From assembly GCA_018238205.1 (NCBI GenBank), contig JABCTV010000001.1, positions 1-64,000 on the forward strand: DNA of 64,000 bases. The letters are read 5' to 3'. A program made the translations under genes and the position numbers. Shown here in pieces: positions 1 to 64,000 of this stretch. Source of the DNA: Candidatus Thorarchaeota archaeon. Lineage in GTDB: Archaea; Asgardarchaeota; Thorarchaeia; Thorarchaeales; Thorarchaeaceae. Position 1 is the first letter of the stretch. Each line of letters starts with the position of its first letter. Below the pieces are notes generated by a model that made no database searches, had not been told where the DNA came from, and saw only the letters and a program-made list of their open reading frames with translations.

Positions 1-923
1 TTGATCATTTCCTCTTGAAGAAAGCCTCCGAGGCAGGAGCAGAGGTAAGAACAGGAACAGAAGTTACTGATGTGCAAGAAGGATCCACTGATGTGAGCGT
101 TACTTGTCGTGATGGAAGCACTTTCTCAGCTCGATATCTTGTTGGTGCAGATGGTGTGAACAGTAGAGTTGCCAGATTAACTGGTATCAAATCCCGCTGG
201 GAAGACAAGGAAATCGGACTCTGTATTGAAGCAGGGGTTTCTATGGACTATGACGATATAATGCGTATAACCCAAGGACCCTATGAAGATTCCAAGAGAG
301 TATGTATTGAGATATTTTTCGGAGGATTGCAGCATGGTTATTCGTGGTGTTTTCCAAAGAAAGATGAAGTAAGCCTTGGTATGGGATGCCTTATGCCCTA
401 CGCGACAGGGCTTAAGAGCGCCTGGGCAAAGTTTGTTTCTAAATTCGAACAGCTGAATGGAATAAAGGTCGATATTTCAGATGCAAAAGCAATGAGAGTT
501 CCTCTTGGTGGACCCATAGAAACCACAATCACAAGACGTATCATGCTCATTGGTGACTCTGGTGGTTTTGTATCACCTGCAACCGGAGAAGGTATTTACT
601 ACGCAATTGAAACGGGTCAGATGGCTGCAGGAACGGTGTCAGATATAATTCAGGGAAAGATAGACAATGTGGATGATTACCAGAAGAAATGGAAACGCAC
701 AATTGGTAAACAACTCAAAGTATCTCATTTCTTAGCCAATATGATGTTCAACTCAGAAGCGAATATGGAGATGGTTGTTCAAATGGCGGCATCCGATGAT
801 TTCATGAAGAATCTAATGGTTGAGTTGATAGGTGGACTGAAACCGTATACAGAATTAAGAAATGCAATAATGAAGCGTGTAATCACCAGACATCCATTGA
901 AAGGCATTAAACTTCTAGTATAG
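1..923 (+). CDS. Geranylgeranyl reductase family flavoprotein (5' truncated by window edge)
   Basis: FAD-dependent reductase of the archaeal geranylgeranyl reductase family, which saturates isoprenoid chains of membrane lipids. The reading frame is open from base 3 back through the window edge (D-H-F-L-L-K-K precedes the first possible start), so the N-terminal FAD-binding GxGxxG part lies outside. Visible parts are the V-G-A-D-G-V-N-S segment of the FAD domain and the second FAD motif L-I-G-D-S-G-G-F-V-S-P-A-T-G-E-G with the following alanine/glycine-rich helix, both typical of the family. The C-terminal 100 residues are helical, as in archaeal members. The HD gene starts 13 bases downstream, suggesting co-transcription. 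The exact substrate cannot be told from sequence. Confidence 0.85.
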   Translation, partial: DHFLLKKASEAGAEVRTGTEVTDVQEGSTDVSVTCRDGSTFSARYLVGADGVNSRVARLTGIKSRWEDKEIGLCIEAGVSMDYDDIMRITQGPYEDSKRVCIEIFFGGLQHGYSWCFPKKDEVSLGMGCLMPYATGLKSAWAKFVSKFEQLNGIKVDISDAKAMRVPLGGPIETTITRRIMLIGDSGGFVSPATGEGIYYAIETGQMAAGTVSDIIQGKIDNVDDYQKKWKRTIGKQLKVSHFLANMMFNSEANMEMVVQMAASDDFMKNLMVELIGGLKPYTELRNAIMKRVITRHPLKGIKLLV

Positions 924-936
924 GAAGTAATAGATA

Positions 937-1536
937 TTGATAGAAAATGAAAAATTGCGGCAACAAATAGAGTTCCTGAAAGAAATAGATGATTTAAAAC
1001 AGATTTTTCGTCAAACTGTGCTAACTAAAGATCGGCGTCAGGAAAATGATGCTGAACACTCTTGGCATCTTGCAATGCTAGTGATGGTACTCTCAGAATA
1101 TTCTAACCACTCATCAATAGACCTTCTCAGAACAGTAAAGATGGTTCTAATTCATGATATCATAGAGATTGATGCAGGAGATACATTCTGTTATGATGAC
1201 CATGATAGAAATGCAAAGACTAAGAAGGAACGAAAGGCAGCACATCGCATCTTTGGCATTCTTCCTGAAAACCAAGCACAAGAATTCATTGATCTATGGG
1301 AAGAGTTTGAAGCCATGGAAACTCCTGAAGCCCAGTTTGCTGCTGCCGTAGATAGATTGCAACCATTATTGCTTAATTATTACTCGGAGGGGTATGCGTG
1401 GAAAAAACATGGAATAAAGAGAAGTCAGGTAATCGAACGTAACCATCACATTTCCAAAGGTTCCAAAGTTCTGTGGGAATTTGCAGAGAACCTCATTCAT
1501 GAGTCTGTGAAGAAAGGGTATCTAATTGATGGATGA
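937..1536 (+). CDS. HD-domain phosphohydrolase (YfbR/HDDC2-like 5'-nucleotidase)
   Basis: A 199-residue HD-superfamily protein. The metal ligands are visible as H-S-W-H near residue 43 (A-E-H-S-W-H-L-A-M) and the H-D pair in L-I-H-D-I-I-E-I-D-A-G-D; a later D-R-L-Q-P-L motif supplies the distal Asp. This pattern and length match the YfbR/HDDC2 group, which dephosphorylates deoxynucleoside 5'-monophosphates. The start is TTG, with A-G-G-A-A-G-like bases at the end of the upstream gene; no ATG fits in frame. It probably forms an operon with the geranylgeranyl reductase and ends 6 bases from the convergent cupin gene. The substrate is inferred from family only. Confidence 0.8.
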   Translation: MIENEKLRQQIEFLKEIDDLKQIFRQTVLTKDRRQENDAEHSWHLAMLVMVLSEYSNHSSIDLLRTVKMVLIHDIIEIDAGDTFCYDDHDRNAKTKKERKAAHRIFGILPENQAQEFIDLWEEFEAMETPEAQFAAAVDRLQPLLLNYYSEGYAWKKHGIKRSQVIERNHHISKGSKVLWEFAENLIHESVKKGYLIDG

Positions 1537-1542
1537 GTCCTG

Positions 1543-1911
1543 TTATACTAGTTCTTCGGCATCTGGTTGCCACGCAGGATCTACTATACATAGAAACTCC
1601 AGATTGTCTGAGCCTATATTTTCAATCCACTGAACTGCACGAGGAGGAATGTAGATTGTATCTCCAGGTGATACTTCAGCTGTTTCATCATCTATGTGCA
1701 TCAGTCCTTTTCCTTTCAGAATATAATAGACCTCAGATGCTTCATGGAACTTGTGAGGAAGTGATTTCTCCTCGGGTTTCAATGTGGCATGAGCAAGACT
1801 GTAGTTCAGGACCAAAGTCTGGGATTCGTGTTTTGGATTTATGATCTCACGTATTGTCGTATTATCTAAAGCATTAATCGATTCACGGTCCTGTAATCGT
1901 TTTATCAGCAT
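1543..1911 (-). CDS. Small single-domain cupin protein
   Basis: A 122-residue cupin. Conserved cupin motif 1 is seen as P-H-K-F-H-E-A-S-E-V-Y-Y-I-L-K-G-K-G and motif 2 as P-G-D-T-I-Y-I-P-P-R-A-V-Q-W-I. The His/Glu metal ligands of motif 1 are present, but the usual His of motif 2 (P-x-x-x-x-H) is replaced by Gln, so metal binding is uncertain. Small cupins of this type are found as sugar isomerases, dioxygenases or ligand sensors, so no reaction is assigned. It stands alone, convergent with the HD gene and upstream of no obvious partner. Confidence 0.8.
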   Translation of the reverse strand: MLIKRLQDRESINALDNTTIREIINPKHESQTLVLNYSLAHATLKPEEKSLPHKFHEASEVYYILKGKGLMHIDDETAEVSPGDTIYIPPRAVQWIENIGSDNLEFLCIVDPAWQPDAEELV

Positions 1912-1972
1912 AGTAATTCATTCTATACCAAGTAGTTAGTACAGATATAGCTGGCTATTGGCTAACATCATA

Positions 1973-3172
1973 TCAGAAATCTGGTGGTTTGTTGTTATAC
2001 CAACGAGGTATCTTCCCCATTGCAGGTTCATATCCGGAAAGGACATGCCGTGCAAGTATCAATCGCTGAACTTCGCTAGTTCCCTCATAGATTTGGTACA
2101 GTTTTGCATCCCTGAATAACTTCTCAACAGGGAATTGGTCGATGTAGCCATAACCACCATAGATTTGCACTGCCTCACTTGCTACTTCCATTGCTACATC
2201 AGTAGCGAATGCTTTAGCTGCACTTGCAGGAATTGTAGAATCACCGACTAAATCAGTGGTCCATGCAGCTTTGAGATACATAAGACGAGCAGCTTCTATT
2301 TTCATGAACATTTCGGCAAGTTTGAACTGAATTACTTCAAAGTTTTGAAGTTTTTCACCAAAAACCTCTCTTTTTCCAACATAATCACGAGCATATTCCA
2401 TTGCAGATCTTGCTAGACCTGTAGCAAATGCCGCAATTGCAGGACGTGTCATAGAGAAAGTCTTCATTGCAATCTTGAAGCCTTCACCCTCAGAACCCAG
2501 CATATTCTCAACAGGGACTTTCACATCTCTTAGTATCACAGATGTAGTAGTTGATGCTTTATGTCCCATCTTCTCAACTGGGCGCCCAATCTTTAGTCCT
2601 GGAGAGTCTGCATCTACTATGAATGCGCATAATGCCTTGTGTCTTTTACTTGGATCAAGACTAGCAAAGACTGTGAATATATCAGCATGAGGGGCATTTG
2701 TAATCCAAAATTTTGAACCATTCAGAACATAGTTATCGCCATCTCGTTCAACACGGGTTTGAATTCCTGCCACATCAGAACCCATACCTGGTTCAGAGCA
2801 GGCAAAGCTGATGAACTTCAGACTTTCAGTGAGCGGTCTGAGATACTTCTCTTTTTGGTCATCTGTACCTGCAACAAGGATTGGTTCTGCTCCGAGGGAA
2901 TTGACATAGATACTTGTTGTCATTCCTGCGCAACCTGCAGCCAACTCTTCAACAACTATGCACTGTTCTAGAGTGCCAAGTCCTTGGCCACCATACTCCT
3001 TTGGAATTGCTAGATTCATCAAACCAGCTTCCCAGCATTTCTGCATGATTGGTCGTGGAAATTCACCAGTCTTATCGTAATAATGTGCAAAGGGAATCAT
3101 ATACTCCTGAGCAAATGCTCGAGCACTGTTTCTCAAATTGGTCTGTTCTTTGGTCAAGGTGAAGTCAATCAT
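1973..3172 (-). CDS. Acyl-CoA dehydrogenase
   Basis: FAD enzyme that oxidises acyl-CoA to enoyl-CoA. It has the full acyl-CoA dehydrogenase layout: helical N-domain with E-Y-G-G-Q-G-L-G-T, the middle beta domain signature A-C-S-E-P-G-M-G-S-D followed by G-S-K-F-W-I-T-N-A, and the C-domain with Q-I-Y-G-G-Y-G-Y and I-Y-E-G-T-S-E-V-Q-R, whose Glu is the usual catalytic base. I chose the ATG at 3172, preceded by GAGTGAG, over a GTG nine bases upstream. It lies 85 bases downstream of the Hdr/oxidoreductase operon on the same strand, so electrons from acyl-CoA oxidation may feed that complex. Chain-length specificity is not readable. Confidence 0.93.
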   Translation of the reverse strand: MIDFTLTKEQTNLRNSARAFAQEYMIPFAHYYDKTGEFPRPIMQKCWEAGLMNLAIPKEYGGQGLGTLEQCIVVEELAAGCAGMTTSIYVNSLGAEPILVAGTDDQKEKYLRPLTESLKFISFACSEPGMGSDVAGIQTRVERDGDNYVLNGSKFWITNAPHADIFTVFASLDPSKRHKALCAFIVDADSPGLKIGRPVEKMGHKASTTTSVILRDVKVPVENMLGSEGEGFKIAMKTFSMTRPAIAAFATGLARSAMEYARDYVGKREVFGEKLQNFEVIQFKLAEMFMKIEAARLMYLKAAWTTDLVGDSTIPASAAKAFATDVAMEVASEAVQIYGGYGYIDQFPVEKLFRDAKLYQIYEGTSEVQRLILARHVLSGYEPAMGKIPRWYNNKPPDF

Positions 3173-3257
3173 GATACTCACTCTAATTATGACTAATACT
3201 ATCAGCTTTTCAGCGGATGCTTAAGATAATTCCTGAGTAGCAGAATTTGTAGATATT

Positions 3258-6179
3258 TTACGTCTGTGATGATGTGATTTGTCGTACTACCTCTGGAAGA
3301 CTCCACTTGAGGTCAAGGACAAGTGCCCCATCAGCTGGAGCTGGACATCTACGTACGCACGTACGACAAGCAACGCACAACCAAAGATCTACTTCTACTG
3401 ATCCAAAACCTGGTGATTCCTTTTCAAACACAATATTATCAGTTGGTTTTGTGGTTGCGAGTGATTTTACAGTCGTATAGAATAGGCTTCTGTTTGTCGG
3501 TAACTCAGCAATTGCCTCATCTGAGAACTCAAACATTTCAGGTATGCGGAGTACAGGTGTGAGTTTAATTGCATTTTCTGGACATTCAAGTTCACATAAT
3601 TTACAACCTAAACAGCGTGAATGAGTCCATTCAATTGTACCAAAGCCCAATAATGGAGCATAACCCATCTGGCTCTTGTACTCTTCCAGAACAGATGGAA
3701 CATCCACATCTGCTAAATCAGCCACAGTAACTTTTTGTCTTGTAGATGGTAACTTTGCACGAGTACGATATGTAAGTAAGACTGCAGACTGTATCTTCTC
3801 TTCCACTTCATTTAGAATCGTTTCAGCAATAATGGAGCCGTGGATACTTACTTTTGTCAGCTTATCACGAGATCTAGAGAAAGTTTCAAGAGAAACAGCT
3901 AATTTTCCGATATCTTCGGCCTTCAAATCAGAGAGAAGAGTTTCGATTTCTTTTCGTGCTGTGGTAAGCTGACGAGCTATGTTTGAAACTATCTGAACTG
4001 TGACTTCAGCCTCTATTGGCGTACGAAGGACATCATACAGGATATACCCATGTTCTTCTCCAACTGTAACAAGGTCCTCATTTCGTTTCATCTGGACAAG
4101 ATGGAGAAACACCTTATCTTGAGGTATACCTGTCTTCTCGGTAAGGTCTTTTGATGTCAAAGCTCCTTTTTCTCGAACTACTGCTAGAATCGTACCTCGC
4201 TCAACCTCGTCCTGAAGGAATTTCTTCACCAGTGGTTTATTTGCTTCAGGGTCAATCCTTCCACCATACACTGTTACATCCATGTTCGAAATTGAACAGT
4301 TAATACATCTACCAGCTTCGGTTGTAGATATTGCATCATTAAACCCAAGCTCAACTTCATCAAAGGTTGTAGCTCTGGTTTCTGGTTCCAATACAGGCAT
4401 TGTTGCTCTTTGCTCTTCTTGTGCTTGTGCCTTGTCGGCTTCTACAGTTGCGATTATAGTTCCAGAGGTAGTGATTTCTTGAGAAATGGTTTCTCCACGA
4501 AGATACTGATTTATTGAAACCGCTGCTTTCTTTCCAGCTCCAACCGCCTTGACTACAGTAGCAGGACCTGAAACCGCATCGCCTCCGGCAAATACACCTT
4601 GAACACTTGTCTGATGGGATAGTGGATTAGTCTGTATTAGACCCCACTCGGTGTATTCTAGGTCTGAGAAGTAATCATCAGCATCTATCCCTTGACCAAT
4701 CGCTACAACAATGCTGTCAACTTCAATATCAAATTCAGAATCAGGTATTGGGACAGGTCTTCTCCGTCCGGACTCATCAGGCTCACCCAGCTCCATTTTG
4801 ATACATCGCAGACCTGTTATCTTTCCACCATCCTCAAGTATCTTGACTGGGGAAGAGAGAATTTTGAGAGAGATGCCTTCGTGTTCAGCATCCTCTATCT
4901 CGGTTTCAATAGCGGGCATTTCTTCGCGGGATCGTCTGTATACAATACTTACTTCACTTGCACCAATTCGAAGGGATATTCGTGCAGAGTCAATAGCAGC
5001 ATTTCCACCACCAATTACGGCAACGCGTTTACCAATTTTGACTTTCTTGTCCATATTGATATCATCGAGAAACTCTAGTGAATGAAATACACCCTTTGCG
5101 TCCTCTCCTTCAATACGTAATTTGCGACTTGAAGAGGCACCAGTTCCAACAAAGACTGCACTGAAACCTTTTGTTAATAATTCACTTGGATTAGTGATGT
5201 GTTGGTTATTGAGAATCTCTACACCAAGCTGTTGAACATAGAATATTTCTTCTTCAAGAACATCTCGTGGAAGCCGATATGATGGAATACCATATCTGAG
5301 GAGACCTCCGTTTTTGGGTTTGGACTCAAAAATTGTTACGGGGTAACCCATCCGTGCTAAATCGTATGCACAGCCTATACCAGCTGGTCCAGCACCAACA
5401 ACAGCAATCTTCTCTTCTTTATCTATAACAGGAGTTGGTGTTTCTATCTTGCCACTTGCTCGCTCGTTATCTGCTAAGAATCTGTGAAGGTTTCTGATAC
5501 TAACTGGTTGATCTATTACACCTCTTTGGCATTTACTTTCACAGGGAGCATTGCAGACCCTGCCCAGTGTTCCAGCAAAGGGGTATGTATCCCTCATTAG
5601 TCGAAGTGCTTCATCAAATCGTCTATCACGAGTTAGATTGACAAATCGTTGAGTTCGGACTCCAGCAGGGCATTCAACATGGCAGGGTGGTTGACCATAC
5701 CGGGTTGTGATATTCAGATTCTGTTGAAGTAGATACAACGCAGCTTCAGGATCAGTATCAATCTTTGATGTGATTTCTTGCAGTGATTCAGTAAATGCAT
5801 CCTTCTCATCTTCAGCAGCCTCGGATGCTTCCAGTGTATCTGTTAGTGATTTGAGTAGGTCTTGTAATGCATCTGTTGTAGAAATAGCTACAGTTTCCTC
5901 AAGATTAGTAATCGCGTCTTTGAGTACGGCATTATTTTTTATTTCTGAAGCAATGTCAACCTTTTTAGCTGCACTAAGAAACTTGGTAAAATACGAGTCT
6001 GGAAATGCAACGATTTCATCAACTAATGGAGAGAGTTCTTTCCCCAGATTGTCAATTGCCTCGTTTACCTTGCTTGAAGGGATAGCTTGTTCTTCCTTCA
6101 ATCCACCAAGAGATAATATCATATCCATCATGCGCTGACGTTTTGGAGAAAGTTCCTTTGGAGTATCAGACCCGCTCAT
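3258..6179 (-). CDS. GltD/NfnB-like NAD(P)H:acceptor oxidoreductase with C-terminal ferredoxin domains
   Basis: A 973-residue multidomain flavoprotein. Residues 1-150 are helical with no recognised domain. Residues about 160-245 form the Fe-S entry domain of glutamate synthase small subunits (C-H-V-E-C-P-A-G-V, then C-N-A-P-C-E-S-K-C). A FAD Rossmann fold follows (V-V-G-A-G-P-A-G-I-G near 260) and a pyridine-nucleotide fold (V-I-G-G-G-N-A-A-I-D near 390). After a helical stretch the C-terminus carries two 4Fe-4S motifs (C-L-G-C-K-L-C-E-L-E-C-P and C-V-A-C-R-T-C-V-R-R-C-P). The ATG overlaps the stop of the HdrA-MvhD gene as ATGA, implying translational coupling. Likely the NAD(P)H module of an Hdr-type complex; no glutamate synthase large domain is present. 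Confidence 0.85.
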   Translation of the reverse strand: MSGSDTPKELSPKRQRMMDMILSLGGLKEEQAIPSSKVNEAIDNLGKELSPLVDEIVAFPDSYFTKFLSAAKKVDIASEIKNNAVLKDAITNLEETVAISTTDALQDLLKSLTDTLEASEAAEDEKDAFTESLQEITSKIDTDPEAALYLLQQNLNITTRYGQPPCHVECPAGVRTQRFVNLTRDRRFDEALRLMRDTYPFAGTLGRVCNAPCESKCQRGVIDQPVSIRNLHRFLADNERASGKIETPTPVIDKEEKIAVVGAGPAGIGCAYDLARMGYPVTIFESKPKNGGLLRYGIPSYRLPRDVLEEEIFYVQQLGVEILNNQHITNPSELLTKGFSAVFVGTGASSSRKLRIEGEDAKGVFHSLEFLDDINMDKKVKIGKRVAVIGGGNAAIDSARISLRIGASEVSIVYRRSREEMPAIETEIEDAEHEGISLKILSSPVKILEDGGKITGLRCIKMELGEPDESGRRRPVPIPDSEFDIEVDSIVVAIGQGIDADDYFSDLEYTEWGLIQTNPLSHQTSVQGVFAGGDAVSGPATVVKAVGAGKKAAVSINQYLRGETISQEITTSGTIIATVEADKAQAQEEQRATMPVLEPETRATTFDEVELGFNDAISTTEAGRCINCSISNMDVTVYGGRIDPEANKPLVKKFLQDEVERGTILAVVREKGALTSKDLTEKTGIPQDKVFLHLVQMKRNEDLVTVGEEHGYILYDVLRTPIEAEVTVQIVSNIARQLTTARKEIETLLSDLKAEDIGKLAVSLETFSRSRDKLTKVSIHGSIIAETILNEVEEKIQSAVLLTYRTRAKLPSTRQKVTVADLADVDVPSVLEEYKSQMGYAPLLGFGTIEWTHSRCLGCKLCELECPENAIKLTPVLRIPEMFEFSDEAIAELPTNRSLFYTTVKSLATTKPTDNIVFEKESPGFGSVEVDLWLCVACRTCVRRCPAPADGALVLDLKWSLPEVVRQITSSQT

Positions 6180-8344
6180 TTACCTGCCTCCATCCATTTA
6201 CCTGCCGTCCCCTTATGTACGGGTGTGGGACCAAGCTCGTTAGCACGGCGTACCATTTCAGATATTGCAGTTGTGAACCTTTCAGGCTCAGCACTAAACA
6301 TTCGGAACATGTCTACACGTTCACCTTTCCATCCAATAGCATTCAAAATATCACGAGCGACATCTACCTGTACCTGTGCAATTTCATTGCCTGTTCCTCC
6401 AGCATGGCACCTATTCGTTTCACAGGCAGCAATCATGACGGAGCTCGCACCACCTTCAAAGGCCTTGAGAATGTCAATGATACTCACCCGACCTGCACAA
6501 GGCACTGGAATCAGACGGGTGCTTGCGGGATACTTCATCTTTTGAGTACCAGCAATGTCCATAGTGGAAACTGCACATTCTTCACAGTAAAAACACAGAG
6601 TTATTGGATAATCTGGTCCTGCTCCATCTAGAGTAGCTTCAATTTCAGACCACATCTGATCATTGGATAAGAAATTCAATTGAGTGGCTCCAGTAGGACA
6701 GAGACTTTGGCAGACACCACAAGAATGACAATTGAGAGTGTCAATTGCGGCTTTGAACAGTATTTTATCATCCTCACTCGTTTCCTCGGAATCAGTCTGT
6801 TCAATCATAATTGGAACTCCACGAGGACAATGCTGTGCACAGAGACTGCATCCTACACAATCATCAACATCTAGGACTGCACCTCTCAAGATAGCCTGAA
6901 TTTTTCCACCTTGGAGTTCATTATGTAGAACAAGTGCACCAGCTTGGGCATCTGTTATTGATTCTGAAACAAATTGAGGTCTTGTGACTGCTCCAACAGC
7001 AATAACACCTCTTCTACGAGTTTCATTTCGGCGCAACTTTCCATAGAGTTCCTTAATGTGACCATCATCCTCTATAGCATATCCAAGAGTTTCTGAGAGC
7101 TCGGAAATTCCATCCGGGGGTAGAATTGCTGTTGAAAGCACTAATAGATCTGAAGACACCTCTAGATATGTATCCATCAAAGAGTCATAGATTTTAACTC
7201 GTGTCTTCCCATCTTGTTCCCAGACCATGCTGATTCTACCGCGAATATAATCTACACCAATTTCACGAGATTCCTTGTAGACCATTTCGTGTTCAAAAGG
7301 AACTCGAATGTCCATATAGACAACACGAACATTGGCATCCGGTATCCGTTTCAAGATTTCAAGTGAGTTGTCGATAGCAAAAGTGCAGCAGAGTTTACTG
7401 CAGTCCTTTTTGTAGTCCTCGGACCGACTACCAACACATTGGACCATTACAACCTCTTTTACAGGACCACCATCTGACGGACGGGCTAAGGAGCCTTCTG
7501 TTAGTAATCTGGAAAGCTGAAACTGTGTTATTACATCAGGATTCTTTCCGTACCGGTATTCTTCCATCTCTATCGGTTCAAACTCCTTGAATCCTGTGGC
7601 CATTACAACAGCTGATGTATTCAGAGTGAGTTCATCATCACTGTCTTCTGTAAGATAGTGGATAGTGAAATTGCCCATCTCTCCAGTAACAAACTTCACC
7701 CGGGTCTTAGTCAGAATAGTGATTTTGTCGTCCTTTTCAAGAGCCTCTAGGCGGCCGCTCAGAATCTCCTTACCAGATTTACCAGTGGGAGCAACAATGG
7801 GAAGGTGTTTTACATGGCCTCCAATCTGATCACTGACCTCGATGAGAGTGACATCATATCCTAGATTTGAGAGGCTCAGAGCTGATTCAATACCTGCGAT
7901 TCCTCCACCGACGACTGTAACATGGTTTGCGATTTCTTTTGTTTCGGGAATCAAAGGAACGGAAGTAGCTGAACGTACTAAAGTCCCGCGAATCATGTCC
8001 AATGACTTCTTGCTTGCTTCGTCAATATCGCCATGAACCCATGCTGAATGTTCACGAATATTGACATACTGTATCTGTGAACTTGCAATTCCCTTTTCCT
8101 TTAGATATTGATCAATGCGAGGTTGAATTTTTTGACTTGTGCAGGCAGCAATTACTAAGTGACCTCCATTTTCCTTCAAGAGGGCACCAATCTTTGCAAG
8201 ACCTTCATCTTGGCAGACCAAATTCTCTACTGTAACTGATGATGCCAGACTATTTTTCTTCAGTTCAGATTCGAGGAAATCGTATGAGAGCCCTAATTGT
8301 TCACCGCATGTGCATAGTAACACTGCTGATTTATTATCATCCAT
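6176..8344 (-). CDS. hdrA: HdrA-MvhD fusion: heterodisulfide reductase subunit A with MvhD domain
   Basis: A 722-residue fusion. The N-terminal part resembles HdrA: a CTCG motif near the start, a FAD-binding V-V-G-G-G-I-A-G-I-E, the conserved M-V-Q-C-V-G-S-R-S-E-D with the downstream C-S-K-L-C-C Cys cluster, and two 4Fe-4S motifs (C-V-G-C-S-L-C-A-Q-H-C-P and C-H-S-C-G-V-C-Q-S-L-C-P). The last 150 residues match MvhD/FrhD delta subunits (C-F-Y-C-E-E-C, V-P-C-A-G-R-V, C-E-T-N-R-C-H). HdrA holds the bifurcating flavin in methanogens. The chosen ATG lies one base after the upstream stop (TGAGATG); a longer upstream extension would overlap the previous gene. Part of a five-gene minus-strand operon. 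Confidence 0.88.
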   Translation of the reverse strand: MDDNKSAVLLCTCGEQLGLSYDFLESELKKNSLASSVTVENLVCQDEGLAKIGALLKENGGHLVIAACTSQKIQPRIDQYLKEKGIASSQIQYVNIREHSAWVHGDIDEASKKSLDMIRGTLVRSATSVPLIPETKEIANHVTVVGGGIAGIESALSLSNLGYDVTLIEVSDQIGGHVKHLPIVAPTGKSGKEILSGRLEALEKDDKITILTKTRVKFVTGEMGNFTIHYLTEDSDDELTLNTSAVVMATGFKEFEPIEMEEYRYGKNPDVITQFQLSRLLTEGSLARPSDGGPVKEVVMVQCVGSRSEDYKKDCSKLCCTFAIDNSLEILKRIPDANVRVVYMDIRVPFEHEMVYKESREIGVDYIRGRISMVWEQDGKTRVKIYDSLMDTYLEVSSDLLVLSTAILPPDGISELSETLGYAIEDDGHIKELYGKLRRNETRRRGVIAVGAVTRPQFVSESITDAQAGALVLHNELQGGKIQAILRGAVLDVDDCVGCSLCAQHCPRGVPIMIEQTDSEETSEDDKILFKAAIDTLNCHSCGVCQSLCPTGATQLNFLSNDQMWSEIEATLDGAGPDYPITLCFYCEECAVSTMDIAGTQKMKYPASTRLIPVPCAGRVSIIDILKAFEGGASSVMIAACETNRCHAGGTGNEIAQVQVDVARDILNAIGWKGERVDMFRMFSAEPERFTTAISEMVRRANELGPTPVHKGTAGKWMEAGK

Positions 8345-8345
8345 C

Positions 8346-9608
8346 TCATTCGCACTTCCTATTCTGGAGTATTTTTGAAACAACAGCTCTCGCCTGGGTT
8401 ACACTCTCAGGAACCTCCGAAGGTCCCAGTGCAGAACCGCAAGCATAGATGCGATCTCCTACAACAACTTCAGTTTCTGGATTTGAAGCACCAATGAAAC
8501 CACTTGCTGATTTTAATCCAAGAGATTCTATAATCTGTGAACTTCCTGAAGAGGGTTCAAGAGCAGATGATAACACGAAAAGATCTACTGAGAATTTCAG
8601 ATACTTGTCCAACAATGAATCGTATACAATGATGTCAAGTCTATCATCTTTTTGTGGTTCAATACTTGCTACACGTCCACGGACAAATTCTACACCAGCC
8701 TCACGTGTATCACGATAATATTTCTCATAGCGATCATAAGTTCGAATATCCATGTAGACCACGCTAACATCTACGTTTTCTCGTTCCTGTGTGAGAATTG
8801 CTGCATGCTTCAATGCGAATACACAGCAGATTTTGGAACAATATGGGTAGTAATTCTCATCTCGACTTCCAACACATTGAACCATCATGACATGTTTTGC
8901 AGGTTTTCCATCAGATGGTTTCAGAAGAATTCCTTTTGTTTCTCCAAGTGGATCTAATATTTGAGCTAACTCAAGTTGTGTGATGATATTTGGATGTGTT
9001 CCATATCCATATTCATCAACATTTACTGGTTTCATTTCGTGGTAGCCTGTTGCAATGACAATATCAGATACATTGATTGTTTTCTTGGTCCCCTTTGCTT
9101 CAAGATTGATTGCCTTAGTCGGACACTCCTCTGCTGCAACAGCAGTTCCTTCATCTTCGATTTTAGGGTCATATACCACAGCTTGTGGTTGACACTGTGG
9201 AGATACCAAACTAAACGCCTTTGATTTTTCAATACATAGACCACACATAGTACACTTCTTTGGGTCGACATATTGAGGTCCTATATCCAGTTTGACACTG
9301 AATTTACCAGGAGTTCCTGAAAACTCTTCAACCTGACAATTCATCTTTAAATCAATATTGGGTTGCTCAGTAAGCGCGCTTCTATAGAAACATTTACGAA
9401 TTCCAGGGCGCGAACGATTTCCTTCAAAACAATAGAAGCAATCATCTGTTGGAAATGCCTTGTAGAGATTGAGCGCATTCCCCCCAGTGGTTGATAACCT
9501 CTCAACTAGCACGGTCTTGATTCCGGAATCAGCCAACTCGACTGCTGCGGTCATCCCTGCCACGCCAGCACCTATGATGAGAACTGGGTTAGACACTGTT
9601 CTCTTCAC
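8346..9608 (-). CDS. Short HdrA-like flavin/Fe-S protein
   Basis: A 420-residue HdrA homologue shorter than the neighbouring HdrA-MvhD. It has the FAD motif I-I-G-A-G-V-A-G-M-T at the N-terminus, a Cys cluster D-D-C-F-Y-C then R-K-C-F-Y, a ferredoxin-like C-T-M-C-G-L-C, and the hallmark M-V-Q-C-V-G-S-R with C-S-K-I-C-C. The ferredoxin motif lacks a fourth Cys at the usual spacing; a Cys in E-E-C-P-T-K-A-I about 46 residues later may complete it. It lacks the MvhD domain and the C-terminal double ferredoxin. The GTG start is 3 bases after the HdrB stop; a second in-frame GTG 12 bases later is also possible. Likely partner subunit of the same complex. Confidence 0.82.
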   Translation of the reverse strand: MKRTVSNPVLIIGAGVAGMTAAVELADSGIKTVLVERLSTTGGNALNLYKAFPTDDCFYCFEGNRSRPGIRKCFYRSALTEQPNIDLKMNCQVEEFSGTPGKFSVKLDIGPQYVDPKKCTMCGLCIEKSKAFSLVSPQCQPQAVVYDPKIEDEGTAVAAEECPTKAINLEAKGTKKTINVSDIVIATGYHEMKPVNVDEYGYGTHPNIITQLELAQILDPLGETKGILLKPSDGKPAKHVMMVQCVGSRDENYYPYCSKICCVFALKHAAILTQERENVDVSVVYMDIRTYDRYEKYYRDTREAGVEFVRGRVASIEPQKDDRLDIIVYDSLLDKYLKFSVDLFVLSSALEPSSGSSQIIESLGLKSASGFIGASNPETEVVVGDRIYACGSALGPSEVPESVTQARAVVSKILQNRKCE

Positions 9609-9611
9609 ACC

Positions 9612-10478
9612 TCAGTCACTCAAATGGTCCAAGATAGGATTAGCTGGAACTCTATTCATACTGAGCCCAACATCCTCTTCATCAAGTCCTAGAGCAAGTC
9701 CTAGTATCTGGGGATAGACTAAGACGGGAAGATTGTATATTTCACCATAAGATTCTTTGAGACCAAGTTGTTGAAGGTCTAACTGATTACCACAGGCTGG
9801 ACAAACAACAGTTGCAAAGACTGCGCCAGCTTCTTTCATTGACTTTAATTTGTCCCTTGCTAAACGTATTGCAAGATCCTCGTCAACAGGTAAGACTGTA
9901 GCACCACAACATTGTTTCCAAAGGGGATAATCTACAACAGATGCTCCTGTTGCTTCTACCAATTCTTGGAGATATTCAGGTTTGAACTCTGTCACATCAG
10001 CTGGACGAAGAAGATGACATCCATAGTGGATGGCAATTCCAACGCCATCTAAGGGCTTTGTGATTTTCTTCTTAATCGCATCAATACCAATATCATGGTA
10101 TAGTGCTTCTACAAAATGACGCGGTTTTGCAGTGCCCTTGAATTCAAGACCTTCTTTCTTCAGTATCTTATTGATTTTCGTTCGTGTTTCATCATCATGT
10201 TTGAGATGATGGTATACATCCTTGAGAGAACCAAAACAACCGTTGCATGGTGTGACTATATCGTAACCATTCTTGTCAGCGATTGCAAGGGTTCTTGCAT
10301 TGACTGTCATCCAACCCATATGATCAAAGGCTCTTAGATTAGGGCTGCCACAGCACGCTACATCCTCCAAGTAAATTAATTCCATGTCAAAAGCCTGAGC
10401 TACCTTTAGCATAGCAGCTTCATAATTCGGATAGTTCACTGGTACACTGCATCCAATGTAGAGATTATATGTTGTCAT
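9612..10478 (-). CDS. hdrB: Heterodisulfide reductase subunit B (CCG-domain Fe-S protein)
   Basis: HdrB carries the non-cubane Fe-S clusters that cleave CoM-S-S-CoB or a similar disulfide in methanogens. Two CCG repeats are visible: G-C-S-V-P-V-N-Y with A-C-C-G-S-P-N, and H-Y-G-C-H-L-L-R-P with Q-C-C-G-A-T-V, followed by C-P-A-C-G-N-Q. Length (288 residues from the chosen ATG) is normal. The ATG at 10478 lies one base past the HdrC stop. Since no methyl-CoM reductase is in view, the natural disulfide substrate is unknown and may not be CoM-S-S-CoB. Confidence 0.9.
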   Translation of the reverse strand: MTTYNLYIGCSVPVNYPNYEAAMLKVAQAFDMELIYLEDVACCGSPNLRAFDHMGWMTVNARTLAIADKNGYDIVTPCNGCFGSLKDVYHHLKHDDETRTKINKILKKEGLEFKGTAKPRHFVEALYHDIGIDAIKKKITKPLDGVGIAIHYGCHLLRPADVTEFKPEYLQELVEATGASVVDYPLWKQCCGATVLPVDEDLAIRLARDKLKSMKEAGAVFATVVCPACGNQLDLQQLGLKESYGEIYNLPVLVYPQILGLALGLDEEDVGLSMNRVPANPILDHLSD

Positions 10479-10479
10479 C

Positions 10480-11022
10480 TTACTCTTCACCACCAACTAG
10501 CTTCTTTGTTCTAGTTTCTTTCAGAATCGTCTTTACTGCCTCTACTGAAAGACCGGGTACTTCTGGTTCAAGACCCATGTCTTCTCGCTCCCAATCTGCG
10601 GTCACTGTGTAGAGTTGACCCTTGGTAAGAAGTTCCTTAGCTAGTGCTAGTACATTTACAGGTATTTTGCCTTCCTCTGCAGCTAGATTCTTACAGTCGA
10701 AGAAAATGTCAGTCACACGTACTTTCTGTGGACAGCGTTCTTGACATTCATAACATGTAAGGCACAACCAAATCTCGTTTGAAGAGAGTACTTCTTCTCG
10801 CATTCCAAGAAGAATCATCCGAATGAGTTGATGTGGCTTGTACTTCCACATGTTTGCAGTGGGACAAGCTGCTGTACAAGTGGAACAAGCAAAACAAGCT
10901 GATAGCTCTTCGCCGTTTGGCATGCTCTTGATTTCTTCTCGAAACTTGGAATCAAGCTTCGACATATCGATTGCGTCAATCAGTGTAACTGGCGGACCAG
11001 TCGGTTCATCGATTTCAGTCAT
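10480..11022 (-). CDS. hdrC: Heterodisulfide reductase subunit C (4Fe-4S)
   Basis: First gene of the redox operon. Two 4Fe-4S motifs are visible, C-F-A-C-S-T-C-T-A-A-C-P and C-L-T-C-Y-E-C-Q-E-R-C-P, separated by the usual helical H-Q-L-I-R-M-I-L-L-G-M segment. HdrC passes electrons between HdrA flavin and the HdrB active site. I chose ATG 11022, which follows a GGTG sequence by 7 bases, rather than a GTG 12 bases upstream. The length of about 180 residues is typical. Confidence 0.9.
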   Translation of the reverse strand: MTEIDEPTGPPVTLIDAIDMSKLDSKFREEIKSMPNGEELSACFACSTCTAACPTANMWKYKPHQLIRMILLGMREEVLSSNEIWLCLTCYECQERCPQKVRVTDIFFDCKNLAAEEGKIPVNVLALAKELLTKGQLYTVTADWEREDMGLEPEVPGLSVEAVKTILKETRTKKLVGGEE

Positions 11023-11108
11023 GGGATACACCACGGGTTGTTAACGAGAAACTCGCTGAGTTATGAGCGAAATTGAAGCCCATATTAAAAGTATGCAAAG
11101 AAGGAATA

Positions 11109-11315
11109 TTAGCCGGAAACCTCTGAAACTGTTTCTCCAAATCCCTCACGATAAATCAAGAGAAGAATTCCGGATAAACTAAGAAAGATCGTTATTTCAT
11201 AAAGAATGATCCAAAGAATATCCATTGTATTTAGAGGATACATCAGACCACCTAACATGGCCAAAATCATACAAATGGTTCCAATAATTAGATAGACGAT
11301 TTTGTGAGGGGGCAT
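11109..11315 (-). CDS. Small two-helix membrane protein, unknown
   Basis: A 68-residue protein with two predicted transmembrane segments, roughly residues 6-26 (I-V-Y-L-I-I-G-T-I-C-M-I-L-A-M-L-G-G-L-M) and 34-55 (W-I-I-L-Y-E-I-T-I-F-L-S-L-S-G-I-L-L-L-I). Short charged tail at the C-terminus. I do not recognise a family. It lies between the Gins51/coiled-coil pair and the hdrC operon on the same strand, with no sign of functional linkage to either. Confidence 0.55.
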   Translation of the reverse strand: MPPHKIVYLIIGTICMILAMLGGLMYPLNTMDILWIILYEITIFLSLSGILLLIYREGFGETVSEVSG

Positions 11316-11361
11316 AGAATGAGAGCGGGGGTACTTACTCTTAGGACTTTCTGTTTGATGA

Positions 11362-11637
11362 CTAAACTAATTCTATTACTTCTTCAATTCTTTTTCTGAG
11401 AGATTGATATGATTTTGTTGTTGTTTTGATAACATCCATATTTAGTTGGATTAGGTACCCCTTGAGGTCTTCCGATTTTCCTTGTAGATTTGTCAGAGTA
11501 GGAGTTTCTCTAACCAACCGAAGTACTCCTGTTAAAGCAACTTGAAACTTTTCATGAATCGCTTCAATCTCTTTTTGTTGTTCATTCAAAAGTGTAAGTA
11601 GAGAGTTTAGTTCGTCCACTATTTGTTCATTATTCAT
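11362..11637 (-). CDS. Helical/coiled-coil protein of unknown function, overlapping gins51
   Basis: A 91-residue, almost entirely helical protein with heptad-like spacing (E-L-N-S-L-L-T-L-L-N-E-Q-Q-K-E-I-E-A-I) at the N-terminus and K-S-Y-Q-S-L-R-K-R-I-E-E-V-I-E-L-V at the C-terminus. The ATG lies within the last codons of gins51 (8-base overlap), so the two are probably translated together. The link to Gins51 and PriS is positional only; I do not recognise a domain. Confidence 0.6.
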   Translation of the reverse strand: MNNEQIVDELNSLLTLLNEQQKEIEAIHEKFQVALTGVLRLVRETPTLTNLQGKSEDLKGYLIQLNMDVIKTTTKSYQSLRKRIEEVIELV

Positions 11638-12268
11638 CTATAGTGACCCCATCTTCAGGTATAATACGACTTGCAGTACCATCACGTAACCATGTTCTTG
11701 CATTAGCTACTGGAATCTTAGCAACGGCCTCTTTCTCGAATGGACCATGTGTTTTTTCATCAAGTCCCATGAATGGTTCCTTAATTGGACGTAGGAATCG
11801 AACAATAATATAATCAACATCTTCAATAATTTCATCCGGAGTTTCACCGGACTTCTTTGTAGCTTTTCCCTTCTTGCCTTTAGGTTTGGATTGTAGAGTT
11901 GCTCCTGAAAGAGCTTCTTTTACAAAATCGATGTGACTATCAAGTGCACGTTGAGTTTCTTTGTAAAATCCTTCTTCAGCTAATGTCATATCACCAGTGG
12001 GTTTACGGTTAGAGAACGCTGCTCTCAGTATCTTGTTTCTTCGATATTCTAATAGATCCTTCAGCATGAATTCGATGTTTAGAGCTTGTTGTGACAATAA
12101 ATCAGCTTGTAGAACATCATCTGCATCTGTTGAAGCTAGTTCAAGACGTACTTTGGAGAGATATGAAACCATTTTACTCAGACGAAGGTCTGCAAGATTT
12201 TGTAGCGCATTATTTGATATTTCATCTTCCCATGCATTTTTGATATCATTATAGCTAATTTCACTCAA
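11630..12268 (-). CDS. Archaeal GINS subunit, Gins51 (Sld5/Psf1-like)
   Basis: GINS is part of the CMG replicative helicase assembly. The N-terminal helical A domain (about residues 1-130) contains the L-A-D-L-R-L-S-K-M helix, a Lys-rich linker follows (P-K-G-K-K-G-K-A-T-K-K), and the small beta B domain is at the C-terminus (V-R-F-L-R-P-I-K-E-P-F-M-G then A-R-T-W-L-R-D-G-T-A). A before B is the order of the Sld5/Psf1 type. The TTG start at 12268 was preferred because AAGGGAG lies 9 bases upstream. The start overlaps the end of the primase gene. Adjacency of gins51 to priS is a recurrent archaeal arrangement. Confidence 0.85.
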   Translation of the reverse strand: MSEISYNDIKNAWEDEISNNALQNLADLRLSKMVSYLSKVRLELASTDADDVLQADLLSQQALNIEFMLKDLLEYRRNKILRAAFSNRKPTGDMTLAEEGFYKETQRALDSHIDFVKEALSGATLQSKPKGKKGKATKKSGETPDEIIEDVDYIIVRFLRPIKEPFMGLDEKTHGPFEKEAVAKIPVANARTWLRDGTASRIIPEDGVTIDE

Positions 12269-13742
12269 GCAAAGCAACTCCCTTACTTAATGCAAAGACT
12301 GCAGCAGCTATTGGCAGTTCCACAGACTCGCCGCTAGAAGGACCATACTTCTCGTCATTGATTACGAATGATGGGATATTAGGACCCTTATGAAATCTAA
12401 CATTCAAAGTTCCTTCATTAAAAGCTATAGCATCATTGAATGGATTGAATGTATCTAAATCGTCCCTAGTCAGTTCAGTGACTGAAAACCCAGTCTTACC
12501 GTTGATACTACCAATCAGACGAATGACTCTGTGAATATCATGAGTGACTGGTCTATCAATTTCACTTCCAAAGCGCTCTACAGCTTTCTCTGCTATTTCT
12601 TGCCATGATTTTATTCCAACACCTTTGACCTTACCACTCAACACAGGACGCGGTCTCTGGAGCATATTTATTGCAATAACTCTCTCGTCTTTAAGGAGTT
12701 TCACCCATTTCTCTCGACCTGTATATGTGTCAATGTTTTGAATAAACTCTACCATGGCATCAGCGATTTTGCCTGACCAGCCAGGAATGTCGCGAGAAGG
12801 AATTAGACTCCCACCTCTTTGTGAAATAATAGCCTTGTCACCTCTAAATCCAGAACCCATTACGTAATGTACTATCTCTATACGTGCATTGGAATCTAAT
12901 GTGTACACTTTAGGATCATGAACTCGAATGTGATATCCTCGGTGACCACTGTAGTTGATCTGTATCTTATCGGAATCAAAACCTAAATCATCTATTAGGA
13001 ACTCATCATAGAGTTTCATCGTATGCTTTCGTGCCACACCAAGGCATTTGTTACAAATCCATTTTCTTGTACTGAAGCCGTATAACTTTCTGGAGGTTGT
13101 TGCTTTACAATCCGGACATGTTTTTGGTAAATCTCCACTTCCTATCTTACCACACTTTGGATTATCACAATACCAAGCATCACCACAAACTGGACAGATT
13201 TCTGGAGGTTTTCCTGTTCCTGTTTTACCACAGGTAGGGTTCTTGCATCGCCAAGAATCATGATCATTTGCACATTTCAAATCTAGGTGATCAGCATCTA
13301 TGTCAAAAACTAGTTCAGCCCCCATCCATTCTTTTTCATGCATTTTTATCGCAGTTGGAAATCCATAGAATGCAGCTGAATGATATACACTGTGAGGCGC
13401 AATTTTGACCAGATTTCGTAATAGATCATCCCTAGATTTGTAGCCTTCATGACGAATCCAATTAGTTACACTGACTGCCTTGGAATCACAGTTTGGACAC
13501 TTTGTTACAGGCTGAAAAGATTTCCCTGATTTGCCACAACCTGTTCGAACTTCATTCCCAGATTCATCACGACCAATCTGTTCACGGCAACGCCAGTTTT
13601 GTTCCCATGCTTGAATTGCAAATTCTCGCGTATGAATTTGGTTTGGAACATCGATAGACTTTGGATTTTCAGAGTAGTACTCGTGAAATAGAAGTCGCAG
13701 CTTCATATTTGTCGTTGTCTTTCCCTGATTCTGCACTGACAT
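12261..13742 (-). CDS. priS: DNA primase small (catalytic) subunit with extra zinc-ribbon repeats
   Basis: Catalytic subunit of archaeal/eukaryotic-type primase. The catalytic D-I-D-A-D motif is at residues 147-151, the S-G-H-R-G-Y-H motif follows at about 265-271, and an R-I-E-I-V-H-Y region after it. Unusually, two tandem 26-residue zinc ribbons (residues 164-189 and 190-215, each W-x-C-x4-C...C-P-x-C) sit between D-I-D-A-D and the conserved W-I-C-N-K-C knuckle, and a further Cys set lies near residues 52-85. The ATG at 13742 is preceded by AGAGGAG; a GTG 75 bases upstream would add 25 residues without a good ribosome-binding site. PriL is not in the window. Confidence 0.9.
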   Translation of the reverse strand: MSVQNQGKTTTNMKLRLLFHEYYSENPKSIDVPNQIHTREFAIQAWEQNWRCREQIGRDESGNEVRTGCGKSGKSFQPVTKCPNCDSKAVSVTNWIRHEGYKSRDDLLRNLVKIAPHSVYHSAAFYGFPTAIKMHEKEWMGAELVFDIDADHLDLKCANDHDSWRCKNPTCGKTGTGKPPEICPVCGDAWYCDNPKCGKIGSGDLPKTCPDCKATTSRKLYGFSTRKWICNKCLGVARKHTMKLYDEFLIDDLGFDSDKIQINYSGHRGYHIRVHDPKVYTLDSNARIEIVHYVMGSGFRGDKAIISQRGGSLIPSRDIPGWSGKIADAMVEFIQNIDTYTGREKWVKLLKDERVIAINMLQRPRPVLSGKVKGVGIKSWQEIAEKAVERFGSEIDRPVTHDIHRVIRLIGSINGKTGFSVTELTRDDLDTFNPFNDAIAFNEGTLNVRFHKGPNIPSFVINDEKYGPSSGESVELPIAAAVFALSKGVALLE

Positions 13743-13853
13743 CGATTTGAAGACTCCTCTTACAGACTTTTGTGTTTCGACTCTGAGTATAGATGGTACA
13801 TTGACTTGTTCCACCACTCAATTACTACAGGAATAGATTCAAGCTTACTTGGT

Positions 13854-14612
13854 CTATCTGCGTTCTACACGTGGTGCTAAGATGAAACTGATGGTTCCAG
13901 CCTCAGCAATTGCAAATTCCAACATCATTGGTTTACTTCCAGTGAATTGAAGGATAATACTATCACTAGCAATCGCCTTTGATATCTCAGCTAGATAGTT
14001 AAGCGCGTACATAGCAGCAGATGGACCAGTACCAACCTTCAGCTGGAAAAGGGCTGGATCGTCACCTTCAGTGGTTAAAATAATCCTCGCTTCACCGGTA
14101 TCGCCCTCACCTGTAAAGGTAAGCAGATTCTTTTCAGCACTTATCTTTACATGACTAGAAACAACACCAACATCTTTGATTGCTTGTTTGAATGCGTCTG
14201 CATACATCTCAGCCTTCACACCAAACTCCATTCCCGGCTTGTTCGTTTGACTATCAGGAGGTGTAAGAAGCTGAAGTTTGAACTGCCGTTCTGCCTGTCC
14301 AATCATCTTAATCTCAAGTCGATTATCAGAATCATCAAGGTTGAACTCCAGATGTTCATCCCCACCCATCCGTTTGCTGACTCGGACAAGCTCATCAATT
14401 CCAAGGCAAACATCATACTCTCCCTTGCAGGTATATTCTTGAAAAATTGTAGATGGAAGATTGAGGTCAACCATAGCAGCCTTGGATGAATCAAGCTGCC
14501 TCAATGTCATTCCGGATTCAGATACTCTAAGGTGTGCCTCAGTCAATAATGTGGCTAAAGCATCCACAATCTGTTTCCAGGTCTTCGTGCTGTCTAGGGT
14601 AGCGTGGAACAT
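13854..14612 (-). CDS. pcn1: DNA polymerase sliding clamp PCNA, copy 1
   Basis: A 252-residue PCNA. Diagnostic parts are L-D-S-S-K-A-A-M-V near residue 40, the first-domain strand F-Q-E-Y, the interdomain-connector region L-L-T-P-P-D-S, and the C-terminal L-E-F-A-I-A...L-A-P-R-V-E-R-R. The ATG follows GGAGATAA by about 8 bases. It is roughly half identical to the next upstream gene, and both share the same C-terminal L-A-P-R-V-E-R-R, so they are paralogues. The 134-base gap before it has a TATA-like ATTTTAAAT, so this copy may have its own promoter. PCNA tethers PolD/PolB, ligase and FEN1 to DNA. Confidence 0.95.
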   Translation of the reverse strand: MFHATLDSTKTWKQIVDALATLLTEAHLRVSESGMTLRQLDSSKAAMVDLNLPSTIFQEYTCKGEYDVCLGIDELVRVSKRMGGDEHLEFNLDDSDNRLEIKMIGQAERQFKLQLLTPPDSQTNKPGMEFGVKAEMYADAFKQAIKDVGVVSSHVKISAEKNLLTFTGEGDTGEARIILTTEGDDPALFQLKVGTGPSAAMYALNYLAEISKAIASDSIILQFTGSKPMMLEFAIAEAGTISFILAPRVERR

Positions 14613-14746
14613 TATTCAATTATCTCCAATATCATTGTTAGGGCCTTTGGTCAAGCAGGTTTGAATATGTTTTGACATGCGGTATGCCATTTAAAATGTA
14701 CTTCTCGGTAAATGCATGTATCAAATTGTATTGAATTTTTGCTACA

Positions 14747-15502
14747 TCATCTTCTCTCTACACGGGGAGCAAGAAGATAACGAATCTCACCGTTCTCTCC
14801 AATTGCAAACTCAAGCATAATTGGTTTATGTGCTGCCATATGAAGTGTCAATGTATCGCCAGATATAGCCTTAGCAATCTCTATCAGATAACTGAGCGCA
14901 TACATTGATGTCGCCTCACTCGTGGAGCTGAGATGAAAGAGAGACGAATCGTCACTACCAAGTTTCAAAACAACTTCTGCTTCTCCTGTATCACCAGCGC
15001 CTGCAAAGGTTAGTGTATTCGAGGTAGCTGTGACTTTCAAATGATTTGAAACCACTCCAATATCTTTCACTGCATGTTTAAAGGCATCAGAAAGCATCTC
15101 AGCGCGATTTTCAAATGAAGGGGATATTTTCTGAGTCCGCTCTTCAGGAGGAGTCAGCAATTGGAGTTTGAATGTTCTCTCAGCATGACCAATCATTTTG
15201 ATCTCGAATCGTTTCTCAGATTCATCAAGATTGAATACTAATCTATCATCTCCATGCATTCGTTTACTCACTTTGACTACTTCAGCTATGCCTAAGCAAA
15301 TATCATGTTCTTCAGTACAATTGTATTCCTGAAAAACACTTCTTGGTAATGTCATGTCAACCATAGCAGCTCTGGAGGAGTCATACTGGGTTAACGTGAT
15401 TCCACTCGATGACACCACCAAGTGAATTTCCGTAAGTAAAGTGGCTAGAGAATCTACGATTTGTTTCCAAGTTTTTGTACTATCAAGTGTAGCGTAAAAC
15501 AT
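14747..15502 (-). CDS. pcn2: DNA polymerase sliding clamp PCNA, copy 2
   Basis: A 251-residue PCNA paralogue lying directly upstream of copy 1. The N-terminus (M-F-Y-A-T-L-D-S-T-K-T-W-K-Q-I-V-D) is almost the same as in copy 1, while the inter-domain loop (P-P-E-E-R-T-Q-K-I-S-P-S) and the region near 180-195 diverge. ATG 15502 was chosen because GGTGA lies 7 bases before it; a longer form would overlap the preceding gene. Two clamps could form homo- or heterotrimers, as the three PCNAs of Sulfolobus do; sequence alone does not decide. Confidence 0.95.
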   Translation of the reverse strand: MFYATLDSTKTWKQIVDSLATLLTEIHLVVSSSGITLTQYDSSRAAMVDMTLPRSVFQEYNCTEEHDICLGIAEVVKVSKRMHGDDRLVFNLDESEKRFEIKMIGHAERTFKLQLLTPPEERTQKISPSFENRAEMLSDAFKHAVKDIGVVSNHLKVTATSNTLTFAGAGDTGEAEVVLKLGSDDSSLFHLSSTSEATSMYALSYLIEIAKAISGDTLTLHMAAHKPIMLEFAIGENGEIRYLLAPRVERR

Positions 15503-15510
15503 TATAATAT

Positions 15511-15885
15511 TCACCCACTCATCGTTTTTAGAACTTTATCTTCCATCTCCAAGATTTCTTTGTACTGTTCAATATTGAGAGTATCAATAGGGTGTACAAT
15601 GGTCGCATTCAACCTTGCTTCCTTCTTTTTCTTTACAGTCTTGGTGGTTACGTCTCCAATAATGAGGTACTTCTTCTTTAGTTCAAGAGTGCCTTCAACA
15701 CTTACCCAAATACTTCCAGCTTTATCAACTTCTGAATCATATAGATCTTGAACAAGAGCTGCACCAAGGCTTGAATCCACTACTATTCCTAAAACTCGGA
15801 CTGGTCCATCAATCGAAGGGGAAATATTGCGAATAGTAGTAAGTTTTGATGCTTTCTTTCTAGGGATTTTCTTTTCTTCGGTCAA
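15511..15885 (-). CDS. Predicted OB-fold-like protein, possibly replication-linked
   Basis: A 124-residue protein with a basic N-terminus (K-K-I-P-R-K-K-A-S-K) followed by a strand-rich core (G-P-V-R-V-L-G-I-V-V-D, then I-W-V-S-V-E-G-T-L-E-L-K-K-K-Y-L-I-I-G-D-V) and a C-terminal helix (I-E-Q-Y-K-E-I-L-E-M-E-D-K-V-L). The beta-barrel-plus-C-terminal-helix pattern resembles small OB-fold proteins of the RPA14/Ten1 type; this is my reading of the pattern, not a confirmed family. It ends 8 bases before the PCNA2 start, so it is probably co-expressed with the clamps. TTG start. Confidence 0.55.
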   Translation of the reverse strand: MTEEKKIPRKKASKLTTIRNISPSIDGPVRVLGIVVDSSLGAALVQDLYDSEVDKAGSIWVSVEGTLELKKKYLIIGDVTTKTVKKKKEARLNATIVHPIDTLNIEQYKEILEMEDKVLKTMSG

Positions 15886-15990
15886 ATCACATTCGCCCTG
15901 TCTATTATTATCAGAGATAGGAGATTTTAGTCATCTCTATTTTTATCATCTAGTGGTGCTATAAATGTGTCACTAACATTTCGGTAGAAA

Positions 15991-16320
15991 CTAGCCGCCA
16001 TAGTTACGCCAAGTGTGTTTGCACTTTGTGCATCTATAAAACTCAGTTGCTCCTTCATCACCACGTCTCGTCTGTACTGTCCAATAGTACGCATCATTAT
16101 TATTACATTTAGGACAACTGGCTCTGGTGACTGGCATTGGAATCGAATCATCCTCAACTACAATGATCTTGTCTCGAGGTCCTTTCTCAATATTCTGGGA
16201 AACTCTTAGTTTTCCTTCGATTTCTTTGGTGTGCTCACAACTACGGCATTTCAGGACTCTCTTACCGTCTTCCTGTGTAAAAGCAACCATCATTGCACCA
16301 CATTTTTCACAGAATTCCAT
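15991..16320 (-). CDS. tfs: Transcription factor S (TFIIS-like cleavage factor)
   Basis: Archaeal TFS stimulates cleavage of backtracked RNA by RNA polymerase. Two zinc ribbons are visible: the N-terminal C-E-K-C-G...C-R-S-C-E (RPB9-like) and the C-terminal C-P-K-C-N...C-T-K-C-K (TFIIS-like). The catalytic Asp-Glu pair at the ribbon tip is present in R-R-G-D-E-G-A-T-E-F-Y. Length 109 residues is normal. It sits in a minus-strand run with Rpo11 and the PCNAs. Confidence 0.95.
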   Translation of the reverse strand: MEFCEKCGAMMVAFTQEDGKRVLKCRSCEHTKEIEGKLRVSQNIEKGPRDKIIVVEDDSIPMPVTRASCPKCNNNDAYYWTVQTRRGDEGATEFYRCTKCKHTWRNYGG

Positions 16321-16396
16321 AGGGATTGCTCTCCACTTCTGGGTCGCAGTGCTCTGTTGTCAATTAAGCGTTTTGACTTGTCACATTAAACGAAAA

Positions 16397-16807
16397 CTAC
16401 GGTAGATGCTCAATATTACTTTCTAGAAACTTTTGAAATGATAGTGCTGCAATCTCGCCCTCTTTCTTTCGACTGGTTGTGTTATCGATTTCAAGTGACT
16501 CTGAGAGAGAATCTACCATATCAGAGATAGTGATTTTCTCAGTCATCCACAAGTATGCCATAATTGCTTCGTAAGCATCACCAGCTTTTCCAGCATCAGT
16601 TCTACGGTTCATATGACGATATACAGATGTTGCACGTATTGCACGGGCAAGAACGCTGTCACGTACTTTTTCACCTGTTAGATAACCAAGAGCTAAAGAT
16701 TTAGCTAGAGAGTAGCAAAAATTGACAAGACCGTCACCCACCTTTGCTAGACCTTTATCATGCATGATGGCTTCGACATTCTTGTGCTCAACAAAGTTTT
16801 CCCACAT
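16397..16807 (-). CDS. Archaeal ribonuclease III-family small protein
   Basis: A 136-residue protein resembling the stand-alone RNase III-like fold found in archaea: the region G-D-G-L-V-N-F-C-Y-S-L-A-K-S with D near residue 24, the A-R-A-I-R-A-T helix, and G-D-A-Y-E-A-I-M-A-Y-L-W corresponding to the D/E-containing second motif of RNase III. No dsRNA-binding domain is present. Processing of structured RNA is therefore likely but substrate unknown. Located between tfs and rpo11 on the same strand. Confidence 0.7.
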   Translation of the reverse strand: MWENFVEHKNVEAIMHDKGLAKVGDGLVNFCYSLAKSLALGYLTGEKVRDSVLARAIRATSVYRHMNRRTDAGKAGDAYEAIMAYLWMTEKITISDMVDSLSESLEIDNTTSRKKEGEIAALSFQKFLESNIEHLP

Positions 16808-16835
16808 TTGGGATCACCAATGAATTATCCTATTC

Positions 16836-17126
16836 TTAGTCTAAGCTGTGATCAGAAACAGCTTGCTTGAACTTTTTTCTGAATTCTTCAGTACGTGCAA
16901 GCATTTTCTCAAGTGATTCTCTAAGCACAACATTAGATTGACGCCTCTTTGTTCGCAATGTAACAACAGGACTTGCAAGTAGTGGATGAGCAATATTGTA
17001 TCCTGCAAACTCTACAGAGGATTCTTCGAGGAGTGTCTTACGTAGAAGATTCGGAAAAGAATGTCCTTCTCCACCAATCTCAAATTTCAGCTCAAATTTT
17101 GTATTTTCTATTGTTCTCGGTTTCAA
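16836..17126 (-). CDS. rpo11: DNA-directed RNA polymerase subunit L (Rpo11)
   Basis: A 96-residue homologue of Rpo11/RPB11, which pairs with Rpo3 in the polymerase assembly platform. The core motif G-E-G-H-S-F-P-N-L-L-R-K-T-L and A-G-Y-N-I-A-H-P-L are diagnostic. The ATG overlaps the stop of the Csl4 gene by 4 bases (ATGA-type), consistent with the conserved archaeal csl4-rpo11 neighbourhood. Confidence 0.95.
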   Translation of the reverse strand: MKPRTIENTKFELKFEIGGEGHSFPNLLRKTLLEESSVEFAGYNIAHPLLASPVVTLRTKRRQSNVVLRESLEKMLARTEEFRKKFKQAVSDHSLD

Positions 17127-17875
17127 TTACGACGCCTCCTATCGCTACGTTGTCCACGACCCCTATCAGATCGTCTATCATCATAGCGTCGGTCACCACC
17201 TCTACTACGATTATCATATCGTCCACTACCTCTACGATCATATCTATCATCCCTGTCATAGGACCTACGACGTGGAGCAAGATCGGGTCTTGCTTCAAGA
17301 CCGAAGAGTTGCCCATAATCATTAGCTACTTCTCGAGTTTCTCGATTTTCACATCTGAGGCAGAACATATTATTATTCGTGGTTAATGTGAGAGGATTTC
17401 CACATCTAGAACATTTAGCCAGAATCACACCTAATTCAGGACCCACAACACTAAGCACGGTAGGAATTTTGTGAGTGTTGATAGCTTTGGCTCGGACAAT
17501 ATCAGTTGTCCGCATTACATCATGCATGCTCTTAACGTAACGCCGGGTCACGTTGCTGATATGTATTTCACCAACTAGACCACTATGGAAGTCTTCACCG
17601 TTCCTTCGAACTATAGAGATTTCAGCACGTTGTTCGTAGGCATTGCCCACCTCGCCTATTAGAATGTCACCGCTGACTGGAAGTGCTATTTTCATTTTAC
17701 CATCTGGAGCAAGGACCTTGATACTTCGTTCTTTGAGGTCCATTGAAACTGCACCAGGTGCTGCGGCATATACAATCCCATCTTTCTCGTAGGTGCCATA
17801 ACTTGGTGATAGTTCTTCGATAACGCATAACTGCTCACCTGGTACCACAATGTCACCGCTCTTAACGTCAGCCAT
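17123..17875 (-). CDS. csl4: Exosome RNA-binding subunit Csl4 with Arg/Asp/Gly-rich tail
   Basis: Csl4 caps the archaeal exosome and recruits RNA. Residues about 1-60 form the N-terminal beta domain (I-V-V-P-G-E-Q-L, G-T-Y-x-K-D-G), 65-150 the S1 domain (G-D-I-L-I-G-E-V, G-L-V-G-E-I-H-I-S-N-V), and 160-185 the zinc ribbon (C-S-R-C-G...C-L-R-C). After this a tail of about 50 residues is almost only Arg, Asp, Gly, Ser and Tyr (Y-D-R-D-D-R-Y-D-R-R, R-G-R-G-Q-R-S-D-R-R-R-R-N), which ordinary archaeal Csl4 does not have. ATG 17875 is used; a GTG nine bases upstream is possible. Overlaps the preceding methyltransferase gene. Confidence 0.92.
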   Translation of the reverse strand: MADVKSGDIVVPGEQLCVIEELSPSYGTYEKDGIVYAAAPGAVSMDLKERSIKVLAPDGKMKIALPVSGDILIGEVGNAYEQRAEISIVRRNGEDFHSGLVGEIHISNVTRRYVKSMHDVMRTTDIVRAKAINTHKIPTVLSVVGPELGVILAKCSRCGNPLTLTTNNNMFCLRCENRETREVANDYGQLFGLEARPDLAPRRRSYDRDDRYDRRGSGRYDNRSRGGDRRYDDRRSDRGRGQRSDRRRRN

Positions 17876-18506
17876 TCTGTTCACACTCTTTGGAACATAT
17901 TCGATAGAGGTCTACATCGACCATATGTACGTGTTTTCTATGGTAATCAAACAATTTTCCAATTGGAAATTGGAATGTTTCGATTTGTGTCACCCTTGCG
18001 CCAAGATTCTCGACTTCCTTTTCTAGGAAGATTCTGTTCTTGTCGCCCGCAAGGTGGATACTATAGGTCACATCTGCAATTGAGATTGCCTTTCTGAGGA
18101 ATCTCAGGTCAGCACCCCTCTTCTTTACTCCGAACGGGGGATTACTGACTACAGTGTCGACAAGACAGTGTAGCTGTAAAGAGGACACATCCCCTAATAC
18201 CCAGTCTACAGTGCCTTCTGTTCCGAGCAATCGTGAATTCAATTGTGACACCTTTAAGGCTTTGCTTTGCACATCAATTCCAATCACCCTCTGGGCACCT
18301 AATAATGCAGCACCAAGAGCAAATATACCATCACCACATCCAAGATCTATCACGGTCTTGTCTGTGATATCGCCATGCTCTATTTGTGCAGCAAAAAGAA
18401 TTGCAGAGGCTATTCTCGAAGGAGTTGGATATTGTTCTAGAGAAACCTCATACTCACCAGATCGTTCGATTGATTCCAGTGTTATCTCCAAATCTCTAAG
18501 ACGCAA
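17868..18506 (-). CDS. METTL5-like rRNA/tRNA adenine-N6 methyltransferase
   Basis: A 212-residue class I SAM-dependent methyltransferase. It has the N-terminal L-E-Q-Y-P-T-P segment, the SAM motif V-I-D-L-G-C-G-D-G-I-F, acidic motif II V-I-G-I-D-V, and the catalytic N-P-P-F-G-V-K-K-R-G-A-D-L, all of which match METTL5/archaeal homologues that methylate adenine N6 in small-subunit rRNA. First gene of the csl4-rpo11-tfs run and divergent from orc1/cdc6, so the intergenic region upstream must hold its promoter. The target site is inferred from family. Confidence 0.85.
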   Translation of the reverse strand: MRLRDLEITLESIERSGEYEVSLEQYPTPSRIASAILFAAQIEHGDITDKTVIDLGCGDGIFALGAALLGAQRVIGIDVQSKALKVSQLNSRLLGTEGTVDWVLGDVSSLQLHCLVDTVVSNPPFGVKKRGADLRFLRKAISIADVTYSIHLAGDKNRIFLEKEVENLGARVTQIETFQFPIGKLFDYHRKHVHMVDVDLYRICSKECEQNG

Positions 18507-18627
18507 CTAGTACTCACCATTGACCATTATATCAAAGAATAGAATTCTCTGATTGATGAATGATACTATTGATACATTATTGAACTAATGATGGTACTGG
18601 TAATACGTAGGCTTATCAGGTCTACAT

Positions 18628-18660
18628 GTTCCATAGGCTCCACAAGAAGTCCAGTGGAAC
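18628..18660. other. Candidate origin recognition box pair (ORB-like) upstream of orc1/cdc6
   Basis: The spacer between divergent METTL5-like and orc1/cdc6 genes holds GTTCCA (18628-18633) and, 21 bases later, TGGAAC (18655-18660), a perfect inverted pair. The right arm lies in GTCCAGTGGAAC (18649-18660), whose TCCAGTGGAA core matches the archaeal mini-ORB core from memory. Bases 18520-18600 just upstream are AT-rich and could be an unwinding element. Linkage of ORBs to an orc1/cdc6 gene is the usual archaeal origin design. Confidence 0.55.
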
Positions 18661-18690
18661 TACCCTTGACTTCTAATGGAGTGTGCATTG

Positions 18691-19944
18691 ATGGGAAGAG
18701 ACAGGTCTCTCGACAAGCTATTTGACAAATACATACAGGGTCAAGGTATATTCAAGGATGGTAATGCCTTGAGACCTACATATGTTCCCGAGGTCCTCCC
18801 ATATCGTGATGATCAAATGGGAAGGATAGGATCAATTCTGGGACCAGCACTGCGTGGTACTCCGCCTTCAAACATTCTCTGCTATGGAAAAACAGGCACT
18901 GGAAAAACAGTGGTTTCACGATATGTGCTCAAACAATTAGTTGCGAAGGCTAAAGAGAGTAAAGTTAACTTCCCCCTTACAGCACATGTTAATTGCCGCA
19001 TTGTAGGAACAAATTATCGAGTTTTGAAGACACTCTGTGATGCTATTGGTGCTACCATGGCAGATGGATCGGATGTTCCATTCACTGGTCTCCCAACTGA
19101 TGAAATTAGATCGATCTTCAAGAAGAAACTTGATTCGGAATCAAAAATCATGGTTGTTGTGTTGGATGAAGTAGATAGTCTTGTAAAACGTGATGTGAAT
19201 CAAGGAAACGATATCCTCTATGGTCTAACACGAATGAATAGCGAGCTTGATAGAAGTCGCATTTCGATTATTGGAATAAGTAACGACCTCACCTTCAAGG
19301 ATATGTTAGATCCAAGGGTACTTTCTACGCTTGGTGAAGAAGAAGTCATCTTTGCACCATATAATGCTGTAGAACTAAAGGGAATCCTTGAGCAACGTGT
19401 TGAAATTGCCTTTAATCCCGGTGTGATTGGAGATGAAGGAGTCATCAACCTTGTTGGAGCTCTGGCTGCACAAGAACATGGAGATGCGCGACGTGCATTG
19501 GATTTATTGAGAACAGCAGGAGAACTTGCAGAAAGAGCTGGTGATGAAAGAGTACTGCAGAATCATGTACGAGACGCCCAGAAAGTAATCGAACGTGATG
19601 CTATCACTATAACTGTGAAAACTTTGCCAATGCAGTCAAAGGCGGTCCTGTTTGCTGTTTATGTGTTAGCGAACAAGGGACAAAGTGACATATTTACAGG
19701 CGAGTGCTTCAATGTATATTCAGAGATTGCAAAAGCACTTTCTCTGGATACTCTCACACAGAGACGTGTTTCAGACCTGATATCAGAATTGGACATGCTT
19801 GGTTTGATTAATACAACTGTGATCTCGAAGGGACGTTATGGTCGCACAAAGAAAATCAAAATGGCTGTCAGTAAAAAACAGATAGGCGCAATCCTAGATG
19901 ATGATTCCAGACTTAACAAAGTTGCAAAAGAAATCATGAGTTAA
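18691..19944 (+). CDS. cdc6-1: Orc1/Cdc6 replication initiator 1
   Basis: Origin-binding AAA+ initiator of about 417 residues. Walker A is C-Y-G-K-T-G-T-G-K-T, Walker B V-V-L-D-E-V-D-S-L, sensor-1 I-S-I-I-G-I-S-N-D, and the lid region A-Q-E-H-G-D-A-R-R-A-L-D-L-L-R is the initiator-specific signature. The C-terminal winged helix (from about residue 320) includes T-Q-R-R-V-S-D-L-I-S-E-L-D-M-L-G-L. I place the start at ATG 18691, which follows GGAGTG, not at ATG 18676. It ends with a 4-base overlap with the convergent DP1 gene. Together with the ORB-like motif upstream, it marks a likely origin. Confidence 0.93.
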   Translation: MGRDRSLDKLFDKYIQGQGIFKDGNALRPTYVPEVLPYRDDQMGRIGSILGPALRGTPPSNILCYGKTGTGKTVVSRYVLKQLVAKAKESKVNFPLTAHVNCRIVGTNYRVLKTLCDAIGATMADGSDVPFTGLPTDEIRSIFKKKLDSESKIMVVVLDEVDSLVKRDVNQGNDILYGLTRMNSELDRSRISIIGISNDLTFKDMLDPRVLSTLGEEEVIFAPYNAVELKGILEQRVEIAFNPGVIGDEGVINLVGALAAQEHGDARRALDLLRTAGELAERAGDERVLQNHVRDAQKVIERDAITITVKTLPMQSKAVLFAVYVLANKGQSDIFTGECFNVYSEIAKALSLDTLTQRRVSDLISELDMLGLINTTVISKGRYGRTKKIKMAVSKKQIGAILDDDSRLNKVAKEIMS

Positions 19945-21641
19945 TTCTGTTGTGATAAATCGTAGAAGAACTTGAGTTCTGGAGAACCTGTTCTAAGGTT
20001 CAAGAATGTGACAATTCCAGGTGTTGGGACTATACCCTGCTTACGCATGAAATCAGTCTGTGATTGAAATGTCCCTGAATTGATTATCTGTACTCCACGA
20101 TAATTATCCACTGCATTATGATGTGCATGACCAAAATGAACAACATCTGGTGGAGTATCAATCACCATCCAGTCACGGTGCAATGGCGCTAATTCTGTCT
20201 TCCCACCATAAATTGGAGCAAGATGACGTTTCTTCAATAGTTCTTTCATGGGCAACGCAGGTTTGGTGTAGGAAGCACCAGGAAGCATGGTTACAAGATC
20301 ATCTAGACTGTCTCCATGTGTTATTAAGACGTTCACACCCTCAACAATCACCTGACTGGGGTCTCCAAGCATAGTGATGTTATCTAATTCATAGAGAGGT
20401 TCTGCAAAAGTTCTCTGAATAGGTGGCTTGGGGAGAGCCTGGCGAGCTGCATCGTGATTTCCAGGGATACAGAATACTTTCACTCGTTTTGGGAGTTTTC
20501 GTAACTTACTTGCAATCAATGCATATTGATCATACAGACTTGTCACTTCTAGATGGTATCTTTGACCAGGGTACACACTGATACCATCAACCAAATCCCC
20601 AGCAATGAAAAGATATTTTGTATTTTCGACCATAGTTTTGTCAGAATTATCAACATCCTTTCCGTTTAACCACGCAATAAACTGGTCAAGTTCATCACCA
20701 AGAAATTCCTGACTTCCACAGTGTAAATCAGAGATGAAAGCAGCGTAGATATCTCTCTTTGCACGCCCAATTTGACGCGCTGTAGGAATATCAGGAAACA
20801 ATACATCATCTGCAATCATTCTACCATCATTATCAACATAACCTGATATGCAAACAACCTCATCCAGTAACAATGAATTAGCTTTTTCTGAAAGATTTTG
20901 ACCCTTGAGTCCACTTAGTTTAGAAGGAATGACACAGATAATTGATTCATTTGCAACTTTGGATGAACTTCTACTATCTGTAGGATCCTCCTTTTGATAC
21001 TCCTCAAGATCGATTATTACATTCTGAGCCCTTGAAATAGTCTTATCCCGGATTATTCCTAAAACCATTTGACTTGGAGGACGTCTACGCCGTGCACCAT
21101 CACTATTCATTGGTCCAGAACGTTTTGTAGGACTTTTCCTGAGTTTTGCAACACTTGGAGAAACTGCATTTTGTGTATCAATCCGCGCCATGTATATTTT
21201 CTTTATTCTATCAAAACGATCTCTGAACATTTTTAGAAAATCATCTATGGTCCCCTCAGATCCAACTGCTTCATTATCTGGGTTTTTGTCTATTCTGAAT
21301 TGCCAGTCAGATGCAATAGTAACAGGTTCAGAAGTAGGTAGAGATTCTGGATAGTCATCGTGAACCTCAGTGGGAGGTTCTATTGATTGTGAAAATGTGT
21401 CGTGTCCTTTGATGAGCGATTTAATATATTCCTTTGACAGAATAGATGGACTCTCAGCTGGTTTCTTGACCAATATTACGGATTCAACGGTTTTCAAAGG
21501 AAACTCCAGGTTTATTATGAATTCTAATGCATCAGGTGTGATTTGGAATCCGGACTCTATCAGCAGAGCCAATATGTTGCGACGTATTGTAGATGTCAAT
21601 TGATCATCGGTTGAAGAGAGTTGAGTTCTTGTTTTAAACAT
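19941..21641 (-). CDS. polB: DNA polymerase II/PolD small subunit (DP1)
   Basis: DP1 is the 3'-5' exonuclease subunit of the archaeal replicative PolD. The C-terminal calcineurin-like phosphoesterase carries all metal motifs: S-D-L-H-C-G, A-G-D-L-V-D-G, P-G-N-H-D-A, T-H-G-D-S and F-G-H-A-H-H. An OB-fold region precedes it (I-C-V-I-P-S-K-L-S...D-E-V-V-C-I-S-G-Y-V). The N-terminus contains the helical DP1 domain with S-G-F-Q-I-T-P-D-A-L-E-F and a long low-complexity linker. Its catalytic partner DP2 is not in this window. It is convergent with cdc6-1 and divergent from the PhoU-like regulator. Confidence 0.93.
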   Translation of the reverse strand: MFKTRTQLSSTDDQLTSTIRRNILALLIESGFQITPDALEFIINLEFPLKTVESVILVKKPAESPSILSKEYIKSLIKGHDTFSQSIEPPTEVHDDYPESLPTSEPVTIASDWQFRIDKNPDNEAVGSEGTIDDFLKMFRDRFDRIKKIYMARIDTQNAVSPSVAKLRKSPTKRSGPMNSDGARRRRPPSQMVLGIIRDKTISRAQNVIIDLEEYQKEDPTDSRSSSKVANESIICVIPSKLSGLKGQNLSEKANSLLLDEVVCISGYVDNDGRMIADDVLFPDIPTARQIGRAKRDIYAAFISDLHCGSQEFLGDELDQFIAWLNGKDVDNSDKTMVENTKYLFIAGDLVDGISVYPGQRYHLEVTSLYDQYALIASKLRKLPKRVKVFCIPGNHDAARQALPKPPIQRTFAEPLYELDNITMLGDPSQVIVEGVNVLITHGDSLDDLVTMLPGASYTKPALPMKELLKKRHLAPIYGGKTELAPLHRDWMVIDTPPDVVHFGHAHHNAVDNYRGVQIINSGTFQSQTDFMRKQGIVPTPGIVTFLNLRTGSPELKFFYDLSQQN

Positions 21642-21726
21642 CTGCCATTATTGTAACGTGCGGGAAGTGTAATAAGCGCGCCTTTCACAAGCATCTTGTT
21701 TCCTACTATCTCCAAGAGGTGATACT

Positions 21727-22704
21727 ATGGTAAACATCAGAACACTGCAACAAACAGGCGGAAAAAGTGGTAGCTCATTTCTCATTATTTTACCAAAGGA
21801 CTGGGTTGTAAGACAAAAGCTGAGCAAGGGCGACCCTGTCGTTGTCGCAGAACGTGAAGATGGTTGTCTGATAATAGATCCACGTCTTCCAAAAGCTGGA
21901 GAAACACGTTCTACCACTGCAGAATTGGAGTATAACCTGAGATGGGAGATTACAAGTAGATATCTTCTTGGTTATGATGAGATTCGTATTGTTAGTAAGG
22001 AGCCGATAACTAATGTTCAAAGAGATGAACTGAAACAAGTTATCAAACGATTTGTTGCACTAGAGATAACAGAAGAAGATGACCACCATATTATTCTCAG
22101 ATGTCTTGTAGACCCTGCGACCCTTCCTGTAAGTACAGTAATGAGAAGGATGAATCAAATTGCATCTCGGATGATAGTCGATTCATTGAATGTCTATATT
22201 GAAGGATCTCAAGAGGGGGCTGAAGAGGTTATACAACGTGATGAGGATGTAGACAGACTATTCTTCTTGATAGTTAGAGAACTCAGGTCTGCTGTTCAAT
22301 ATCCAAGAATGAGTGAAGTGATGAAAATTACTCCTGTAGAGGCCCTTGATTACAGGTTGGCTGCACAGTATATCGAAAGAATCGCAGACTTGGCGGTTGA
22401 TATTGCACAGAGAGTTGATGATCCCCTTGACAAGAAACTAGTTAAAAAATTACAGCTCATTGGCGATACAGTGAAAGAGATGCTATCTGACTCTGTGAAC
22501 AACCTCTTCAAGTTTAATTCTAAAAGAGTTACTAAGGTAATTGAAGCTGAGAGATGGTTAATTCAAGAAACTGCAAAATTAAGACAAGATATCTTAACAT
22601 CACTAAATGGACAACCACAAACTCAACTTTATGTTGTAGATAGTTTGTTGAGAATGGGAGAAGCTGCAAAGGATATCACTGACCTTGCGCTACCTCACAA
22701 ATAA
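21727..22704 (+). CDS. AbrB-PhoU family regulator
   Basis: A 325-residue protein combining an N-terminal SpoVT/AbrB-type DNA-binding swapped hairpin (S-S-F-L-I-I-L-P-K-D-W-V, L-S-K-G-D-P-V-V-V) with a C-terminal PhoU four-helix domain (about 190-320; R-L-A-A-Q-Y-I-E-R-I-A-D-L-A-V-D-I-A). Archaeal proteins of this layout are annotated as phosphate-uptake regulators. No phosphate transporter lies nearby, so the role is uncertain. The ATG follows AAGAGGTGATACT, an excellent ribosome-binding site. The phosphohexomutase gene starts 12 bases downstream, suggesting an operon. Confidence 0.85.
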   Translation: MVNIRTLQQTGGKSGSSFLIILPKDWVVRQKLSKGDPVVVAEREDGCLIIDPRLPKAGETRSTTAELEYNLRWEITSRYLLGYDEIRIVSKEPITNVQRDELKQVIKRFVALEITEEDDHHIILRCLVDPATLPVSTVMRRMNQIASRMIVDSLNVYIEGSQEGAEEVIQRDEDVDRLFFLIVRELRSAVQYPRMSEVMKITPVEALDYRLAAQYIERIADLAVDIAQRVDDPLDKKLVKKLQLIGDTVKEMLSDSVNNLFKFNSKRVTKVIEAERWLIQETAKLRQDILTSLNGQPQTQLYVVDSLLRMGEAAKDITDLALPHK

Positions 22705-22716
22705 GGAGTAATCAAT

Positions 22717-24099
22717 TTGACTGACAAACTCTTTGGTACATCTGGAATTCGAGGTTCAATTATTGAGAAATCGACAACTGACCTGGCATTAAATCTAGGT
22801 AGAGCGCTGGGTACCTTTTTGGAAGGAAAAGGTACTGTAGGTGTAGGTACTGATGCAAGAACCTCGAAGGATATGCTAAGAAATAGTCTTGTTGCAGGAT
22901 TACTCTCAACAGGTATAGATGTCGTAGACTTGGGAATCGCGCCAATGCCAACTGTGGCATATTATAGTCAAATCGAAGGAATTTCTGCATCTGTTGTTAT
23001 AACAGCAAGTCATAATCCATCTGCAGATAATGGCTTCAAGTTTTTCAACAATGGGAGAGAATTTGTCAGGGAAGAAGAGGTGTTCCTAGAAACCTGTATC
23101 TCAAAAGGTCAATATCTCACTGCAAAATGGGATGAATGTGGCGAGGTTCGGTTTCTCAATATTAAAGAACAATATCTAACGCATGTCAAGGATTTCTTGT
23201 CTAGTAGAGGTAAACAAAGCAGTAGCACTAGAGTTCTAGTGGATTTAGCAAATGGTGCAGCAACGGAATACACTCCGCATCTGCTTTTGGAGATGGGTTT
23301 CTCAGTTACTACAATGAATTCACATCAAGATGGACATTTTCCAGGAAGACCTGCAGAGCCATCACCCAGAAACCTTGTAGATGCTATGAAAATGGCAGCG
23401 AACTCAGATTTTGCTGTAACAGTTTGTCATGACGGGGATGGTGACCGACTTGCAGTAATCGATGAACAAGGTGAATTCATAGATCAGAATCGTGTCATTG
23501 CGCTCTTTGCCAGAGATGAGGTCAAGAGAAATGGTGGAGGAATTGTAGTAGCTTCGATTGATACATCAAGTGTCATTGATGAACTTGTTACTGCAGCAGG
23601 AGGAACTGTGACACGAATGCCTTTGGGTTCCCTTCAGGAGTTTCTTACAACGGATAAGGGAAAGGATGTTGTCTTTGCTTCAGAACCATGGAAACCAATC
23701 TTTACCAAAATGGGTGCATGGATGGACGGAATCGCTGGAGCTGCACGTTTTGTACAATTGGTAGATGAGCTGGGTAATGGAAGCTGTATGAAATTGATGG
23801 AAACCATTCCAAAGTATCCAATATTGAGAGATTTCGTACCATGTCCTGATAAAATCAAGCCAAAATTCTTGCCTAAGGTGAAGGAGTTACTGGTTCCGAA
23901 GATGAGTGGAGTAGACCAGATTCTGGAAGTTGACGGTATTCGGATAGAATGTACAGATGGATCGTACGTTCTGGTTAGAGTTTCAGGAACCGAACCCAAA
24001 GCTAGAGTCTATGTTGGTGCAAAGGAGCAGGGAACAGTGGATAAGCTCGCATCTCTAGCCAAGGATGTTATGGCTCAAGTTCTTGAAGAACTCCAGTAA
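22717..24099 (+). CDS. glmM: Phosphoglucosamine mutase / phosphomannomutase family
   Basis: Alpha-D-phosphohexomutase of 460 residues. Domain I bears the phosphoserine motif T-A-S-H-N-P-S-A-D-N-G; domain II/III the Mg loop D-G-D-G-D-R-L-A-V; domain IV the phosphate-binding R-V-S-G-T-E-P-K-A-R. The sugar-specificity loop cannot be read with confidence: glucosamine-, glucose- and mannose-phosphate are all possible. The TTG start is supported by AAGGAG 8 bases before it. Second gene of an apparent operon with the PhoU-like regulator. Confidence 0.88.
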   Translation: MTDKLFGTSGIRGSIIEKSTTDLALNLGRALGTFLEGKGTVGVGTDARTSKDMLRNSLVAGLLSTGIDVVDLGIAPMPTVAYYSQIEGISASVVITASHNPSADNGFKFFNNGREFVREEEVFLETCISKGQYLTAKWDECGEVRFLNIKEQYLTHVKDFLSSRGKQSSSTRVLVDLANGAATEYTPHLLLEMGFSVTTMNSHQDGHFPGRPAEPSPRNLVDAMKMAANSDFAVTVCHDGDGDRLAVIDEQGEFIDQNRVIALFARDEVKRNGGGIVVASIDTSSVIDELVTAAGGTVTRMPLGSLQEFLTTDKGKDVVFASEPWKPIFTKMGAWMDGIAGAARFVQLVDELGNGSCMKLMETIPKYPILRDFVPCPDKIKPKFLPKVKELLVPKMSGVDQILEVDGIRIECTDGSYVLVRVSGTEPKARVYVGAKEQGTVDKLASLAKDVMAQVLEELQ

Positions 24100-24145
24100 G
24101 TGTTAAATCACAAACAAGCTAAAATTTGTAATGGAACATAATTAT

Positions 24146-24261
24146 GCCGGGGTCTCCTAGTGGCTATGGAGGCGGTCTCGAAAACCGTTATCTTCGGATC
24201 CGTGAGTCCTCGTGTAAATCAATTACACGAGGCACGAATTCAAGTCTCATCCCCGGCGCCA
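24146..24261 (+). tRNA. tRNA-Ser(CGA) with intron in the T arm
   Basis: The acceptor stem is 7 perfect pairs (GCCGGGG 24146-24152 with CCCCGGC 24251-24257), followed by G73 and an encoded CCA. The anticodon arm is GCGGT-CTCGAAA-ACCGT, anticodon CGA. The variable arm has ATC/GAT with a TTCG loop, as for class II Ser. The T arm as read directly cannot pair; removing bases 24207-24238 joins GTGAG to TTCAAGT and CTCAT, giving a five-pair stem and a canonical T-loop. Mature length is 81 plus CCA. Confidence 0.92.
24207..24238 (+). other. 32-nt tRNA-Ser intron between positions 53 and 54
   Basis: The intron folds as a 10-bp hairpin (CCTCGTGTAA/TTACACGAGG, 5-nt loop). Exon CGTG (24201-24204) pairs with intron CACG, flanked by 3-nt bulges AGT and AAT; cutting each after the second base removes exactly 32 nt, as expected for a bulge-helix-bulge site. 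The outer helix is absent, so this is a relaxed (HBh') motif. Confidence 0.8.
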
Positions 24262-24284
24262 TTTACTTTTGTTCAGTCATATTC

Positions 24285-24626
24285 CTAAAAGGTGAAGATA
24301 GAGTATCCATCCTCTACGAACTTCAACAGGTCACTGTGACCGCTCAATTCTCCTTTTATTGGAACACCAAGCTTCTGAGCTGCCTCAGTAGCTGAAAATG
24401 CTGCAGTACAGGCTTTGCATGCATGATCTATAATCCCAAGTTCCATAGCCTTTCCAAAGAGCGGGAGTTTGATTGATCCATCAGCAATCCCAATCAGTAG
24501 TTTAGGAGATGCACACTCGAGAACTGTAGTGACTTCATGGCCTTTCTCATGGAAGTTGACTGCATTCAGAAGTAGATGATATAGCTGCATCTTGTTATCG
24601 TCTGTTGCTAAGAATACGTACTTCAT
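24285..24626 (-). CDS. DsrE-family protein
   Basis: A 113-residue single-domain protein with the DsrE/F-like fold pattern: a leading beta strand (M-K-Y-V-F-L-A-T-D-D), an amphipathic helix (A-V-N-F-H-E-K-G-H-E-V-T-T-V-L) and a Cys-containing A-C-K-A-C-T-A-A-F segment. DsrE-like proteins act in sulfur relay or as small thiol carriers; which applies here is unknown. It lies convergent with the tRNA-Ser gene and 58 bases from the tRNA-Leu 3'-end duplicate. Confidence 0.75.
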   Translation of the reverse strand: MKYVFLATDDNKMQLYHLLLNAVNFHEKGHEVTTVLECASPKLLIGIADGSIKLPLFGKAMELGIIDHACKACTAAFSATEAAQKLGVPIKGELSGHSDLLKFVEDGYSIFTF

Positions 24627-24683
24627 TATAATTCACAAGAGAATGGAGAACAAAGATGATAATGAGCATTACTACAGAGTGAG

Positions 24684-24714
24684 AATGGTGCGGAGGGCGA
24701 GATTTGAACTCGCG
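24684..24714 (+). repeat. 31-bp direct repeat: copy of the tRNA-Leu 3' end
   Basis: These bases are identical to 26912-26942, which form the T arm, 3' acceptor strand, A73 and CCA of the intact tRNA-Leu gene (minus strand). The rest of the tRNA is absent here: no GCGGAGG 5' acceptor follows. Bases outside the 31 diverge immediately. This is the arrangement of an attachment-site duplication 2,228 bp from the tRNA. Confidence 0.85.
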
Positions 24715-24762
24715 GAAGATACAAAAGCTCCGATATTCCATAAACAATATTGGGAGTTATTG

Positions 24763-26862
24763 ATGAATAGACCAATCATCACAGCTGTAGTCATACTACT
24801 TCTGAGTTCACTTCTAATCGCGTCAAATGAATTCGGTTCGGAGTATGTAGAAATTGTATCCAACAGCTCAAATCATCTTTCTTCCTCAGATTTTATGCTC
24901 GAAAAGGTGGGAGACTTCTTTGACGGAAATGCATATGATGTAGCTATTCAGGGGTCTCTAGCATACGTTGCAGATGGAGGTGCAGGATTAGAAATAATCA
25001 ACGTTTCCATCCCCTCCAATCCAGTGGAAATAGGCGAATACTACGATGTGAAAAGTATCGCAACATCGAGTTGGGCAATCGGTGTGTATGTGTCTGGTGA
25101 CTTCGCATATATTGCAAATGCAGAGAGCGGTCTATTAGTGATTGATATTTCTAATCCTTACAATCCGATTAAAGTCAGTGAATATGATGATGGTGGATCT
25201 GCACAGGACGTGTACGTGTCTGGTGATTATGCATATGTGGCAGATGCAAGTCATGGTCTCGAGGTAATCAACATCACAAACCCAAGAAACCCAACGGAGG
25301 TCGGACAATATGTAGGTGGTGGGGCTGCATATGCAATTCATGTATCTGGAACCTATGCATACATTGGAGATGGGAATGCAGGGCTCGAAGTGATTGATGT
25401 TTCCGATCCAACCAATCCTTCAGAAATTGGTGTATTCAATAATAACAGTCTTGTGAGAGGTGTAAGTTCTTCAGGTGACTATGTCTACATTGCTGATCAA
25501 TTGAATGGTCTCAAAGTGATTGATGTTTCAGACCCTGCTAATCCCACTGCTGTTGGAGAGTATATTGATGGAGGAGGTGCTTGGGATGTATGTATCTCAG
25601 GGAACAAAGCATATGTTGTAGGCGGAGCGAATGATCTTGCAGTCCTTGATATTTCCAACCCGAATAACCCCGTGGAAGTGGCAAGCTTTACTGATGGCGG
25701 CTCAACTTGGGGTGTAGATGTATCCGGAAATTATGCTTATGTTGCAGATAGGAACCATGGGTTGGAAGTGATTGGACTTTGGAGTCAACCTAATCTTTTG
25801 AAGATCGGTGAACATCACAATTGTGGGCATGTTCAAGACCTTTGCGTGTCAGATGATTTTGCATACTTGTCACTTCATTACCATGATTACGAGAGAGTAA
25901 ATGTTTCAGATCCAGAGCGAATTACCTTTGCAGACGATTATCTAGATTTAGAGGGTGGTGGTGATTTGACTGTCATAGGGTCGAATGCTTATGCTGTATA
26001 CGGTATAGATGGGCTTAAGGTGAAGAGTATATTCGATCCAAGTAATCCTGTACTTGTAGGTCAATATGATGATGGAGATTCAGCTCTTGGACTAGATGTT
26101 ATGGGAGATTACGCATATGTTGCCTATGGATTAGATGGCTTCAAAGTGATAGACATTTCAGACCACACAAATTATACTATGACAGATGAATACAATGATG
26201 ATGATTGGTTGGGTGCTGTCTATGTATCCGGCGGTTATGCTTACATCACAGGAACGACTAATGTTGGTGGCGATAATTGGATTGGACAGCTCACAATAGT
26301 CAATGTTACTAATCCCTACAATATTACTCGTATGAGCAAATATTCCTATGGTGGATATTTCGATTGTGTTTATGTATTGGGACAATATGCATATCTTGCA
26401 TGTAGAACCAGCGGTTTGGTCGTACTCGATATCTCTAATCCTATGAATCCTATTCCTATGGGAAGTTATTCTGATTATCCAGGTCAAGCTGTAAATGTGT
26501 ATGTGGAAGGTGATTTTGCCTATGTAGCATACTGGGATGGTGGGTTGAAGATAATTGACATCTCTGACCCCATTAATCCCACTTTGTTTGTAGAGTATTA
26601 TGATGGTGGCTATGCACGGAGTGTAAGTGTTCTTGGTGACTATATACTTGTAGCAGATGGAGATCAAGGGCTCGAAGTCTTTGTAGTAGTCCCATATACA
26701 GAAACAGAATCAACTACAACAACTACTACTACAATCATAACAACCACAGATACACATACAATATCGGGGGAAGGGGTCCCACTATTTATGATAGGGACCA
26801 TCAGTATTGTTGCAATAGTGTTTGTGTTTACTTTGGTCATATACAGAAGAAGGGGCAACTGA
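24763..26862 (+). CDS. Secreted, membrane-anchored LVIVD-repeat beta-propeller protein
   Basis: A surface protein of about 699 residues. An N-terminal hydrophobic segment (I-I-T-A-V-V-I-L-L-L-S-S-L-L-I) looks like a signal anchor. It is followed by some fourteen repeats of about 42 residues ending in the pattern G-L-x-V-I-D-I-S-[DN]-P-x-N-P, the LVIVD repeat that builds beta-propellers. A Thr-rich linker (E-S-T-T-T-T-T-T-T-I-I-T-T-T) and a C-terminal membrane helix with R-R-R-G-N follow. ATG 24763 has GGGAG 7 bases upstream; an extension further upstream would translate the tRNA fragment and is artefactual. Ligand unknown. Confidence 0.82.
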   Translation: MNRPIITAVVILLLSSLLIASNEFGSEYVEIVSNSSNHLSSSDFMLEKVGDFFDGNAYDVAIQGSLAYVADGGAGLEIINVSIPSNPVEIGEYYDVKSIATSSWAIGVYVSGDFAYIANAESGLLVIDISNPYNPIKVSEYDDGGSAQDVYVSGDYAYVADASHGLEVINITNPRNPTEVGQYVGGGAAYAIHVSGTYAYIGDGNAGLEVIDVSDPTNPSEIGVFNNNSLVRGVSSSGDYVYIADQLNGLKVIDVSDPANPTAVGEYIDGGGAWDVCISGNKAYVVGGANDLAVLDISNPNNPVEVASFTDGGSTWGVDVSGNYAYVADRNHGLEVIGLWSQPNLLKIGEHHNCGHVQDLCVSDDFAYLSLHYHDYERVNVSDPERITFADDYLDLEGGGDLTVIGSNAYAVYGIDGLKVKSIFDPSNPVLVGQYDDGDSALGLDVMGDYAYVAYGLDGFKVIDISDHTNYTMTDEYNDDDWLGAVYVSGGYAYITGTTNVGGDNWIGQLTIVNVTNPYNITRMSKYSYGGYFDCVYVLGQYAYLACRTSGLVVLDISNPMNPIPMGSYSDYPGQAVNVYVEGDFAYVAYWDGGLKIIDISDPINPTLFVEYYDGGYARSVSVLGDYILVADGDQGLEVFVVVPYTETESTTTTTTTIITTTDTHTISGEGVPLFMIGTISIVAIVFVFTLVIYRRRGN

Positions 26863-26911
26863 AAAGTGAATCAAATACCACCATCCATCTAAAAAACTAA
26901 TTCCTGGGAGA

Positions 26912-26942
26912 AATGGTGCGGAGGGCGAGATTTGAACTCGCG
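26912..26942 (+). repeat. 31-bp direct repeat: 3' end of intact tRNA-Leu
   Basis: Identical to 24684-24714. Here the repeat belongs to the complete tRNA-Leu(TAG) gene and covers its T arm and acceptor 3' strand, the part most often used as an integration site by archaeal tyrosine recombinases. Confidence 0.85.
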
Positions 26943-27030
26943 AACTCCTACGAGATATCCCAATTTTAACTATTGTTAAAATTTCAGGGACCTAAACCCT
27001 GCGCCTTTAACCAAGCTGGGCAACCTCCGC
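26914..27030 (-). tRNA. tRNA-Leu(TAG) with intron after the anticodon stem
   Basis: Acceptor GCGGAGG (27030-27024) pairs perfectly with CCTCCGC (26924-26918); A73 and CCA are encoded. The anticodon arm is CAGGG-TTTAGGT-CCCTG, anticodon TAG. The T arm is GCGAG-TTCAAAT-CTCGC. Removing 26956-26984 joins CCCTG to TCTCGTAGGAGTTC, a normal Leu variable arm. Lies 57 bases downstream of the small zinc-ribbon gene. Confidence 0.93.
26956..26984 (-). other. 29-nt tRNA-Leu intron between positions 43 and 44
   Basis: The inner hairpin is AATTTTAAC/GTTAAAATT with a 4-nt loop. Exon TCCC pairs with intron GGGA (4 bp) between bulges TGA and TAT; cutting after the second base of each bulge removes 29 nt. The outer helix is only about two pairs, so the motif is relaxed. 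Confidence 0.8.
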
Positions 27031-27087
27031 ATCTTGGAGATTTGGGGAGAATAGACTCATTTTAACCGTTTTGTATCGACTAAGTCT

Positions 27088-27231
27088 TCATTCGTCAACG
27101 GTTTCCCAAGTGTTACTACAACGTGGACAACGCCACTTCTTTCGATATTTTCCGCTCCCGACCATCTCTTTCTTAACAAGAGCGACTTCAGTGAATCCGC
27201 AACGGGAACAGACTGCATTTTCTTCTTCCAT
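27088..27231 (-). CDS. 47-residue zinc-ribbon protein
   Basis: A short frame beginning with ATG (27231) and ending TGA codes for a 47-residue protein with C-S-R-C-G at residues 8-12 and C-P-R-C-S at 35-39, joined by a basic strand region (G-S-G-K-Y-R-K-K-W-R). The C-x2-C...C-x2-C spacing and W-x-C-P-x-C pattern are those of a single zinc ribbon, like those in small RNA polymerase- or ribosome-associated proteins. It has no recognised family. A weak TTGGAT ribosome-binding site precedes it. Confidence 0.6.
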   Translation of the reverse strand: MEEENAVCSRCGFTEVALVKKEMVGSGKYRKKWRCPRCSNTWETVDE

Positions 27232-27302
27232 GGTATCCAACTCAATCTGGAGGAGGAATGTAAGTCATATCTAGTTTTCTTGAGTGTCCTATAATGATAG
27301 AA

Positions 27303-27427
27303 AGCGAGTCATGTCACAATGTTTTTATTCGACTCGTTGGATGTCCGCGCGGTTCCTGTGGCCCGACCATGGACCATTTCGTGATTCTCTGGACTCTTAG
27401 TGTGTCCAGTGCGAGTGTGATATTCAA
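27303..27427 (+). promoter_or_regulatory. Promoter and long GC-rich leader of the eS1 gene
   Basis: GCGAGTC (27304-27310) and GACTCGT (27331-27337) form a 7-bp inverted repeat around a T-rich TATA-like TTTTTATT. Downstream the leader is unusually GC-rich and contains a CTGGAC/GTCCAG hairpin (about 27389-27409). A GTGAT ribosome-binding site lies 6 bases before the ATG. The roles are inferred. Confidence 0.4.
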
Positions 27428-28096
27428 ATGTCCTCAAGAAGTAGACAATCAGCAGCAAGAACCCGGGATAAATGGCGAGAGAAAGTCTGGTATCAGATTC
27501 TCGCACCGGATTATTTCGATAACAAGGAGATAGGCACAACTCCAGCAGGAAATGCAGATTTGCTGATTGGACGAACTGTTCAACCTACATTATATGATCT
27601 GACTGGAGATTTCGAGAAAATCCATGTCAAATTGAGATTCAAGATACTTGAGGTCGCAGGTCAACAAGCAAAGACTACATTCTACGGGCATGAATGGAGC
27701 TCTGATTATCTTCGAGGACTCGTAAAAAGAGGTACATCCAGAATTGATTGGATTGGGCCAATCCTAACAAAAGACGATTACCTGATGCGAATTTCAGTCA
27801 TTGTTTTCACCATCACTCGTGCAAAATCAAGCCATGAGCATGCAGTTAGAAAAGCTGTGGAGAATGTAATTAGGACTCATGCAAAGAAACATGTTTTTGA
27901 TGATTTGGTTCAAAAAGTAATTCTCGGAGAGCTAGCTACTGATGTCTTTGAGTCTGTAAGAAAGATAATTCCAGTACGTGAATGTGAGATTCGGAAGAGT
28001 AAGGTGCTCAAGGGACCAGAAGAGGTCAAGACAAGGAGAGCACGACTCAGAAGAGGCACTGCAGCTGCAAAAGAAGCAGAGTCATCATCTAAGTGA
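27428..28096 (+). CDS. rps3ae: Small ribosomal subunit protein eS1 (S3Ae)
   Basis: A 222-residue archaeal/eukaryotic-specific ribosomal protein of the 30S subunit. Diagnostic segments are the basic N-terminus, W-Y-Q-I-L-A-P-D-Y-F, E-I-G-T-T-P-A-G, L-R-F-K-I-L-E-V and I-R-K-S-K-V-L-K. The gene normally neighbours pcc1, recJ-like and uS15 in archaea; here the same set lies just downstream, separated by FAU-1 and two small genes. The C-terminal tail is Arg/Lys-rich and probably unordered. Confidence 0.95.
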   Translation: MSSRSRQSAARTRDKWREKVWYQILAPDYFDNKEIGTTPAGNADLLIGRTVQPTLYDLTGDFEKIHVKLRFKILEVAGQQAKTTFYGHEWSSDYLRGLVKRGTSRIDWIGPILTKDDYLMRISVIVFTITRAKSSHEHAVRKAVENVIRTHAKKHVFDDLVQKVILGELATDVFESVRKIIPVRECEIRKSKVLKGPEEVKTRRARLRRGTAAAKEAESSSK

Positions 28097-28101
28097 ATTT
28101 T

Positions 28102-28123
28102 GGGGTAGGTAAAATCTTACCCC
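28102..28123. terminator. Bidirectional hairpin terminator between convergent genes
   Basis: GGGGTA (28102-28107) and TACCCC (28118-28123) form a stem between the ends of eS1 and the SSSCA1-like gene, with T-rich sequence downstream on the plus strand and A/T-rich on the other side. It overlaps the stop codon of the minus-strand gene. Archaeal termination mainly needs T-runs, so the stem role is tentative. Confidence 0.45.
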
Positions 28124-28470
28124 TTCATATTTTCTAGTCCATGCAGAGACTGTAAGAGTAAGACCATAAGGTTAGCAAGTTTGGTCAACGCTTCAATATC
28201 GGATTCAGATTCTACAAGTTCATTCAGCGCTTTCAATTTGTCAATCAGGGTTGTTCTAAGTTCAGGAATTAATGTTCGAACAGCCTGTGTTTCGACTTCT
28301 TCATCTGATTCTGCATAAACTACACGTCGATCACATCGTACACAATAGATGTCATCACCTACCTTGAATAGAGGAGAACCACATTGAGGACATGCATCAG
28401 CAAGCATTGTTGCTCCACGGCGGAGAAGCTCAGCCATCTTTTTGACCGAAGTATCATCTTTGTTTTCCAT
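28117..28470 (-). CDS. SSSCA1/autoantigen p27-like zinc-ribbon protein (UPF0148-type)
   Basis: A 117-residue protein. The N-terminal helix M-A-E-L-L-R-R-G-A-T-M-L-A-D-A-C and the zinc ribbon C-P-Q-C-G-S-P-L-F...C-V-R-C match the archaeal homologues of Sjogren syndrome/scleroderma autoantigen 1. A long C-terminal helical part follows. The molecular function is unknown. The ATG at 28470 is preferred over a GTG nine bases upstream. Confidence 0.85.
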   Translation of the reverse strand: MENKDDTSVKKMAELLRRGATMLADACPQCGSPLFKVGDDIYCVRCDRRVVYAESDEEVETQAVRTLIPELRTTLIDKLKALNELVESESDIEALTKLANLMVLLLQSLHGLENMKG

Positions 28471-28588
28471 TGCAAGCACTAAGATATTTTGTAGTGTTTA
28501 CGATATAAGAGATGTTCGAACACATATCACCGTGCTAAATGAATGCGTCATTATGAAAACGTTGATATGGTAATTATCGGTGAATGTC

Positions 28589-28620
28589 CTTGTTGATTCG
28601 CACTCCATTCGTGCGACAAG
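28589..28620 (+). promoter_or_regulatory. Bulged hairpin in the leader of the UPF0147 gene
   Basis: CTTGT (28589-28593) pairs with ACAAG (28616-28620), CGCAC (28599-28603) with GTGCG (28611-28615), leaving a one-sided TGATT bulge and a 7-nt loop. It ends about 10 bases before the ribosome-binding site. It could be an RNA regulatory element; function unproven. Confidence 0.35.
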
Positions 28621-28641
28621 ACTATTTCAGAGGTGAGTCCA

Positions 28642-28905
28642 TTGGACCCCGAAACTCAGAAGAGCATCGATCAATCTAAACATCTTCTTAAACAGATATC
28701 CGAGGATTCCTCAGTTCCTAGGAACATCCGGCGCGCAGCCAATGAGGCTATTGCAGTCCTTGAAAACGAAACAGACTCTCCTGCTGTGAGAGCGCAGAAC
28801 GCAATATCCATTCTGGATGAACCAAGTCAAGACCCAAATTGTCCTAATCATGCTAGGACCAAGATTTGGCACGTATCCAGTCTATTGGAGCCAATTCGTG
28901 ATTAG
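28642..28905 (+). CDS. UPF0147 family protein
   Basis: An 87-residue all-helical archaeal protein. The pattern D-x-S-V-P-R-N-I-R-R-A-A-N-E-A, the S-P-A-V-R-A-Q-N-A-I-S-I-L-D-E segment and the C-terminal D-P-N-C-P-N-H-A-R-T-K-I-W fit UPF0147. Function unknown. I choose the TTG at 28642 because AGAGGTGA lies 5 bases before it; a GTG nine bases upstream overlaps that site. Confidence 0.8.
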   Translation: MDPETQKSIDQSKHLLKQISEDSSVPRNIRRAANEAIAVLENETDSPAVRAQNAISILDEPSQDPNCPNHARTKIWHVSSLLEPIRD

Positions 28906-28919
28906 GCCAATTGAGGCCT
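28904..28919 (+). terminator. Short hairpin after UPF0147 gene
   Basis: AGGCC (28904-28908) and GGCCT (28915-28919) form a 5-bp stem with a 6-nt loop, starting within the stop codon. Only a short T-rich stretch follows, so termination here is a weak inference. Confidence 0.3.
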
Positions 28920-28995
28920 CATTTATGAAGCGCAAAACCAGCCATCCCGCATACGGTAAAGGACTCGCACCCAATAACAGGGTCAGTGTTTACTA

Positions 28996-30459
28996 ATGAT
29001 TAAGGCGAGGATAAGGGGAATCTATTCACAATCATTGACGCAGATAATGCTGCAGAACCATTTTGAAATGGTTCAACCCACCCCAGAAGTGGCAAGAAGG
29101 TTTGGGCTTCCTTATAGCAGTGATATTCCTGATGTCGACATCTGGGATAGAAGTGATTTGCAGGGGATTGTAGCTATTGCATACGAATCCATTTTGTATA
29201 AACTTACAGATGTTCTTCGAAGACGTATAGGTGGTGTAATCACTAGAACGCCAAGGGTGGCTAAGAGCTCTATCTATAGAGGTGTTGTACAAGGTAGGGA
29301 TGAAAGAACTGGACAAACAAGAGTTAATTTAGGATCAATATCGGGCCTCATTCCTGATAGAGGACTTCAACGAGGACAACATATGATGGTCCAAATTCGA
29401 GCTCATGATTATGGTCGTAAGGCGCCCGTTTTGTCCTCAAGCATTACAATACCAGGTCGTGCTGCAGTACTTTTACCAGAACCAGTTGTAAGACTTAGCA
29501 CTAAAATCAAAGATCAGGATGCAAGACGTAATCTTACAAATCTTGGTAGAAAGATACGTGAACATACTGATAATTGGGGTATCTTATGGAGAACTTCTGC
29601 AGAGAATCTTACAGATAAGGAACTCCAAGATGAAGTTGATGATTTATTGGATACTACTCAGGGAATCTATAACAAATACAATGATTTAGAATCTACAGGA
29701 ATTCTGTTTGAAGGAACTAGTAATGCAGATATTGAGTTCCCTGCTGAAGTAAAAGAGGCACTTGATAAAACCCGTGCCAAGATTAAACCCACGATAAAAC
29801 GTCATCATTTCTACAAGAGTGCAGGATACACATCACTAGTTGATCTTGCAGAGATGGTTATTGAAGACCGTCCCGAAGAGCGAAAATACATCACTGCCAA
29901 GCTAGATAAAATAGTATCAAGGGATATTCCACGAGTAGATGACCCTGTTAATATTGAGCATGTAAAATTGGATGGCCGAAATATTGTACTAGCACGTGGT
30001 AGAGTGAGTGAAACCACAGTGAACGGATTTGTGATAAGAAGACAATTTAGACATACTAGTAGAAAACTCAAACTTGTGAAAGAATATTCAGATGATGTGG
30101 ATGTAGTAGGAGATGAGGGAGATTATGCTATGACTCACGTGATACCCGGAGCTCTCACTCTCTTCACAAATTATTATTCTAGAACTGGAGAAATGAAAGG
30201 TACTTACGCTAATATCAATACAGGTGTAGAAGTATATCCAAGTAACGGAACCAGTCCAGGTAAGATTCGTTATGTTGATCTTGAGATTGATGTTGTAAAA
30301 GCACCTGTTGACCAACCACCGAGGATAATTGACCAACATCTACTCAAACGAGCGGTGCAGCGAGGCTTCATTACAGAAGAGATGGCTGAACAATCCAGAG
30401 AACTAGCTGATACAGTATCAAAACAGATGATTGAAGGAATAGACCTGATTAGTGAATAA
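28996..30459 (+). CDS. FAU-1 type RNase E/G-like protein with DUF402 domain
   Basis: A 487-residue archaeal AU-rich RNA-binding protein. The N-terminal S1/RNase E-G-like region contains R-V-N-L-G-S-I-S-G-L-I-P and the domain boundary near 130-160; the C-terminal half has the DUF402 signature around Y-Y-S-R-T-G-E-M-K-G-T-Y-A-N-I-N-T-G-V-E and R-Y-V-D-L-E-I-D-V. Homologues act in RNA maturation, such as 5S rRNA processing. Start ATG 28996; no strong ribosome-binding site is seen. Confidence 0.85.
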   Translation: MIKARIRGIYSQSLTQIMLQNHFEMVQPTPEVARRFGLPYSSDIPDVDIWDRSDLQGIVAIAYESILYKLTDVLRRRIGGVITRTPRVAKSSIYRGVVQGRDERTGQTRVNLGSISGLIPDRGLQRGQHMMVQIRAHDYGRKAPVLSSSITIPGRAAVLLPEPVVRLSTKIKDQDARRNLTNLGRKIREHTDNWGILWRTSAENLTDKELQDEVDDLLDTTQGIYNKYNDLESTGILFEGTSNADIEFPAEVKEALDKTRAKIKPTIKRHHFYKSAGYTSLVDLAEMVIEDRPEERKYITAKLDKIVSRDIPRVDDPVNIEHVKLDGRNIVLARGRVSETTVNGFVIRRQFRHTSRKLKLVKEYSDDVDVVGDEGDYAMTHVIPGALTLFTNYYSRTGEMKGTYANINTGVEVYPSNGTSPGKIRYVDLEIDVVKAPVDQPPRIIDQHLLKRAVQRGFITEEMAEQSRELADTVSKQMIEGIDLISE

Positions 30460-30468
30460 TATAGCAAT

Positions 30469-30717
30469 TCATTCAGTATTAATAATCGATTTTGATGTTC
30501 TTAGAGATAGATCAATTGCACTCATGATATCTTCAAGTGTTGCTCCAAGACTGCTAATACTTCTCTCACACTGTATTGTGATTAACAATTTTGTTTCTTC
30601 TACAGAACAAGTGATTGTTAGACCTCTTGGTAGGGGTGTATTATCTGGAGTGATAGCTTCTAGAATATGTTTTGCTACATCAGATGACTGAAAATCAAGT
30701 TTGATTGTTGCAATCAT
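30469..30717 (-). CDS. pcc1: KEOPS complex subunit Pcc1
   Basis: An 82-residue Pcc1 homologue with the beta-alpha-beta-beta-alpha pattern: I-K-L-D-F-Q-S-S-D-V-A-K-H-I-L-E-A-I and the C-terminal helix A-T-L-E-D-I-M-S-A-I-D-L-S-L-R-T-S-K-S. Pcc1 dimerises KEOPS, which makes t6A37 in tRNA. Start overlaps the preceding RecJ-like stop. Kae1 and Bud32 lie about 2-3 kb upstream on the same strand. Confidence 0.85.
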   Translation of the reverse strand: MIATIKLDFQSSDVAKHILEAITPDNTPLPRGLTITCSVEETKLLITIQCERSISSLGATLEDIMSAIDLSLRTSKSIINTE

Positions 30718-32048
30718 TTCTTACCAGCGCCAATATTCAGTTGAACAATTTTCTGCAGTGCAATATCTTTCTCTTCGTCGTTTCCGATGATTGTAATTGA
30801 TTTTCGTGATGTTGCTATTATTTTTGTATCAATAGAAAGAAATTCTTGAAGAACCATTTTGGTATTCAATTCAGATGATGGCCAAACAATTGTATATACC
30901 TCATCATTATCTAATGCTACTGGACGGACTGAATCAATAATCCCAGATTCCAATGCAATACGTCCAACATCAGGAAGAATTTCAGTCTTGGAACCAGTTA
31001 GCTTTACCGTTGTCGTAGTAGTTGTAGAGTTACCTTGTAGATGTGATTCAAGATGATGAATTGTTGAGATTACATCCTTGTGATGGTTCATGTGACTGTC
31101 AATCAGAGTTCGTAATGATCGTCCACGGTCTCCAAGTAACACACTGACTAATGCCCCTAATTCATTTCGAGTCCATGCTGTTGCGCCTATTGTTTCAATT
31201 CCTGAAACAAATCTGATTGGACTAATATCACGTTCCTGAGTGAGAATATAGTCAATACCGAGTAATTGTGGGATTGTACTTGGATCTAGTCGCGTGATTA
31301 GCACTGATGTTAGTCGTTGTGCCTCAGAGGAGTTTAGATTGCTTAGTGGAGTTCTGAGCTTTTGGATGGGTATCTCAGCCTCGTTCAGTATCGCATCACA
31401 CACTTTTTGATTTCCACTTATTGTTGTCAAATAAGGATGGGTACTGTAAAGGAGAGCTTCATCAAGTGGAAGCATAGTTACTCCAAAAATCTTGAATCCC
31501 TTTCGTTCTTCGATTAATCCATTATTTTTAGCAAGTTCAATGATGTCTTTATTTGCCCCCCTCTTTGATTCATTCATACCGTTATGGAGCAATGAACCTG
31601 CAGCTGCTAGTTGAAGATTGTAGTCAATTGTATCTTTCAAGGATTTTGCAAAAACATACCCTGCTGCTGCCACAGTAGAATCAGTTCCAAGCGTGAATGA
31701 ATTTACCTGTTCGGACTCAGAGGTTCCACCAATAATTAGAGGATAGCCTTTACCCTTCTTGATTTTCTTTTTTCCAAGAATATCAATCCCAACTATGATA
31801 ATTGCAGATGAGCTGTATTTTTCTCTCAATGTGTTAATTGTATCAATAGTCACCACAGGTTGTTGAAATGAGATATGGAAAAGAGATTTCAAACTCGAAA
31901 TAGCCTGGGAAATAATTGTGCTTGCTATTGCAGCTTCGGGATATGGAGAGGTCACTAGTATATTTTGATCACTTGTCTGGAAATTGATACTCGTACAAGC
32001 CTTCTCTAAAGCCTTCAGAGATGGTGGTTTTTTTGCTGTCATGCTCAT
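30714..32048 (-). CDS. RecJ/Cdc45-like DHH-superfamily protein lacking catalytic motifs
   Basis: A 444-residue member of the archaeal RecJ-like family by position (uS15 - RecJ-like - Pcc1 is conserved) and by segments such as T-V-A-A-A-G-Y-V-F-A-K-S-L and L-A-A-A-G-S-L-L-H-N-G. The catalytic motifs of active RecJ (D-x-D near the N-terminus and D-H-H) are not visible: the matching positions read V-T-S-P-Y-P-E-A-A-I-A-S and V-G-I-D-I-L-G-K-K-K. It is therefore likely a structural, Cdc45-like protein of the CMG helicase rather than a nuclease. A Thr-rich stretch (S-T-T-T-T-T-T) splits the C-terminal part. Confidence 0.78.
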   Translation of the reverse strand: MSMTAKKPPSLKALEKACTSINFQTSDQNILVTSPYPEAAIASTIISQAISSLKSLFHISFQQPVVTIDTINTLREKYSSSAIIIVGIDILGKKKIKKGKGYPLIIGGTSESEQVNSFTLGTDSTVAAAGYVFAKSLKDTIDYNLQLAAAGSLLHNGMNESKRGANKDIIELAKNNGLIEERKGFKIFGVTMLPLDEALLYSTHPYLTTISGNQKVCDAILNEAEIPIQKLRTPLSNLNSSEAQRLTSVLITRLDPSTIPQLLGIDYILTQERDISPIRFVSGIETIGATAWTRNELGALVSVLLGDRGRSLRTLIDSHMNHHKDVISTIHHLESHLQGNSTTTTTTVKLTGSKTEILPDVGRIALESGIIDSVRPVALDNDEVYTIVWPSSELNTKMVLQEFLSIDTKIIATSRKSITIIGNDEEKDIALQKIVQLNIGAGKK

Positions 32049-32083
32049 CTCAAAGGAGTAGAGATATGTTGGTCGTGATAAAA

Positions 32084-32545
32084 CTATCTTAGGAGAATAG
32101 CAGCTTGATCAGGACTGTACTTCCAATCTACAGGAAGAACTCGAGTTTTCCGGTAATACTTTGAAAGTCTGTGAATTTTGCTTTCAACAAGCTGAAGACC
32201 GCGTTTTGTTACAAAATCCTTCTTGTTATCTTCAAGGTGTCTTCGCATAGTTTGAGCTCTTGCAATCATATTTCTAAGGTCTTCTGGAACATTTCGTTGT
32301 AGACTATTTTCACGAAGGATTTCCATTACTTTCTTACCGGCCAATACTTTCACAAGTGGAACACCATATTGGTCTCGGAGAATCATACCAATCATAGAGG
32401 GAGTATTACCAGTCTTAGCTAACTCAATCACCTTGTCTTCTACCCACTTAGCGTCCTTCTCTTTGTCCATCCATTCAGGTACGCGCAGTGTTGAAGGGCG
32501 ATTGCTACCGGATTGGCCCTTGCGTCGTGTGTGCATTCTTGCCAT
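32084..32545 (-). CDS. rps15: Small ribosomal subunit protein uS15
   Basis: The archaeal form of S15, 153 residues, with the N-terminal basic extension M-A-R-M-H-T-R-R-K-G-Q-S-G-S and the core S-K-I-H-R-L-S-K-Y-Y-R. I chose ATG 32545, which has AGAGGTAG 7 bases upstream; a longer form has no support. First gene of the run uS15 - RecJ-like - Pcc1, an order seen across archaea. Confidence 0.95.
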   Translation of the reverse strand: MARMHTRRKGQSGSNRPSTLRVPEWMDKEKDAKWVEDKVIELAKTGNTPSMIGMILRDQYGVPLVKVLAGKKVMEILRENSLQRNVPEDLRNMIARAQTMRRHLEDNKKDFVTKRGLQLVESKIHRLSKYYRKTRVLPVDWKYSPDQAAILLR

Positions 32546-32635
32546 TGGAACTACCTCTAGATTATCTATTCCCCAAAAAGTATGGGTCTGCCCCACGGCC
32601 TAAAGTTGTTGATATAAAGATTACCTTGTGGTGAA

Positions 32636-33268
32636 CTAATGATATCTTCCCCGTTCACGAATTTCTTCCATACGGGAGAGTATATCCTTAGCTTCTTTGC
32701 CTAAGAAATCTGAATAACCTTTGATTGTATCTTCAAGCATACTTTCCTGTAATTCCCAATGAGTGGTTTCCAGAGCTCGATAAATTAGATGGAGATCTAC
32801 ACCTTTCATTTCAACGGTGGCATTCATCTCTGATAATCCAAAGTCCACTAGCCAGAGTCGCGACTTTGAATCGACAATCAGATTGCTAGTTGTAGGATCT
32901 CCATGGACTACATCACCCTTATGCAATAATGCAATCGAACGTCCAAACTCAAGACAGAATTCCTTCAACTGGTTTTCGGGCAGAGTGTTAACTAGCTGTT
33001 TAAATTGGACGCCTTCTATGTAATCCATCAGAATTGTATAATCATCTAGATTCACGGCATAAACGGCTGGCGTAGGTACTCCAAGAGACCGAGCTACTGA
33101 CAACATCTTGCATTCTCTACTTGTTCTTGTCTTTCTAAGTTGTGAATCAATATCCTTGGAGAGATATGGTTTAGATTGACGCCATTTTAAAACGAAATAC
33201 TGATTCCATCTCTTGATCTTTAAGATGACAGACTCAGCACCTTGAGCAATGAGTTCTTTCAACTTCAT
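32636..33268 (-). CDS. bud32: KEOPS kinase/ATPase Bud32
   Basis: A 210-residue RIO-type small kinase of KEOPS. Motifs: A-x-L/V-I-L-K lysine strand, R-T-S-R-E-C helix, catalytic loop V-H-G-D-P-T-T-S-N-L and D-F-G-L-S-E. Bud32 supports Kae1 in t6A synthesis by hydrolysing ATP. The ATG at 33268 overlaps the Kae1 stop as ATGA with GGAGG just upstream, so the two are translationally coupled; the separate-gene form contrasts with fused Kae1-Bud32 of many Euryarchaea. Confidence 0.93.
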   Translation of the reverse strand: MKLKELIAQGAESVILKIKRWNQYFVLKWRQSKPYLSKDIDSQLRKTRTSRECKMLSVARSLGVPTPAVYAVNLDDYTILMDYIEGVQFKQLVNTLPENQLKEFCLEFGRSIALLHKGDVVHGDPTTSNLIVDSKSRLWLVDFGLSEMNATVEMKGVDLHLIYRALETTHWELQESMLEDTIKGYSDFLGKEAKDILSRMEEIRERGRYH

Positions 33269-34257
33269 GCCCTCCAAAGAATATCTTGTTCATCAGTACG
33301 CCATTTGGGGAGAACCTGTGAATCACTAATCTCAATTGTACGCCCAGCCTTGAACTGTAGTATTCCGTTCCATGCAATCATTGCCCCTTGATCACCTGCC
33401 AGCGATGGAGAAACCCTATGGAATTGTACGCCATGACGTTCTGAAACTCCTTCAAGTATCTCGGTGAGCCGATTATTTCGAGCTACACCACCAGTTAGCA
33501 GAAGTTCTTGTTTCTTTGTATGGGCAATAGCTCGTTCAGCTATTTCTGCTATCATACCAAAGGCAGTTTCTTGAACACTGAAACAGATATCAGGAATCGA
33601 AATACCTTCTGAGAAAAGTTTCTTTGCAGCAGTTAGCATTCCTGAATAACTTAAATCCATTCCCTTCACTGAGTAAGGTAGACTATGATAGTTAGAACCT
33701 TGTTTTGCTATTTTTTCAACAATTGGTCCGGCAGGAAATCCCATTCCAAGCTCACGTCCTAAAACATCCAACATGTTGCCAATAGCAATATCCAGTGTTT
33801 CACCAAATGTCCGAAATCTACCTCCAGCGTAAGCTATTACTTGACTATTTCCTCCTGAAACATACACTGTAACTGGGTCCTCAAAACTGGATTCAAGGCA
33901 GCCTATTTCTATATGTGCAACGCAATGATTAACGTCTACAAGTGGTACGTCTAGTTTCAGTGACAATGTTCGAGCCATAGTAGCGGTAGTCCGCAGGCAG
34001 GGGCCAAGGCCAGGACCTCTGGAAAATGCTATGAGATTAATATCATTATAATTGATTCCAGCTTTTTCAAGCGCATTATGGATTATACTGGGTCCTAAAT
34101 CGGAATGGTGTCTGCTAGCCTCTCGTGGATGGATTCCTCCATGAGTAGGTTTCAACATATCCCATTCATTTGATAGTACTTTGCCATCATCTGTAACGAT
34201 TCCTGCACCAAAAGAATGAGCAGTGCCTTCAAGTCCCAGACAAATTAGTACCATCAT
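33265..34257 (-). CDS. kae1: KEOPS catalytic subunit Kae1 (t6A synthase)
   Basis: A 330-residue ASKHA-fold protein that transfers threonylcarbamoyl to A37 of ANN-decoding tRNAs. The metal-binding N-H-C-V-A-H-I-E, ATP-phosphate motifs V-S-G-G-N-S-Q-V and L-T-G-G-V-A-R-N-N-R, and D-L-S-Y-S-G-M-L are all present. Start ATG 34257 follows GAGGTAA. First gene of the kae1-bud32 pair; Pcc1 is downstream and Cgi121 is not in view. Confidence 0.95.
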   Translation of the reverse strand: MMVLICLGLEGTAHSFGAGIVTDDGKVLSNEWDMLKPTHGGIHPREASRHHSDLGPSIIHNALEKAGINYNDINLIAFSRGPGLGPCLRTTATMARTLSLKLDVPLVDVNHCVAHIEIGCLESSFEDPVTVYVSGGNSQVIAYAGGRFRTFGETLDIAIGNMLDVLGRELGMGFPAGPIVEKIAKQGSNYHSLPYSVKGMDLSYSGMLTAAKKLFSEGISIPDICFSVQETAFGMIAEIAERAIAHTKKQELLLTGGVARNNRLTEILEGVSERHGVQFHRVSPSLAGDQGAMIAWNGILQFKAGRTIEISDSQVLPKWRTDEQDILWRA

Positions 34258-34353
34258 ACTTACCTCGATCTATCAATCTTCTAATGTGAGTGAACTGTCA
34301 TTTCAAATTGACTCTTTCGCTCAAGCTCAAAAAATATACCTCATGTAGCAAAG

Positions 34354-34363
34354 GCTTTATAAT
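34354..34363 (+). promoter_or_regulatory. TATA box of the LSm gene
   Basis: GCTTTATAAT lies about 44 bases before the LSm start, a typical archaeal TATA box; transcription should begin near 34385, leaving a leader of about 13 bases. Confidence 0.5.
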
Positions 34364-34397
34364 ACTCACAAATGGCCTCTCTTAATAGGTGCACTAT

Positions 34398-34622
34398 GTG
34401 TCCGAGAAAATGCCCATTAAAGCTCTTGAACAGCAACTAAATGAGGTTATTTCTGTCAAGCTCAAGGATCAGAGAATATTCCGAGGACACTTGACAAGAT
34501 GTGATATGTATATGAATCTCACACTTGCTGATGCCGAAGAACTTGAGAATGATGAAACAAGAGCAAAGTATGGTCAAGTTTTAATCAGGGGCAATAATAT
34601 CCTCTGGATTCAGATAACCTAA
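34398..34622 (+). CDS. Sm-like archaeal RNA-binding protein
   Basis: A 74-residue LSm protein. Sm1 motif is visible as V-I-S-V-K-L-K-D-Q-R-I-F-R-G-H-L-T-R-C-D-M-Y-M-N-L and Sm2 as V-L-I-R-G-N-N-I-L-W-I, with D and N of the RNA-binding loop. Sm1 and Sm2 are joined by an acidic loop. It likely forms a hexa- or heptameric ring. GTG 34398 was chosen since AGGTG precedes it; ATG 34410 is possible. Divergent from kae1 and convergent with the COG2433 gene. Confidence 0.9.
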   Translation: MSEKMPIKALEQQLNEVISVKLKDQRIFRGHLTRCDMYMNLTLADAEELENDETRAKYGQVLIRGNNILWIQIT

Positions 34623-34629
34623 GTAAGCA

Positions 34630-36663
34630 TTATCGTTCAATTTCTCTGCGGTATTTTTCTACCAGCTCTACTAGCTGTTCCTCACCTTTCAATCGGGCTT
34701 GTTCACGAACATCTTTGATGAATACATGGAAAACCTTGTCAAATTTTTTACGACTAATATATGCAAACTCATCAACTCGTTGCAGTTCCACATCTTTTGC
34801 ATCAATAACAGGGATTACTGCTTTTACCAATTCATCTCTAGGAAGATGAGACAAGGGTGTATCGATAACCAAAGCACGTACTTCATGTTCAATGAGTATA
34901 CCTGCAGTTTGAGGGCCTCCTCCTGAAGCATCTTCAAACAAGATGATATCCCCTTGTTTTAGGCCTACTTTTTGATTGTACTCTGCTATACTTTCACGAG
35001 TAAATTGAGGAATCACTTTGACAGCGAGCATATCTCCACGCATTTCGAGATGCTTTACTCCCTTTAGCAACTCAAGTCTAGATTTCAAGGTCTTCATCTG
35101 TTTGTCAAGGCGCTCAGTTTCTCGTTGTGCTTTCTTTAGAGCGGTTTTTGATTTTGCAACCTCTCTATCACGTTTTATCTTCCAATAGTTCTCTTGATTA
35201 ATAATATCTAGACTATCAGATAGTTCACTCTCGCGAAATTTGAGAAACTCTACGAATCGTTTGAGATCATCTACGTTATCAGTAAGTAGACTATTATCAA
35301 GAGATAACTGCTCAGTTTTAACCCAAAGTGCATCAAAGCGCTCTTGTGTCAACTCCTCTTCTGGTTGTGGTTGTTCTTCGGGAATAGTTTCAAGTACCTC
35401 AGAGTCTACACGCTCCAATGTTGCACGTGCTTCATTGATTGATGTCCCTTTAATCACTAGAGCTTTCAGATGATTTCGATCTATCTTGAGTTGTTCCTCT
35501 CGAACCATTCGATCTATCTGTTGTAATTTTGATTGTATTGAGCGATATGCAAATACAGCTGCTGTCAGAGCATCACGTTCATGGGCATTCCGTACTCGAA
35601 TTTCATCAGAATATTCTCTTGCCAATTCTTGCTTTTCGGAAACTGGGATTGGTTTTTGTGGTGTGTATACTGTGGCATTGACTGTGCTAGCAATCTTCTC
35701 TACGAAATGAGGCACTTGCGGTACGTCAGAAGCAATCATAACAGGTATACCTTTTTCATAGACCTCGCGTATCATATCAGCCCTAGTTAACCCCTTTCTG
35801 CTTCTCAGTACTTGTATTCGTCCATCCAAAGAAAGAAGACAATATGCCGCGGTTGTTCCAGGATCTATTCCGAGTATGAAATATTTAGCTTTTGTACTGG
35901 GAGTTGTTGATTTAGTTTCAATAGGTATAAATTCTACACGTTTCCGAACAGGCGAGATCAGGACTTTCCAATCACCACTTTTCTTTGTTTCAACCAAACT
36001 TCGAATAACAGGAAGAGGGGCGCTAGTCACCAGACGAGCACTTGAATATCCAAAATCTGATTTTCGTATATCAATGTCATAATCTATGTTTTCTTCCTTT
36101 AGTTGAGACTCTATGAAGCGTGTCATCTGTTGAATCTCTGAATGAATTCTTCGCCTGAATCTGTTAGCGCTCTGACCGCCACGTCCTGGTTTCTTACCAC
36201 GTGATACCTTAATCTCACTTTGCTCACTAAAACATTCCAGTGAATGGCCTACACCTCTAGAAGCAAGTTGGGTTGCGAGGCGAGCAGACTCTAATGCATT
36301 AGGTTTACCTTTAACATTGAGACCATGGCGTTTAGCCAATATTTTGAGAGCTATTTGTCGTGGAGGAATACCAGTCACTTGAACTATCCGTGTTTCAGTA
36401 GGAATTCTATCAACCAAGCCAAATAGAGACTTGCTATCAGGGACTATTTCAAAGATATTGTCTGTGCAGAGCCATTTTGGATTTATTTCTCGAGTCAGTT
36501 TCAAAAGTGCGCCTCGCGATATCTCAGGATATTCATTGAGGATGACCCCATCACGCATTATCACACATGCAAACTTTGGAGTCTTTTTAGACCTTGGACT
36601 GTGTGATGGTAGAATATCGAAACCAATGATGAATACATTGTCATCGTCCATTTGGTTCAGCAC
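34630..36663 (-). CDS. RNase H-fold predicted nuclease of the COG2433/DUF460 family
   Basis: A 677-residue archaeal protein. The first half holds RNase H/RuvC-like segments: F-I-I-G-F-D-I near the N-terminus and a second I-L-G-I-D-P-G-T-T-A-A-Y near residue 270, followed by a helical domain R-V-R-N-A-H-E-R-D-A-L-T-A-A. A long coiled coil (about 380-540; Q-R-E-T-E-R-L-D-K-Q-M-K-T-L) and a C-terminal domain follow. The family is conserved in archaea, and its nuclease activity is predicted from the fold. An ATG 12 bases inside the GTG start may be the true start. Confidence 0.82.
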   Translation of the reverse strand: MLNQMDDDNVFIIGFDILPSHSPRSKKTPKFACVIMRDGVILNEYPEISRGALLKLTREINPKWLCTDNIFEIVPDSKSLFGLVDRIPTETRIVQVTGIPPRQIALKILAKRHGLNVKGKPNALESARLATQLASRGVGHSLECFSEQSEIKVSRGKKPGRGGQSANRFRRRIHSEIQQMTRFIESQLKEENIDYDIDIRKSDFGYSSARLVTSAPLPVIRSLVETKKSGDWKVLISPVRKRVEFIPIETKSTTPSTKAKYFILGIDPGTTAAYCLLSLDGRIQVLRSRKGLTRADMIREVYEKGIPVMIASDVPQVPHFVEKIASTVNATVYTPQKPIPVSEKQELAREYSDEIRVRNAHERDALTAAVFAYRSIQSKLQQIDRMVREEQLKIDRNHLKALVIKGTSINEARATLERVDSEVLETIPEEQPQPEEELTQERFDALWVKTEQLSLDNSLLTDNVDDLKRFVEFLKFRESELSDSLDIINQENYWKIKRDREVAKSKTALKKAQRETERLDKQMKTLKSRLELLKGVKHLEMRGDMLAVKVIPQFTRESIAEYNQKVGLKQGDIILFEDASGGGPQTAGILIEHEVRALVIDTPLSHLPRDELVKAVIPVIDAKDVELQRVDEFAYISRKKFDKVFHVFIKDVREQARLKGEEQLVELVEKYRREIER

Positions 36664-36750
36664 TCACTCAGAAAGTAATATTTTGAACTGGCTATCAAGC
36701 TATTTGTCTTGGTGGTTATCTGTAGAATCATTATGCTCCTCAAACAACAA

Positions 36751-36761
36751 GTATAATAAAG
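36751..36761 (+). promoter_or_regulatory. TATA box of the ArsR-like gene
   Basis: GTATAATAAAG lies 35-45 bases before the GTG start at 36796, giving a predicted leader of about 10-15 bases. Confidence 0.45.
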
Positions 36762-36795
36762 GCGCGCTTGAGCAACACGGCAAGACTTTCTCGAG

Positions 36796-37086
36796 GTGCA
36801 ACAACTGTCCGAAACACTACAAATTGATAACAAAGATGCAATACTTAAGATTGGACGCGCTCTATCATCCGGGACTAGGCTAAAAATACTACACCTTCTT
36901 CTTCAAGGAGAAAAAGATGTAACACGAGTAGCTCGTCACCTTGGTGGAACAGAGGCTAATGCAAGTGCACAGATTAAAATCTTGTACGAAGCTGGTTTGT
37001 TAGAATGTAGGTATGAACCAGGCCAGCATGGTCTGAAAAAGATATCAAAGACAAAAGTGAAACGTATCACTATTGACTTGGATTGA
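36796..37086 (+). CDS. ArsR-like winged-helix transcription regulator
   Basis: A 96-residue protein with a wHTH core: S-S-G-T-R-L-K-I-L-H-L-L-L as helix 1, D-V-T-R-V-A-R-H-L-G and T-E-A-N-A-S-A-Q-I-K-I-L-Y-E-A-G-L-L as the HTH pair. The C-terminus is basic. No metal-binding Cys pair is visible, so metal sensing is unlikely. GTG start lies near a TATA box, suggesting a short leader. The target is unknown. Confidence 0.75.
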   Translation: MQQLSETLQIDNKDAILKIGRALSSGTRLKILHLLLQGEKDVTRVARHLGGTEANASAQIKILYEAGLLECRYEPGQHGLKKISKTKVKRITIDLD

Positions 37087-37124
37087 ACTGGTTACAACTA
37101 ATTCTATTCAGCTGGAGAGCTTGT

Positions 37125-37715
37125 TTAACTGACAAGATGGGCTTTCCAGCGATGTATTCTTTTCAGAATATTATCTCGCTCTTCAGTCCTGATTGCCCGT
37201 TTTCCCCGTGCTTTTAAGAAATTCAGGACTATATCCATATCACGTGCGACCTTTTCCTTTTTCTCATCATCATCAATAAGATATTCCTTTGCAGCCTGAA
37301 GATATTCGAGGATTATGTCTGCGGTTGCCTCTCCAGTCCTCAGTTCAAGAGCTATGGGATCAAGAACTCTACTTACTTTGGCATTCGATGAACTTGAATC
37401 CGAAGATTCAGTGATGGGACTTTTTTCATCAGTAGTATCTGTGCTTTCTTGAAGCGTTGGTTCTGAGTTGGAATTTGTATCGGGATTTGGAATATCTTCC
37501 TTTGTTGAATCAGAGGAAAGTTCTGATTCAATTGTGTCATTTAATGGTTTCACTTCAGAGAATAGAGGTACAATAGAAGGAGGCATATCAGCAGGGAGTC
37601 CTGTGACTAGATGAAGGCGTTCTCTCAATTCTCGTAACTGGTCAAAGAGCTCAACTAGGCTGGATTGCATATAGTCGATTAGTTGTCGGATATCATTCAA
37701 TTCGTCATCGTTCAA
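37125..37715 (-). CDS. Unknown protein with coiled coil, disordered linker and helical C-domain
   Basis: 196 residues in three zones. Residues 1-40 are a coiled-coil-like helix (M-Q-S-S-L-V-E-L-F-D-Q-L-R-E-L-R). Residues 60-115 are Ser/Thr/Asp/Glu-rich and probably unordered. Residues 115-196 form a helical bundle (A-T-A-D-I-I-L-E-Y-L-Q-A-A-K-E-Y-L). No family recognised. It sits beyond HerA-NurA on the same strand, 72 bases away, and may belong to that transcript. Confidence 0.6.
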   Translation of the reverse strand: MNDDELNDIRQLIDYMQSSLVELFDQLRELRERLHLVTGLPADMPPSIVPLFSEVKPLNDTIESELSSDSTKEDIPNPDTNSNSEPTLQESTDTTDEKSPITESSDSSSSNAKVSRVLDPIALELRTGEATADIILEYLQAAKEYLIDDDEKKEKVARDMDIVLNFLKARGKRAIRTEERDNILKRIHRWKAHLVS

Positions 37716-37787
37716 GGACTTGAAGCCCCCAGATTATTCCACTAATGATTTCAATTTATGGTCTTATCAGGCTTGCGGGGAGGGGTG

Positions 37788-39302
37788 TCATTTATCAGCT
37801 CGTTTCACTGCTTCGGTAAGACTCAATGTCAATCCATCAGGTTCATATTTTCGTTGCCTTATTTTTACAAAAGTTGGAACGGACACTGTTTCTCCAACGA
37901 ATAGAGCTTCTCCAATCTCAAGTGTAGTGATTGCATCTAATGATGGCCGATCGATACCCTCACTTGATCTACCAATGTGTTCCAAGTCATATGGATTCGT
38001 ACATCGTAGAATAGCTTGATTGCTACATTGGCTAAGAACCGTTGTTGATAATTTAACGGGTCTTTGAGATATTAGACATAGAAGTGCATGGAATTTTCGA
38101 CCTTCTCTGGCGATGGTTTCAATACGGCTCTTGGGAAGAGCTAATTCATGGCGACTCTCTGGGCAAAATTGATGAGCCTCTTCTAATATCAATAATACTG
38201 GTGGTATTTCATTTCTTCTTCTAAGATAGAGGAGTTCGCTTGCTAAATGAGCAACGACTATCTGTTTTTTCTTCAAACTAATGAAATCACTAAGGTCGAT
38301 TAAAGTGATTTTTCCTGGTTTTACAATGCTTTTTACATCAGGAACAGAGCTCTTCCCAAAAAGACGTGTGTCATCAAGATTGATTAGCCATCCAACAAGT
38401 GCTTCTCTCGTATTTTTACTGATTGTTTCATTTTCTCTTACGTGAGTTACAATATCCGCAAGGGTATATCCATCTTTCATGGTCCCTCGCATTTCAGAGA
38501 TGACTCGTCTGAGATCACGCACTTGAATTGAACTCATATCGGCGACAAGAGAGCTTATGGTTTCAGCAGCAAGTGATTGAACTGGTATTTGGATATGAGA
38601 AGCTCTTATGTGCTCAACTTGGAACTCATTATCAGAAAGTCCAAGATCTTTCGGTTTGACATCCTTGAGGTAAGAGTACTCGCCATGTACATCTACAACC
38701 ACTACAGAAAGTCGACCTTGTTCTTTCTTCCGCGAAAGGATTTCTTCAAGTAGAACTGAAATGAAGTAAGATTTTCCAGCTCCGCTCATTGCCAGTATGG
38801 CAAGATGTTTCGATAATAGTCGATTGATTGATGGTGTAAATTCTAGACTATGGTATGCAAGGTTTCCAAGACGCAAACCCTCTTTGTTATCCAGTTTGAG
38901 AAACGCAGAAAGTGTATCTTCATCGATTCTTCTGACTACTGCTCCTGGAGATACTGCAAAATATGGACGTGCCGTTCGATTCTCAACCCATAGTCCTAGA
39001 ACTCTTGTCTTTGCAATTGTATACTGCCATCTATCTGTAGGGAATATTGCTCGTAATGGTTCTCCCCTCGATTGATATTCTCGAACAGCCTCAGCATGTT
39101 GGTAATATCGATTTGTGCGAAGTAAATCCTGAACTCGGGCAATTACAATTCCATTATCTGTCACAACAGACACAAATTCTCCCCGTCGTGCAATGATTTC
39201 CTTTGGACCACCTTCTAAAACAAAGGAGAATTCCAAAACACTGGGTCCTTTGTCTGTACTGATAACAGTTCCAAGTCTAGCAGTCATTTCATACTCTGTC
39301 AA
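37788..39302 (-). CDS. herA: HerA DNA helicase/ATPase
   Basis: A 504-residue hexameric HerA-FtsK ATPase of DNA end resection. The N-terminal HAS-barrel (residues about 10-100) is followed by Walker A A-M-S-G-A-G-K-S-Y, the H-G-E-Y-S-Y loop, Walker B L-L-I-L-E-E-A-H-Q-F, and the C-terminal arginine region. The TTG start has a strong GGAGGAGG, which overlaps the end of nurA, so both are co-translated. NurA is its nuclease partner; Mre11 and Rad50, often adjacent, are not in this window. Confidence 0.92.
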   Translation of the reverse strand: MTEYEMTARLGTVISTDKGPSVLEFSFVLEGGPKEIIARRGEFVSVVTDNGIVIARVQDLLRTNRYYQHAEAVREYQSRGEPLRAIFPTDRWQYTIAKTRVLGLWVENRTARPYFAVSPGAVVRRIDEDTLSAFLKLDNKEGLRLGNLAYHSLEFTPSINRLLSKHLAILAMSGAGKSYFISVLLEEILSRKKEQGRLSVVVVDVHGEYSYLKDVKPKDLGLSDNEFQVEHIRASHIQIPVQSLAAETISSLVADMSSIQVRDLRRVISEMRGTMKDGYTLADIVTHVRENETISKNTREALVGWLINLDDTRLFGKSSVPDVKSIVKPGKITLIDLSDFISLKKKQIVVAHLASELLYLRRRNEIPPVLLILEEAHQFCPESRHELALPKSRIETIAREGRKFHALLCLISQRPVKLSTTVLSQCSNQAILRCTNPYDLEHIGRSSEGIDRPSLDAITTLEIGEALFVGETVSVPTFVKIRQRKYEPDGLTLSLTEAVKRADK

Positions 39303-39308
39303 TAGTAA

Positions 39309-40472
39309 TTAGCCTCCTCCGAAAGGATTTCTGGATCGTCTCTTCTCTAAGGATGTATATGTGAGACCTGAGAGCGCCATTAGTCTGTCAACAATCAATT
39401 GTGTTTCATTCAATGATATTTTAGCCCTAGTATCAGCTTCAAGAATAGGTGCAGGAATACCATATTCTGGGTGTTGCCAAGAAAGGGGGAGTATCGCAGC
39501 TAGTGCACGATCGACCTTCCACACATCTTCAGAAGTTCCATCAGTTAGTATTTCTATTCTTAGAGGGAGATCATCTCTAGCAGTCTTTAGATATGTAACC
39601 CATATTGATGACGCCCAATTTGAAATTTCTTCAGAAAGTGGATTTGAATTGATCTGCAGCTCAGATGAGTACCTGAAGATGAAAGAACGCTCACCTTCTT
39701 CCAAATAAGTATCGAGAATATCACAATCTCTTGTAATTTTCAAGAGCCAACGATAATCAACGCCCTGCATCAGTTCAAATATTGCAGGCTTTCGAATGAT
39801 GTGTGGAAGAATGTCTCCTAAGAGGTTTGTAACTCTGCTGGATTTGCTGTCTTTTACAATTCCAACAAGAGTAGTTCCTTTCTTTCTGGCCTTGTTGTAC
39901 AGTTGTTTGTATAATGCAAGAACTTCTTGGAACTTCTCAAAAACAACAGATCCGGTTTGAGGTCGGTCTCTTGGATGATAGAATAGTGATCCATCAACAA
40001 GAATGATATCTGTATGAAATTCTTCGAGAACAGCGAGAGTCACCCTGAGTTCCGTTGCTACCCTTTCTAGTGATGAAAGTTGATCCAATTCTGCGCTAGA
40101 AAGTGTAAGCATCATTGGTCTAATTTGAGGTTCAGGAAATGGATCAGGAAAGAAGTCTACACTGGGACCTTCTTCTGGTCCAAATTGGAAAATGACTGCA
40201 ATACCCCTTGTCAAAAGAAGGTCCATGGATCTAAAGCGTCTACGAACTAAGCCTCCATCTATACCTGCAATTCTCAAACCAGATAGACTAGTGGGTTCAA
40301 TCTTTTTTGTAAAATCAGATTCAATAATACTGGACGCTATTGCTGGAAACTTAGCTAGATTGATTGTATCTTTGATACGTTCCATGACCTTGCCAAATTG
40401 GTTTTTAGTGGTCTCGATTCGCTCTATCTCTTCAACGAGTTGTGATAATAGCTTGTCGAGATTTTTATCCAC
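39309..40472 (-). CDS. nurA: NurA 5'-3' nuclease
   Basis: A 387-residue NurA. The RNase H-like active site is visible as I-A-G-I-D-G-G-L-V near residue 75, the second D in I-I-L-V-D-G-S-L-F-Y-H near 155, and the C-terminal P-I-L-E-A-D motif near residue 350. NurA joins HerA and resects DNA ends. Its GTG start shares its first base with the stop of the upstream CTP synthase (TAGTG), so pyrG-nurA-herA are likely one transcript. Confidence 0.9.
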   Translation of the reverse strand: MDKNLDKLLSQLVEEIERIETTKNQFGKVMERIKDTINLAKFPAIASSIIESDFTKKIEPTSLSGLRIAGIDGGLVRRRFRSMDLLLTRGIAVIFQFGPEEGPSVDFFPDPFPEPQIRPMMLTLSSAELDQLSSLERVATELRVTLAVLEEFHTDIILVDGSLFYHPRDRPQTGSVVFEKFQEVLALYKQLYNKARKKGTTLVGIVKDSKSSRVTNLLGDILPHIIRKPAIFELMQGVDYRWLLKITRDCDILDTYLEEGERSFIFRYSSELQINSNPLSEEISNWASSIWVTYLKTARDDLPLRIEILTDGTSEDVWKVDRALAAILPLSWQHPEYGIPAPILEADTRAKISLNETQLIVDRLMALSGLTYTSLEKRRSRNPFGGG

Positions 40473-42151
40473 TAGTTCTTCACTCTCACCTTTTTATATG
40501 CCAGAGCGGCTCTAATAAGACCCAAGTAAAGTGGATGTGGATTCCCAGGACGTGATTTGAACTCGGGATGGTATTGAACACCAATCCAGAAGGGGTGGTC
40601 AGCAAGTTCAATTGCATTGATTATTTTGTTAGTGGTATCATATGCAGATACCTTGAGTCCTTTTTCATTCATCTTGCTAAGATATCTCTCAATAAGATGG
40701 AAACGATGTCTAAATCGCTCTTGGACACGGTCTCGACCGTATATTTCATGGAGTCGTGTCCCCTTAACTATCACAACTTCGTGACCACCAAGTCGCATGG
40801 TGCCACCTTTATCCTCTGTAATCTTCTGTTCATCCATAAGATCTACAACAGGATAGAGACTATCTGGATCTACTTCTGTGGTATTGGCGCCATTCCATTC
40901 CATTACTTTTCTTGCAAAGGCTACCGTAGATAATTGGGCACCATAGCAAATTCCTAGCAGAGGAATCTTTGAAGATAGAGTCAATGTTGCTGCACAAATC
41001 ATACCTTCAACACCACGTTCTCCAAACCCGGGTGTGAGCAATACACCATCAACATCTGAAAGGTCTTCGAGAAGACTTTCTTCTGTTGCTCGATCTTCAG
41101 TTGCAATCCATTTTATCTCGACTTGAGTATTACATACAGCAGCAGCATGACTGAGTGCTTGATTGATGCTCTTGTAAGAATCACCTAACGTTGTATATTT
41201 CCCGGGCATTGCGATTACTACTTTTTCTTTTGGATTCTCAAATGATTGGACAATTTCATGCCAAGAACGAGTATCAGGATTCCGAGATTCTAGACCGAAG
41301 TGATTGACGAGAATCTCTCCAAGACCTTCTTCTTCGAATGACAAGGGAAGTTGATAGATTATAGGGATATCTGGATTCGAAATAACTTGTTCCTCAGGAA
41401 CGTTACAGAAAAGGGCAATTTTCTCTTTAGCTGGGGGGGATAATGGCATCTCAGATCTGCATATCATTATGTCTGGCTGAATACCCAAACTCTGTAATGT
41501 TCTCGCGCTGTGTTGCGTAGGTTTTGTTTTGAATTCACCCACAGATTTCATGTAAGGAACTAAAGTGACGTGAACAACTGCAACTCGATTTCGTCCCACC
41601 TCTTGAATAAGCTGACGAACAGCTTCCAAAAATGGCATTGCTTCTATATCTCCAACTGTACCACCGATTTCAACTAATAATACATCAGGAACAGGGTCCT
41701 TGTTGATAACATCCCAAACTCTCTGTTTAATCCGGTCTGTAATATGCGGAATTATCTGAACTGTTCTTCCAAGAAATCCTCCCTTTCTCTCTTCAAGAAT
41801 GACTGACATGTAGATTTGTCCTGATGTGATATTTTGGGATGGATGGACTTCCATACCGGTAAAACGTTCATACGTACCAAAATCAAGGTCAATCTCGGAT
41901 ATCTTAAAGTCAAACCCTTTTACAGGACTAAATGTCCATATATCATCTGTAACAAATACTTCGCCATGTTCTATTGGGTTGAGGGTACCAGGATCGATGT
42001 TCAAGTATGGATCAATTTTGATTATTCGAATACTATATCCTCTGAATTGCAATAATTTGGCAATTGACGCAGTTGTTACACCTTTTCCAATACCGGAGAG
42101 AACCCCACCAGTAATGAAGACTAATCTTGAACTATTATTAGTTGAAGTCAA
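40472..42151 (-). CDS. pyrG: CTP synthase with insertion in the synthetase domain
   Basis: A 559-residue CTP synthase that aminates UTP. The synthetase domain has V-L-S-G-I-G-K-G-V-T-T and K-I-D-P-Y-L-N-I-D-P-G-T; the C-terminal glutaminase has the nucleophile in G-I-C-Y-G-A-Q and His/Glu in Y-H-P-E-F-K-S. Between V-F-V-T-D-D and D-L-D-F-G-T-Y-E-R-F, where the family has four residues (G-x-E-x), this copy has 17 (residues 71-87). G-T-L-N-P-I-E-H-G and G-I-C-Y-G-A-Q also differ from the usual G-T-M-S-P and G-I-C-L-G-M-Q. A divergent but probably active enzyme. Confidence 0.9.
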   Translation of the reverse strand: MTSTNNSSRLVFITGGVLSGIGKGVTTASIAKLLQFRGYSIRIIKIDPYLNIDPGTLNPIEHGEVFVTDDIWTFSPVKGFDFKISEIDLDFGTYERFTGMEVHPSQNITSGQIYMSVILEERKGGFLGRTVQIIPHITDRIKQRVWDVINKDPVPDVLLVEIGGTVGDIEAMPFLEAVRQLIQEVGRNRVAVVHVTLVPYMKSVGEFKTKPTQHSARTLQSLGIQPDIMICRSEMPLSPPAKEKIALFCNVPEEQVISNPDIPIIYQLPLSFEEEGLGEILVNHFGLESRNPDTRSWHEIVQSFENPKEKVVIAMPGKYTTLGDSYKSINQALSHAAAVCNTQVEIKWIATEDRATEESLLEDLSDVDGVLLTPGFGERGVEGMICAATLTLSSKIPLLGICYGAQLSTVAFARKVMEWNGANTTEVDPDSLYPVVDLMDEQKITEDKGGTMRLGGHEVVIVKGTRLHEIYGRDRVQERFRHRFHLIERYLSKMNEKGLKVSAYDTTNKIINAIELADHPFWIGVQYHPEFKSRPGNPHPLYLGLIRAALAYKKVRVKN

Positions 42152-42268
42152 TTATAATCGCCTCAATATGCCAGATATAATATCCATGCATTTCTTCTAA
42201 CTGCGGCTGCTGTCACAGCACTTCGTATAAATCGTTCGCTAATATTCAGGAAGATTTGGTTAAATCCT

Positions 42269-42850
42269 TCATGAGATGGGCTTAGCAACTACACTTGCTC
42301 TCATAGCAGCTTGGAATATGTATTGAAAGGCTTCTAGGATATTATGGCCATTTTTAGCAATGCTTCTGAATACAGGTACAGAGGCAGGTAACCTTAGATG
42401 TTCTCTGAGTTGTTCTTCTTGAAGTGTTCCAGGTAAATCTTGTTTGTTAAGACATACAACGACCGGTAATGGTCGTTCTTCTTCAGTAATCATTGACATA
42501 AGCTCATTCCAGCTCGCTAGATTTTCATCTAAAAGAGTTGTTTGAGAATCAGCCATGAATATCACACCATCAGCACCTACAAGTACTACTTCTCGAGTAG
42601 ATCTGTAGAAATCCTGTCCTGTGGCAGACCAAACATGAGCATTAACAGTCCAATTTTCATTGAGGGGAAAGGGAATAGTACCAAAATCACAGAACATTGT
42701 TCTGCCAACAGTATTTTCAATTGATGTCAATTTATCTGCATAATCAAGTGACGAGAATAACCATCGGATTGCGGTCGTTTTTCCACTCATTGCCGGCCCA
42801 AAAAAGACTATCTTGAGACCAACAGTTCGATTGCCATAATCTATAATCAT
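42269..42850 (-). CDS. MglA-like small GTPase
   Basis: 193-residue Ras-superfamily GTPase. G1 is F-F-G-P-A-M-S-G-K-T-T, switch region includes E-N-T-V-G-R-T-M-F-C-D-F, and G4 is C-L-N-K-Q-D. The G3 motif reads W-S-A-T-G-Q-D, lacking the usual Asp, as in bacterial MglA (T-V-P-G-Q); this and the T-x-x-x-R-T-x-F-x-D-F segment point to the MglA branch. It is the last gene of a three-gene minus-strand run with an unknown protein and a roadblock protein; roadblock proteins (MglB) are the partners and GAPs of MglA. Likely membrane or cell polarity regulator. Confidence 0.82.
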   Translation of the reverse strand: MIIDYGNRTVGLKIVFFGPAMSGKTTAIRWLFSSLDYADKLTSIENTVGRTMFCDFGTIPFPLNENWTVNAHVWSATGQDFYRSTREVVLVGADGVIFMADSQTTLLDENLASWNELMSMITEEERPLPVVVCLNKQDLPGTLQEEQLREHLRLPASVPVFRSIAKNGHNILEAFQYIFQAAMRASVVAKPIS

Positions 42851-42869
42851 GTATTAATTCCCCTCTAAT

Positions 42870-43790
42870 TCATGTACCCCACATACTGTCAACCCATGCC
42901 CCTAGTCCCGATAGCGTGCCCATCTTCACACAATCTGAGAAATCCTCATGCCATTCTGCTCTGATAAAACGGATTAAATCGGTTAGCTCTCCACCATCCC
43001 ATCCAATTGCTTCATAGAGATTTCTTTCTGTTAAAGTTGTAGATGCACCAAGCTCTCTGGCAAGTCTGATTCGGGAGAGTAGTGTTACTGCTCTACGTGC
43101 GGCATGGACATAATTATTGATTTCCTCTTCAAATACATCTTGTGTGAGTTTCTCAGATTCATCATCTAATTTTAGTACTGCCGTTACAATATGATCTGGT
43201 ACATTCGTGCCTCGAAGTGATTTCGTCAAAAGACGACGGATTCTCTCCAAAGATTGCTTTTTCCTAATCAGAATTTTATTGACCGCCTTCTTTTCTACAT
43301 CAAGACTGCTGTCAATTTGTTTTACAAGAGTAAATGTCATTGATGATGGAGAAGTGATTCTAAGTATCCCGCAGTTGGCTGAGTTAGTCAAGATATGAGC
43401 TGTAACATCTTCAAGGGTCTTCTCATTCACTTGAACACCGAGAACAGTAGAACCTAATGGTATAGCTAGAATCCAACCTGCAAAACGAGAGATTCGGTCC
43501 AGAGCTAACCTCAGATTTCCAGATAACCCACAAACAACGGTTCTACTAACCTCATAGTTGTGTTTCTCTTCTTCCCAGACTGAAAGAATCTCTGGCTCTG
43601 AAGTAAAATCTCTCCAAAAGACCAGTTTATGCCGGTGCGGACAGAGTGTTGTAAGACTCTCTGTGATATCGTCCACAAGTTCGATATCTTCACCTGCTAC
43701 AATCACAGGTGTTCGTTCTAAGACGGAGTTAAGTAGCAATGGAAATTGATTGTCCATTAGCTCAATAATGCGTAGTATCGAGTATGTCAT
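42870..43790 (-). CDS. Unknown protein in the GTPase-roadblock module
   Basis: A 306-residue soluble protein. The N-terminal half is alpha/beta (V-I-V-A-G-E-D-I-E-L-V-D-D-I-T, then T-V-V-C-G-L-S-G-N-L), the C-terminal half mainly helical (K-K-Q-S-L-E-R-I-R-R-L-L-T-K, A-R-R-A-V-T-L-L-S-R-I-R-L-A-R-E-L). I do not recognise the family. The first three codons overlap the end of the roadblock gene and 19 bases separate it from the GTPase, so it is probably a third component of the same unit. Confidence 0.65.
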   Translation of the reverse strand: MTYSILRIIELMDNQFPLLLNSVLERTPVIVAGEDIELVDDITESLTTLCPHRHKLVFWRDFTSEPEILSVWEEEKHNYEVSRTVVCGLSGNLRLALDRISRFAGWILAIPLGSTVLGVQVNEKTLEDVTAHILTNSANCGILRITSPSSMTFTLVKQIDSSLDVEKKAVNKILIRKKQSLERIRRLLTKSLRGTNVPDHIVTAVLKLDDESEKLTQDVFEEEINNYVHAARRAVTLLSRIRLARELGASTTLTERNLYEAIGWDGGELTDLIRFIRAEWHEDFSDCVKMGTLSGLGAWVDSMWGT

Positions 43791-44734
43791 TTGTCTCTCC
43801 TCGTCATGAGTAGACCTCCATCGGAGCTTCCTGCTAGAAGTAGCTCCTTTAGGTCATCAGGAACAGCTGGTTTGACCATAGAAACGGAAGAAAGGACTCG
43901 TCGAATCTCTTCTATGTAATGTTTCAATAGTAGTCTCATAAGACCAAGCTTCTGACTATCTTTGTCAACCCAGAGGCTAAATACACCATTAGGTACTGAA
44001 TAGATGAAGTGTCGAGTTGTATCTGTTTCACACATAACGGTTTGTAGAGAACTGTTCCTGAGAGTTCTCACAACCCTTTCTGAGGCATCATGCAATGCAA
44101 ACGACATTGCGGCAAGCCGATCATTTGTGAATCCTTCTAAAGAAACTCTTACACCACCGCTCAATGATAGGAATACAGAACCAATATTGGGGATTGAATC
44201 ATGTACTTGTCGAAGAAGAGCTCTCAGACTTAGTGCTTGTGACCTATCAAGTGAGATAATAGACCGTGACGTTCCATATGTTGTGGCTCGACCTTCTGCA
44301 ACAGCAAATCCTTCAAGTACACGACTTGTTTCATCGGAACTATAGGATCTAAGCGGTGGAAGCCTTCCATCGATATGTTGCCTTAGTAAATATGATAATC
44401 GTGACAGATTGTCCTTCATCTCAATAAACAGAGCTGCAAGATTCACTCTTGGGGCGGTAGTAACTGTAAGGAAGTAATCAGAATCATTTGGAAGAGATGC
44501 AAGAAACACTTTGGATGTTTCAGATTCCATCAAGAGATATTTGAAATCACCATGAATTAGCTTAGCAACCCCAAAAATCGCACAGGTCGAAGATGCTACT
44601 GCAAAAACCTCTTCCTTACTAAACCATACTCCTGCACTTGCTACAGGAAGACCGTCTTTTTGGATTAAAACTACGTTTTCAACGCCAGTTATCGTTTTGA
44701 TGTTCTGTAAGGTTTCAGTCAATTCATCGCTCAA
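43787..44734 (-). CDS. Tandem roadblock/LC7-domain protein
   Basis: 315 residues with two roadblock-like units. The first (about 5-115) begins L-Q-N-I-K-T-I-T-G-V-E-N-V-V-L-I-Q-K-D-G-L-P-V-A-S-A and continues with the K-L-I-H-G-D-F helix and D-Y-F-L-T-V-T-T. The second (about 170-290) has L-R-Q-V-H-D-S-I-P-N-I-G-S-V-F-L-S-L-S-G-G-V-R-V-S and a matching strand-helix order. Roadblock proteins bind small GTPases as MglB-like GAPs or platforms. First gene of the run with the unknown protein and MglA-like GTPase. Confidence 0.8.
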   Translation of the reverse strand: MSDELTETLQNIKTITGVENVVLIQKDGLPVASAGVWFSKEEVFAVASSTCAIFGVAKLIHGDFKYLLMESETSKVFLASLPNDSDYFLTVTTAPRVNLAALFIEMKDNLSRLSYLLRQHIDGRLPPLRSYSSDETSRVLEGFAVAEGRATTYGTSRSIISLDRSQALSLRALLRQVHDSIPNIGSVFLSLSGGVRVSLEGFTNDRLAAMSFALHDASERVVRTLRNSSLQTVMCETDTTRHFIYSVPNGVFSLWVDKDSQKLGLMRLLLKHYIEEIRRVLSSVSMVKPAVPDDLKELLLAGSSDGGLLMTRRDK

Positions 44735-44831
44735 GTGCTCTCAGCCCCAGAGAACTAGATTGTTCAATGTAGAATCCAATCCGTACTATATAATCTCCAC
44801 ACAGAATGATGACTTGTGAGTATGGCGGAGT

Positions 44832-46136
44832 CTACATGTGAATTAGGGCTGTATCTGGAACCTCTTGGAATACTTCACGTGCGGCTCTGCCAACTTTTGC
44901 TCTGTTTTTCTCGAATGTGTAAACACGAATTACATCCAGATAGCCTTTCATCATCGCTGCGATATTTGAATAGTCAGAAAGATTGCGAGCGACCTTTTTG
45001 CCATCAATGGTTTCAAAGATAGCAATCTCCATTGGGTCTAATTGATGAGGATTATACGGGACTGATGGCAAAGTAGGAACATCAACAATGACCTCGTGGT
45101 TTTCGACTCTCGCAATTGAAGCTATTTCTTCCTCTATGCTCTCACGTACTTTCTTTTTTGTGAAGACCTTTGATACAAATCTATCTTCAGTATGAAGTAC
45201 TTTCTCAAATACAGATTTGTAGAGAATTCGTGAATCCAAGAGATTCATCATATTTGATGCTTCTTTTGCATCTTCTGATTCAGATGGATCGATTTCTCGC
45301 ACCATTGATACTAATGACATATCATCAAGAATAAGGAATTCTTCAGGAGTCTTGAAGTTTGTCAAATTTAGTACGTTATCTGCTGCATTGATGAGTTTGA
45401 CTAACATCACTTCAATACTACGCACCGTCTTATGGTAGTACACATTCAGAAACATCTCATATCGTGCTACAAGGAATGCTTCTAGAGCTCCTCTAGCTGC
45501 TATATCGAAGTATAGCTGATAATCACTAGAAACATCAAGACTGTCTATTAGGCGGTGAATATCTACTAGTCCATAATTGACCCCGCAATAGAATGAATCA
45601 CGAATTAGATAGTCCATTTTATCAGTATCTACTTGTCCTGCAACAATACCACTCACAACTCCATCATATTTACGGGTTCTACGACCACGGACCAAGTCTG
45701 CTATTCGTTTCTTTGAAACACCTTCATTTTCAAGAATTTCTCCAACTTCGCTTTTTAGTACTAGCCATTCTGTTACATCTTCATGATTCTTTCCCTGTTT
45801 CTCAAGAAGTGATTCCTCAAAGACATGGCTGAATGGACCATGGCCTAGATCATGTAACAGACCTGCCAACCGGACTTCTTGAAGTACATCATTCCCTAGT
45901 TTTAGTTTATCCAGAAGTTTTTTGCCAGTACGACCTGCTAGAAACATGACTCCTATACAGTGACCAAAACGAGTATGCTCAGCAGTTGGATAAACAAAAT
46001 GAGCTCCAGATAATTGCTTTATTCTTCTTAATCTCTGATAAGTTTCAGAGTTTATTATTTTGGCTTCAACATTGGTGATACCAATGAAGTCATGAATAGG
46101 GTCATTGATTTCCATCACAAATTCCATTTCAATCAC
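44832..46136 (-). CDS. HD-domain dNTPase-like phosphohydrolase (SAMHD1-like)
   Basis: A 434-residue HD hydrolase. The signature is H-T-R-F-G-H-C-I-G, then L-A-G-L-L-H-D-L-G-H-G-P-F-S-H, and the distal Asp in Q-V-D-T-D-K-M-D-Y-L-I-R-D-S. This full pattern, with C-G-V-N-Y-G following, is that of the SAMHD1/YwfO group, which removes triphosphate from dNTPs. Several in-frame ATGs near the N-terminus leave the exact start open by up to seven residues. It ends 97 bases from the roadblock gene. Confidence 0.88.
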   Translation of the reverse strand: MIEMEFVMEINDPIHDFIGITNVEAKIINSETYQRLRRIKQLSGAHFVYPTAEHTRFGHCIGVMFLAGRTGKKLLDKLKLGNDVLQEVRLAGLLHDLGHGPFSHVFEESLLEKQGKNHEDVTEWLVLKSEVGEILENEGVSKKRIADLVRGRRTRKYDGVVSGIVAGQVDTDKMDYLIRDSFYCGVNYGLVDIHRLIDSLDVSSDYQLYFDIAARGALEAFLVARYEMFLNVYYHKTVRSIEVMLVKLINAADNVLNLTNFKTPEEFLILDDMSLVSMVREIDPSESEDAKEASNMMNLLDSRILYKSVFEKVLHTEDRFVSKVFTKKKVRESIEEEIASIARVENHEVIVDVPTLPSVPYNPHQLDPMEIAIFETIDGKKVARNLSDYSNIAAMMKGYLDVIRVYTFEKNRAKVGRAAREVFQEVPDTALIHM

Positions 46137-46150
46137 TCATCTGTAGTTGG

Positions 46151-46894
46151 TTACATCTGTGGGTCAAAAGCTCTAATTTCACGTACTAAATCTTCAGTTG
46201 AAGTGATTTCAGAAACACAAAGTGGGACATGAATGCTATCTGCAATCTTTACAGCTAGTGGGTCCAGCTCTTTAACTCCCTGAAGAATTACAACAGCAGG
46301 TTTTACTGCTACTGATGTACTAATCTGACTTGCTTTGATGGCAACCATTGGAGATCTTCCGGTTGATACATTTGTTAGGATTGCACCCCGTTGTGTTGTA
46401 CCACCGTATAATCTCAGAAGTTGTTGTGGTGTTAGACTCACTATGGCTCGAATACTGTCAAGGGCTGTGTATCCATAGATATCTCTATCAAGCAGATTAT
46501 GATGAGTGAGCACATTGCAATCAAGATGCTCAACTAGCAATCTAGAAGGAACAGGAAATCCAAATTCTCTACTATCAAGAATTGCATCTGATGCTATTTC
46601 TGGAGCTATCAGTTTTTCAAGTGCTACCGCAACTCTTCCACCCTCTTCCGCATCCATTTCTATGAGACCTTCGACGAATCGTTTGATTGTGTCAACTCTT
46701 GGAGATTTTCTCCTCCCGCTCTCATAGTCACTTATTACCGATGGTGAAACACTGAGATGTTTTGCAAGACTCTTTTGTGAGATGTCAAACCGTTCTCGCC
46801 ATCTTCTCATAATTGCACCTGGATCATTCTCTGCGAGACAAATCTCACCAGCCATTGCTTCTGCAAGCCTTTGAAGTGCCTCATTTGAGTCCAT
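46151..46894 (-). CDS. Helix-turn-helix transcriptional regulator (COG1709-like)
   Basis: An archaeal regulator of about 247 residues with a Cro/CI-type HTH: W-R-E-R-F-D-I-S-Q-K-S-L-A-K-H-L-S-V-S then S-V-I-S-D-Y-E-S-G-R-R. The C-terminal 130 residues form an alpha/beta domain (G-Y-T-A-L-D-S-I-R-A-I, V-A-I-K-A-S-Q-I) that may bind a ligand. ATG 46894 is used because it gives the usual length; an ATG at 46963 and a TTG at 46981 would extend it. Divergent from the GPN GTPase gene. Confidence 0.78.
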   Translation of the reverse strand: MDSNEALQRLAEAMAGEICLAENDPGAIMRRWRERFDISQKSLAKHLSVSPSVISDYESGRRKSPRVDTIKRFVEGLIEMDAEEGGRVAVALEKLIAPEIASDAILDSREFGFPVPSRLLVEHLDCNVLTHHNLLDRDIYGYTALDSIRAIVSLTPQQLLRLYGGTTQRGAILTNVSTGRSPMVAIKASQISTSVAVKPAVVILQGVKELDPLAVKIADSIHVPLCVSEITSTEDLVREIRAFDPQM

Positions 46895-47016
46895 AGGACT
46901 CTGATTTCTTAGATTGTAGATAAGACTTGTGTAGAATGAGATTGGAGTTGGAATAACTAACATACCTACCGAAGAACTCAAAGAGGGTAATTTGTCACAT
47001 CATCGTGGTTCTATCA

Positions 47017-47781
47017 ATGTTTTTCATATTTCTAGTTGGGACTGCAGGTTCCGGGAAGTCTTTGCTTACAGCATCATTAGAGAAATGGCTTGTGGGGTCA
47101 GATTTGAGCGTGACAGTTGTTAATTTAGATCCCGGAGTTGAAAGTCCACCATATACAAGTGATGTAGACATCAGAGAATATGTGGACTATGGTGAAGTGA
47201 TGAGAACGTTTGGACTTGGACCCAATGGTGCACTCGTTGCTTCACTGGATATGGCTGTTGGACACGTTGATGATTTGCGAGAAGAAATCATTGAAACTGA
47301 GAGAGACTATGTCCTTGTAGATTGTCCGGGACAGATGGAGTTGTTTGCATATCGGAACTCTGGGCCACTAATGGTGTCCGGGCTTAGAGGGGATGATCCT
47401 GCAGTATCATTGTATCTTCTTGATTCCAATATTGCTAGGACTGCAACAGGTTATCTCTCTTCAATGCTTCTTGGTGTATCAATTAATATTCGATTTGGAT
47501 TACCTCAACAAGCTTTACTCAGCAAACCAGACATTCTTACTGAGGACGAAGTTGAGGAAATCGTTCAATGGGGAGAAGAGGTGTATCTTCTTGGAGATGC
47601 TTTAGATCAATCTGCAGACGGTCTCGTCAGAGAGTATTCCAAATCTATTCTTGAGATGCTTGAAAATCTAGACACAGTAACCGGTACTATACCCGTTTCC
47701 GCCAAAGATATGACAGGATTTGATATCCTCTATGGCGAATTACAGCGAGTATTTTCTGGTGGAGATAATCTGTACGAGTAG
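47017..47781 (+). CDS. GPN-loop GTPase
   Basis: A 254-residue GPN GTPase. The P-loop is F-L-V-G-T-A-G-S-G-K-S, the defining G-P-N loop is seen in L-G-P-N-G-A-L-V, G3 as D-C-P-G-Q-M-E-L and the base-recognition motif as L-S-K-P-D. Eukaryotic GPN1-3 assist RNA polymerase assembly; the archaeal role is less clear. ATG 47017 is preferred to a GTG 12 bases earlier. The next gene begins 10 bases downstream. Confidence 0.9.
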   Translation: MFFIFLVGTAGSGKSLLTASLEKWLVGSDLSVTVVNLDPGVESPPYTSDVDIREYVDYGEVMRTFGLGPNGALVASLDMAVGHVDDLREEIIETERDYVLVDCPGQMELFAYRNSGPLMVSGLRGDDPAVSLYLLDSNIARTATGYLSSMLLGVSINIRFGLPQQALLSKPDILTEDEVEEIVQWGEEVYLLGDALDQSADGLVREYSKSILEMLENLDTVTGTIPVSAKDMTGFDILYGELQRVFSGGDNLYE

Positions 47782-47791
47782 GGATGATGGC

Positions 47792-48817
47792 TTGACTGCC
47801 TACTTTGCTTATATTTCAGGGGAGAATGTTGAACTAGCCAAGGCAGAAGTAGAGGTATTATTGAATCAATATCCAGATGATAAGGAATTAATCTGGCAAG
47901 GGCGTTTAGCCAAAATAACTATGCCAGTTAATCCGACAGGTTTTCTTTTAGAGAGAGCTGCACTTGTTCAGATGGCGGGCATTATTCTGTATGAATCTGA
48001 TTCAGTTAACAAAATAACTCAAGAAATCTCTGATGATGAATGGGTCGTCAATATCAATAAACAGGATGAGTTCTCAGTCAAGACGCTATGTGTGGATGTA
48101 GATAATGATTTAGGAATGAGATTGCAGATAGAGAAAGTTCTTGGTGCACATATCAAAAAAGTTACTGGTGCCAGGGTCAATCTTAGAAGTCCTTCAGTTC
48201 AGATTCTGGTTCTAATATTGTCTAACCGTATTTTAGTTTGTAAATCTAGTACGTCTAGGCTTCGGGCGTTATTAAGAAACAGGGAACCAGGCAAGAAAAC
48301 ATTCTTCCATCCAAGTATGATGAATAGTACCTTAGCTAGAGTGATGTGTAATCTTGCAGGGGTTAGGGTTGGTGATATTGTACTTGATCCATTCTGTGGC
48401 GGAGGTGGAATACTATGTGAAGCCTCACATATTGGAGCTTCTGTTATTGGAATTGATTTAAGCTGGAAATTATTAGTCGGAGCAATAAGAAATCTAAACG
48501 GGATTGGTGTAAAGTATTCAATAATTCAAGGAGATGCTCAACACCTCCCTATCAAATCTGTAAATCGTATTGTTACAGATCCGCCTTATGGGCGTGCTAG
48601 TTCTACTAGAGGTAACAGGGCTATCAAACTTGTAGAATCGTTATTGGAAAATGTTGATTCAATTCTCGAATCAAAAGGAGAGTGCCTGTGCCTTTGTGGT
48701 GACAGTGAGATGAAATTGTCCCACAGTGTCAAGAATGCAGGTCTCACAGTTGTCCGTCAACTTAGAATGAAAGTTCATAGTGGACTGATTCGAGAAATTG
48801 TAACAGTTCAAACCTAG
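47792..48817 (+). CDS. Trm-G10-type THUMP tRNA guanosine-N2 methyltransferase
   Basis: A 341-residue class I methyltransferase. The N-terminal THUMP-containing part starts Y-F-A-Y-I-S-G-E-N-V-E-L-A-K-A-E-V-E. The catalytic half has R-E-P-G-K-K-T-F-F-H-P-S-M-M, SAM motif V-L-D-P-F-C-G-G-G-G-I-L-C-E-A, G-I-D-L-S, and the catalytic D-P-P-Y-G-R. This matches Trm-G10/Trm11, which makes m2G or m2,2G at tRNA position 10. TTG 47792 is the likely start because the same frame upstream would lie inside the GPN gene. Confidence 0.85.
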   Translation: MTAYFAYISGENVELAKAEVEVLLNQYPDDKELIWQGRLAKITMPVNPTGFLLERAALVQMAGIILYESDSVNKITQEISDDEWVVNINKQDEFSVKTLCVDVDNDLGMRLQIEKVLGAHIKKVTGARVNLRSPSVQILVLILSNRILVCKSSTSRLRALLRNREPGKKTFFHPSMMNSTLARVMCNLAGVRVGDIVLDPFCGGGGILCEASHIGASVIGIDLSWKLLVGAIRNLNGIGVKYSIIQGDAQHLPIKSVNRIVTDPPYGRASSTRGNRAIKLVESLLENVDSILESKGECLCLCGDSEMKLSHSVKNAGLTVVRQLRMKVHSGLIREIVTVQT

Positions 48818-49236
48818 GTGATTATCCGTCCATCTTTTGTACGCGGACTGAACCAATCAAGAAATTCCTCAAATTGAGATTCCGATTTGAAATCGAATTT
48901 TATTTCTATCGAGCCAAGTGGAGGATCTTCATGGGTATTATCGATTAGTCTCAATTTTCCTCTATATGCAGCCTGTTTACCAAAAAAAATGTATGTTGTA
49001 AACTCGTCAAGATTCTTTAGAAGTCGTACTCTTACAGCAGCAAGTATTCTCTTATCATGAATGGATTGTTTCAGTATTGCGAAACAGGTCTTATCAGTTT
49101 CAGTTGAATGTATTTCTGTAAATTCATCTAATTCTGTCCTTGAGAGAGTAATTGGACCAAGAATGTTCTCTATTGCCGCTTCAACTCTTTGGATATCCTC
49201 TGTAGGATGAACTAAACATCGGATTGTAGATTTCAT
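48814..49236 (-). CDS. UPF0201-like RNA-binding-fold protein
   Basis: A 140-residue archaeal protein with the start C-L-V-H-P-T-E-D-I-Q-R-V-E-A-A-I-E-N-I-L-G, a helical middle (D-K-R-I-L-A-A-V-R-V-R-L-L-K) and strand-rich C-terminus. This resembles UPF0201 (PF01877, RNA-binding-like). It is directly downstream of the UPF0200 gene, a pairing common in archaea. Exact function unknown. Confidence 0.75.
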   Translation of the reverse strand: MKSTIRCLVHPTEDIQRVEAAIENILGPITLSRTELDEFTEIHSTETDKTCFAILKQSIHDKRILAAVRVRLLKNLDEFTTYIFFGKQAAYRGKLRLIDNTHEDPPLGSIEIKFDFKSESQFEEFLDWFSPRTKDGRIIT

Positions 49237-49237
49237 T

Positions 49238-49786
49238 TCAAGTCAGCTTCTCTACAAGTTCCATTGAGGAATTTCTTATCTTGTCAATGTTTTCTTCGTT
49301 AATCAACATGATATCACTTAGTGCAATGACTCCGCCCAAGCCAACTGATAACTCTCTAATGTCACGTTCCCTGAAAACCTCCCAGTTTGAAGGAGCATCT
49401 TCACGGTTTCTCTCTTGTAAACGAGAGAATCGTATCTTGGGAGATGAGTGTACACAGACCACTATTACTTCTTCTGCATAATCATCAAAGACATCTATCT
49501 CAGCAATACTTCTGCAACCCTCTATTACTATGATATCTGATTCATGTTTACGAAGACTATCAAGACAACGAGTAGCTATTGCGCCCAGACCATGTATCTC
49601 CCTTAGTTCGAGCATGACTTTCTTGGTGTTCTCAGGGTTTTCTTCTAATCCCCGATTTCTAGTTTCTTCACGGATAACATCACCCATGATAATTAATGGA
49701 ATATCAGCATTATGAAATGCGTTAGCCACCTCGCTCTTTCCAGCTCCGGGCATACCTGTGATAATTATAATTTTCAGTGTAATCAT
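49238..49786 (-). CDS. UPF0200-like P-loop kinase/ATPase
   Basis: A 182-residue P-loop protein with Walker A T-G-M-P-G-A-G-K-S-E, the I-M-G-D-V-I-R-E-E substrate-binding-like strand and the Arg-rich lid S-R-L-Q-E-R-N-R-E-D-A-P. The fold resembles dephospho-CoA/adenylate kinases, but archaeal UPF0200 members have no proven reaction. ATG 49786 is chosen; the GTG 15 bases upstream is also possible. Confidence 0.8.
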   Translation of the reverse strand: MITLKIIIITGMPGAGKSEVANAFHNADIPLIIMGDVIREETRNRGLEENPENTKKVMLELREIHGLGAIATRCLDSLRKHESDIIVIEGCRSIAEIDVFDDYAEEVIVVCVHSSPKIRFSRLQERNREDAPSNWEVFRERDIRELSVGLGGVIALSDIMLINEENIDKIRNSSMELVEKLT

Positions 49787-49809
49787 CCACCACTCAATCA
49801 CTTTATTCT

Positions 49810-50940
49810 CTAAATAGTATAATTAGGGCTACTCTTAGTTTTTATCTTGTCTAATACTCCTCTAACTATTTCTGAAGTTATAGTACTTGATTCATCAGTG
49901 ATTGCAATATGAAGTGATTCTTTAAGAATACGGTCTCGCAGGTCTCTACCAGATAGACCTTCAGTCATCCTAGCAACTTCTTGTAGATCAATCTCAATCT
50001 CTAGCGGTAAGCGTTTGCTATAATATTGAAGTATACCAAGTCTTTCTTCAATGTTAGGCAATGCAAATTCAAAGACCGTATCGAAGCGATTCTTGATTGC
50101 AGGATCAATTAATGGTAAGGCATTCGTTGCACCAATGACAACAACTCCAGATGCTTCAGCAGTTTGATCTAGCTCTCCTAATAGTGCGGTTACAACTTCT
50201 GATACATCACCACGAATCGATTGGAATGAACGAGCCAGCCCAATCGCATCAAGTTCGTCAATAAAAATGATGCTTGGTGAATTCTTTCGTGCATCATCAA
50301 AGAGCGCACTAATTCTCCTACCGCCATCACCAACATGAACTCCAATCAAATCAGAGGCTTTGGCGAAGAATATCTTGGCATCAGCTTGATTAGCAACAGC
50401 TTGAGCTGTCATTGTTTTTCCAGTTCCAGGAGGACCATAGAATAAAATCGCACGAGGTGCCCACTCTCCAAATTTAGCTGGATTTAGAAGATACTCGAGT
50501 ATGAGTTTGCACTTTCGTTTTATGGGTTCATGACCTACAACCTCATTGAGAGTAACTAAACGTGTTGACGTAGATTCTGTAACAACTGACCGAGATTGTA
50601 GATGGATTTTAGTATCTTTTGAGATGATAGATTCTTCGGGTACAACTTCCAATACTTGGAAAGCATAGTCAGGCATGATATATCGATCAAATAGGTAGAG
50701 TCCTTGGTGCACAATTGTTCCCATCCATTGCTCACGAGCATAGTCCGCAAAGAGCTCCTCACTATCAATCTCTAGACCTGTTGATCTTGGATCTCCCTTG
50801 ACTCTGAAAGGGTATCCCATGTCTCTTAGAACTATACTTTTTGTGCTGGGGACCTCAATATTTCTCTTCTTTGTGGCTTTTTTCGAGCTTTCTTTAGGAG
50901 AAGTATGAATTTCTATGCTGGAATCTTTTCGTTTTGTCAA
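49810..50940 (-). CDS. AAA+ ATPase (COG1223-like)
   Basis: A 376-residue single AAA domain with an N-terminal extension of about 130 residues that is basic (K-K-A-T-K-K-R) then beta-rich. Motifs are Walker A F-Y-G-P-P-G-T-G-K-T, Walker B I-I-F-I-D-E-L-D-A-I, sensor-1 G-A-T-N-A, Arg finger N-R-F-D, and the second region G-L-S-G-R-D-L-R-D. It resembles the Cdc48/proteasome-activating class but is a short form. The substrate is unknown. No partner gene is adjacent. Confidence 0.85.
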   Translation of the reverse strand: MTKRKDSSIEIHTSPKESSKKATKKRNIEVPSTKSIVLRDMGYPFRVKGDPRSTGLEIDSEELFADYAREQWMGTIVHQGLYLFDRYIMPDYAFQVLEVVPEESIISKDTKIHLQSRSVVTESTSTRLVTLNEVVGHEPIKRKCKLILEYLLNPAKFGEWAPRAILFYGPPGTGKTMTAQAVANQADAKIFFAKASDLIGVHVGDGGRRISALFDDARKNSPSIIFIDELDAIGLARSFQSIRGDVSEVVTALLGELDQTAEASGVVVIGATNALPLIDPAIKNRFDTVFEFALPNIEERLGILQYYSKRLPLEIEIDLQEVARMTEGLSGRDLRDRILKESLHIAITDESSTITSEIVRGVLDKIKTKSSPNYTI

Positions 50941-51050
50941 TGTTTAGATAGTCACCGAAGCATCGTTCAGTGGTAGACCTTTAAGAGTTATCTTAGAACC
51001 ATAACCTACATCTTAGATTTTGTATTGAATAACAAGATGTGGTGGTACAA

Positions 51051-51611
51051 GTGAGTGAAATTGTCAGAGCCTTTCTAAGTATCGATATAGAGAATCAAGC
51101 ACTATTTCCGCATATTTCTGAAACTCAGAACAAATTAGATACCAATCTAGCCAAGATGAAAATAGTTGAAATTGAAAATGTCCATTTCACGTTGAGATTC
51201 TTTGGAGATACGTCACTGACAAAAATTGATGAGATTGAATCATGTCTAAGCCAAATAGAAATAGAACCTTTTGAAATTAAGGTACATGGAGTAGGAGCAT
51301 TTCCTAATAATCGAAGACCCCGAGTGATATGGATAGGTGTGACTCAGAATGCTGATCGTATATGTTATCTAAAAGCGGAGATAGATTCGCATTTGGAAGA
51401 ATTGGGATATCAATCGGAAAGGAAGAAATTCACTCCACATGCTACGATCGCAAGAGTTCGTTATATCAAAGATGCTGAGAAACTCACTAACAATCTTGAT
51501 GGTTTGATAAACGAATCAATAGGTATGATGACTATATCAAAATTCAATCTGAAAAAGAGTACTTTGACTCCTTCAGGTCCTATTTATGAAACACTTTGGC
51601 ACATATCTTGA
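51051..51611 (+). CDS. thpR: RNA 2',3'-cyclic phosphodiesterase ThpR (LigT family)
   Basis: A 186-residue 2H phosphoesterase. The two H-x-T/S motifs are present: N-V-H-F-T-L-R-F-F-G at about residues 45-54 and T-P-H-A-T-I-A-R-V near 130. LigT/ThpR opens 2',3'-cyclic phosphates in RNA, including ends left by tRNA splicing, so it fits a genome with many tRNA introns. GTG 51051 is preferred with GGTGG upstream; a GTG 12 bases earlier is possible. It lies next to tRNA-Pro. Confidence 0.88.
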   Translation: MSEIVRAFLSIDIENQALFPHISETQNKLDTNLAKMKIVEIENVHFTLRFFGDTSLTKIDEIESCLSQIEIEPFEIKVHGVGAFPNNRRPRVIWIGVTQNADRICYLKAEIDSHLEELGYQSERKKFTPHATIARVRYIKDAEKLTNNLDGLINESIGMMTISKFNLKKSTLTPSGPIYETLWHIS

Positions 51612-51634
51612 GATGAATGTAGGAAAAGAATGAA

Positions 51635-51742
51635 TGGTGGGCCGGGGGAGACTTGAACTCCCGGTCTCTTGCAATCTGTGACTCGAGGCGCAAGTCCTAA
51701 GCCGCCCCAAGCAAGAATCATACCAAGCTAGACTACCGACCC
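51635..51742 (-). tRNA. tRNA-Pro(GGG) with anticodon-loop intron
   Basis: Acceptor GGGTCGG (51742-51736) pairs with CCGGCCC (51645-51639), with one G-T pair; A73 and CCA follow. The T arm is GGGAG-TTCAAGT-CTCCC. The anticodon stem is CTTGC (51715-51711) and GCAAG (51672-51668), with TTGGGG before and T after an insertion of about 31 nt. The anticodon reads GGG. The insertion lies at the canonical 37/38 site. Confidence 0.88.
51674..51704 (-). other. About 31-nt tRNA-Pro intron at position 37/38
   Basis: Removing these bases gives a 7-nt anticodon loop TTGGGGT. The intron can form GACTTG/CGAGTC, followed by ACAG and bulge ATT before the anticodon stem. A good four-pair central helix is not found (TTGG with ACAG pairs at three positions), so the exact cut may shift by a base. 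Confidence 0.6.
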
Positions 51743-51893
51743 ATGCTAATTAGGCCGTTGTGTGATTCCAAGATAAAGATTGCCTCATAGTCAAAATTTG
51801 GAACACGTGTTCTAACAATAACATGAAATGCTTTCTATCCTTCAAATTTATCAGATGGTATCAAACCATTCTTAGAATTGGAGACCTGTACAG

Positions 51894-52943
51894 ATGGTAA
51901 CCGATCTTGTTTATCATGATATGTTTGTAAAACACGAGATGTCTGCAGGGCATCCAGAAGGCCCTGATAGATTGAAGAGTGCAATGAATTATGCTGAGAA
52001 AGCAGGGCTCTTTGAAGATGAACGGCTCAATTTATTCACTCCAGAACCTGCGAGTTTGGATACAGTCTATGCAATTCATGGTAAGCGGTATCTTGAAGGA
52101 ATAAAAGAAAAATCAGAGAAAGGAGGAGGTTTCTATTCACTAGATACTGCTGTAAATAGCTATACTTTCGAAGCTGCATTATTAGCTGCAGGTGGTGGAA
52201 TAGGAGCTGTTGACAGGGTAGTAGCTGGAACCACTGAGAATGCATTCGTCTTGTGTCGACCTCCTGGGCATCATGCAGAATTTGAACGTGCGTTTGGGTT
52301 CTGTTTCATAAACAATATTGCCGTTGCTGCAAGTCATCTCATTCGAAATCATGGACTGAGCCGTGTCATGATAATTGATTATGATGCACATCATGGAAAT
52401 GGTACACAGAATTCTTTCTATTCTTCAGACCAAGTACTATACGTAGGACTTCATCAGGATGGTAGAACCCTCTTTCCAGGATCAGGATTTCCTGATGAAA
52501 TAGGAACTGGTGAAGGTAAAGGATATACTTTGAACTTGGCAATGTATCCAGGTGCCGGGGATAAATCCTACGACTTGGCATTCAAAAAAGTGATAGAACC
52601 TCTTGCTGAATCGTTCAAACCAGAATTCATACTTGTTTCTGTCGGTTTTGATTCACACTATAAAGATCCTCTAACTTCGCTGGGTCTTACTACAACGGGT
52701 TTTGCAATGATGAATAGTCGACTCAAACAGATTGCATCCAAGGAAACCTCAGGAAAATTAACCTGTTTCTTAGAAGGCGGTTACAATCTGGATGTAATGG
52801 GGATGTGTGCACAGAATCTACTCGAAGAGTTGAGTGGTGTACCAGTTTCTGAGTTCAATGAACATCATACAGAAAGTGAAACTTGTACCCAATATACCGA
52901 AGCTCTGATTGAACAAGTAACTAAAACCTCACCATTACTTTGA
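51894..52943 (+). CDS. Histone deacetylase/AcuC superfamily amidohydrolase
   Basis: A 349-residue arginase/deacetylase-fold enzyme. The charge-relay His pair is R-P-P-G-H-H-A-E, the zinc site D-Y-D-A-H-H-G-N-G and the further Asp in V-G-F-D-S-H, and the Tyr is in E-G-G-Y-N-L. All catalytic residues are kept, so it should deacetylate lysine or a polyamine. GGAG precedes the ATG by 10 bases. The 3' end overlaps the convergent Hel308 gene by 9 bases. Confidence 0.92.
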   Translation: MVTDLVYHDMFVKHEMSAGHPEGPDRLKSAMNYAEKAGLFEDERLNLFTPEPASLDTVYAIHGKRYLEGIKEKSEKGGGFYSLDTAVNSYTFEAALLAAGGGIGAVDRVVAGTTENAFVLCRPPGHHAEFERAFGFCFINNIAVAASHLIRNHGLSRVMIIDYDAHHGNGTQNSFYSSDQVLYVGLHQDGRTLFPGSGFPDEIGTGEGKGYTLNLAMYPGAGDKSYDLAFKKVIEPLAESFKPEFILVSVGFDSHYKDPLTSLGLTTTGFAMMNSRLKQIASKETSGKLTCFLEGGYNLDVMGMCAQNLLEELSGVPVSEFNEHHTESETCTQYTEALIEQVTKTSPLL

Positions 52944-55175
52944 TTCGAAATCTTCAAGCAGAGTCTGTATCGAGTCATAATCACCTGTTTCGTCTGTGGG
53001 TTCAATATGGGGCGTGGTTGACTTTATCTCCACTCCAAGCTGCTTCTTTATTGATTCTGCAATTGTAGTACCTATTGTTGGGATTCTTGCTAGCTCTTCA
53101 ATTGGTACATGGTATAGTTCAGTGAGATTATGTAATCCTTGATTGTGAAGCATTCGTCCACGAATTCGACCGATTCCTCTCAAACCTACGAGTTCCAAAA
53201 TATCAGAACGTACGCCATATTTGAGCCTTGAACGGATTCCACGCAGTGATGAAATGTGTTCTGGATTGTTTGTTATACGAGCGATTTCTGAAGCTGCATA
53301 AATTAACCATTCTGCAGATCGTACAAATCTATGAACATCACCCATACCCACGTTGTAGCGTTCGGTAATATCCTTCTCAGTGGTTTCAGAAATCCATTCT
53401 TGAAGTATCCTGGTCGTCTTTACTTCTCCTAAGAAGTCAGTGTAGGTAGTATCAAGTTCATCTGGAGGTTCAATCATAACCTCATTGATATGATTTTCAA
53501 TGAAGACTTCAGTATCCTCTATTTCAGATCGCGATACGTAGGTCACTGGTTGATCTGGTGTATGGCAAATCATATGCAAGATACCAAAAATAGTATGAGT
53601 TTCAAATTGTGATAATATATCACGGAACATTATTGCAGTCTGTGGATTAATGTAGAGCCGAGATGTACGTGTGCCTAAGGCGGTCGCAGTATATGATTCT
53701 GAGGGAGTTGTTTTGATTAGTTTTCCATCCTTCAAGAATTCTATAGCTGAAGAAACGTGATGATCGATTTTCTGTTGTTCATCTGTGCAGGCAAAGAACG
53801 TGTTTGAAATGAGTCCATCAATTTCTTTGCGATCATTCGTTAATTCTGTAGTAATTGCCGCAAGAAGATGCGACCTCAGAGCTGAAGGTGATATGAGTTT
53901 GGAGAAAATATCTTCAGGGTCTGATAATACATAATGATCGACAAGATTATCCTTTTCGTGTTCAGTTTTTGCAATAAGGACAGCTTCTCCATATTTGTCA
54001 TACTTGGGTCGACCAGCTCGACCAGCCATCTGTTTGTATTCAAGAATTGGAATTGGATAACTGCCACGACTCTGTTCAAAACGTCGGTAATCGCGAATTA
54101 TGACTCTTCTTGCTGGAAGATTGACTCCCGCGGCAAGCGTGGGGGTTGCTACAATTACTTTCAACAAGTTATCCTTGAAAGCGTCTTCTACAAGAGCTCG
54201 TTCGTTGTTATCAAGCCCTGCATGATGAAATGCTATACCAGAAGCTACCAATTTGCCCAGTGTTTTAGATATTTCAGGTGCAGAAGCTCTGCTACCGATT
54301 TTTTTTGCAATTTGTATTAGATGTTTCAGTATTTCATCTGAGAGATATTTCCGAAGGAAAGGAGCAAGTCGTTTTGCTGTAGCAATTGTTGATTTTCGGC
54401 TTGATACAAATACAAGTACTTGACCACTCTCGTCTAGCGTATCACAGACAACATCTGCTAGTTCTTCCTTACGATTACGGGGGATGTGTTTTATTGATCT
54501 TTGATTTGTTTCAAGATTTTCAAAATCAATAGTACCATCAAGATATACTCCCTCACTTAGTGGTACAGGTCTCCAAGTACTCTTTACAAGTGCTGCGTCT
54601 AACCAATCTGCAATATCATTAGCATTGGAAATGGTCGCGCTCAATGCTACAATTTGAGTTCCTAACATTTGTATTAATTTTGCAATGACCATCTCCAGTG
54701 TAGGACCCCTTGTTGGATCATTAATGAGATGGACTTCATCTATTACAATTATTCCGATGTCATTAATCCAGTCAACCTTGTGCCTGACTAAGGAATCAGC
54801 TTTCTCTGTTGTGAGAACGATAATATCAGCTTCTCCAAGTTTTGTCCCAGGTGAATCGTAGTCCCCAACTGACATTGCTACTGTAATGCCTAATGCTTCA
54901 TACTTCTTGAAATCTGCATACTTTTCACGGGCAAGGGATTTCAGAGGAACAAGGTATAGTGCTTTGCCACGACCGTCTAGTATTGCCTTCAACATGCAAA
55001 TTTCAGCAACCAGCGTCTTTCCCGAGCTGGTAGGAACTGCAAGTACAAGATTTGAACCTTCTAAGACTCCTGTTTCAAAGGCCTGTTCTTGAGGAGGGAA
55101 AAGTTTCGTTATCCCTAAACTCTGAAGATGACTGATTACTTTCTTGTTAATAGCAAGTTCCTCTAGGTGTGTCAT
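52935..55175 (-). CDS. hel308: Hel308 (Hjm) superfamily 2 DNA helicase
   Basis: A 746-residue Ski2-like helicase acting on stalled forks. Motifs: Q-E-Q-A-F-E Q-motif, P-T-S-S-G-K-T Walker A, I-V-I-D-E-V-H-L-I motif II, S-A-T motif III, A-T-P-T-L-A-A-G-V-N motif V and Q-M-A-G-R-A-G-R motif VI. A ratchet domain precedes the C-terminal helix-hairpin-helix G-L-R-G-I-G-R-I-R-G-R-M. ATG 55175 is used; a GTG 12 bases upstream is possible. It lies downstream of mcm on the same strand. Confidence 0.94.
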   Translation of the reverse strand: MTHLEELAINKKVISHLQSLGITKLFPPQEQAFETGVLEGSNLVLAVPTSSGKTLVAEICMLKAILDGRGKALYLVPLKSLAREKYADFKKYEALGITVAMSVGDYDSPGTKLGEADIIVLTTEKADSLVRHKVDWINDIGIIVIDEVHLINDPTRGPTLEMVIAKLIQMLGTQIVALSATISNANDIADWLDAALVKSTWRPVPLSEGVYLDGTIDFENLETNQRSIKHIPRNRKEELADVVCDTLDESGQVLVFVSSRKSTIATAKRLAPFLRKYLSDEILKHLIQIAKKIGSRASAPEISKTLGKLVASGIAFHHAGLDNNERALVEDAFKDNLLKVIVATPTLAAGVNLPARRVIIRDYRRFEQSRGSYPIPILEYKQMAGRAGRPKYDKYGEAVLIAKTEHEKDNLVDHYVLSDPEDIFSKLISPSALRSHLLAAITTELTNDRKEIDGLISNTFFACTDEQQKIDHHVSSAIEFLKDGKLIKTTPSESYTATALGTRTSRLYINPQTAIMFRDILSQFETHTIFGILHMICHTPDQPVTYVSRSEIEDTEVFIENHINEVMIEPPDELDTTYTDFLGEVKTTRILQEWISETTEKDITERYNVGMGDVHRFVRSAEWLIYAASEIARITNNPEHISSLRGIRSRLKYGVRSDILELVGLRGIGRIRGRMLHNQGLHNLTELYHVPIEELARIPTIGTTIAESIKKQLGVEIKSTTPHIEPTDETGDYDSIQTLLEDFESK

Positions 55176-55213
55176 ACAATTCCTCACAATTTTCTAGTAG
55201 CCAGAATTTAGAT

Positions 55214-57280
55214 TCAACTCTGAGAATGACGTATTTTACCATCTCTTGGGCTATAGAGTATTCCCTCTGCTAGAAGTTTGTCGATTACGTCTTCAGCTTG
55301 TTCACGTGCAAGACCCATAGAAACAGCTCTTTGAATTAATGCATCTTTGTTAACCGTAGAGGTTCCTTCAGACTCTATATCTCGGATTGCTTTGATAATG
55401 ACGTCAGAAGAACTTCTTTGAGAAGCACTCATCTTTGAAACAAGTTTGTCAATGTCAATTTTACCTGTAACCCTATCAAGGGCCACCATTCGTAAGGAAT
55501 CTTCCATTAACCTAATTGCTGCTTGAGCATCCTCTTTTGATACCTTTGATTGCAGTGCCATTCTTGCTCTAGCTTCTGAAAGACGTACAAGGGACTCCAA
55601 TTGTCGGGCAGTAATTGGAACTGCGGCTCCACCTTCTGCACTTTTCCGTAAATCAACATAGAAATTCTCAATAACTTCTGCAGCTTCTGTTGTTAGTTGA
55701 GGAAGTACATAGCGATTAGCATAAGCGATGTATTTCTTTAGGAAATCTTGTGATACTGGAGGATTCTCAGGAGGACTTTTAGCTTTCTTCATTTGATGCA
55801 TATTTAGAATAAATTGTGCAAGTTCCCTGTCTTTAGTTGCCTCAATAGTGTCAACCATGATCCAAATCAAGTCAAATCTTGATAATATTGTAAATGGAAG
55901 TCTAATATTGTCCTGAACTGACAATGAAGATTCGTATCTACCTAAGGTGGGATTGGCGGCAGCAAGTATTGATGTTCGCGCATTGAGTGTAGCTATGATT
56001 CCTGCTTTTGCAATACTGACTGTATGTTGCTCCATTGCTTCATGTATTGCAGTCCGGTCTGTAGGGTCCATTTTGTCAAATTCATCAATACAGGCAATAC
56101 CTTGGTCTGCTAGTACAAGTGCCCCAGCTTCAAGGGTCATCGCCCCAGAATCAGCATCGTGCATAACAGCTGCTGTAAGACCTGCAGCGCTGCTACCTTT
56201 TCCTGATGTGTATAGAGCTCGAACAGCTAAACCAGAAACAAACTTCAGTATCTGACTTTTTCCTGTTCCAGGATCTCCAATCATGAGAATATTCGATTTC
56301 CCACGTAATTTTGTTCCATCAGGAAGAGTCTTACTGACACCACCAAAAAGCAGCAAGGCGATAGACTCCTTTATAGTTTCATGACCTTGAATTGATGGTG
56401 CGATAGATGCAATAATTCTTTCATGTACGTACGGATCCTCTGAAAGTTCTATTATTTTCTTCTCATCCTCTTCAGAAAGCTCAACCTGTTCATGTTCTTT
56501 TTCAGTGACTTCAACACCGATAGCCTCAATGAATATATTGAATGTAGCCAATCTTCCTCCTCTTCTGGAAAAATCAGGTGTTGTCTGAAGAATTCCTGTT
56601 ATTTTAACTAAATCTCCAGGACGAGAAATATCTACTATGTCTCCCTCAAAAATGATATCAATAGAACGAGGCATTTGTCCAGGAGGTAGCTCATCAGGAG
56701 ATTCTTGGATTCTGACTTTCTGCCAGTCTCGAAATTGGGATTCTTGAGCGAGGAGTCTCATTGGGGTTTTCTTATCACATAGTGGACATCTTACTGGTTC
56801 AGTATACCTACCATCTTCCTGTGTTTGTGGGATTTTTTCATCACAGATTCTACATTGAAACATTGCTTGAACTAGAAGAGGTTTTACCTCACTAGCTCGC
56901 ATCATAATACCACTAACACGTACTAGTTTCCCAATGTGTTTGGATCGGATTGCACGTAATGGAACATGCTCTGAGTAGTTGGTAATTCTGGCTTTGAGTG
57001 ACATAGTATCAATACTGCTAACATAGTCAGGATCTTCAACCCGTAAAACGGCTACAAGAGCATTATTTACTGTTTCAATGAATTTTGATGGATCTTCTGC
57101 AGCAAGCGCCATGAAGACGTTATCAAAGCTAATTAGGTCTTGGAAATCGATGGGCAGGGATAGTTCATCATTAATTGACATCTGTTGAACCTTAGTCCAG
57201 TAGATTAGAGACCCTTGGTCATCCTTGTATGTTCTAAGAAACTCTTCGAAGCGTTCTTGAGATTCATCGTAACTGGACAT
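55214..57280 (-). CDS. mcm: Replicative helicase MCM
   Basis: A 688-residue archaeal MCM. N-terminal domain has a zinc motif (C-R-I-C-D near residue 140 and C-P-L-C-D) and OB fold. The AAA+ core has Walker A G-D-P-G-T-G-K-S-Q, Walker B A-C-I-D-E-F-D-K-M and Arg finger L-S-R-F-D-L-I-W; the C-terminal winged helix ends S-P-R-D-G-K-I-R-H. It forms the hexameric fork helicase with GINS and a Cdc45-like protein. It follows gins23 on the same strand after about 100 bases. Confidence 0.96.
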   Translation of the reverse strand: MSSYDESQERFEEFLRTYKDDQGSLIYWTKVQQMSINDELSLPIDFQDLISFDNVFMALAAEDPSKFIETVNNALVAVLRVEDPDYVSSIDTMSLKARITNYSEHVPLRAIRSKHIGKLVRVSGIMMRASEVKPLLVQAMFQCRICDEKIPQTQEDGRYTEPVRCPLCDKKTPMRLLAQESQFRDWQKVRIQESPDELPPGQMPRSIDIIFEGDIVDISRPGDLVKITGILQTTPDFSRRGGRLATFNIFIEAIGVEVTEKEHEQVELSEEDEKKIIELSEDPYVHERIIASIAPSIQGHETIKESIALLLFGGVSKTLPDGTKLRGKSNILMIGDPGTGKSQILKFVSGLAVRALYTSGKGSSAAGLTAAVMHDADSGAMTLEAGALVLADQGIACIDEFDKMDPTDRTAIHEAMEQHTVSIAKAGIIATLNARTSILAAANPTLGRYESSLSVQDNIRLPFTILSRFDLIWIMVDTIEATKDRELAQFILNMHQMKKAKSPPENPPVSQDFLKKYIAYANRYVLPQLTTEAAEVIENFYVDLRKSAEGGAAVPITARQLESLVRLSEARARMALQSKVSKEDAQAAIRLMEDSLRMVALDRVTGKIDIDKLVSKMSASQRSSSDVIIKAIRDIESEGTSTVNKDALIQRAVSMGLAREQAEDVIDKLLAEGILYSPRDGKIRHSQS

Positions 57281-57381
57281 TTTTTTCTCCTCGAATTTTA
57301 GTTGGGAACAATCGGATAACTGTATTTATTCTGACTACTAGTTCTTCAGGTTTTGTATTTAAGGACCCTAATACTCATAGT

Positions 57382-57939
57382 TTATTCCATCACATTTTGG
57401 CGCCATCCAGATAGCAATTCTACAAGCTCTTCACATAGCCAGCGTTCCTCATGGGCCATCTGATTTTTTTTCTCTTGATATGCACCGGATTTTGCTACAC
57501 GCAGAATCTTTGACAACCTTGTTTCAACGAGGAAAGGAGTCATTTTTGTTAATTTTTCCACTTCATCATATTTTCGTGGATCCATTGATGTTTTGTCACT
57601 CTGCAAACGCAGAGTCTTCCTCGCTATAGCTGTGTAAAGAAATGGTTGAAATGTTTGTAACTTGTGAGGGTGTTTCTCTTCTTCGCGATAGAGATTCTGA
57701 AGACGTCTTAGTGATTCATATGCATCTTCAGGAGTAATGTCAACAGAATCATCTTTGAGTAGCTTCTCTATCACCCAGTTTGGTAAACTGGCACGATCCC
57801 CTTTCTTGAAAGGACCAAATCTATCTCCTGCAATATTGATTTGTGAAACGTCTTTTTGAAAAATACAATCCCGAGATTCATTAAGGAAAGACATTTCAAA
57901 ACGTTTCATCACATCTTTAGAATTCATACATAGTTTCAT
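57382..57939 (-). CDS. Archaeal GINS subunit, Gins23 (Psf2/Psf3-like)
   Basis: 185 residues in B-then-A order, the Psf2/Psf3 type. The N-terminal B domain (about 15-70) includes I-N-I-A-G-D-R-F-G-P-F-K-K-G-D-R-A-S-L-P-N-W-V-I-E-K-L-L; the helical A domain follows (F-L-Y-T-A-I-A-R-K-T-L-R-L-Q, M-T-P-F-L-V-E-T-R-L). It is next to mcm, which is typical of archaea, and pairs with Gins51 at 11.6-12.3 kb to form the tetramer. Confidence 0.82.
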   Translation of the reverse strand: MKLCMNSKDVMKRFEMSFLNESRDCIFQKDVSQINIAGDRFGPFKKGDRASLPNWVIEKLLKDDSVDITPEDAYESLRRLQNLYREEEKHPHKLQTFQPFLYTAIARKTLRLQSDKTSMDPRKYDEVEKLTKMTPFLVETRLSKILRVAKSGAYQEKKNQMAHEERWLCEELVELLSGWRQNVME

Positions 57940-58050
57940 TTCAATACACTTTCTCTTTTTAGTTTGTATGAGATAAAGACCTTGCTCTATTAATTTGAGT
58001 CAAAATGATTAATGATATTGGATATTTAACATGTGTACAGGTATCGAGAG

Positions 58051-58060
58051 AAGCTTTTAA
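58051..58060 (+). promoter_or_regulatory. TATA box of the RFC operon
   Basis: AAGCTTTTAAGG (58051-58062) lies about 80 bases before the rfcS start. The GCTTTTAAGG core is the same as the element upstream of cdc6-2 on the other strand. Confidence 0.5.
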
Positions 58061-58133
58061 GGAATCAGCGATAACTCATCAAAATGACTTGTATTGTAAC
58101 TCTGGATATTTATTGAATGGAAGGTAAACCATA

Positions 58134-59096
58134 ATGGATTTAGATTTGTGGACTGAAAAGTATCGACCACCCACCTTAGGTGGTATTATTGGTCAAGAAT
58201 CGATAATTGAGAGTTTAACAAGGTTTGTAGAAACAAAGGCAGTACCCCATTGTCTCTTTACAGGTCCACCAGGTACCAGTAAGACAACAGCAGCGATGGC
58301 AATGGCAAAAGATCTCTTTGGTGAAACCTACAATCGTAACTTTATGGAACTAAATGCAAGTGATGAAAGAGGAATTGACGTTGTTCGAAATCAAATCAAG
58401 AATTTTGCTAGGACTATGCCGTCCGGAGATGCACCTTTCAAAATACTAGTCTTAGATGAAGCGGATCATTTGACTTCAGATGCACAGCATGCCCTTAGAC
58501 GTACTATGGAATCATATGCTCAATCATGTCGAATGATTCTGATTTGTAATTATTCGAGTAGAATCATACCTCCAATACAATCAAGATGTGCGATATTCAG
58601 ATTCTCTCGCTTGGATGAAAGTGGAATCTCTAAACGTTTGAAGTATATATCTAAGAAAGAGAAAATCACTCTTGACTCAAGTGGAGTTGATGCAATTCTA
58701 TATCTGACAGAGGGAGATATGAGGGCTGCGATTAACCTCCTTCAAGCAGCTTCTTCTATCGGTGAAACAATAACCGAGAAGACTGTCTATGCAATTGCTG
58801 GTAGTGCAAGTCCAGAAACAATAAAGACTATGCTTACAGATGCAAAAGAACAACGACATCTTGAATCTCTAGAATCTCTTAGGACATTAATCTATAATGA
58901 AGGAGTATCTCCAGTTGATTTGGTAAAACAGATACATAGAGAAATTCAAATTCTTGACTTGTCACATTCACAACAGATGTCGGTTTTAGAGCAAATTGCT
59001 GAGGTCGAATTTCGAATTGGTGAAGGTGCTAATGGGGAGATTCAGTTGGCTGCGCTATTGGCGCATATAGGTATAGGCAGTGATGCTAGTGAATAA
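58134..59096 (+). CDS. rfcS: Replication factor C small subunit
   Basis: 320-residue clamp-loader subunit. RFC boxes: W-T-E-K-Y-R-P near the start, Walker A G-P-P-G-T-S-K-T (Ser at the position that is Gly in most), L-N-A-S-D-E-R-G-I, Walker B L-V-L-D-E-A-D-H-L, and the SRC motif I-Q-S-R-C-A-I-F-R-F. It loads PCNA with RfcL, whose gene overlaps its end. Promoter upstream appears TATA-based. Confidence 0.96.
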   Translation: MDLDLWTEKYRPPTLGGIIGQESIIESLTRFVETKAVPHCLFTGPPGTSKTTAAMAMAKDLFGETYNRNFMELNASDERGIDVVRNQIKNFARTMPSGDAPFKILVLDEADHLTSDAQHALRRTMESYAQSCRMILICNYSSRIIPPIQSRCAIFRFSRLDESGISKRLKYISKKEKITLDSSGVDAILYLTEGDMRAAINLLQAASSIGETITEKTVYAIAGSASPETIKTMLTDAKEQRHLESLESLRTLIYNEGVSPVDLVKQIHREIQILDLSHSQQMSVLEQIAEVEFRIGEGANGEIQLAALLAHIGIGSDASE

Positions 59097-60309
59097 TGGG
59101 AGTCTTCCTTGGCCTGAGAAACACCGACCAAGGAGTCTTGATCAAATTGTTGGCAATATAGATACAATAAGTATGATGAAGGCCTGGATTTTATCTTGGA
59201 AGACGCATATTCCTGATAAGCGAGCGATATTATTGATTGGCCCACCTGGGACTGGAAAGACTGCAACTATCGGAGCTCTCTCAAATGATTTAGATATGGA
59301 ACTAGTAGAGTTCAATTCAAGTGATAAAAGGAATAAAGATAGTATTGAAACTCTTGTTTGGAGAGCTGCATCACAACAAACACTTGATGGAAGAGCAAGG
59401 ATAATTCTTCTAGATGAGGTGGATGGTTTATCTGGTACCAGTGATAGAGGCGGCGTCGGTGCAATTATCAAAGTAATCAAAGATTCTGTTCATCCAATAT
59501 TGATGACTGCAAATGATCCTAATAGTCCACGATTGAAAGACTTGAATAAAATTTGTCATGTTTATAATTTTGAACCAATTGACTCAGAAGGAATGATTAG
59601 AATTCTCACAAGAATAGCTAAAATGAACAAAGCTGAAGTATCCCAAGATGTTGTTGATCAGATTATTGAAAATTCTGCAGGAGACCTTCGTGCTGCAATT
59701 TCAGATCTTGAAACATATGTTAAACGAGGTACTACATCACAATCTGTAGATTCAATTTTCCGAGATGTAAGACGCGGTACTGAAGAAACTCTTCGAAGAT
59801 TTTTCATGACAACAGATTCAAAACTAGCAAGGAGAATATTATCAGAATCAGAATTGGACCATGGTTCGTTAATTCTGTGGTTAGAAGAAAATCTGCATCT
59901 TCATTTTTTGTCTCCAGAAGAACTGGATAGTGGACTCAATGGTCTTTCATTGGCAGATTTATCATTAGGAAGGATAATGAAAAATCAGAATTGGAAGCTT
60001 CTAGCATACATGTATGATTTTCTTGCTGTTGGAGTAGCTGGGAGTAGAACAGATACCCCATATAGAAAAGTCAGCTATTCTAAGCCAACTTGGCCCCTAT
60101 TAGTATGGCAGGGAAATAAATCAAGAGATAAGAGGTCAGATATTCTCACCACTCTATCACGACAAGCTGGGGTTTCAAAACGAAGAGCTACACGGACTCA
60201 CCTTGATACAATAACAGAAATTATTGGAATTACACCAAGTAGGATTAATGATTACGCGAATTGGTTGGGTGTTGATAAGGCATCATTGAAGAAGAGAGGT
60301 AAGAGATAA
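59089..60309 (+). CDS. rfcL: Replication factor C large subunit
   Basis: A 406-residue RFC large subunit with P-W-P-E-K-H-R-P, Walker A I-G-P-P-G-T-G-K-T-A-T, F-N-S-S-D-K-R-N-K, Walker B L-L-D-E-V-D-G-L and the collar region. No C-terminal PIP motif of the usual Q-x-x-L-x-x-F-F form is evident. GTG 59089 overlaps the rfcS stop. Its last 65 bases overlap the 3' end of the convergent truA gene, an unusually long antisense overlap. Confidence 0.95.
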   Translation: MNNGSLPWPEKHRPRSLDQIVGNIDTISMMKAWILSWKTHIPDKRAILLIGPPGTGKTATIGALSNDLDMELVEFNSSDKRNKDSIETLVWRAASQQTLDGRARIILLDEVDGLSGTSDRGGVGAIIKVIKDSVHPILMTANDPNSPRLKDLNKICHVYNFEPIDSEGMIRILTRIAKMNKAEVSQDVVDQIIENSAGDLRAAISDLETYVKRGTTSQSVDSIFRDVRRGTEETLRRFFMTTDSKLARRILSESELDHGSLILWLEENLHLHFLSPEELDSGLNGLSLADLSLGRIMKNQNWKLLAYMYDFLAVGVAGSRTDTPYRKVSYSKPTWPLLVWQGNKSRDKRSDILTTLSRQAGVSKRRATRTHLDTITEIIGITPSRINDYANWLGVDKASLKKRGKR

Positions 60310-61102
60310 CTCCCGAGAGAGTATTTCCTGACCGTTTGATAAAATCTAGTCGATTATTCAAAAGATGCTGTATTCTTTTCAAACCATATTTGCTAGGTGT
60401 AAGTGAAAATGGTACTATGGTTTCTATAAGTATCAAATTTTCAGGAGATGCAGGTTCAATTCCACCCCGGATTGTTTTCTTTATTCCTTGAAGTACCTCA
60501 AGAATGACTTCAGGTTCCATATTGTGCAAGCCAATCTCTGTCAGCAGCGTTACAGTCTTTCGTACAAATTTCCAGAGAAAACTAGTACCAAAAACATCAA
60601 GAAATGGAATTTCAGAATCTGTACCAATTGCTATATTGAGTACAGTAGCTACAGTGTTTTGTCGTTCATCTGGTTTAGATAGCATATTGAAATCATTAGA
60701 ACCAATAAGTAGAGAGATTGCTTTCTTGACTTGACTTTGGTCAATATTCTTCCATAATGGTCCAAGATAGTAACGATAATGGCGCATCAATGCACTGGAA
60801 CGTGGTCGAAACCCTTCAGGGGCCCTAGTTTTTGCCCATAGTACAATATCTTCAGGAAGATGCTTGTTAACCTGATCAATATTGAGTTGTTTACTAGTTG
60901 ATATCAACACAAGTTGTCCAAAACTATGGACGCCTCGATCAGTTCTTCCTGAGAGTTGGACAGTTTGTTTAGAGTGAGATTCCTTGCTCCAAGTTTCCAT
61001 TGCCTTGATAAGTTCGCCTTGGACTGTTTTTAGTCCTAATTGTATTTGTGACCCGTAGTAATAGTCACCAAGATAGAACAGACGGGCTAGATAGTCTGTC
61101 AT
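60245..61102 (-). CDS. truA: tRNA pseudouridine synthase A
   Basis: A 285-residue TruA, which makes pseudouridine at positions 38-40 in tRNA. The catalytic Asp is in L-S-G-R-T-D-R-G-V-H-S, preceded by Y-Y-G-S-Q-I-Q and with R-P-R-S-S-A-L-M-R-H-Y-R-Y further on. The C-terminal 20 residues are coded by the strand opposite the end of rfcL. The HTH regulator gene ends 13 bases upstream. Confidence 0.9.
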   Translation of the reverse strand: MTDYLARLFYLGDYYYGSQIQLGLKTVQGELIKAMETWSKESHSKQTVQLSGRTDRGVHSFGQLVLISTSKQLNIDQVNKHLPEDIVLWAKTRAPEGFRPRSSALMRHYRYYLGPLWKNIDQSQVKKAISLLIGSNDFNMLSKPDERQNTVATVLNIAIGTDSEIPFLDVFGTSFLWKFVRKTVTLLTEIGLHNMEPEVILEVLQGIKKTIRGGIEPASPENLILIETIVPFSLTPSKYGLKRIQHLLNNRLDFIKRSGNTLSGVISYLSSSMMPYQHPTNSRNH

Positions 61103-61115
61103 GTGTCAGTATCTC

Positions 61116-61403
61116 CTATTTTGATTCCCATATATTAAAGAAATTCCGTAAAGCACGAGCTCGTAGGTCTTCTTCCATGAAGCGATATATCTTAATCCGA
61201 CCATGTATTTTTTCTTCAATAATACCTGATTTCACTAAGACTTTAAGATGTGATGTAGTTGAACTATGATTGAGATTTACTTTTCGACAGAGTTCAGAAA
61301 TAAGTAACTCTTTAGATGCTGCAAGTTCCTTGAGTATCTTGACTCTTCCTCTGGAAGAGAAGAGATCTTCTATTCCTATTTTGGTTGTAGTTTCAGTATT
61401 CAA
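61116..61403 (-). CDS. ArsR-like winged-helix regulator
   Basis: A 95-residue wHTH protein: S-S-R-G-R-V-K-I-L-K-E-L-A as helix 1, L-L-I-S-E-L-C-R-K-V and S-S-T-T-S-H-L-K-V-L-V-K-S-G-I-I as HTH, and the wing E-E-K-I-H-G-R-I-K-I-Y-R-F. It lies between cdc6-2 and truA on the same strand, 7 bases after cdc6-2, so it is probably co-transcribed with the initiator. Target unknown. Confidence 0.78.
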   Translation of the reverse strand: MNTETTTKIGIEDLFSSRGRVKILKELAASKELLISELCRKVNLNHSSTTSHLKVLVKSGIIEEKIHGRIKIYRFMEEDLRARALRNFFNIWESK

Positions 61404-61410
61404 GTGTAGC

Positions 61411-62616
61411 TCACATCTCCTGAGAATCTAGTAAACTTGTAATAAATTGTTCAAGCATTTCTGCAGGAACGTCAGAAAGCCCAATGAGTGTGGTTTGACC
61501 CCTCTGTCCACTTCCTGATCGTTTTGTGTCTATAATTCCATGTGATGTAAGATCTTGTACCCATTCCCAAATCTGAGTATGTGCTCTTGGTTCTTCATTA
61601 TACTCTTCACAAGACGAACGATACATTTCTTCGACTTCACCCATAGTGACATACGCTCCACGGGTTTCCTTCAATTGTCTTGCAATAGCTAATAGTAATA
61701 TCCTATGCATTTGTGAAAGGGTACTGAAAACTTCTTTCCTAAGCTCTGGGTGCGTATCCGCCTTTGCTTGACGCGCATAGTCGGGTACTACGTTTTGGGC
61801 CTGTGTACTATCAGCTTGTTTTCCTGAGCGCCATAGTAGTTCAATAGCATACCTTGCATCACCTCTTTCAGAAGCAATATCTGAAATTACTTGGATGGTT
61901 TCTTCCATGACCACGTTCTCTTCAAATGCCATTTCTACTCGATTTAATAGAATGTCATATAGTGCATTACGATCATATTTAGAAAATCTAAGGATATTCC
62001 TTTGGAGTGTACTCAGTGTGCTTGAATCTAATGATGTTTCGTCAAGTGGTATTTTTCGACCTATTCCGATAATGGATACACGTTGTCTTGCGTTTAATCG
62101 ATCATCAGTTAGTCTTGTCAAATCGTATAGAATGTCAGATCCTCTCTGCCGAATGAAGTAATCAAGCTCATCAAGTATGAGTAGTAGATATCTATCTTCT
62201 TCATCCAGTATCTCAACTAGCATCTGCAATAGTTCTTCAGGAGAATGGCCTCGACGTGGAAACTTAGGTTTGAATTCTCTAAGTGCACGTAGAAAGACAA
62301 GATATGCTGTTTTATTGATTCTGCAATTGATGTGGATATTGTGCAGACGGATTGATCTCCGATCTGCTGCTTGAACCAGTTGTTCTGTAAATCTCTTAGC
62401 TACTGCAGTTTTTCCAGAACCTACTGGACCTTCAATAATGAATTTGTGACTAGTTCTTCCAGGGGTGGTAATCAGGGTCTTGAAATTTTGTGCAAGAGTT
62501 CGAAGCTCAGCTTGTCGATGAGGAAGGTTTTCAGGTACATAGTCTATTGATAAAAACTGCTCAGACTTGAAGACACTGCCTCGACTTAGTTCATCTTCAA
62601 TATAGTCATGAGCCAT
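61411..62616 (-). CDS. cdc6-2: Orc1/Cdc6 replication initiator 2
   Basis: A 401-residue Orc1/Cdc6 paralogue distinct from the copy at 18.7 kb. Walker A is I-E-G-P-V-G-S-G-K-T, Walker B L-L-I-L-D-E-L-D-Y-F, lid region S-E-R-G-D-A-R-Y-A-I-E-L-L, and a C-terminal winged helix with R-G-Q-T-T-L-I-G-L. The ATG at 62616 is taken as the start because a TATA box (GCTTTTAAGG) lies about 30 bases upstream, so an ATG at 62658 would lie upstream of transcription. The leader is then only about 9 bases. Confidence 0.9.
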   Translation of the reverse strand: MAHDYIEDELSRGSVFKSEQFLSIDYVPENLPHRQAELRTLAQNFKTLITTPGRTSHKFIIEGPVGSGKTAVAKRFTEQLVQAADRRSIRLHNIHINCRINKTAYLVFLRALREFKPKFPRRGHSPEELLQMLVEILDEEDRYLLLILDELDYFIRQRGSDILYDLTRLTDDRLNARQRVSIIGIGRKIPLDETSLDSSTLSTLQRNILRFSKYDRNALYDILLNRVEMAFEENVVMEETIQVISDIASERGDARYAIELLWRSGKQADSTQAQNVVPDYARQAKADTHPELRKEVFSTLSQMHRILLLAIARQLKETRGAYVTMGEVEEMYRSSCEEYNEEPRAHTQIWEWVQDLTSHGIIDTKRSGSGQRGQTTLIGLSDVPAEMLEQFITSLLDSQEM

Positions 62617-62646
62617 GATAGTCCAAGAAATGCTTTGCTGATGCGT

Positions 62647-62656
62647 CCTTAAAAGC
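62647..62656 (-). promoter_or_regulatory. TATA box of cdc6-2
   Basis: On the minus strand the bases read GCTTTTAAGG, centred about 35 bases before the cdc6-2 start. This decides the start choice and suggests an almost leaderless mRNA. Confidence 0.5.
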
Positions 62657-62710
62657 ATTTGCGGACTGTACGATTAAAAGTATATTCTAAGAGGAGGTTA
62701 CCGAAAGTAT

Positions 62711-62785
62711 TGGCGAGCTCCTAACTCAAGATCCATATCATCGTCAATACTGACTCATCGGGGTCATAGCAATCATCACTCGCCA
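62711..62785 (-). other. Inverted-repeat-bounded element between cdc6-2 and tRNA-Gly
   Basis: TGGCGAG (62711-62717) and CTCGCCA (62779-62785) are an exact inverted pair bounding 61 bases. On the minus strand a TGATGA follows the 5' arm at once, as in a box C of C/D RNAs, but no clear box D (CTGA) precedes the other arm. It may be a small RNA or a regulatory palindrome; uncertain. Confidence 0.25.
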
Positions 62786-62830
62786 TTAGTGGGATGTAAT
62801 GATATGCCGATAAACCTGACGAAAAGGAAA

Positions 62831-62907
62831 TGGTGCGACCGCCGGGATTTGAACCCGGCTTGAAAGCTTGGGAAGCTTCCGTCCTAACCAGACTAGACAA
62901 CGATCGC
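62831..62907 (-). tRNA. tRNA-Gly(CCC), no intron
   Basis: Acceptor GCGATCG pairs with CGGTCGC (one T-G pair), A73 and CCA encoded. The anticodon arm is GAAGC-TTCCCAA-GCTTT with anticodon CCC, and the T arm CCGGG-TTCAAAT-CCCGG is perfect. Length 74 plus CCA; no insertion. Confidence 0.95.
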
Positions 62908-63022
62908 TATGCTGCTCATCCAAGTTGTATTTGATAAAAAACTATTGGCAAATAATAATCAATAGGTCCTAAGAATATGCTTATCTTGTGCTTGTAAGCA
63001 AATCCAGTTGTGAGATTCAATC

Positions 63023-64000
63023 ATGTCTCCCAATACTAAATCAGTTAACTTTTGGCAAGGAAATCAAGCTTGCGCAGAAGCAGCCATTGCAGCTGGTTGT
63101 AGATTCTTTGCAGGATATCCAATTACACCTGCATCTGAGATTGCTGAGATTATGTCCCAGCAATTACCAAAACTTGGTGGAACTTATGTACAAATGGAAG
63201 ATGAAATTGCAGCAATTTCAGCTATAATTGGAGCTGTATGGGGCGGATCTTTATCAATGACTGCAACTTCGGGTCCAGGTTTTAGTCTCATGCAGGAAAA
63301 TATTGGATACGCTATAATGACTGAAACTCCATGCGTTATTGTAGATGTTCAGAGAGCTGGTCCTAGTACTGGACAAGCAACCAAGGCAGCTCAAGGAGAC
63401 CTTATGCAAGCAAGATGGGGGACTCATGGTGATCATGAGATGATTGTATTAGCACCTAATTCTTCCCAAGAAACGTATGAACTCACAATCAGAGCTTTTA
63501 GCCTATCTGAGAAACTTCGGCATCCAGTGATTCTTCTTTCTGATGAAATAGTTGGCCATTCAAGGGAAAAGGTTGTTGTGGATTCAAGTAGTGATAATCT
63601 GATACCTAGAAGATTTGCCAGAGTAGGAGACCCACCTTATGGTGGTGTGGATTCCGATAAACAGGCAATAATGCCAAGATTTGGAGATGGACATAATCTT
63701 TTGATAACAGGTTCCACACATGATGAAAGGGGTTTTAGAAAGACTTCTGACTCTGAAGCCCATGACAAACTGATTCGTAGAATAACAGCCAAAGTTCAGG
63801 ATGCAAGACAAATTCTGGATGATTTCGTCATTTCGGGACCCGAAAGTGCTGATTGGGGAATCATATCTTTTGGATCTACTTCAAGATCAGTGGAAGAACT
63901 AATGGTAAGTGAAAGCTCAAGATTGAATATGAGAACAATGAGGTTTAGGACTGTCTGGCCATTTCCAGATCAGGCTATAAGAGATTTCAGTAAAACAGTG
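63023..64000 (+). CDS. korA: 2-oxoacid:ferredoxin oxidoreductase subunit alpha (3' truncated by window edge)
   Basis: The frame is open to the window end (326 codons seen). The start N-F-W-Q-G-N-Q-A-C-A-E-A-A-I-A-A-G-C-R-F-F-A-G-Y-P-I-T-P-A-S-E-I is that of the alpha (pyrimidine) domain of the 2-oxoglutarate-type enzymes, with T-S-G-P-G-F-S-L-M and V-D-V-Q-R-A-G-P-S-T-G. The enzyme oxidises 2-oxoglutarate or a similar acid to the acyl-CoA and reduces ferredoxin. The beta subunit is expected downstream. Substrate choice is inferred. Confidence 0.9.
   Translation, partial: MSPNTKSVNFWQGNQACAEAAIAAGCRFFAGYPITPASEIAEIMSQQLPKLGGTYVQMEDEIAAISAIIGAVWGGSLSMTATSGPGFSLMQENIGYAIMTETPCVIVDVQRAGPSTGQATKAAQGDLMQARWGTHGDHEMIVLAPNSSQETYELTIRAFSLSEKLRHPVILLSDEIVGHSREKVVVDSSSDNLIPRRFARVGDPPYGGVDSDKQAIMPRFGDGHNLLITGSTHDERGFRKTSDSEAHDKLIRRITAKVQDARQILDDFVISGPESADWGIISFGSTSRSVEELMVSESSRLNMRTMRFRTVWPFPDQAIRDFSKTV

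Follow-up and report, generated by a model that had tools for sequence, protein, structure and literature searches.

Predicted T-arm intron in a tRNA-Ser(CGA) gene of a Thorarchaeia archaeon and the turnover of such introns among its relatives

The tRNA-Ser(CGA) gene at positions 24146 to 24261 (+ strand) of the window, the whole 64,000-nt stretch of DNA analyzed here, is interrupted within its T arm. The host is an Asgard (Thorarchaeia) MAG whose 344 contigs total 3.57 Mb, with a completeness of 99.6% and a contamination of 6.9%. The gene has a GCCGGGG/CCCCGGC acceptor stem, the anticodon loop CTCGAAA with the anticodon CGA at 24179 to 24181 (+), a discriminator G, and an encoded CCA (24259 to 24261); this layout is shared by 11 orthologues. 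The T loop TTCAAGT (24239 to 24245, +) is followed by the 3' strand of the T stem, CTCAT (24246 to 24250, +). In the unspliced sequence, the 5 nt preceding the T loop (ACGAA) form only three of five pairs with CTCAT; by inspection, the sole upstream 5-mer fully complementary to CTCAT is GTGAG at 24202 to 24206 (+), the 5' strand of the T stem. When the 32 nt from 24207 to 24238 (+; TCCTCGTGTAAATCAATTACACGAGGCACGAA) are excised, ATCCGTGAG is joined to TTCAAGTCTCAT at the spliced exon junction, the T arm reads GTGAG-TTCAAGT-CTCAT, and a complete cloverleaf is restored. The initial annotation had described a gene of this kind, with a 32-nt intron at tRNA position 53/54 and a T arm that forms only after its removal; its coordinates and pairings were reproduced, and the position agrees with the T-arm consensus and with the registers of the orthologues.

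ARAGORN detected no gene in the precursor, with or without its anticodon-intron option, and the Rfam tRNA model did not match it even at E values up to 10; from the spliced sequence, ARAGORN called tRNA-Ser(cga). Such genes escape both ARAGORN and Rfam, so that the tRNA complement of an Asgard genome can appear incomplete. An ARAGORN excision scan was rejected as proof of the intron site because 403 of 3675 arbitrary excisions were also called, which makes the scan too permissive. The placement at 53/54 is therefore based on the T-stem and T-loop consensus, the orthologues and their register, and the BHB rule, not on ARAGORN. Registers 53/54 and 54/55 yield an identical product in the window, and in several orthologues 53/54 alone works.

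The archaeal splicing endonuclease cuts within the 3-nt bulges of a BHB motif, and the precursor can be folded into a relaxed form of this motif. The central exon-intron helix is composed of the exonic 5' strand CGTG (24201 to 24204, +) and the intronic 3' strand CACG (24233 to 24236, +), flanked by the 5' bulge AGT (24205 to 24207, +) and the 3' bulge AAT (24237 to 24239, +). According to the sequence and the BHB rule, cuts would be expected after AG (24206/24207) and after AA (24238/24239). On the intron side, a hairpin h' (24208 to 24232, +) has 10 bp between 24208 to 24217 and 24223 to 24232 and a loop at 24218 to 24222; its fold z score is -4.66, and none of 200 shuffled sequences was equally stable. 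No outer helix h fits beside the 3-nt bulge, and the minimum-energy fold has an alternative outer helix, GGAU/AUUC, with 1-nt bulges. The 10-bp hairpin, the 4-bp helix, and both bulges were present as first annotated, and the motif is probably of the relaxed HBh' type named there, with a central helix and inner hairpin and without a strong outer helix.

The 53/54 intron is found in 11 tRNA-Ser(CGA) orthologues, the window's included, from three genera of one family. The orthologous loci were located via the conserved upstream neighbor, a phosphoglucomutase/phosphomannomutase gene (22717 to 24099, +; Pfam PGM_PMM I-IV), whose matches are 64 to 96% identical and lie in loci all labeled Candidatus Thorarchaeota. 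The intron is 32 nt long (33 in one orthologue), and its 3' end always reads CACGAA before the exonic TTC. Among the 10 aligned sequences, two-sided changes occur at 7 of the 10 hairpin pairs, compared with 2.4 in shuffles (0 of 500 reached the observed number), and slid-alignment controls gave at most three pairs with such changes. The CGTG/CACG central helix is invariant in all 10; since its 5' strand doubles as T stem, this helix is not free to covary, and the covariation therefore supports the hairpin, not the central helix.

Two PF01974 (EndA-type) proteins are encoded in the genome, in addition to RtcB. The catalytic subunit is closest to Aeropyrum pernix EndA, with which it aligns over nearly its full length (E = 4.9e-43; PDB 3p1z, 3ajv), and it retains the catalytic His that 3ajv has in mutated form; the second paralogue has Asn in place of this His. 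K49-P50-K51 of the catalytic subunit is aligned opposite K44-P45-R46 in the crenarchaea-specific loop of the A. pernix enzyme; in crenarchaeal enzymes, K44 is reported to be conserved together with a basic residue at position 46, and the substitutions P45A and R46A to lower activity drastically (PMC12397907). The Asgard protein resembles the A. pernix (alpha-beta)2 enzyme (3p1z, 3ajv; PMC12397907) in the retained K44-P45, in a K at the place of R46, and in the His-less second subunit. The predicted subunit make-up is that of a broad-specificity (alpha-beta)2 EndA, and the two proteins would assemble and act accordingly. The need for a broad-specificity endonuclease had been anticipated in the annotation, and the K-P-K catalytic subunit with its paralogue lacking the catalytic His is the predicted type.

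Introns of the same class are present in other tRNA genes. The host carries them in Thr(CGU) (C94:8086-8191) and in Ala(GGC) (C206), the latter with an additional anticodon-loop intron; further 53/54 introns are found in Thr(GGU), Leu(GAG), Ala(CGC), Trp, Cys, Asp, and Phe, and the class extends to at least four Asgard families. This survey combined a covariance model built on the Ser introns with a T-arm rule scan, and isotypes were assigned by eye from the anticodons. Matches came from 85 of 228 genomes in the raw tally, which contains weak matches to intact T arms and is not an intron count. T-arm introns, as recognized from these sequences, are widespread in the Asgard tRNAs examined. In genome G013, Thr(CGU) has no such insert of 30 nt and differs from the spliced G000 gene at a single base; this intron-free allele corresponds to a natural spliced product and thereby establishes where introns of this class begin and end.

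From the anatomy, the conservation, the covariation, the intron-free allele of the class, and the presence of the splicing genes, we consider it very probable that 24207 to 24238 interrupts a functional tRNA-Ser(CGA) at position 53/54 as a protein-spliced archaeal intron with a relaxed BHB (HBh'). Before splicing, the 5' half of the T stem would pair with the intronic CACG in place of its mature partner; an (alpha-beta)2 EndA would then cleave both 3-nt bulges, at AG^T and AA^T, and RtcB would ligate the exons, upon which the T arm GTGAG-TTCAAGT-CTCAT could fold. Transcription of the precursor is presumed, and its cleavage and ligation would be expected from established knowledge of archaeal splicing.

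The gene might instead be a pseudogene broken by a small insertion, with another tRNA-Ser reading UCG. Displaced or broken tRNA-Ser pieces do lie nearby in other Thorarchaeia (C149, G036, G015), and the bin holds a second tRNA-Ser(CGA). Such a copy had been named in the initial annotation as an observation that would weigh against the intron reading, and a formal match exists at C149:1390-1488, with a 37/38 intron only. However, the DsrE and phosphoglucomutase genes are also present a second time on this 3.5-kb contig, which over 1.3 kb matches the genome of another genus at 87% identity; because of these features, we treat the copy as most likely a product of binning contamination and have set it aside as a refutation. 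Outside this contig, no other tRNA-Ser(CGA) was found in the host genome, and a single such gene was matched in each of G013, G002, and G007. Moreover, the cloverleaf exons are intact in 11 species, the intron length is constant, and the stem changes are compensatory, which makes a broken gene very unlikely. Even less credible is a tRNA that retains the insert and works with an enlarged T arm: the T stem partner would be tied up by the intron, the loop would grow to 39 nt, a normal T arm is seen in the G034 orthologue and in others, and a suitable splicing enzyme is encoded in the genome. As a separate matter, two short contigs of the host bin, C149 (locus L097) and C151 (locus L018), match another Thorarchaeia genus and are probably contamination from across the genus boundary, by which several tRNA genes appear twice in the bin.

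Position 53/54 is on a published list of noncanonical tRNA intron positions (PMC4090602), so the Thorarchaeal intron adds to a known kind. The annotation had regarded T-arm introns as mainly a feature of Thermoproteales-type genomes; they are not confined to that group, as the host belongs to Thorarchaeia, T-arm introns have been noted in Caldiarchaeum (PMC3293823), and abundant noncanonical tRNA introns have been published for other Asgard genomes (PMC11291895). The introns of Thermoproteales, other Crenarchaeota, and Caldiarchaeum are similar in their 53/54 position, BHB-like motif, shortness, and broad-specificity endonuclease (PMC4090602, PMC3293823), whereas those described here occur in Thorarchaeia and other Asgard families and include six states of one gene. 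Atabeyarchaeia and Freyarchaeia, likewise Asgard, have intron-rich tRNA sets with many introns at noncanonical positions; however, they represent other Asgard classes, and no T-arm analysis was found in the portion of that paper available to us (PMC11291895). No treatment of T-arm introns in Thorarchaeia was found in a literature search that fell short of most subscription papers.

Within one family, tRNA-Ser(CGA) exists in six states (no intron, 37/38, 53/54, 58/59, 37/38 plus 53/54, and 37/38 plus 58/59), of which the 58/59 assignment rests on register analysis and the BHB rule. In the closest sister genome, G005, the flanks are about 93 to 95% identical and tRNA positions 1 to 44 are 100% identical, and yet a 58/59 version takes the place of the variable arm, T stem, and intron; this replacement looks like a conversion of the tRNA 3' half. 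Thr genes offer comparable observations. In G009, Thr(CGU) (L246:1501-1606) has a 58/59-type intron where its relatives have 53/54, and a displaced old 3' end (L246:2829-2851) lies 1.2 kb downstream. In L144 and L272 (G000:C314:17256-17474), an intron-free Thr(GGU) is followed some 80 nt on by a displaced older 3' half with a 53/54 intron; here, an intron-free copy apparently overwrote an intron-bearing gene.

Beside a number of intron-bearing tRNA genes of Thorarchaeia lie genes for a protein family with helix-turn-helix repeats and usually two HNH-like modules (loci L027, L019, L018, L024, L097, L125, L175, L177, L185-L192, L200, and L201). PHROG HNH families match these proteins with E values down to 3.5e-16, the best Pfam HNH value being only 0.012, and the C..C, IHRKD, and LC..CH..H motifs are largely invariant in the alignment; a single-sequence AlphaFold model of one HNH protein (pLDDT 52) is too poor for a fold reading. 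No member was found in viral contigs. Nearly all of the roughly 20 two-module genes, some of them orthologues and hence not all independent, are separated from a tRNA gene by no more than about 170 nt; the exceptions are C149 (329 nt from a complete tRNA) and G007:C48 (875 nt), and the G036 gap was not exactly measured. Every fully read tRNA gene next to a two-module gene bears an intron, and related one-module proteins have no tRNA nearby. An HNH gene abuts Thr(CGU) with its T-arm intron and adjoins the T-arm-intron Ala(GGC) in G000, G005, and G009; further neighbors are Ser(UGA), Leu(CAG), Leu(CAA), Leu(GAG), Asp, Thr(UGU), and Ser(CGA). In two genomes from different genera (L097:1272-2995, L074:4383-6236), a complete tRNA-Ser(CGA) and an HNH gene form an inverted unit that separates the broken 5' part of another tRNA-Ser(CGA) from its 3' part. 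A role of the HNH gene as a required partner of T-arm introns is not supported: about 10 Thr(CGU) genes have the intron, an HNH gene is present only in G000 and G007 (875 nt), and the introns persist without it. The scarcity of HNH neighbors among T-arm introns also counts against simple homing by these putative endonucleases.

Close to tRNA genes, Thorarchaeia genomes commonly contain displaced tRNA 3' ends that lack a 5' part. In a scan with the acceptor 16-mer, the first tRNA-homologous base of these fragments is T54 or T55 in most cases. This point marks the T loop's 5' edge and is the border occupied by the 53/54 intron. The first fragment scan demanded a TTCRA start and was biased to T54; when redone from the acceptor 16-mer alone, the peak at 54 to 55 persisted, and intact or intron-bearing genes with an unrecognized 5' part in the resulting list were set aside by eye. 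Several intervals between such scars contain unrelated cargo genes, and no integrase was recognized by eye among the ORFs examined at the fragments. At L265, L266, L267, L269, and L273, tRNA-Ala 3' fragments follow each other every 0.5 to 3 kb, most of them from T54/T55, with unrelated cargo between them. Elements that target tRNA genes, such as the 1.8-kb insertion at a Caldiarchaeum tRNA-Thr, likewise have a complete tRNA at one end and a displaced fragment at the other (PMC3293823, PMC6563490); the Thorarchaeia differ in having many short cassettes and 3' fragments from T54/T55.

The window itself contains a scar of this sort. Its tRNA-Leu(UAG) gene (26917 to 27030, -) has a 29-nt intron at 43/44 (26984 to 26956), and a displaced 3' end of the same tRNA at 24684 to 24714 (-) is a 31-nt direct repeat of 26912 to 26942. 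Between the two repeats lies a 2.2-kb insertion with an LVIVD-repeat protein gene (24684 to 26942); the homology of the repeat reaches further upstream than T54. Both G005 and G013 have an empty site without this insertion. In G005, the tRNA-Leu(UAG) has an identical exon sequence and lacks the intron, and G013 has a similar intron; because the latter occurs without the insertion, a gain of the intron together with the LVIVD insertion was rejected.

How T-arm introns come and go is a further question, which complements the splicing explanation. Randau and Soll have proposed for tRNA introns in general, as cited in PMC4090602 and PMC3218864, that they impede integration, and the mechanism of such intron movement has been described as still unknown (PMC4090602). 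It is conceivable, although we hold it only tentatively, that T-arm introns are kept or moved through tRNA-targeting mobile DNA, a hypothesis described in the same two papers. Either the 53/54 and 58/59 introns might break the T-arm attachment core and so confer immunity, or they might ride on cassettes that replace the 3' half, including HTH+HNH/tRNA units. Most displaced Thorarchaeia fragments start at T54/T55, where the 53/54 introns sit; in G005, a 58/59 intron and a replaced variable and T arm stand amid otherwise near-identical flanks; the 58/59 intron of Thr(CGU) in G009 is accompanied by a displaced 3' end; and nearly all HNH-family genes have an intron-bearing tRNA gene at a distance of 0 to 170 nt. 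However, most T-arm introns, that of the window's tRNA-Ser(CGA) included, have no adjacent HNH gene, no integrase was identified at the fragments, and Thaumarchaeal elements also integrate into intron-containing tRNA genes (PMC6563490). Turnover, scars, and HNH pattern fit both integration blocking and an exchange of introns by 3'-half-replacing elements, and they prove neither. The fuller proposal, that Thorarchaeia T-arm introns occupy the cassette junction at 53/54 and are gained, swapped, and kept by blocking it or by traveling with HTH+HNH/tRNA cassettes, appears rather unlikely at present.

The tRNA-Ser(CGA) gene extends T-arm introns, and the type of enzyme that would remove them, to Thorarchaeia, and the wider pattern of turnover and scars matters more than the single intron. 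With six states of one gene, a replaced T arm in G005, and scars at the intron position, the integration-blocking idea becomes testable on natural material, which bears on how archaeal tRNA introns arise and on whether tRNA genes are thereby shielded from mobile DNA. If true, the proposal would provide a concrete mechanism for the gain and turnover of archaeal tRNA introns.
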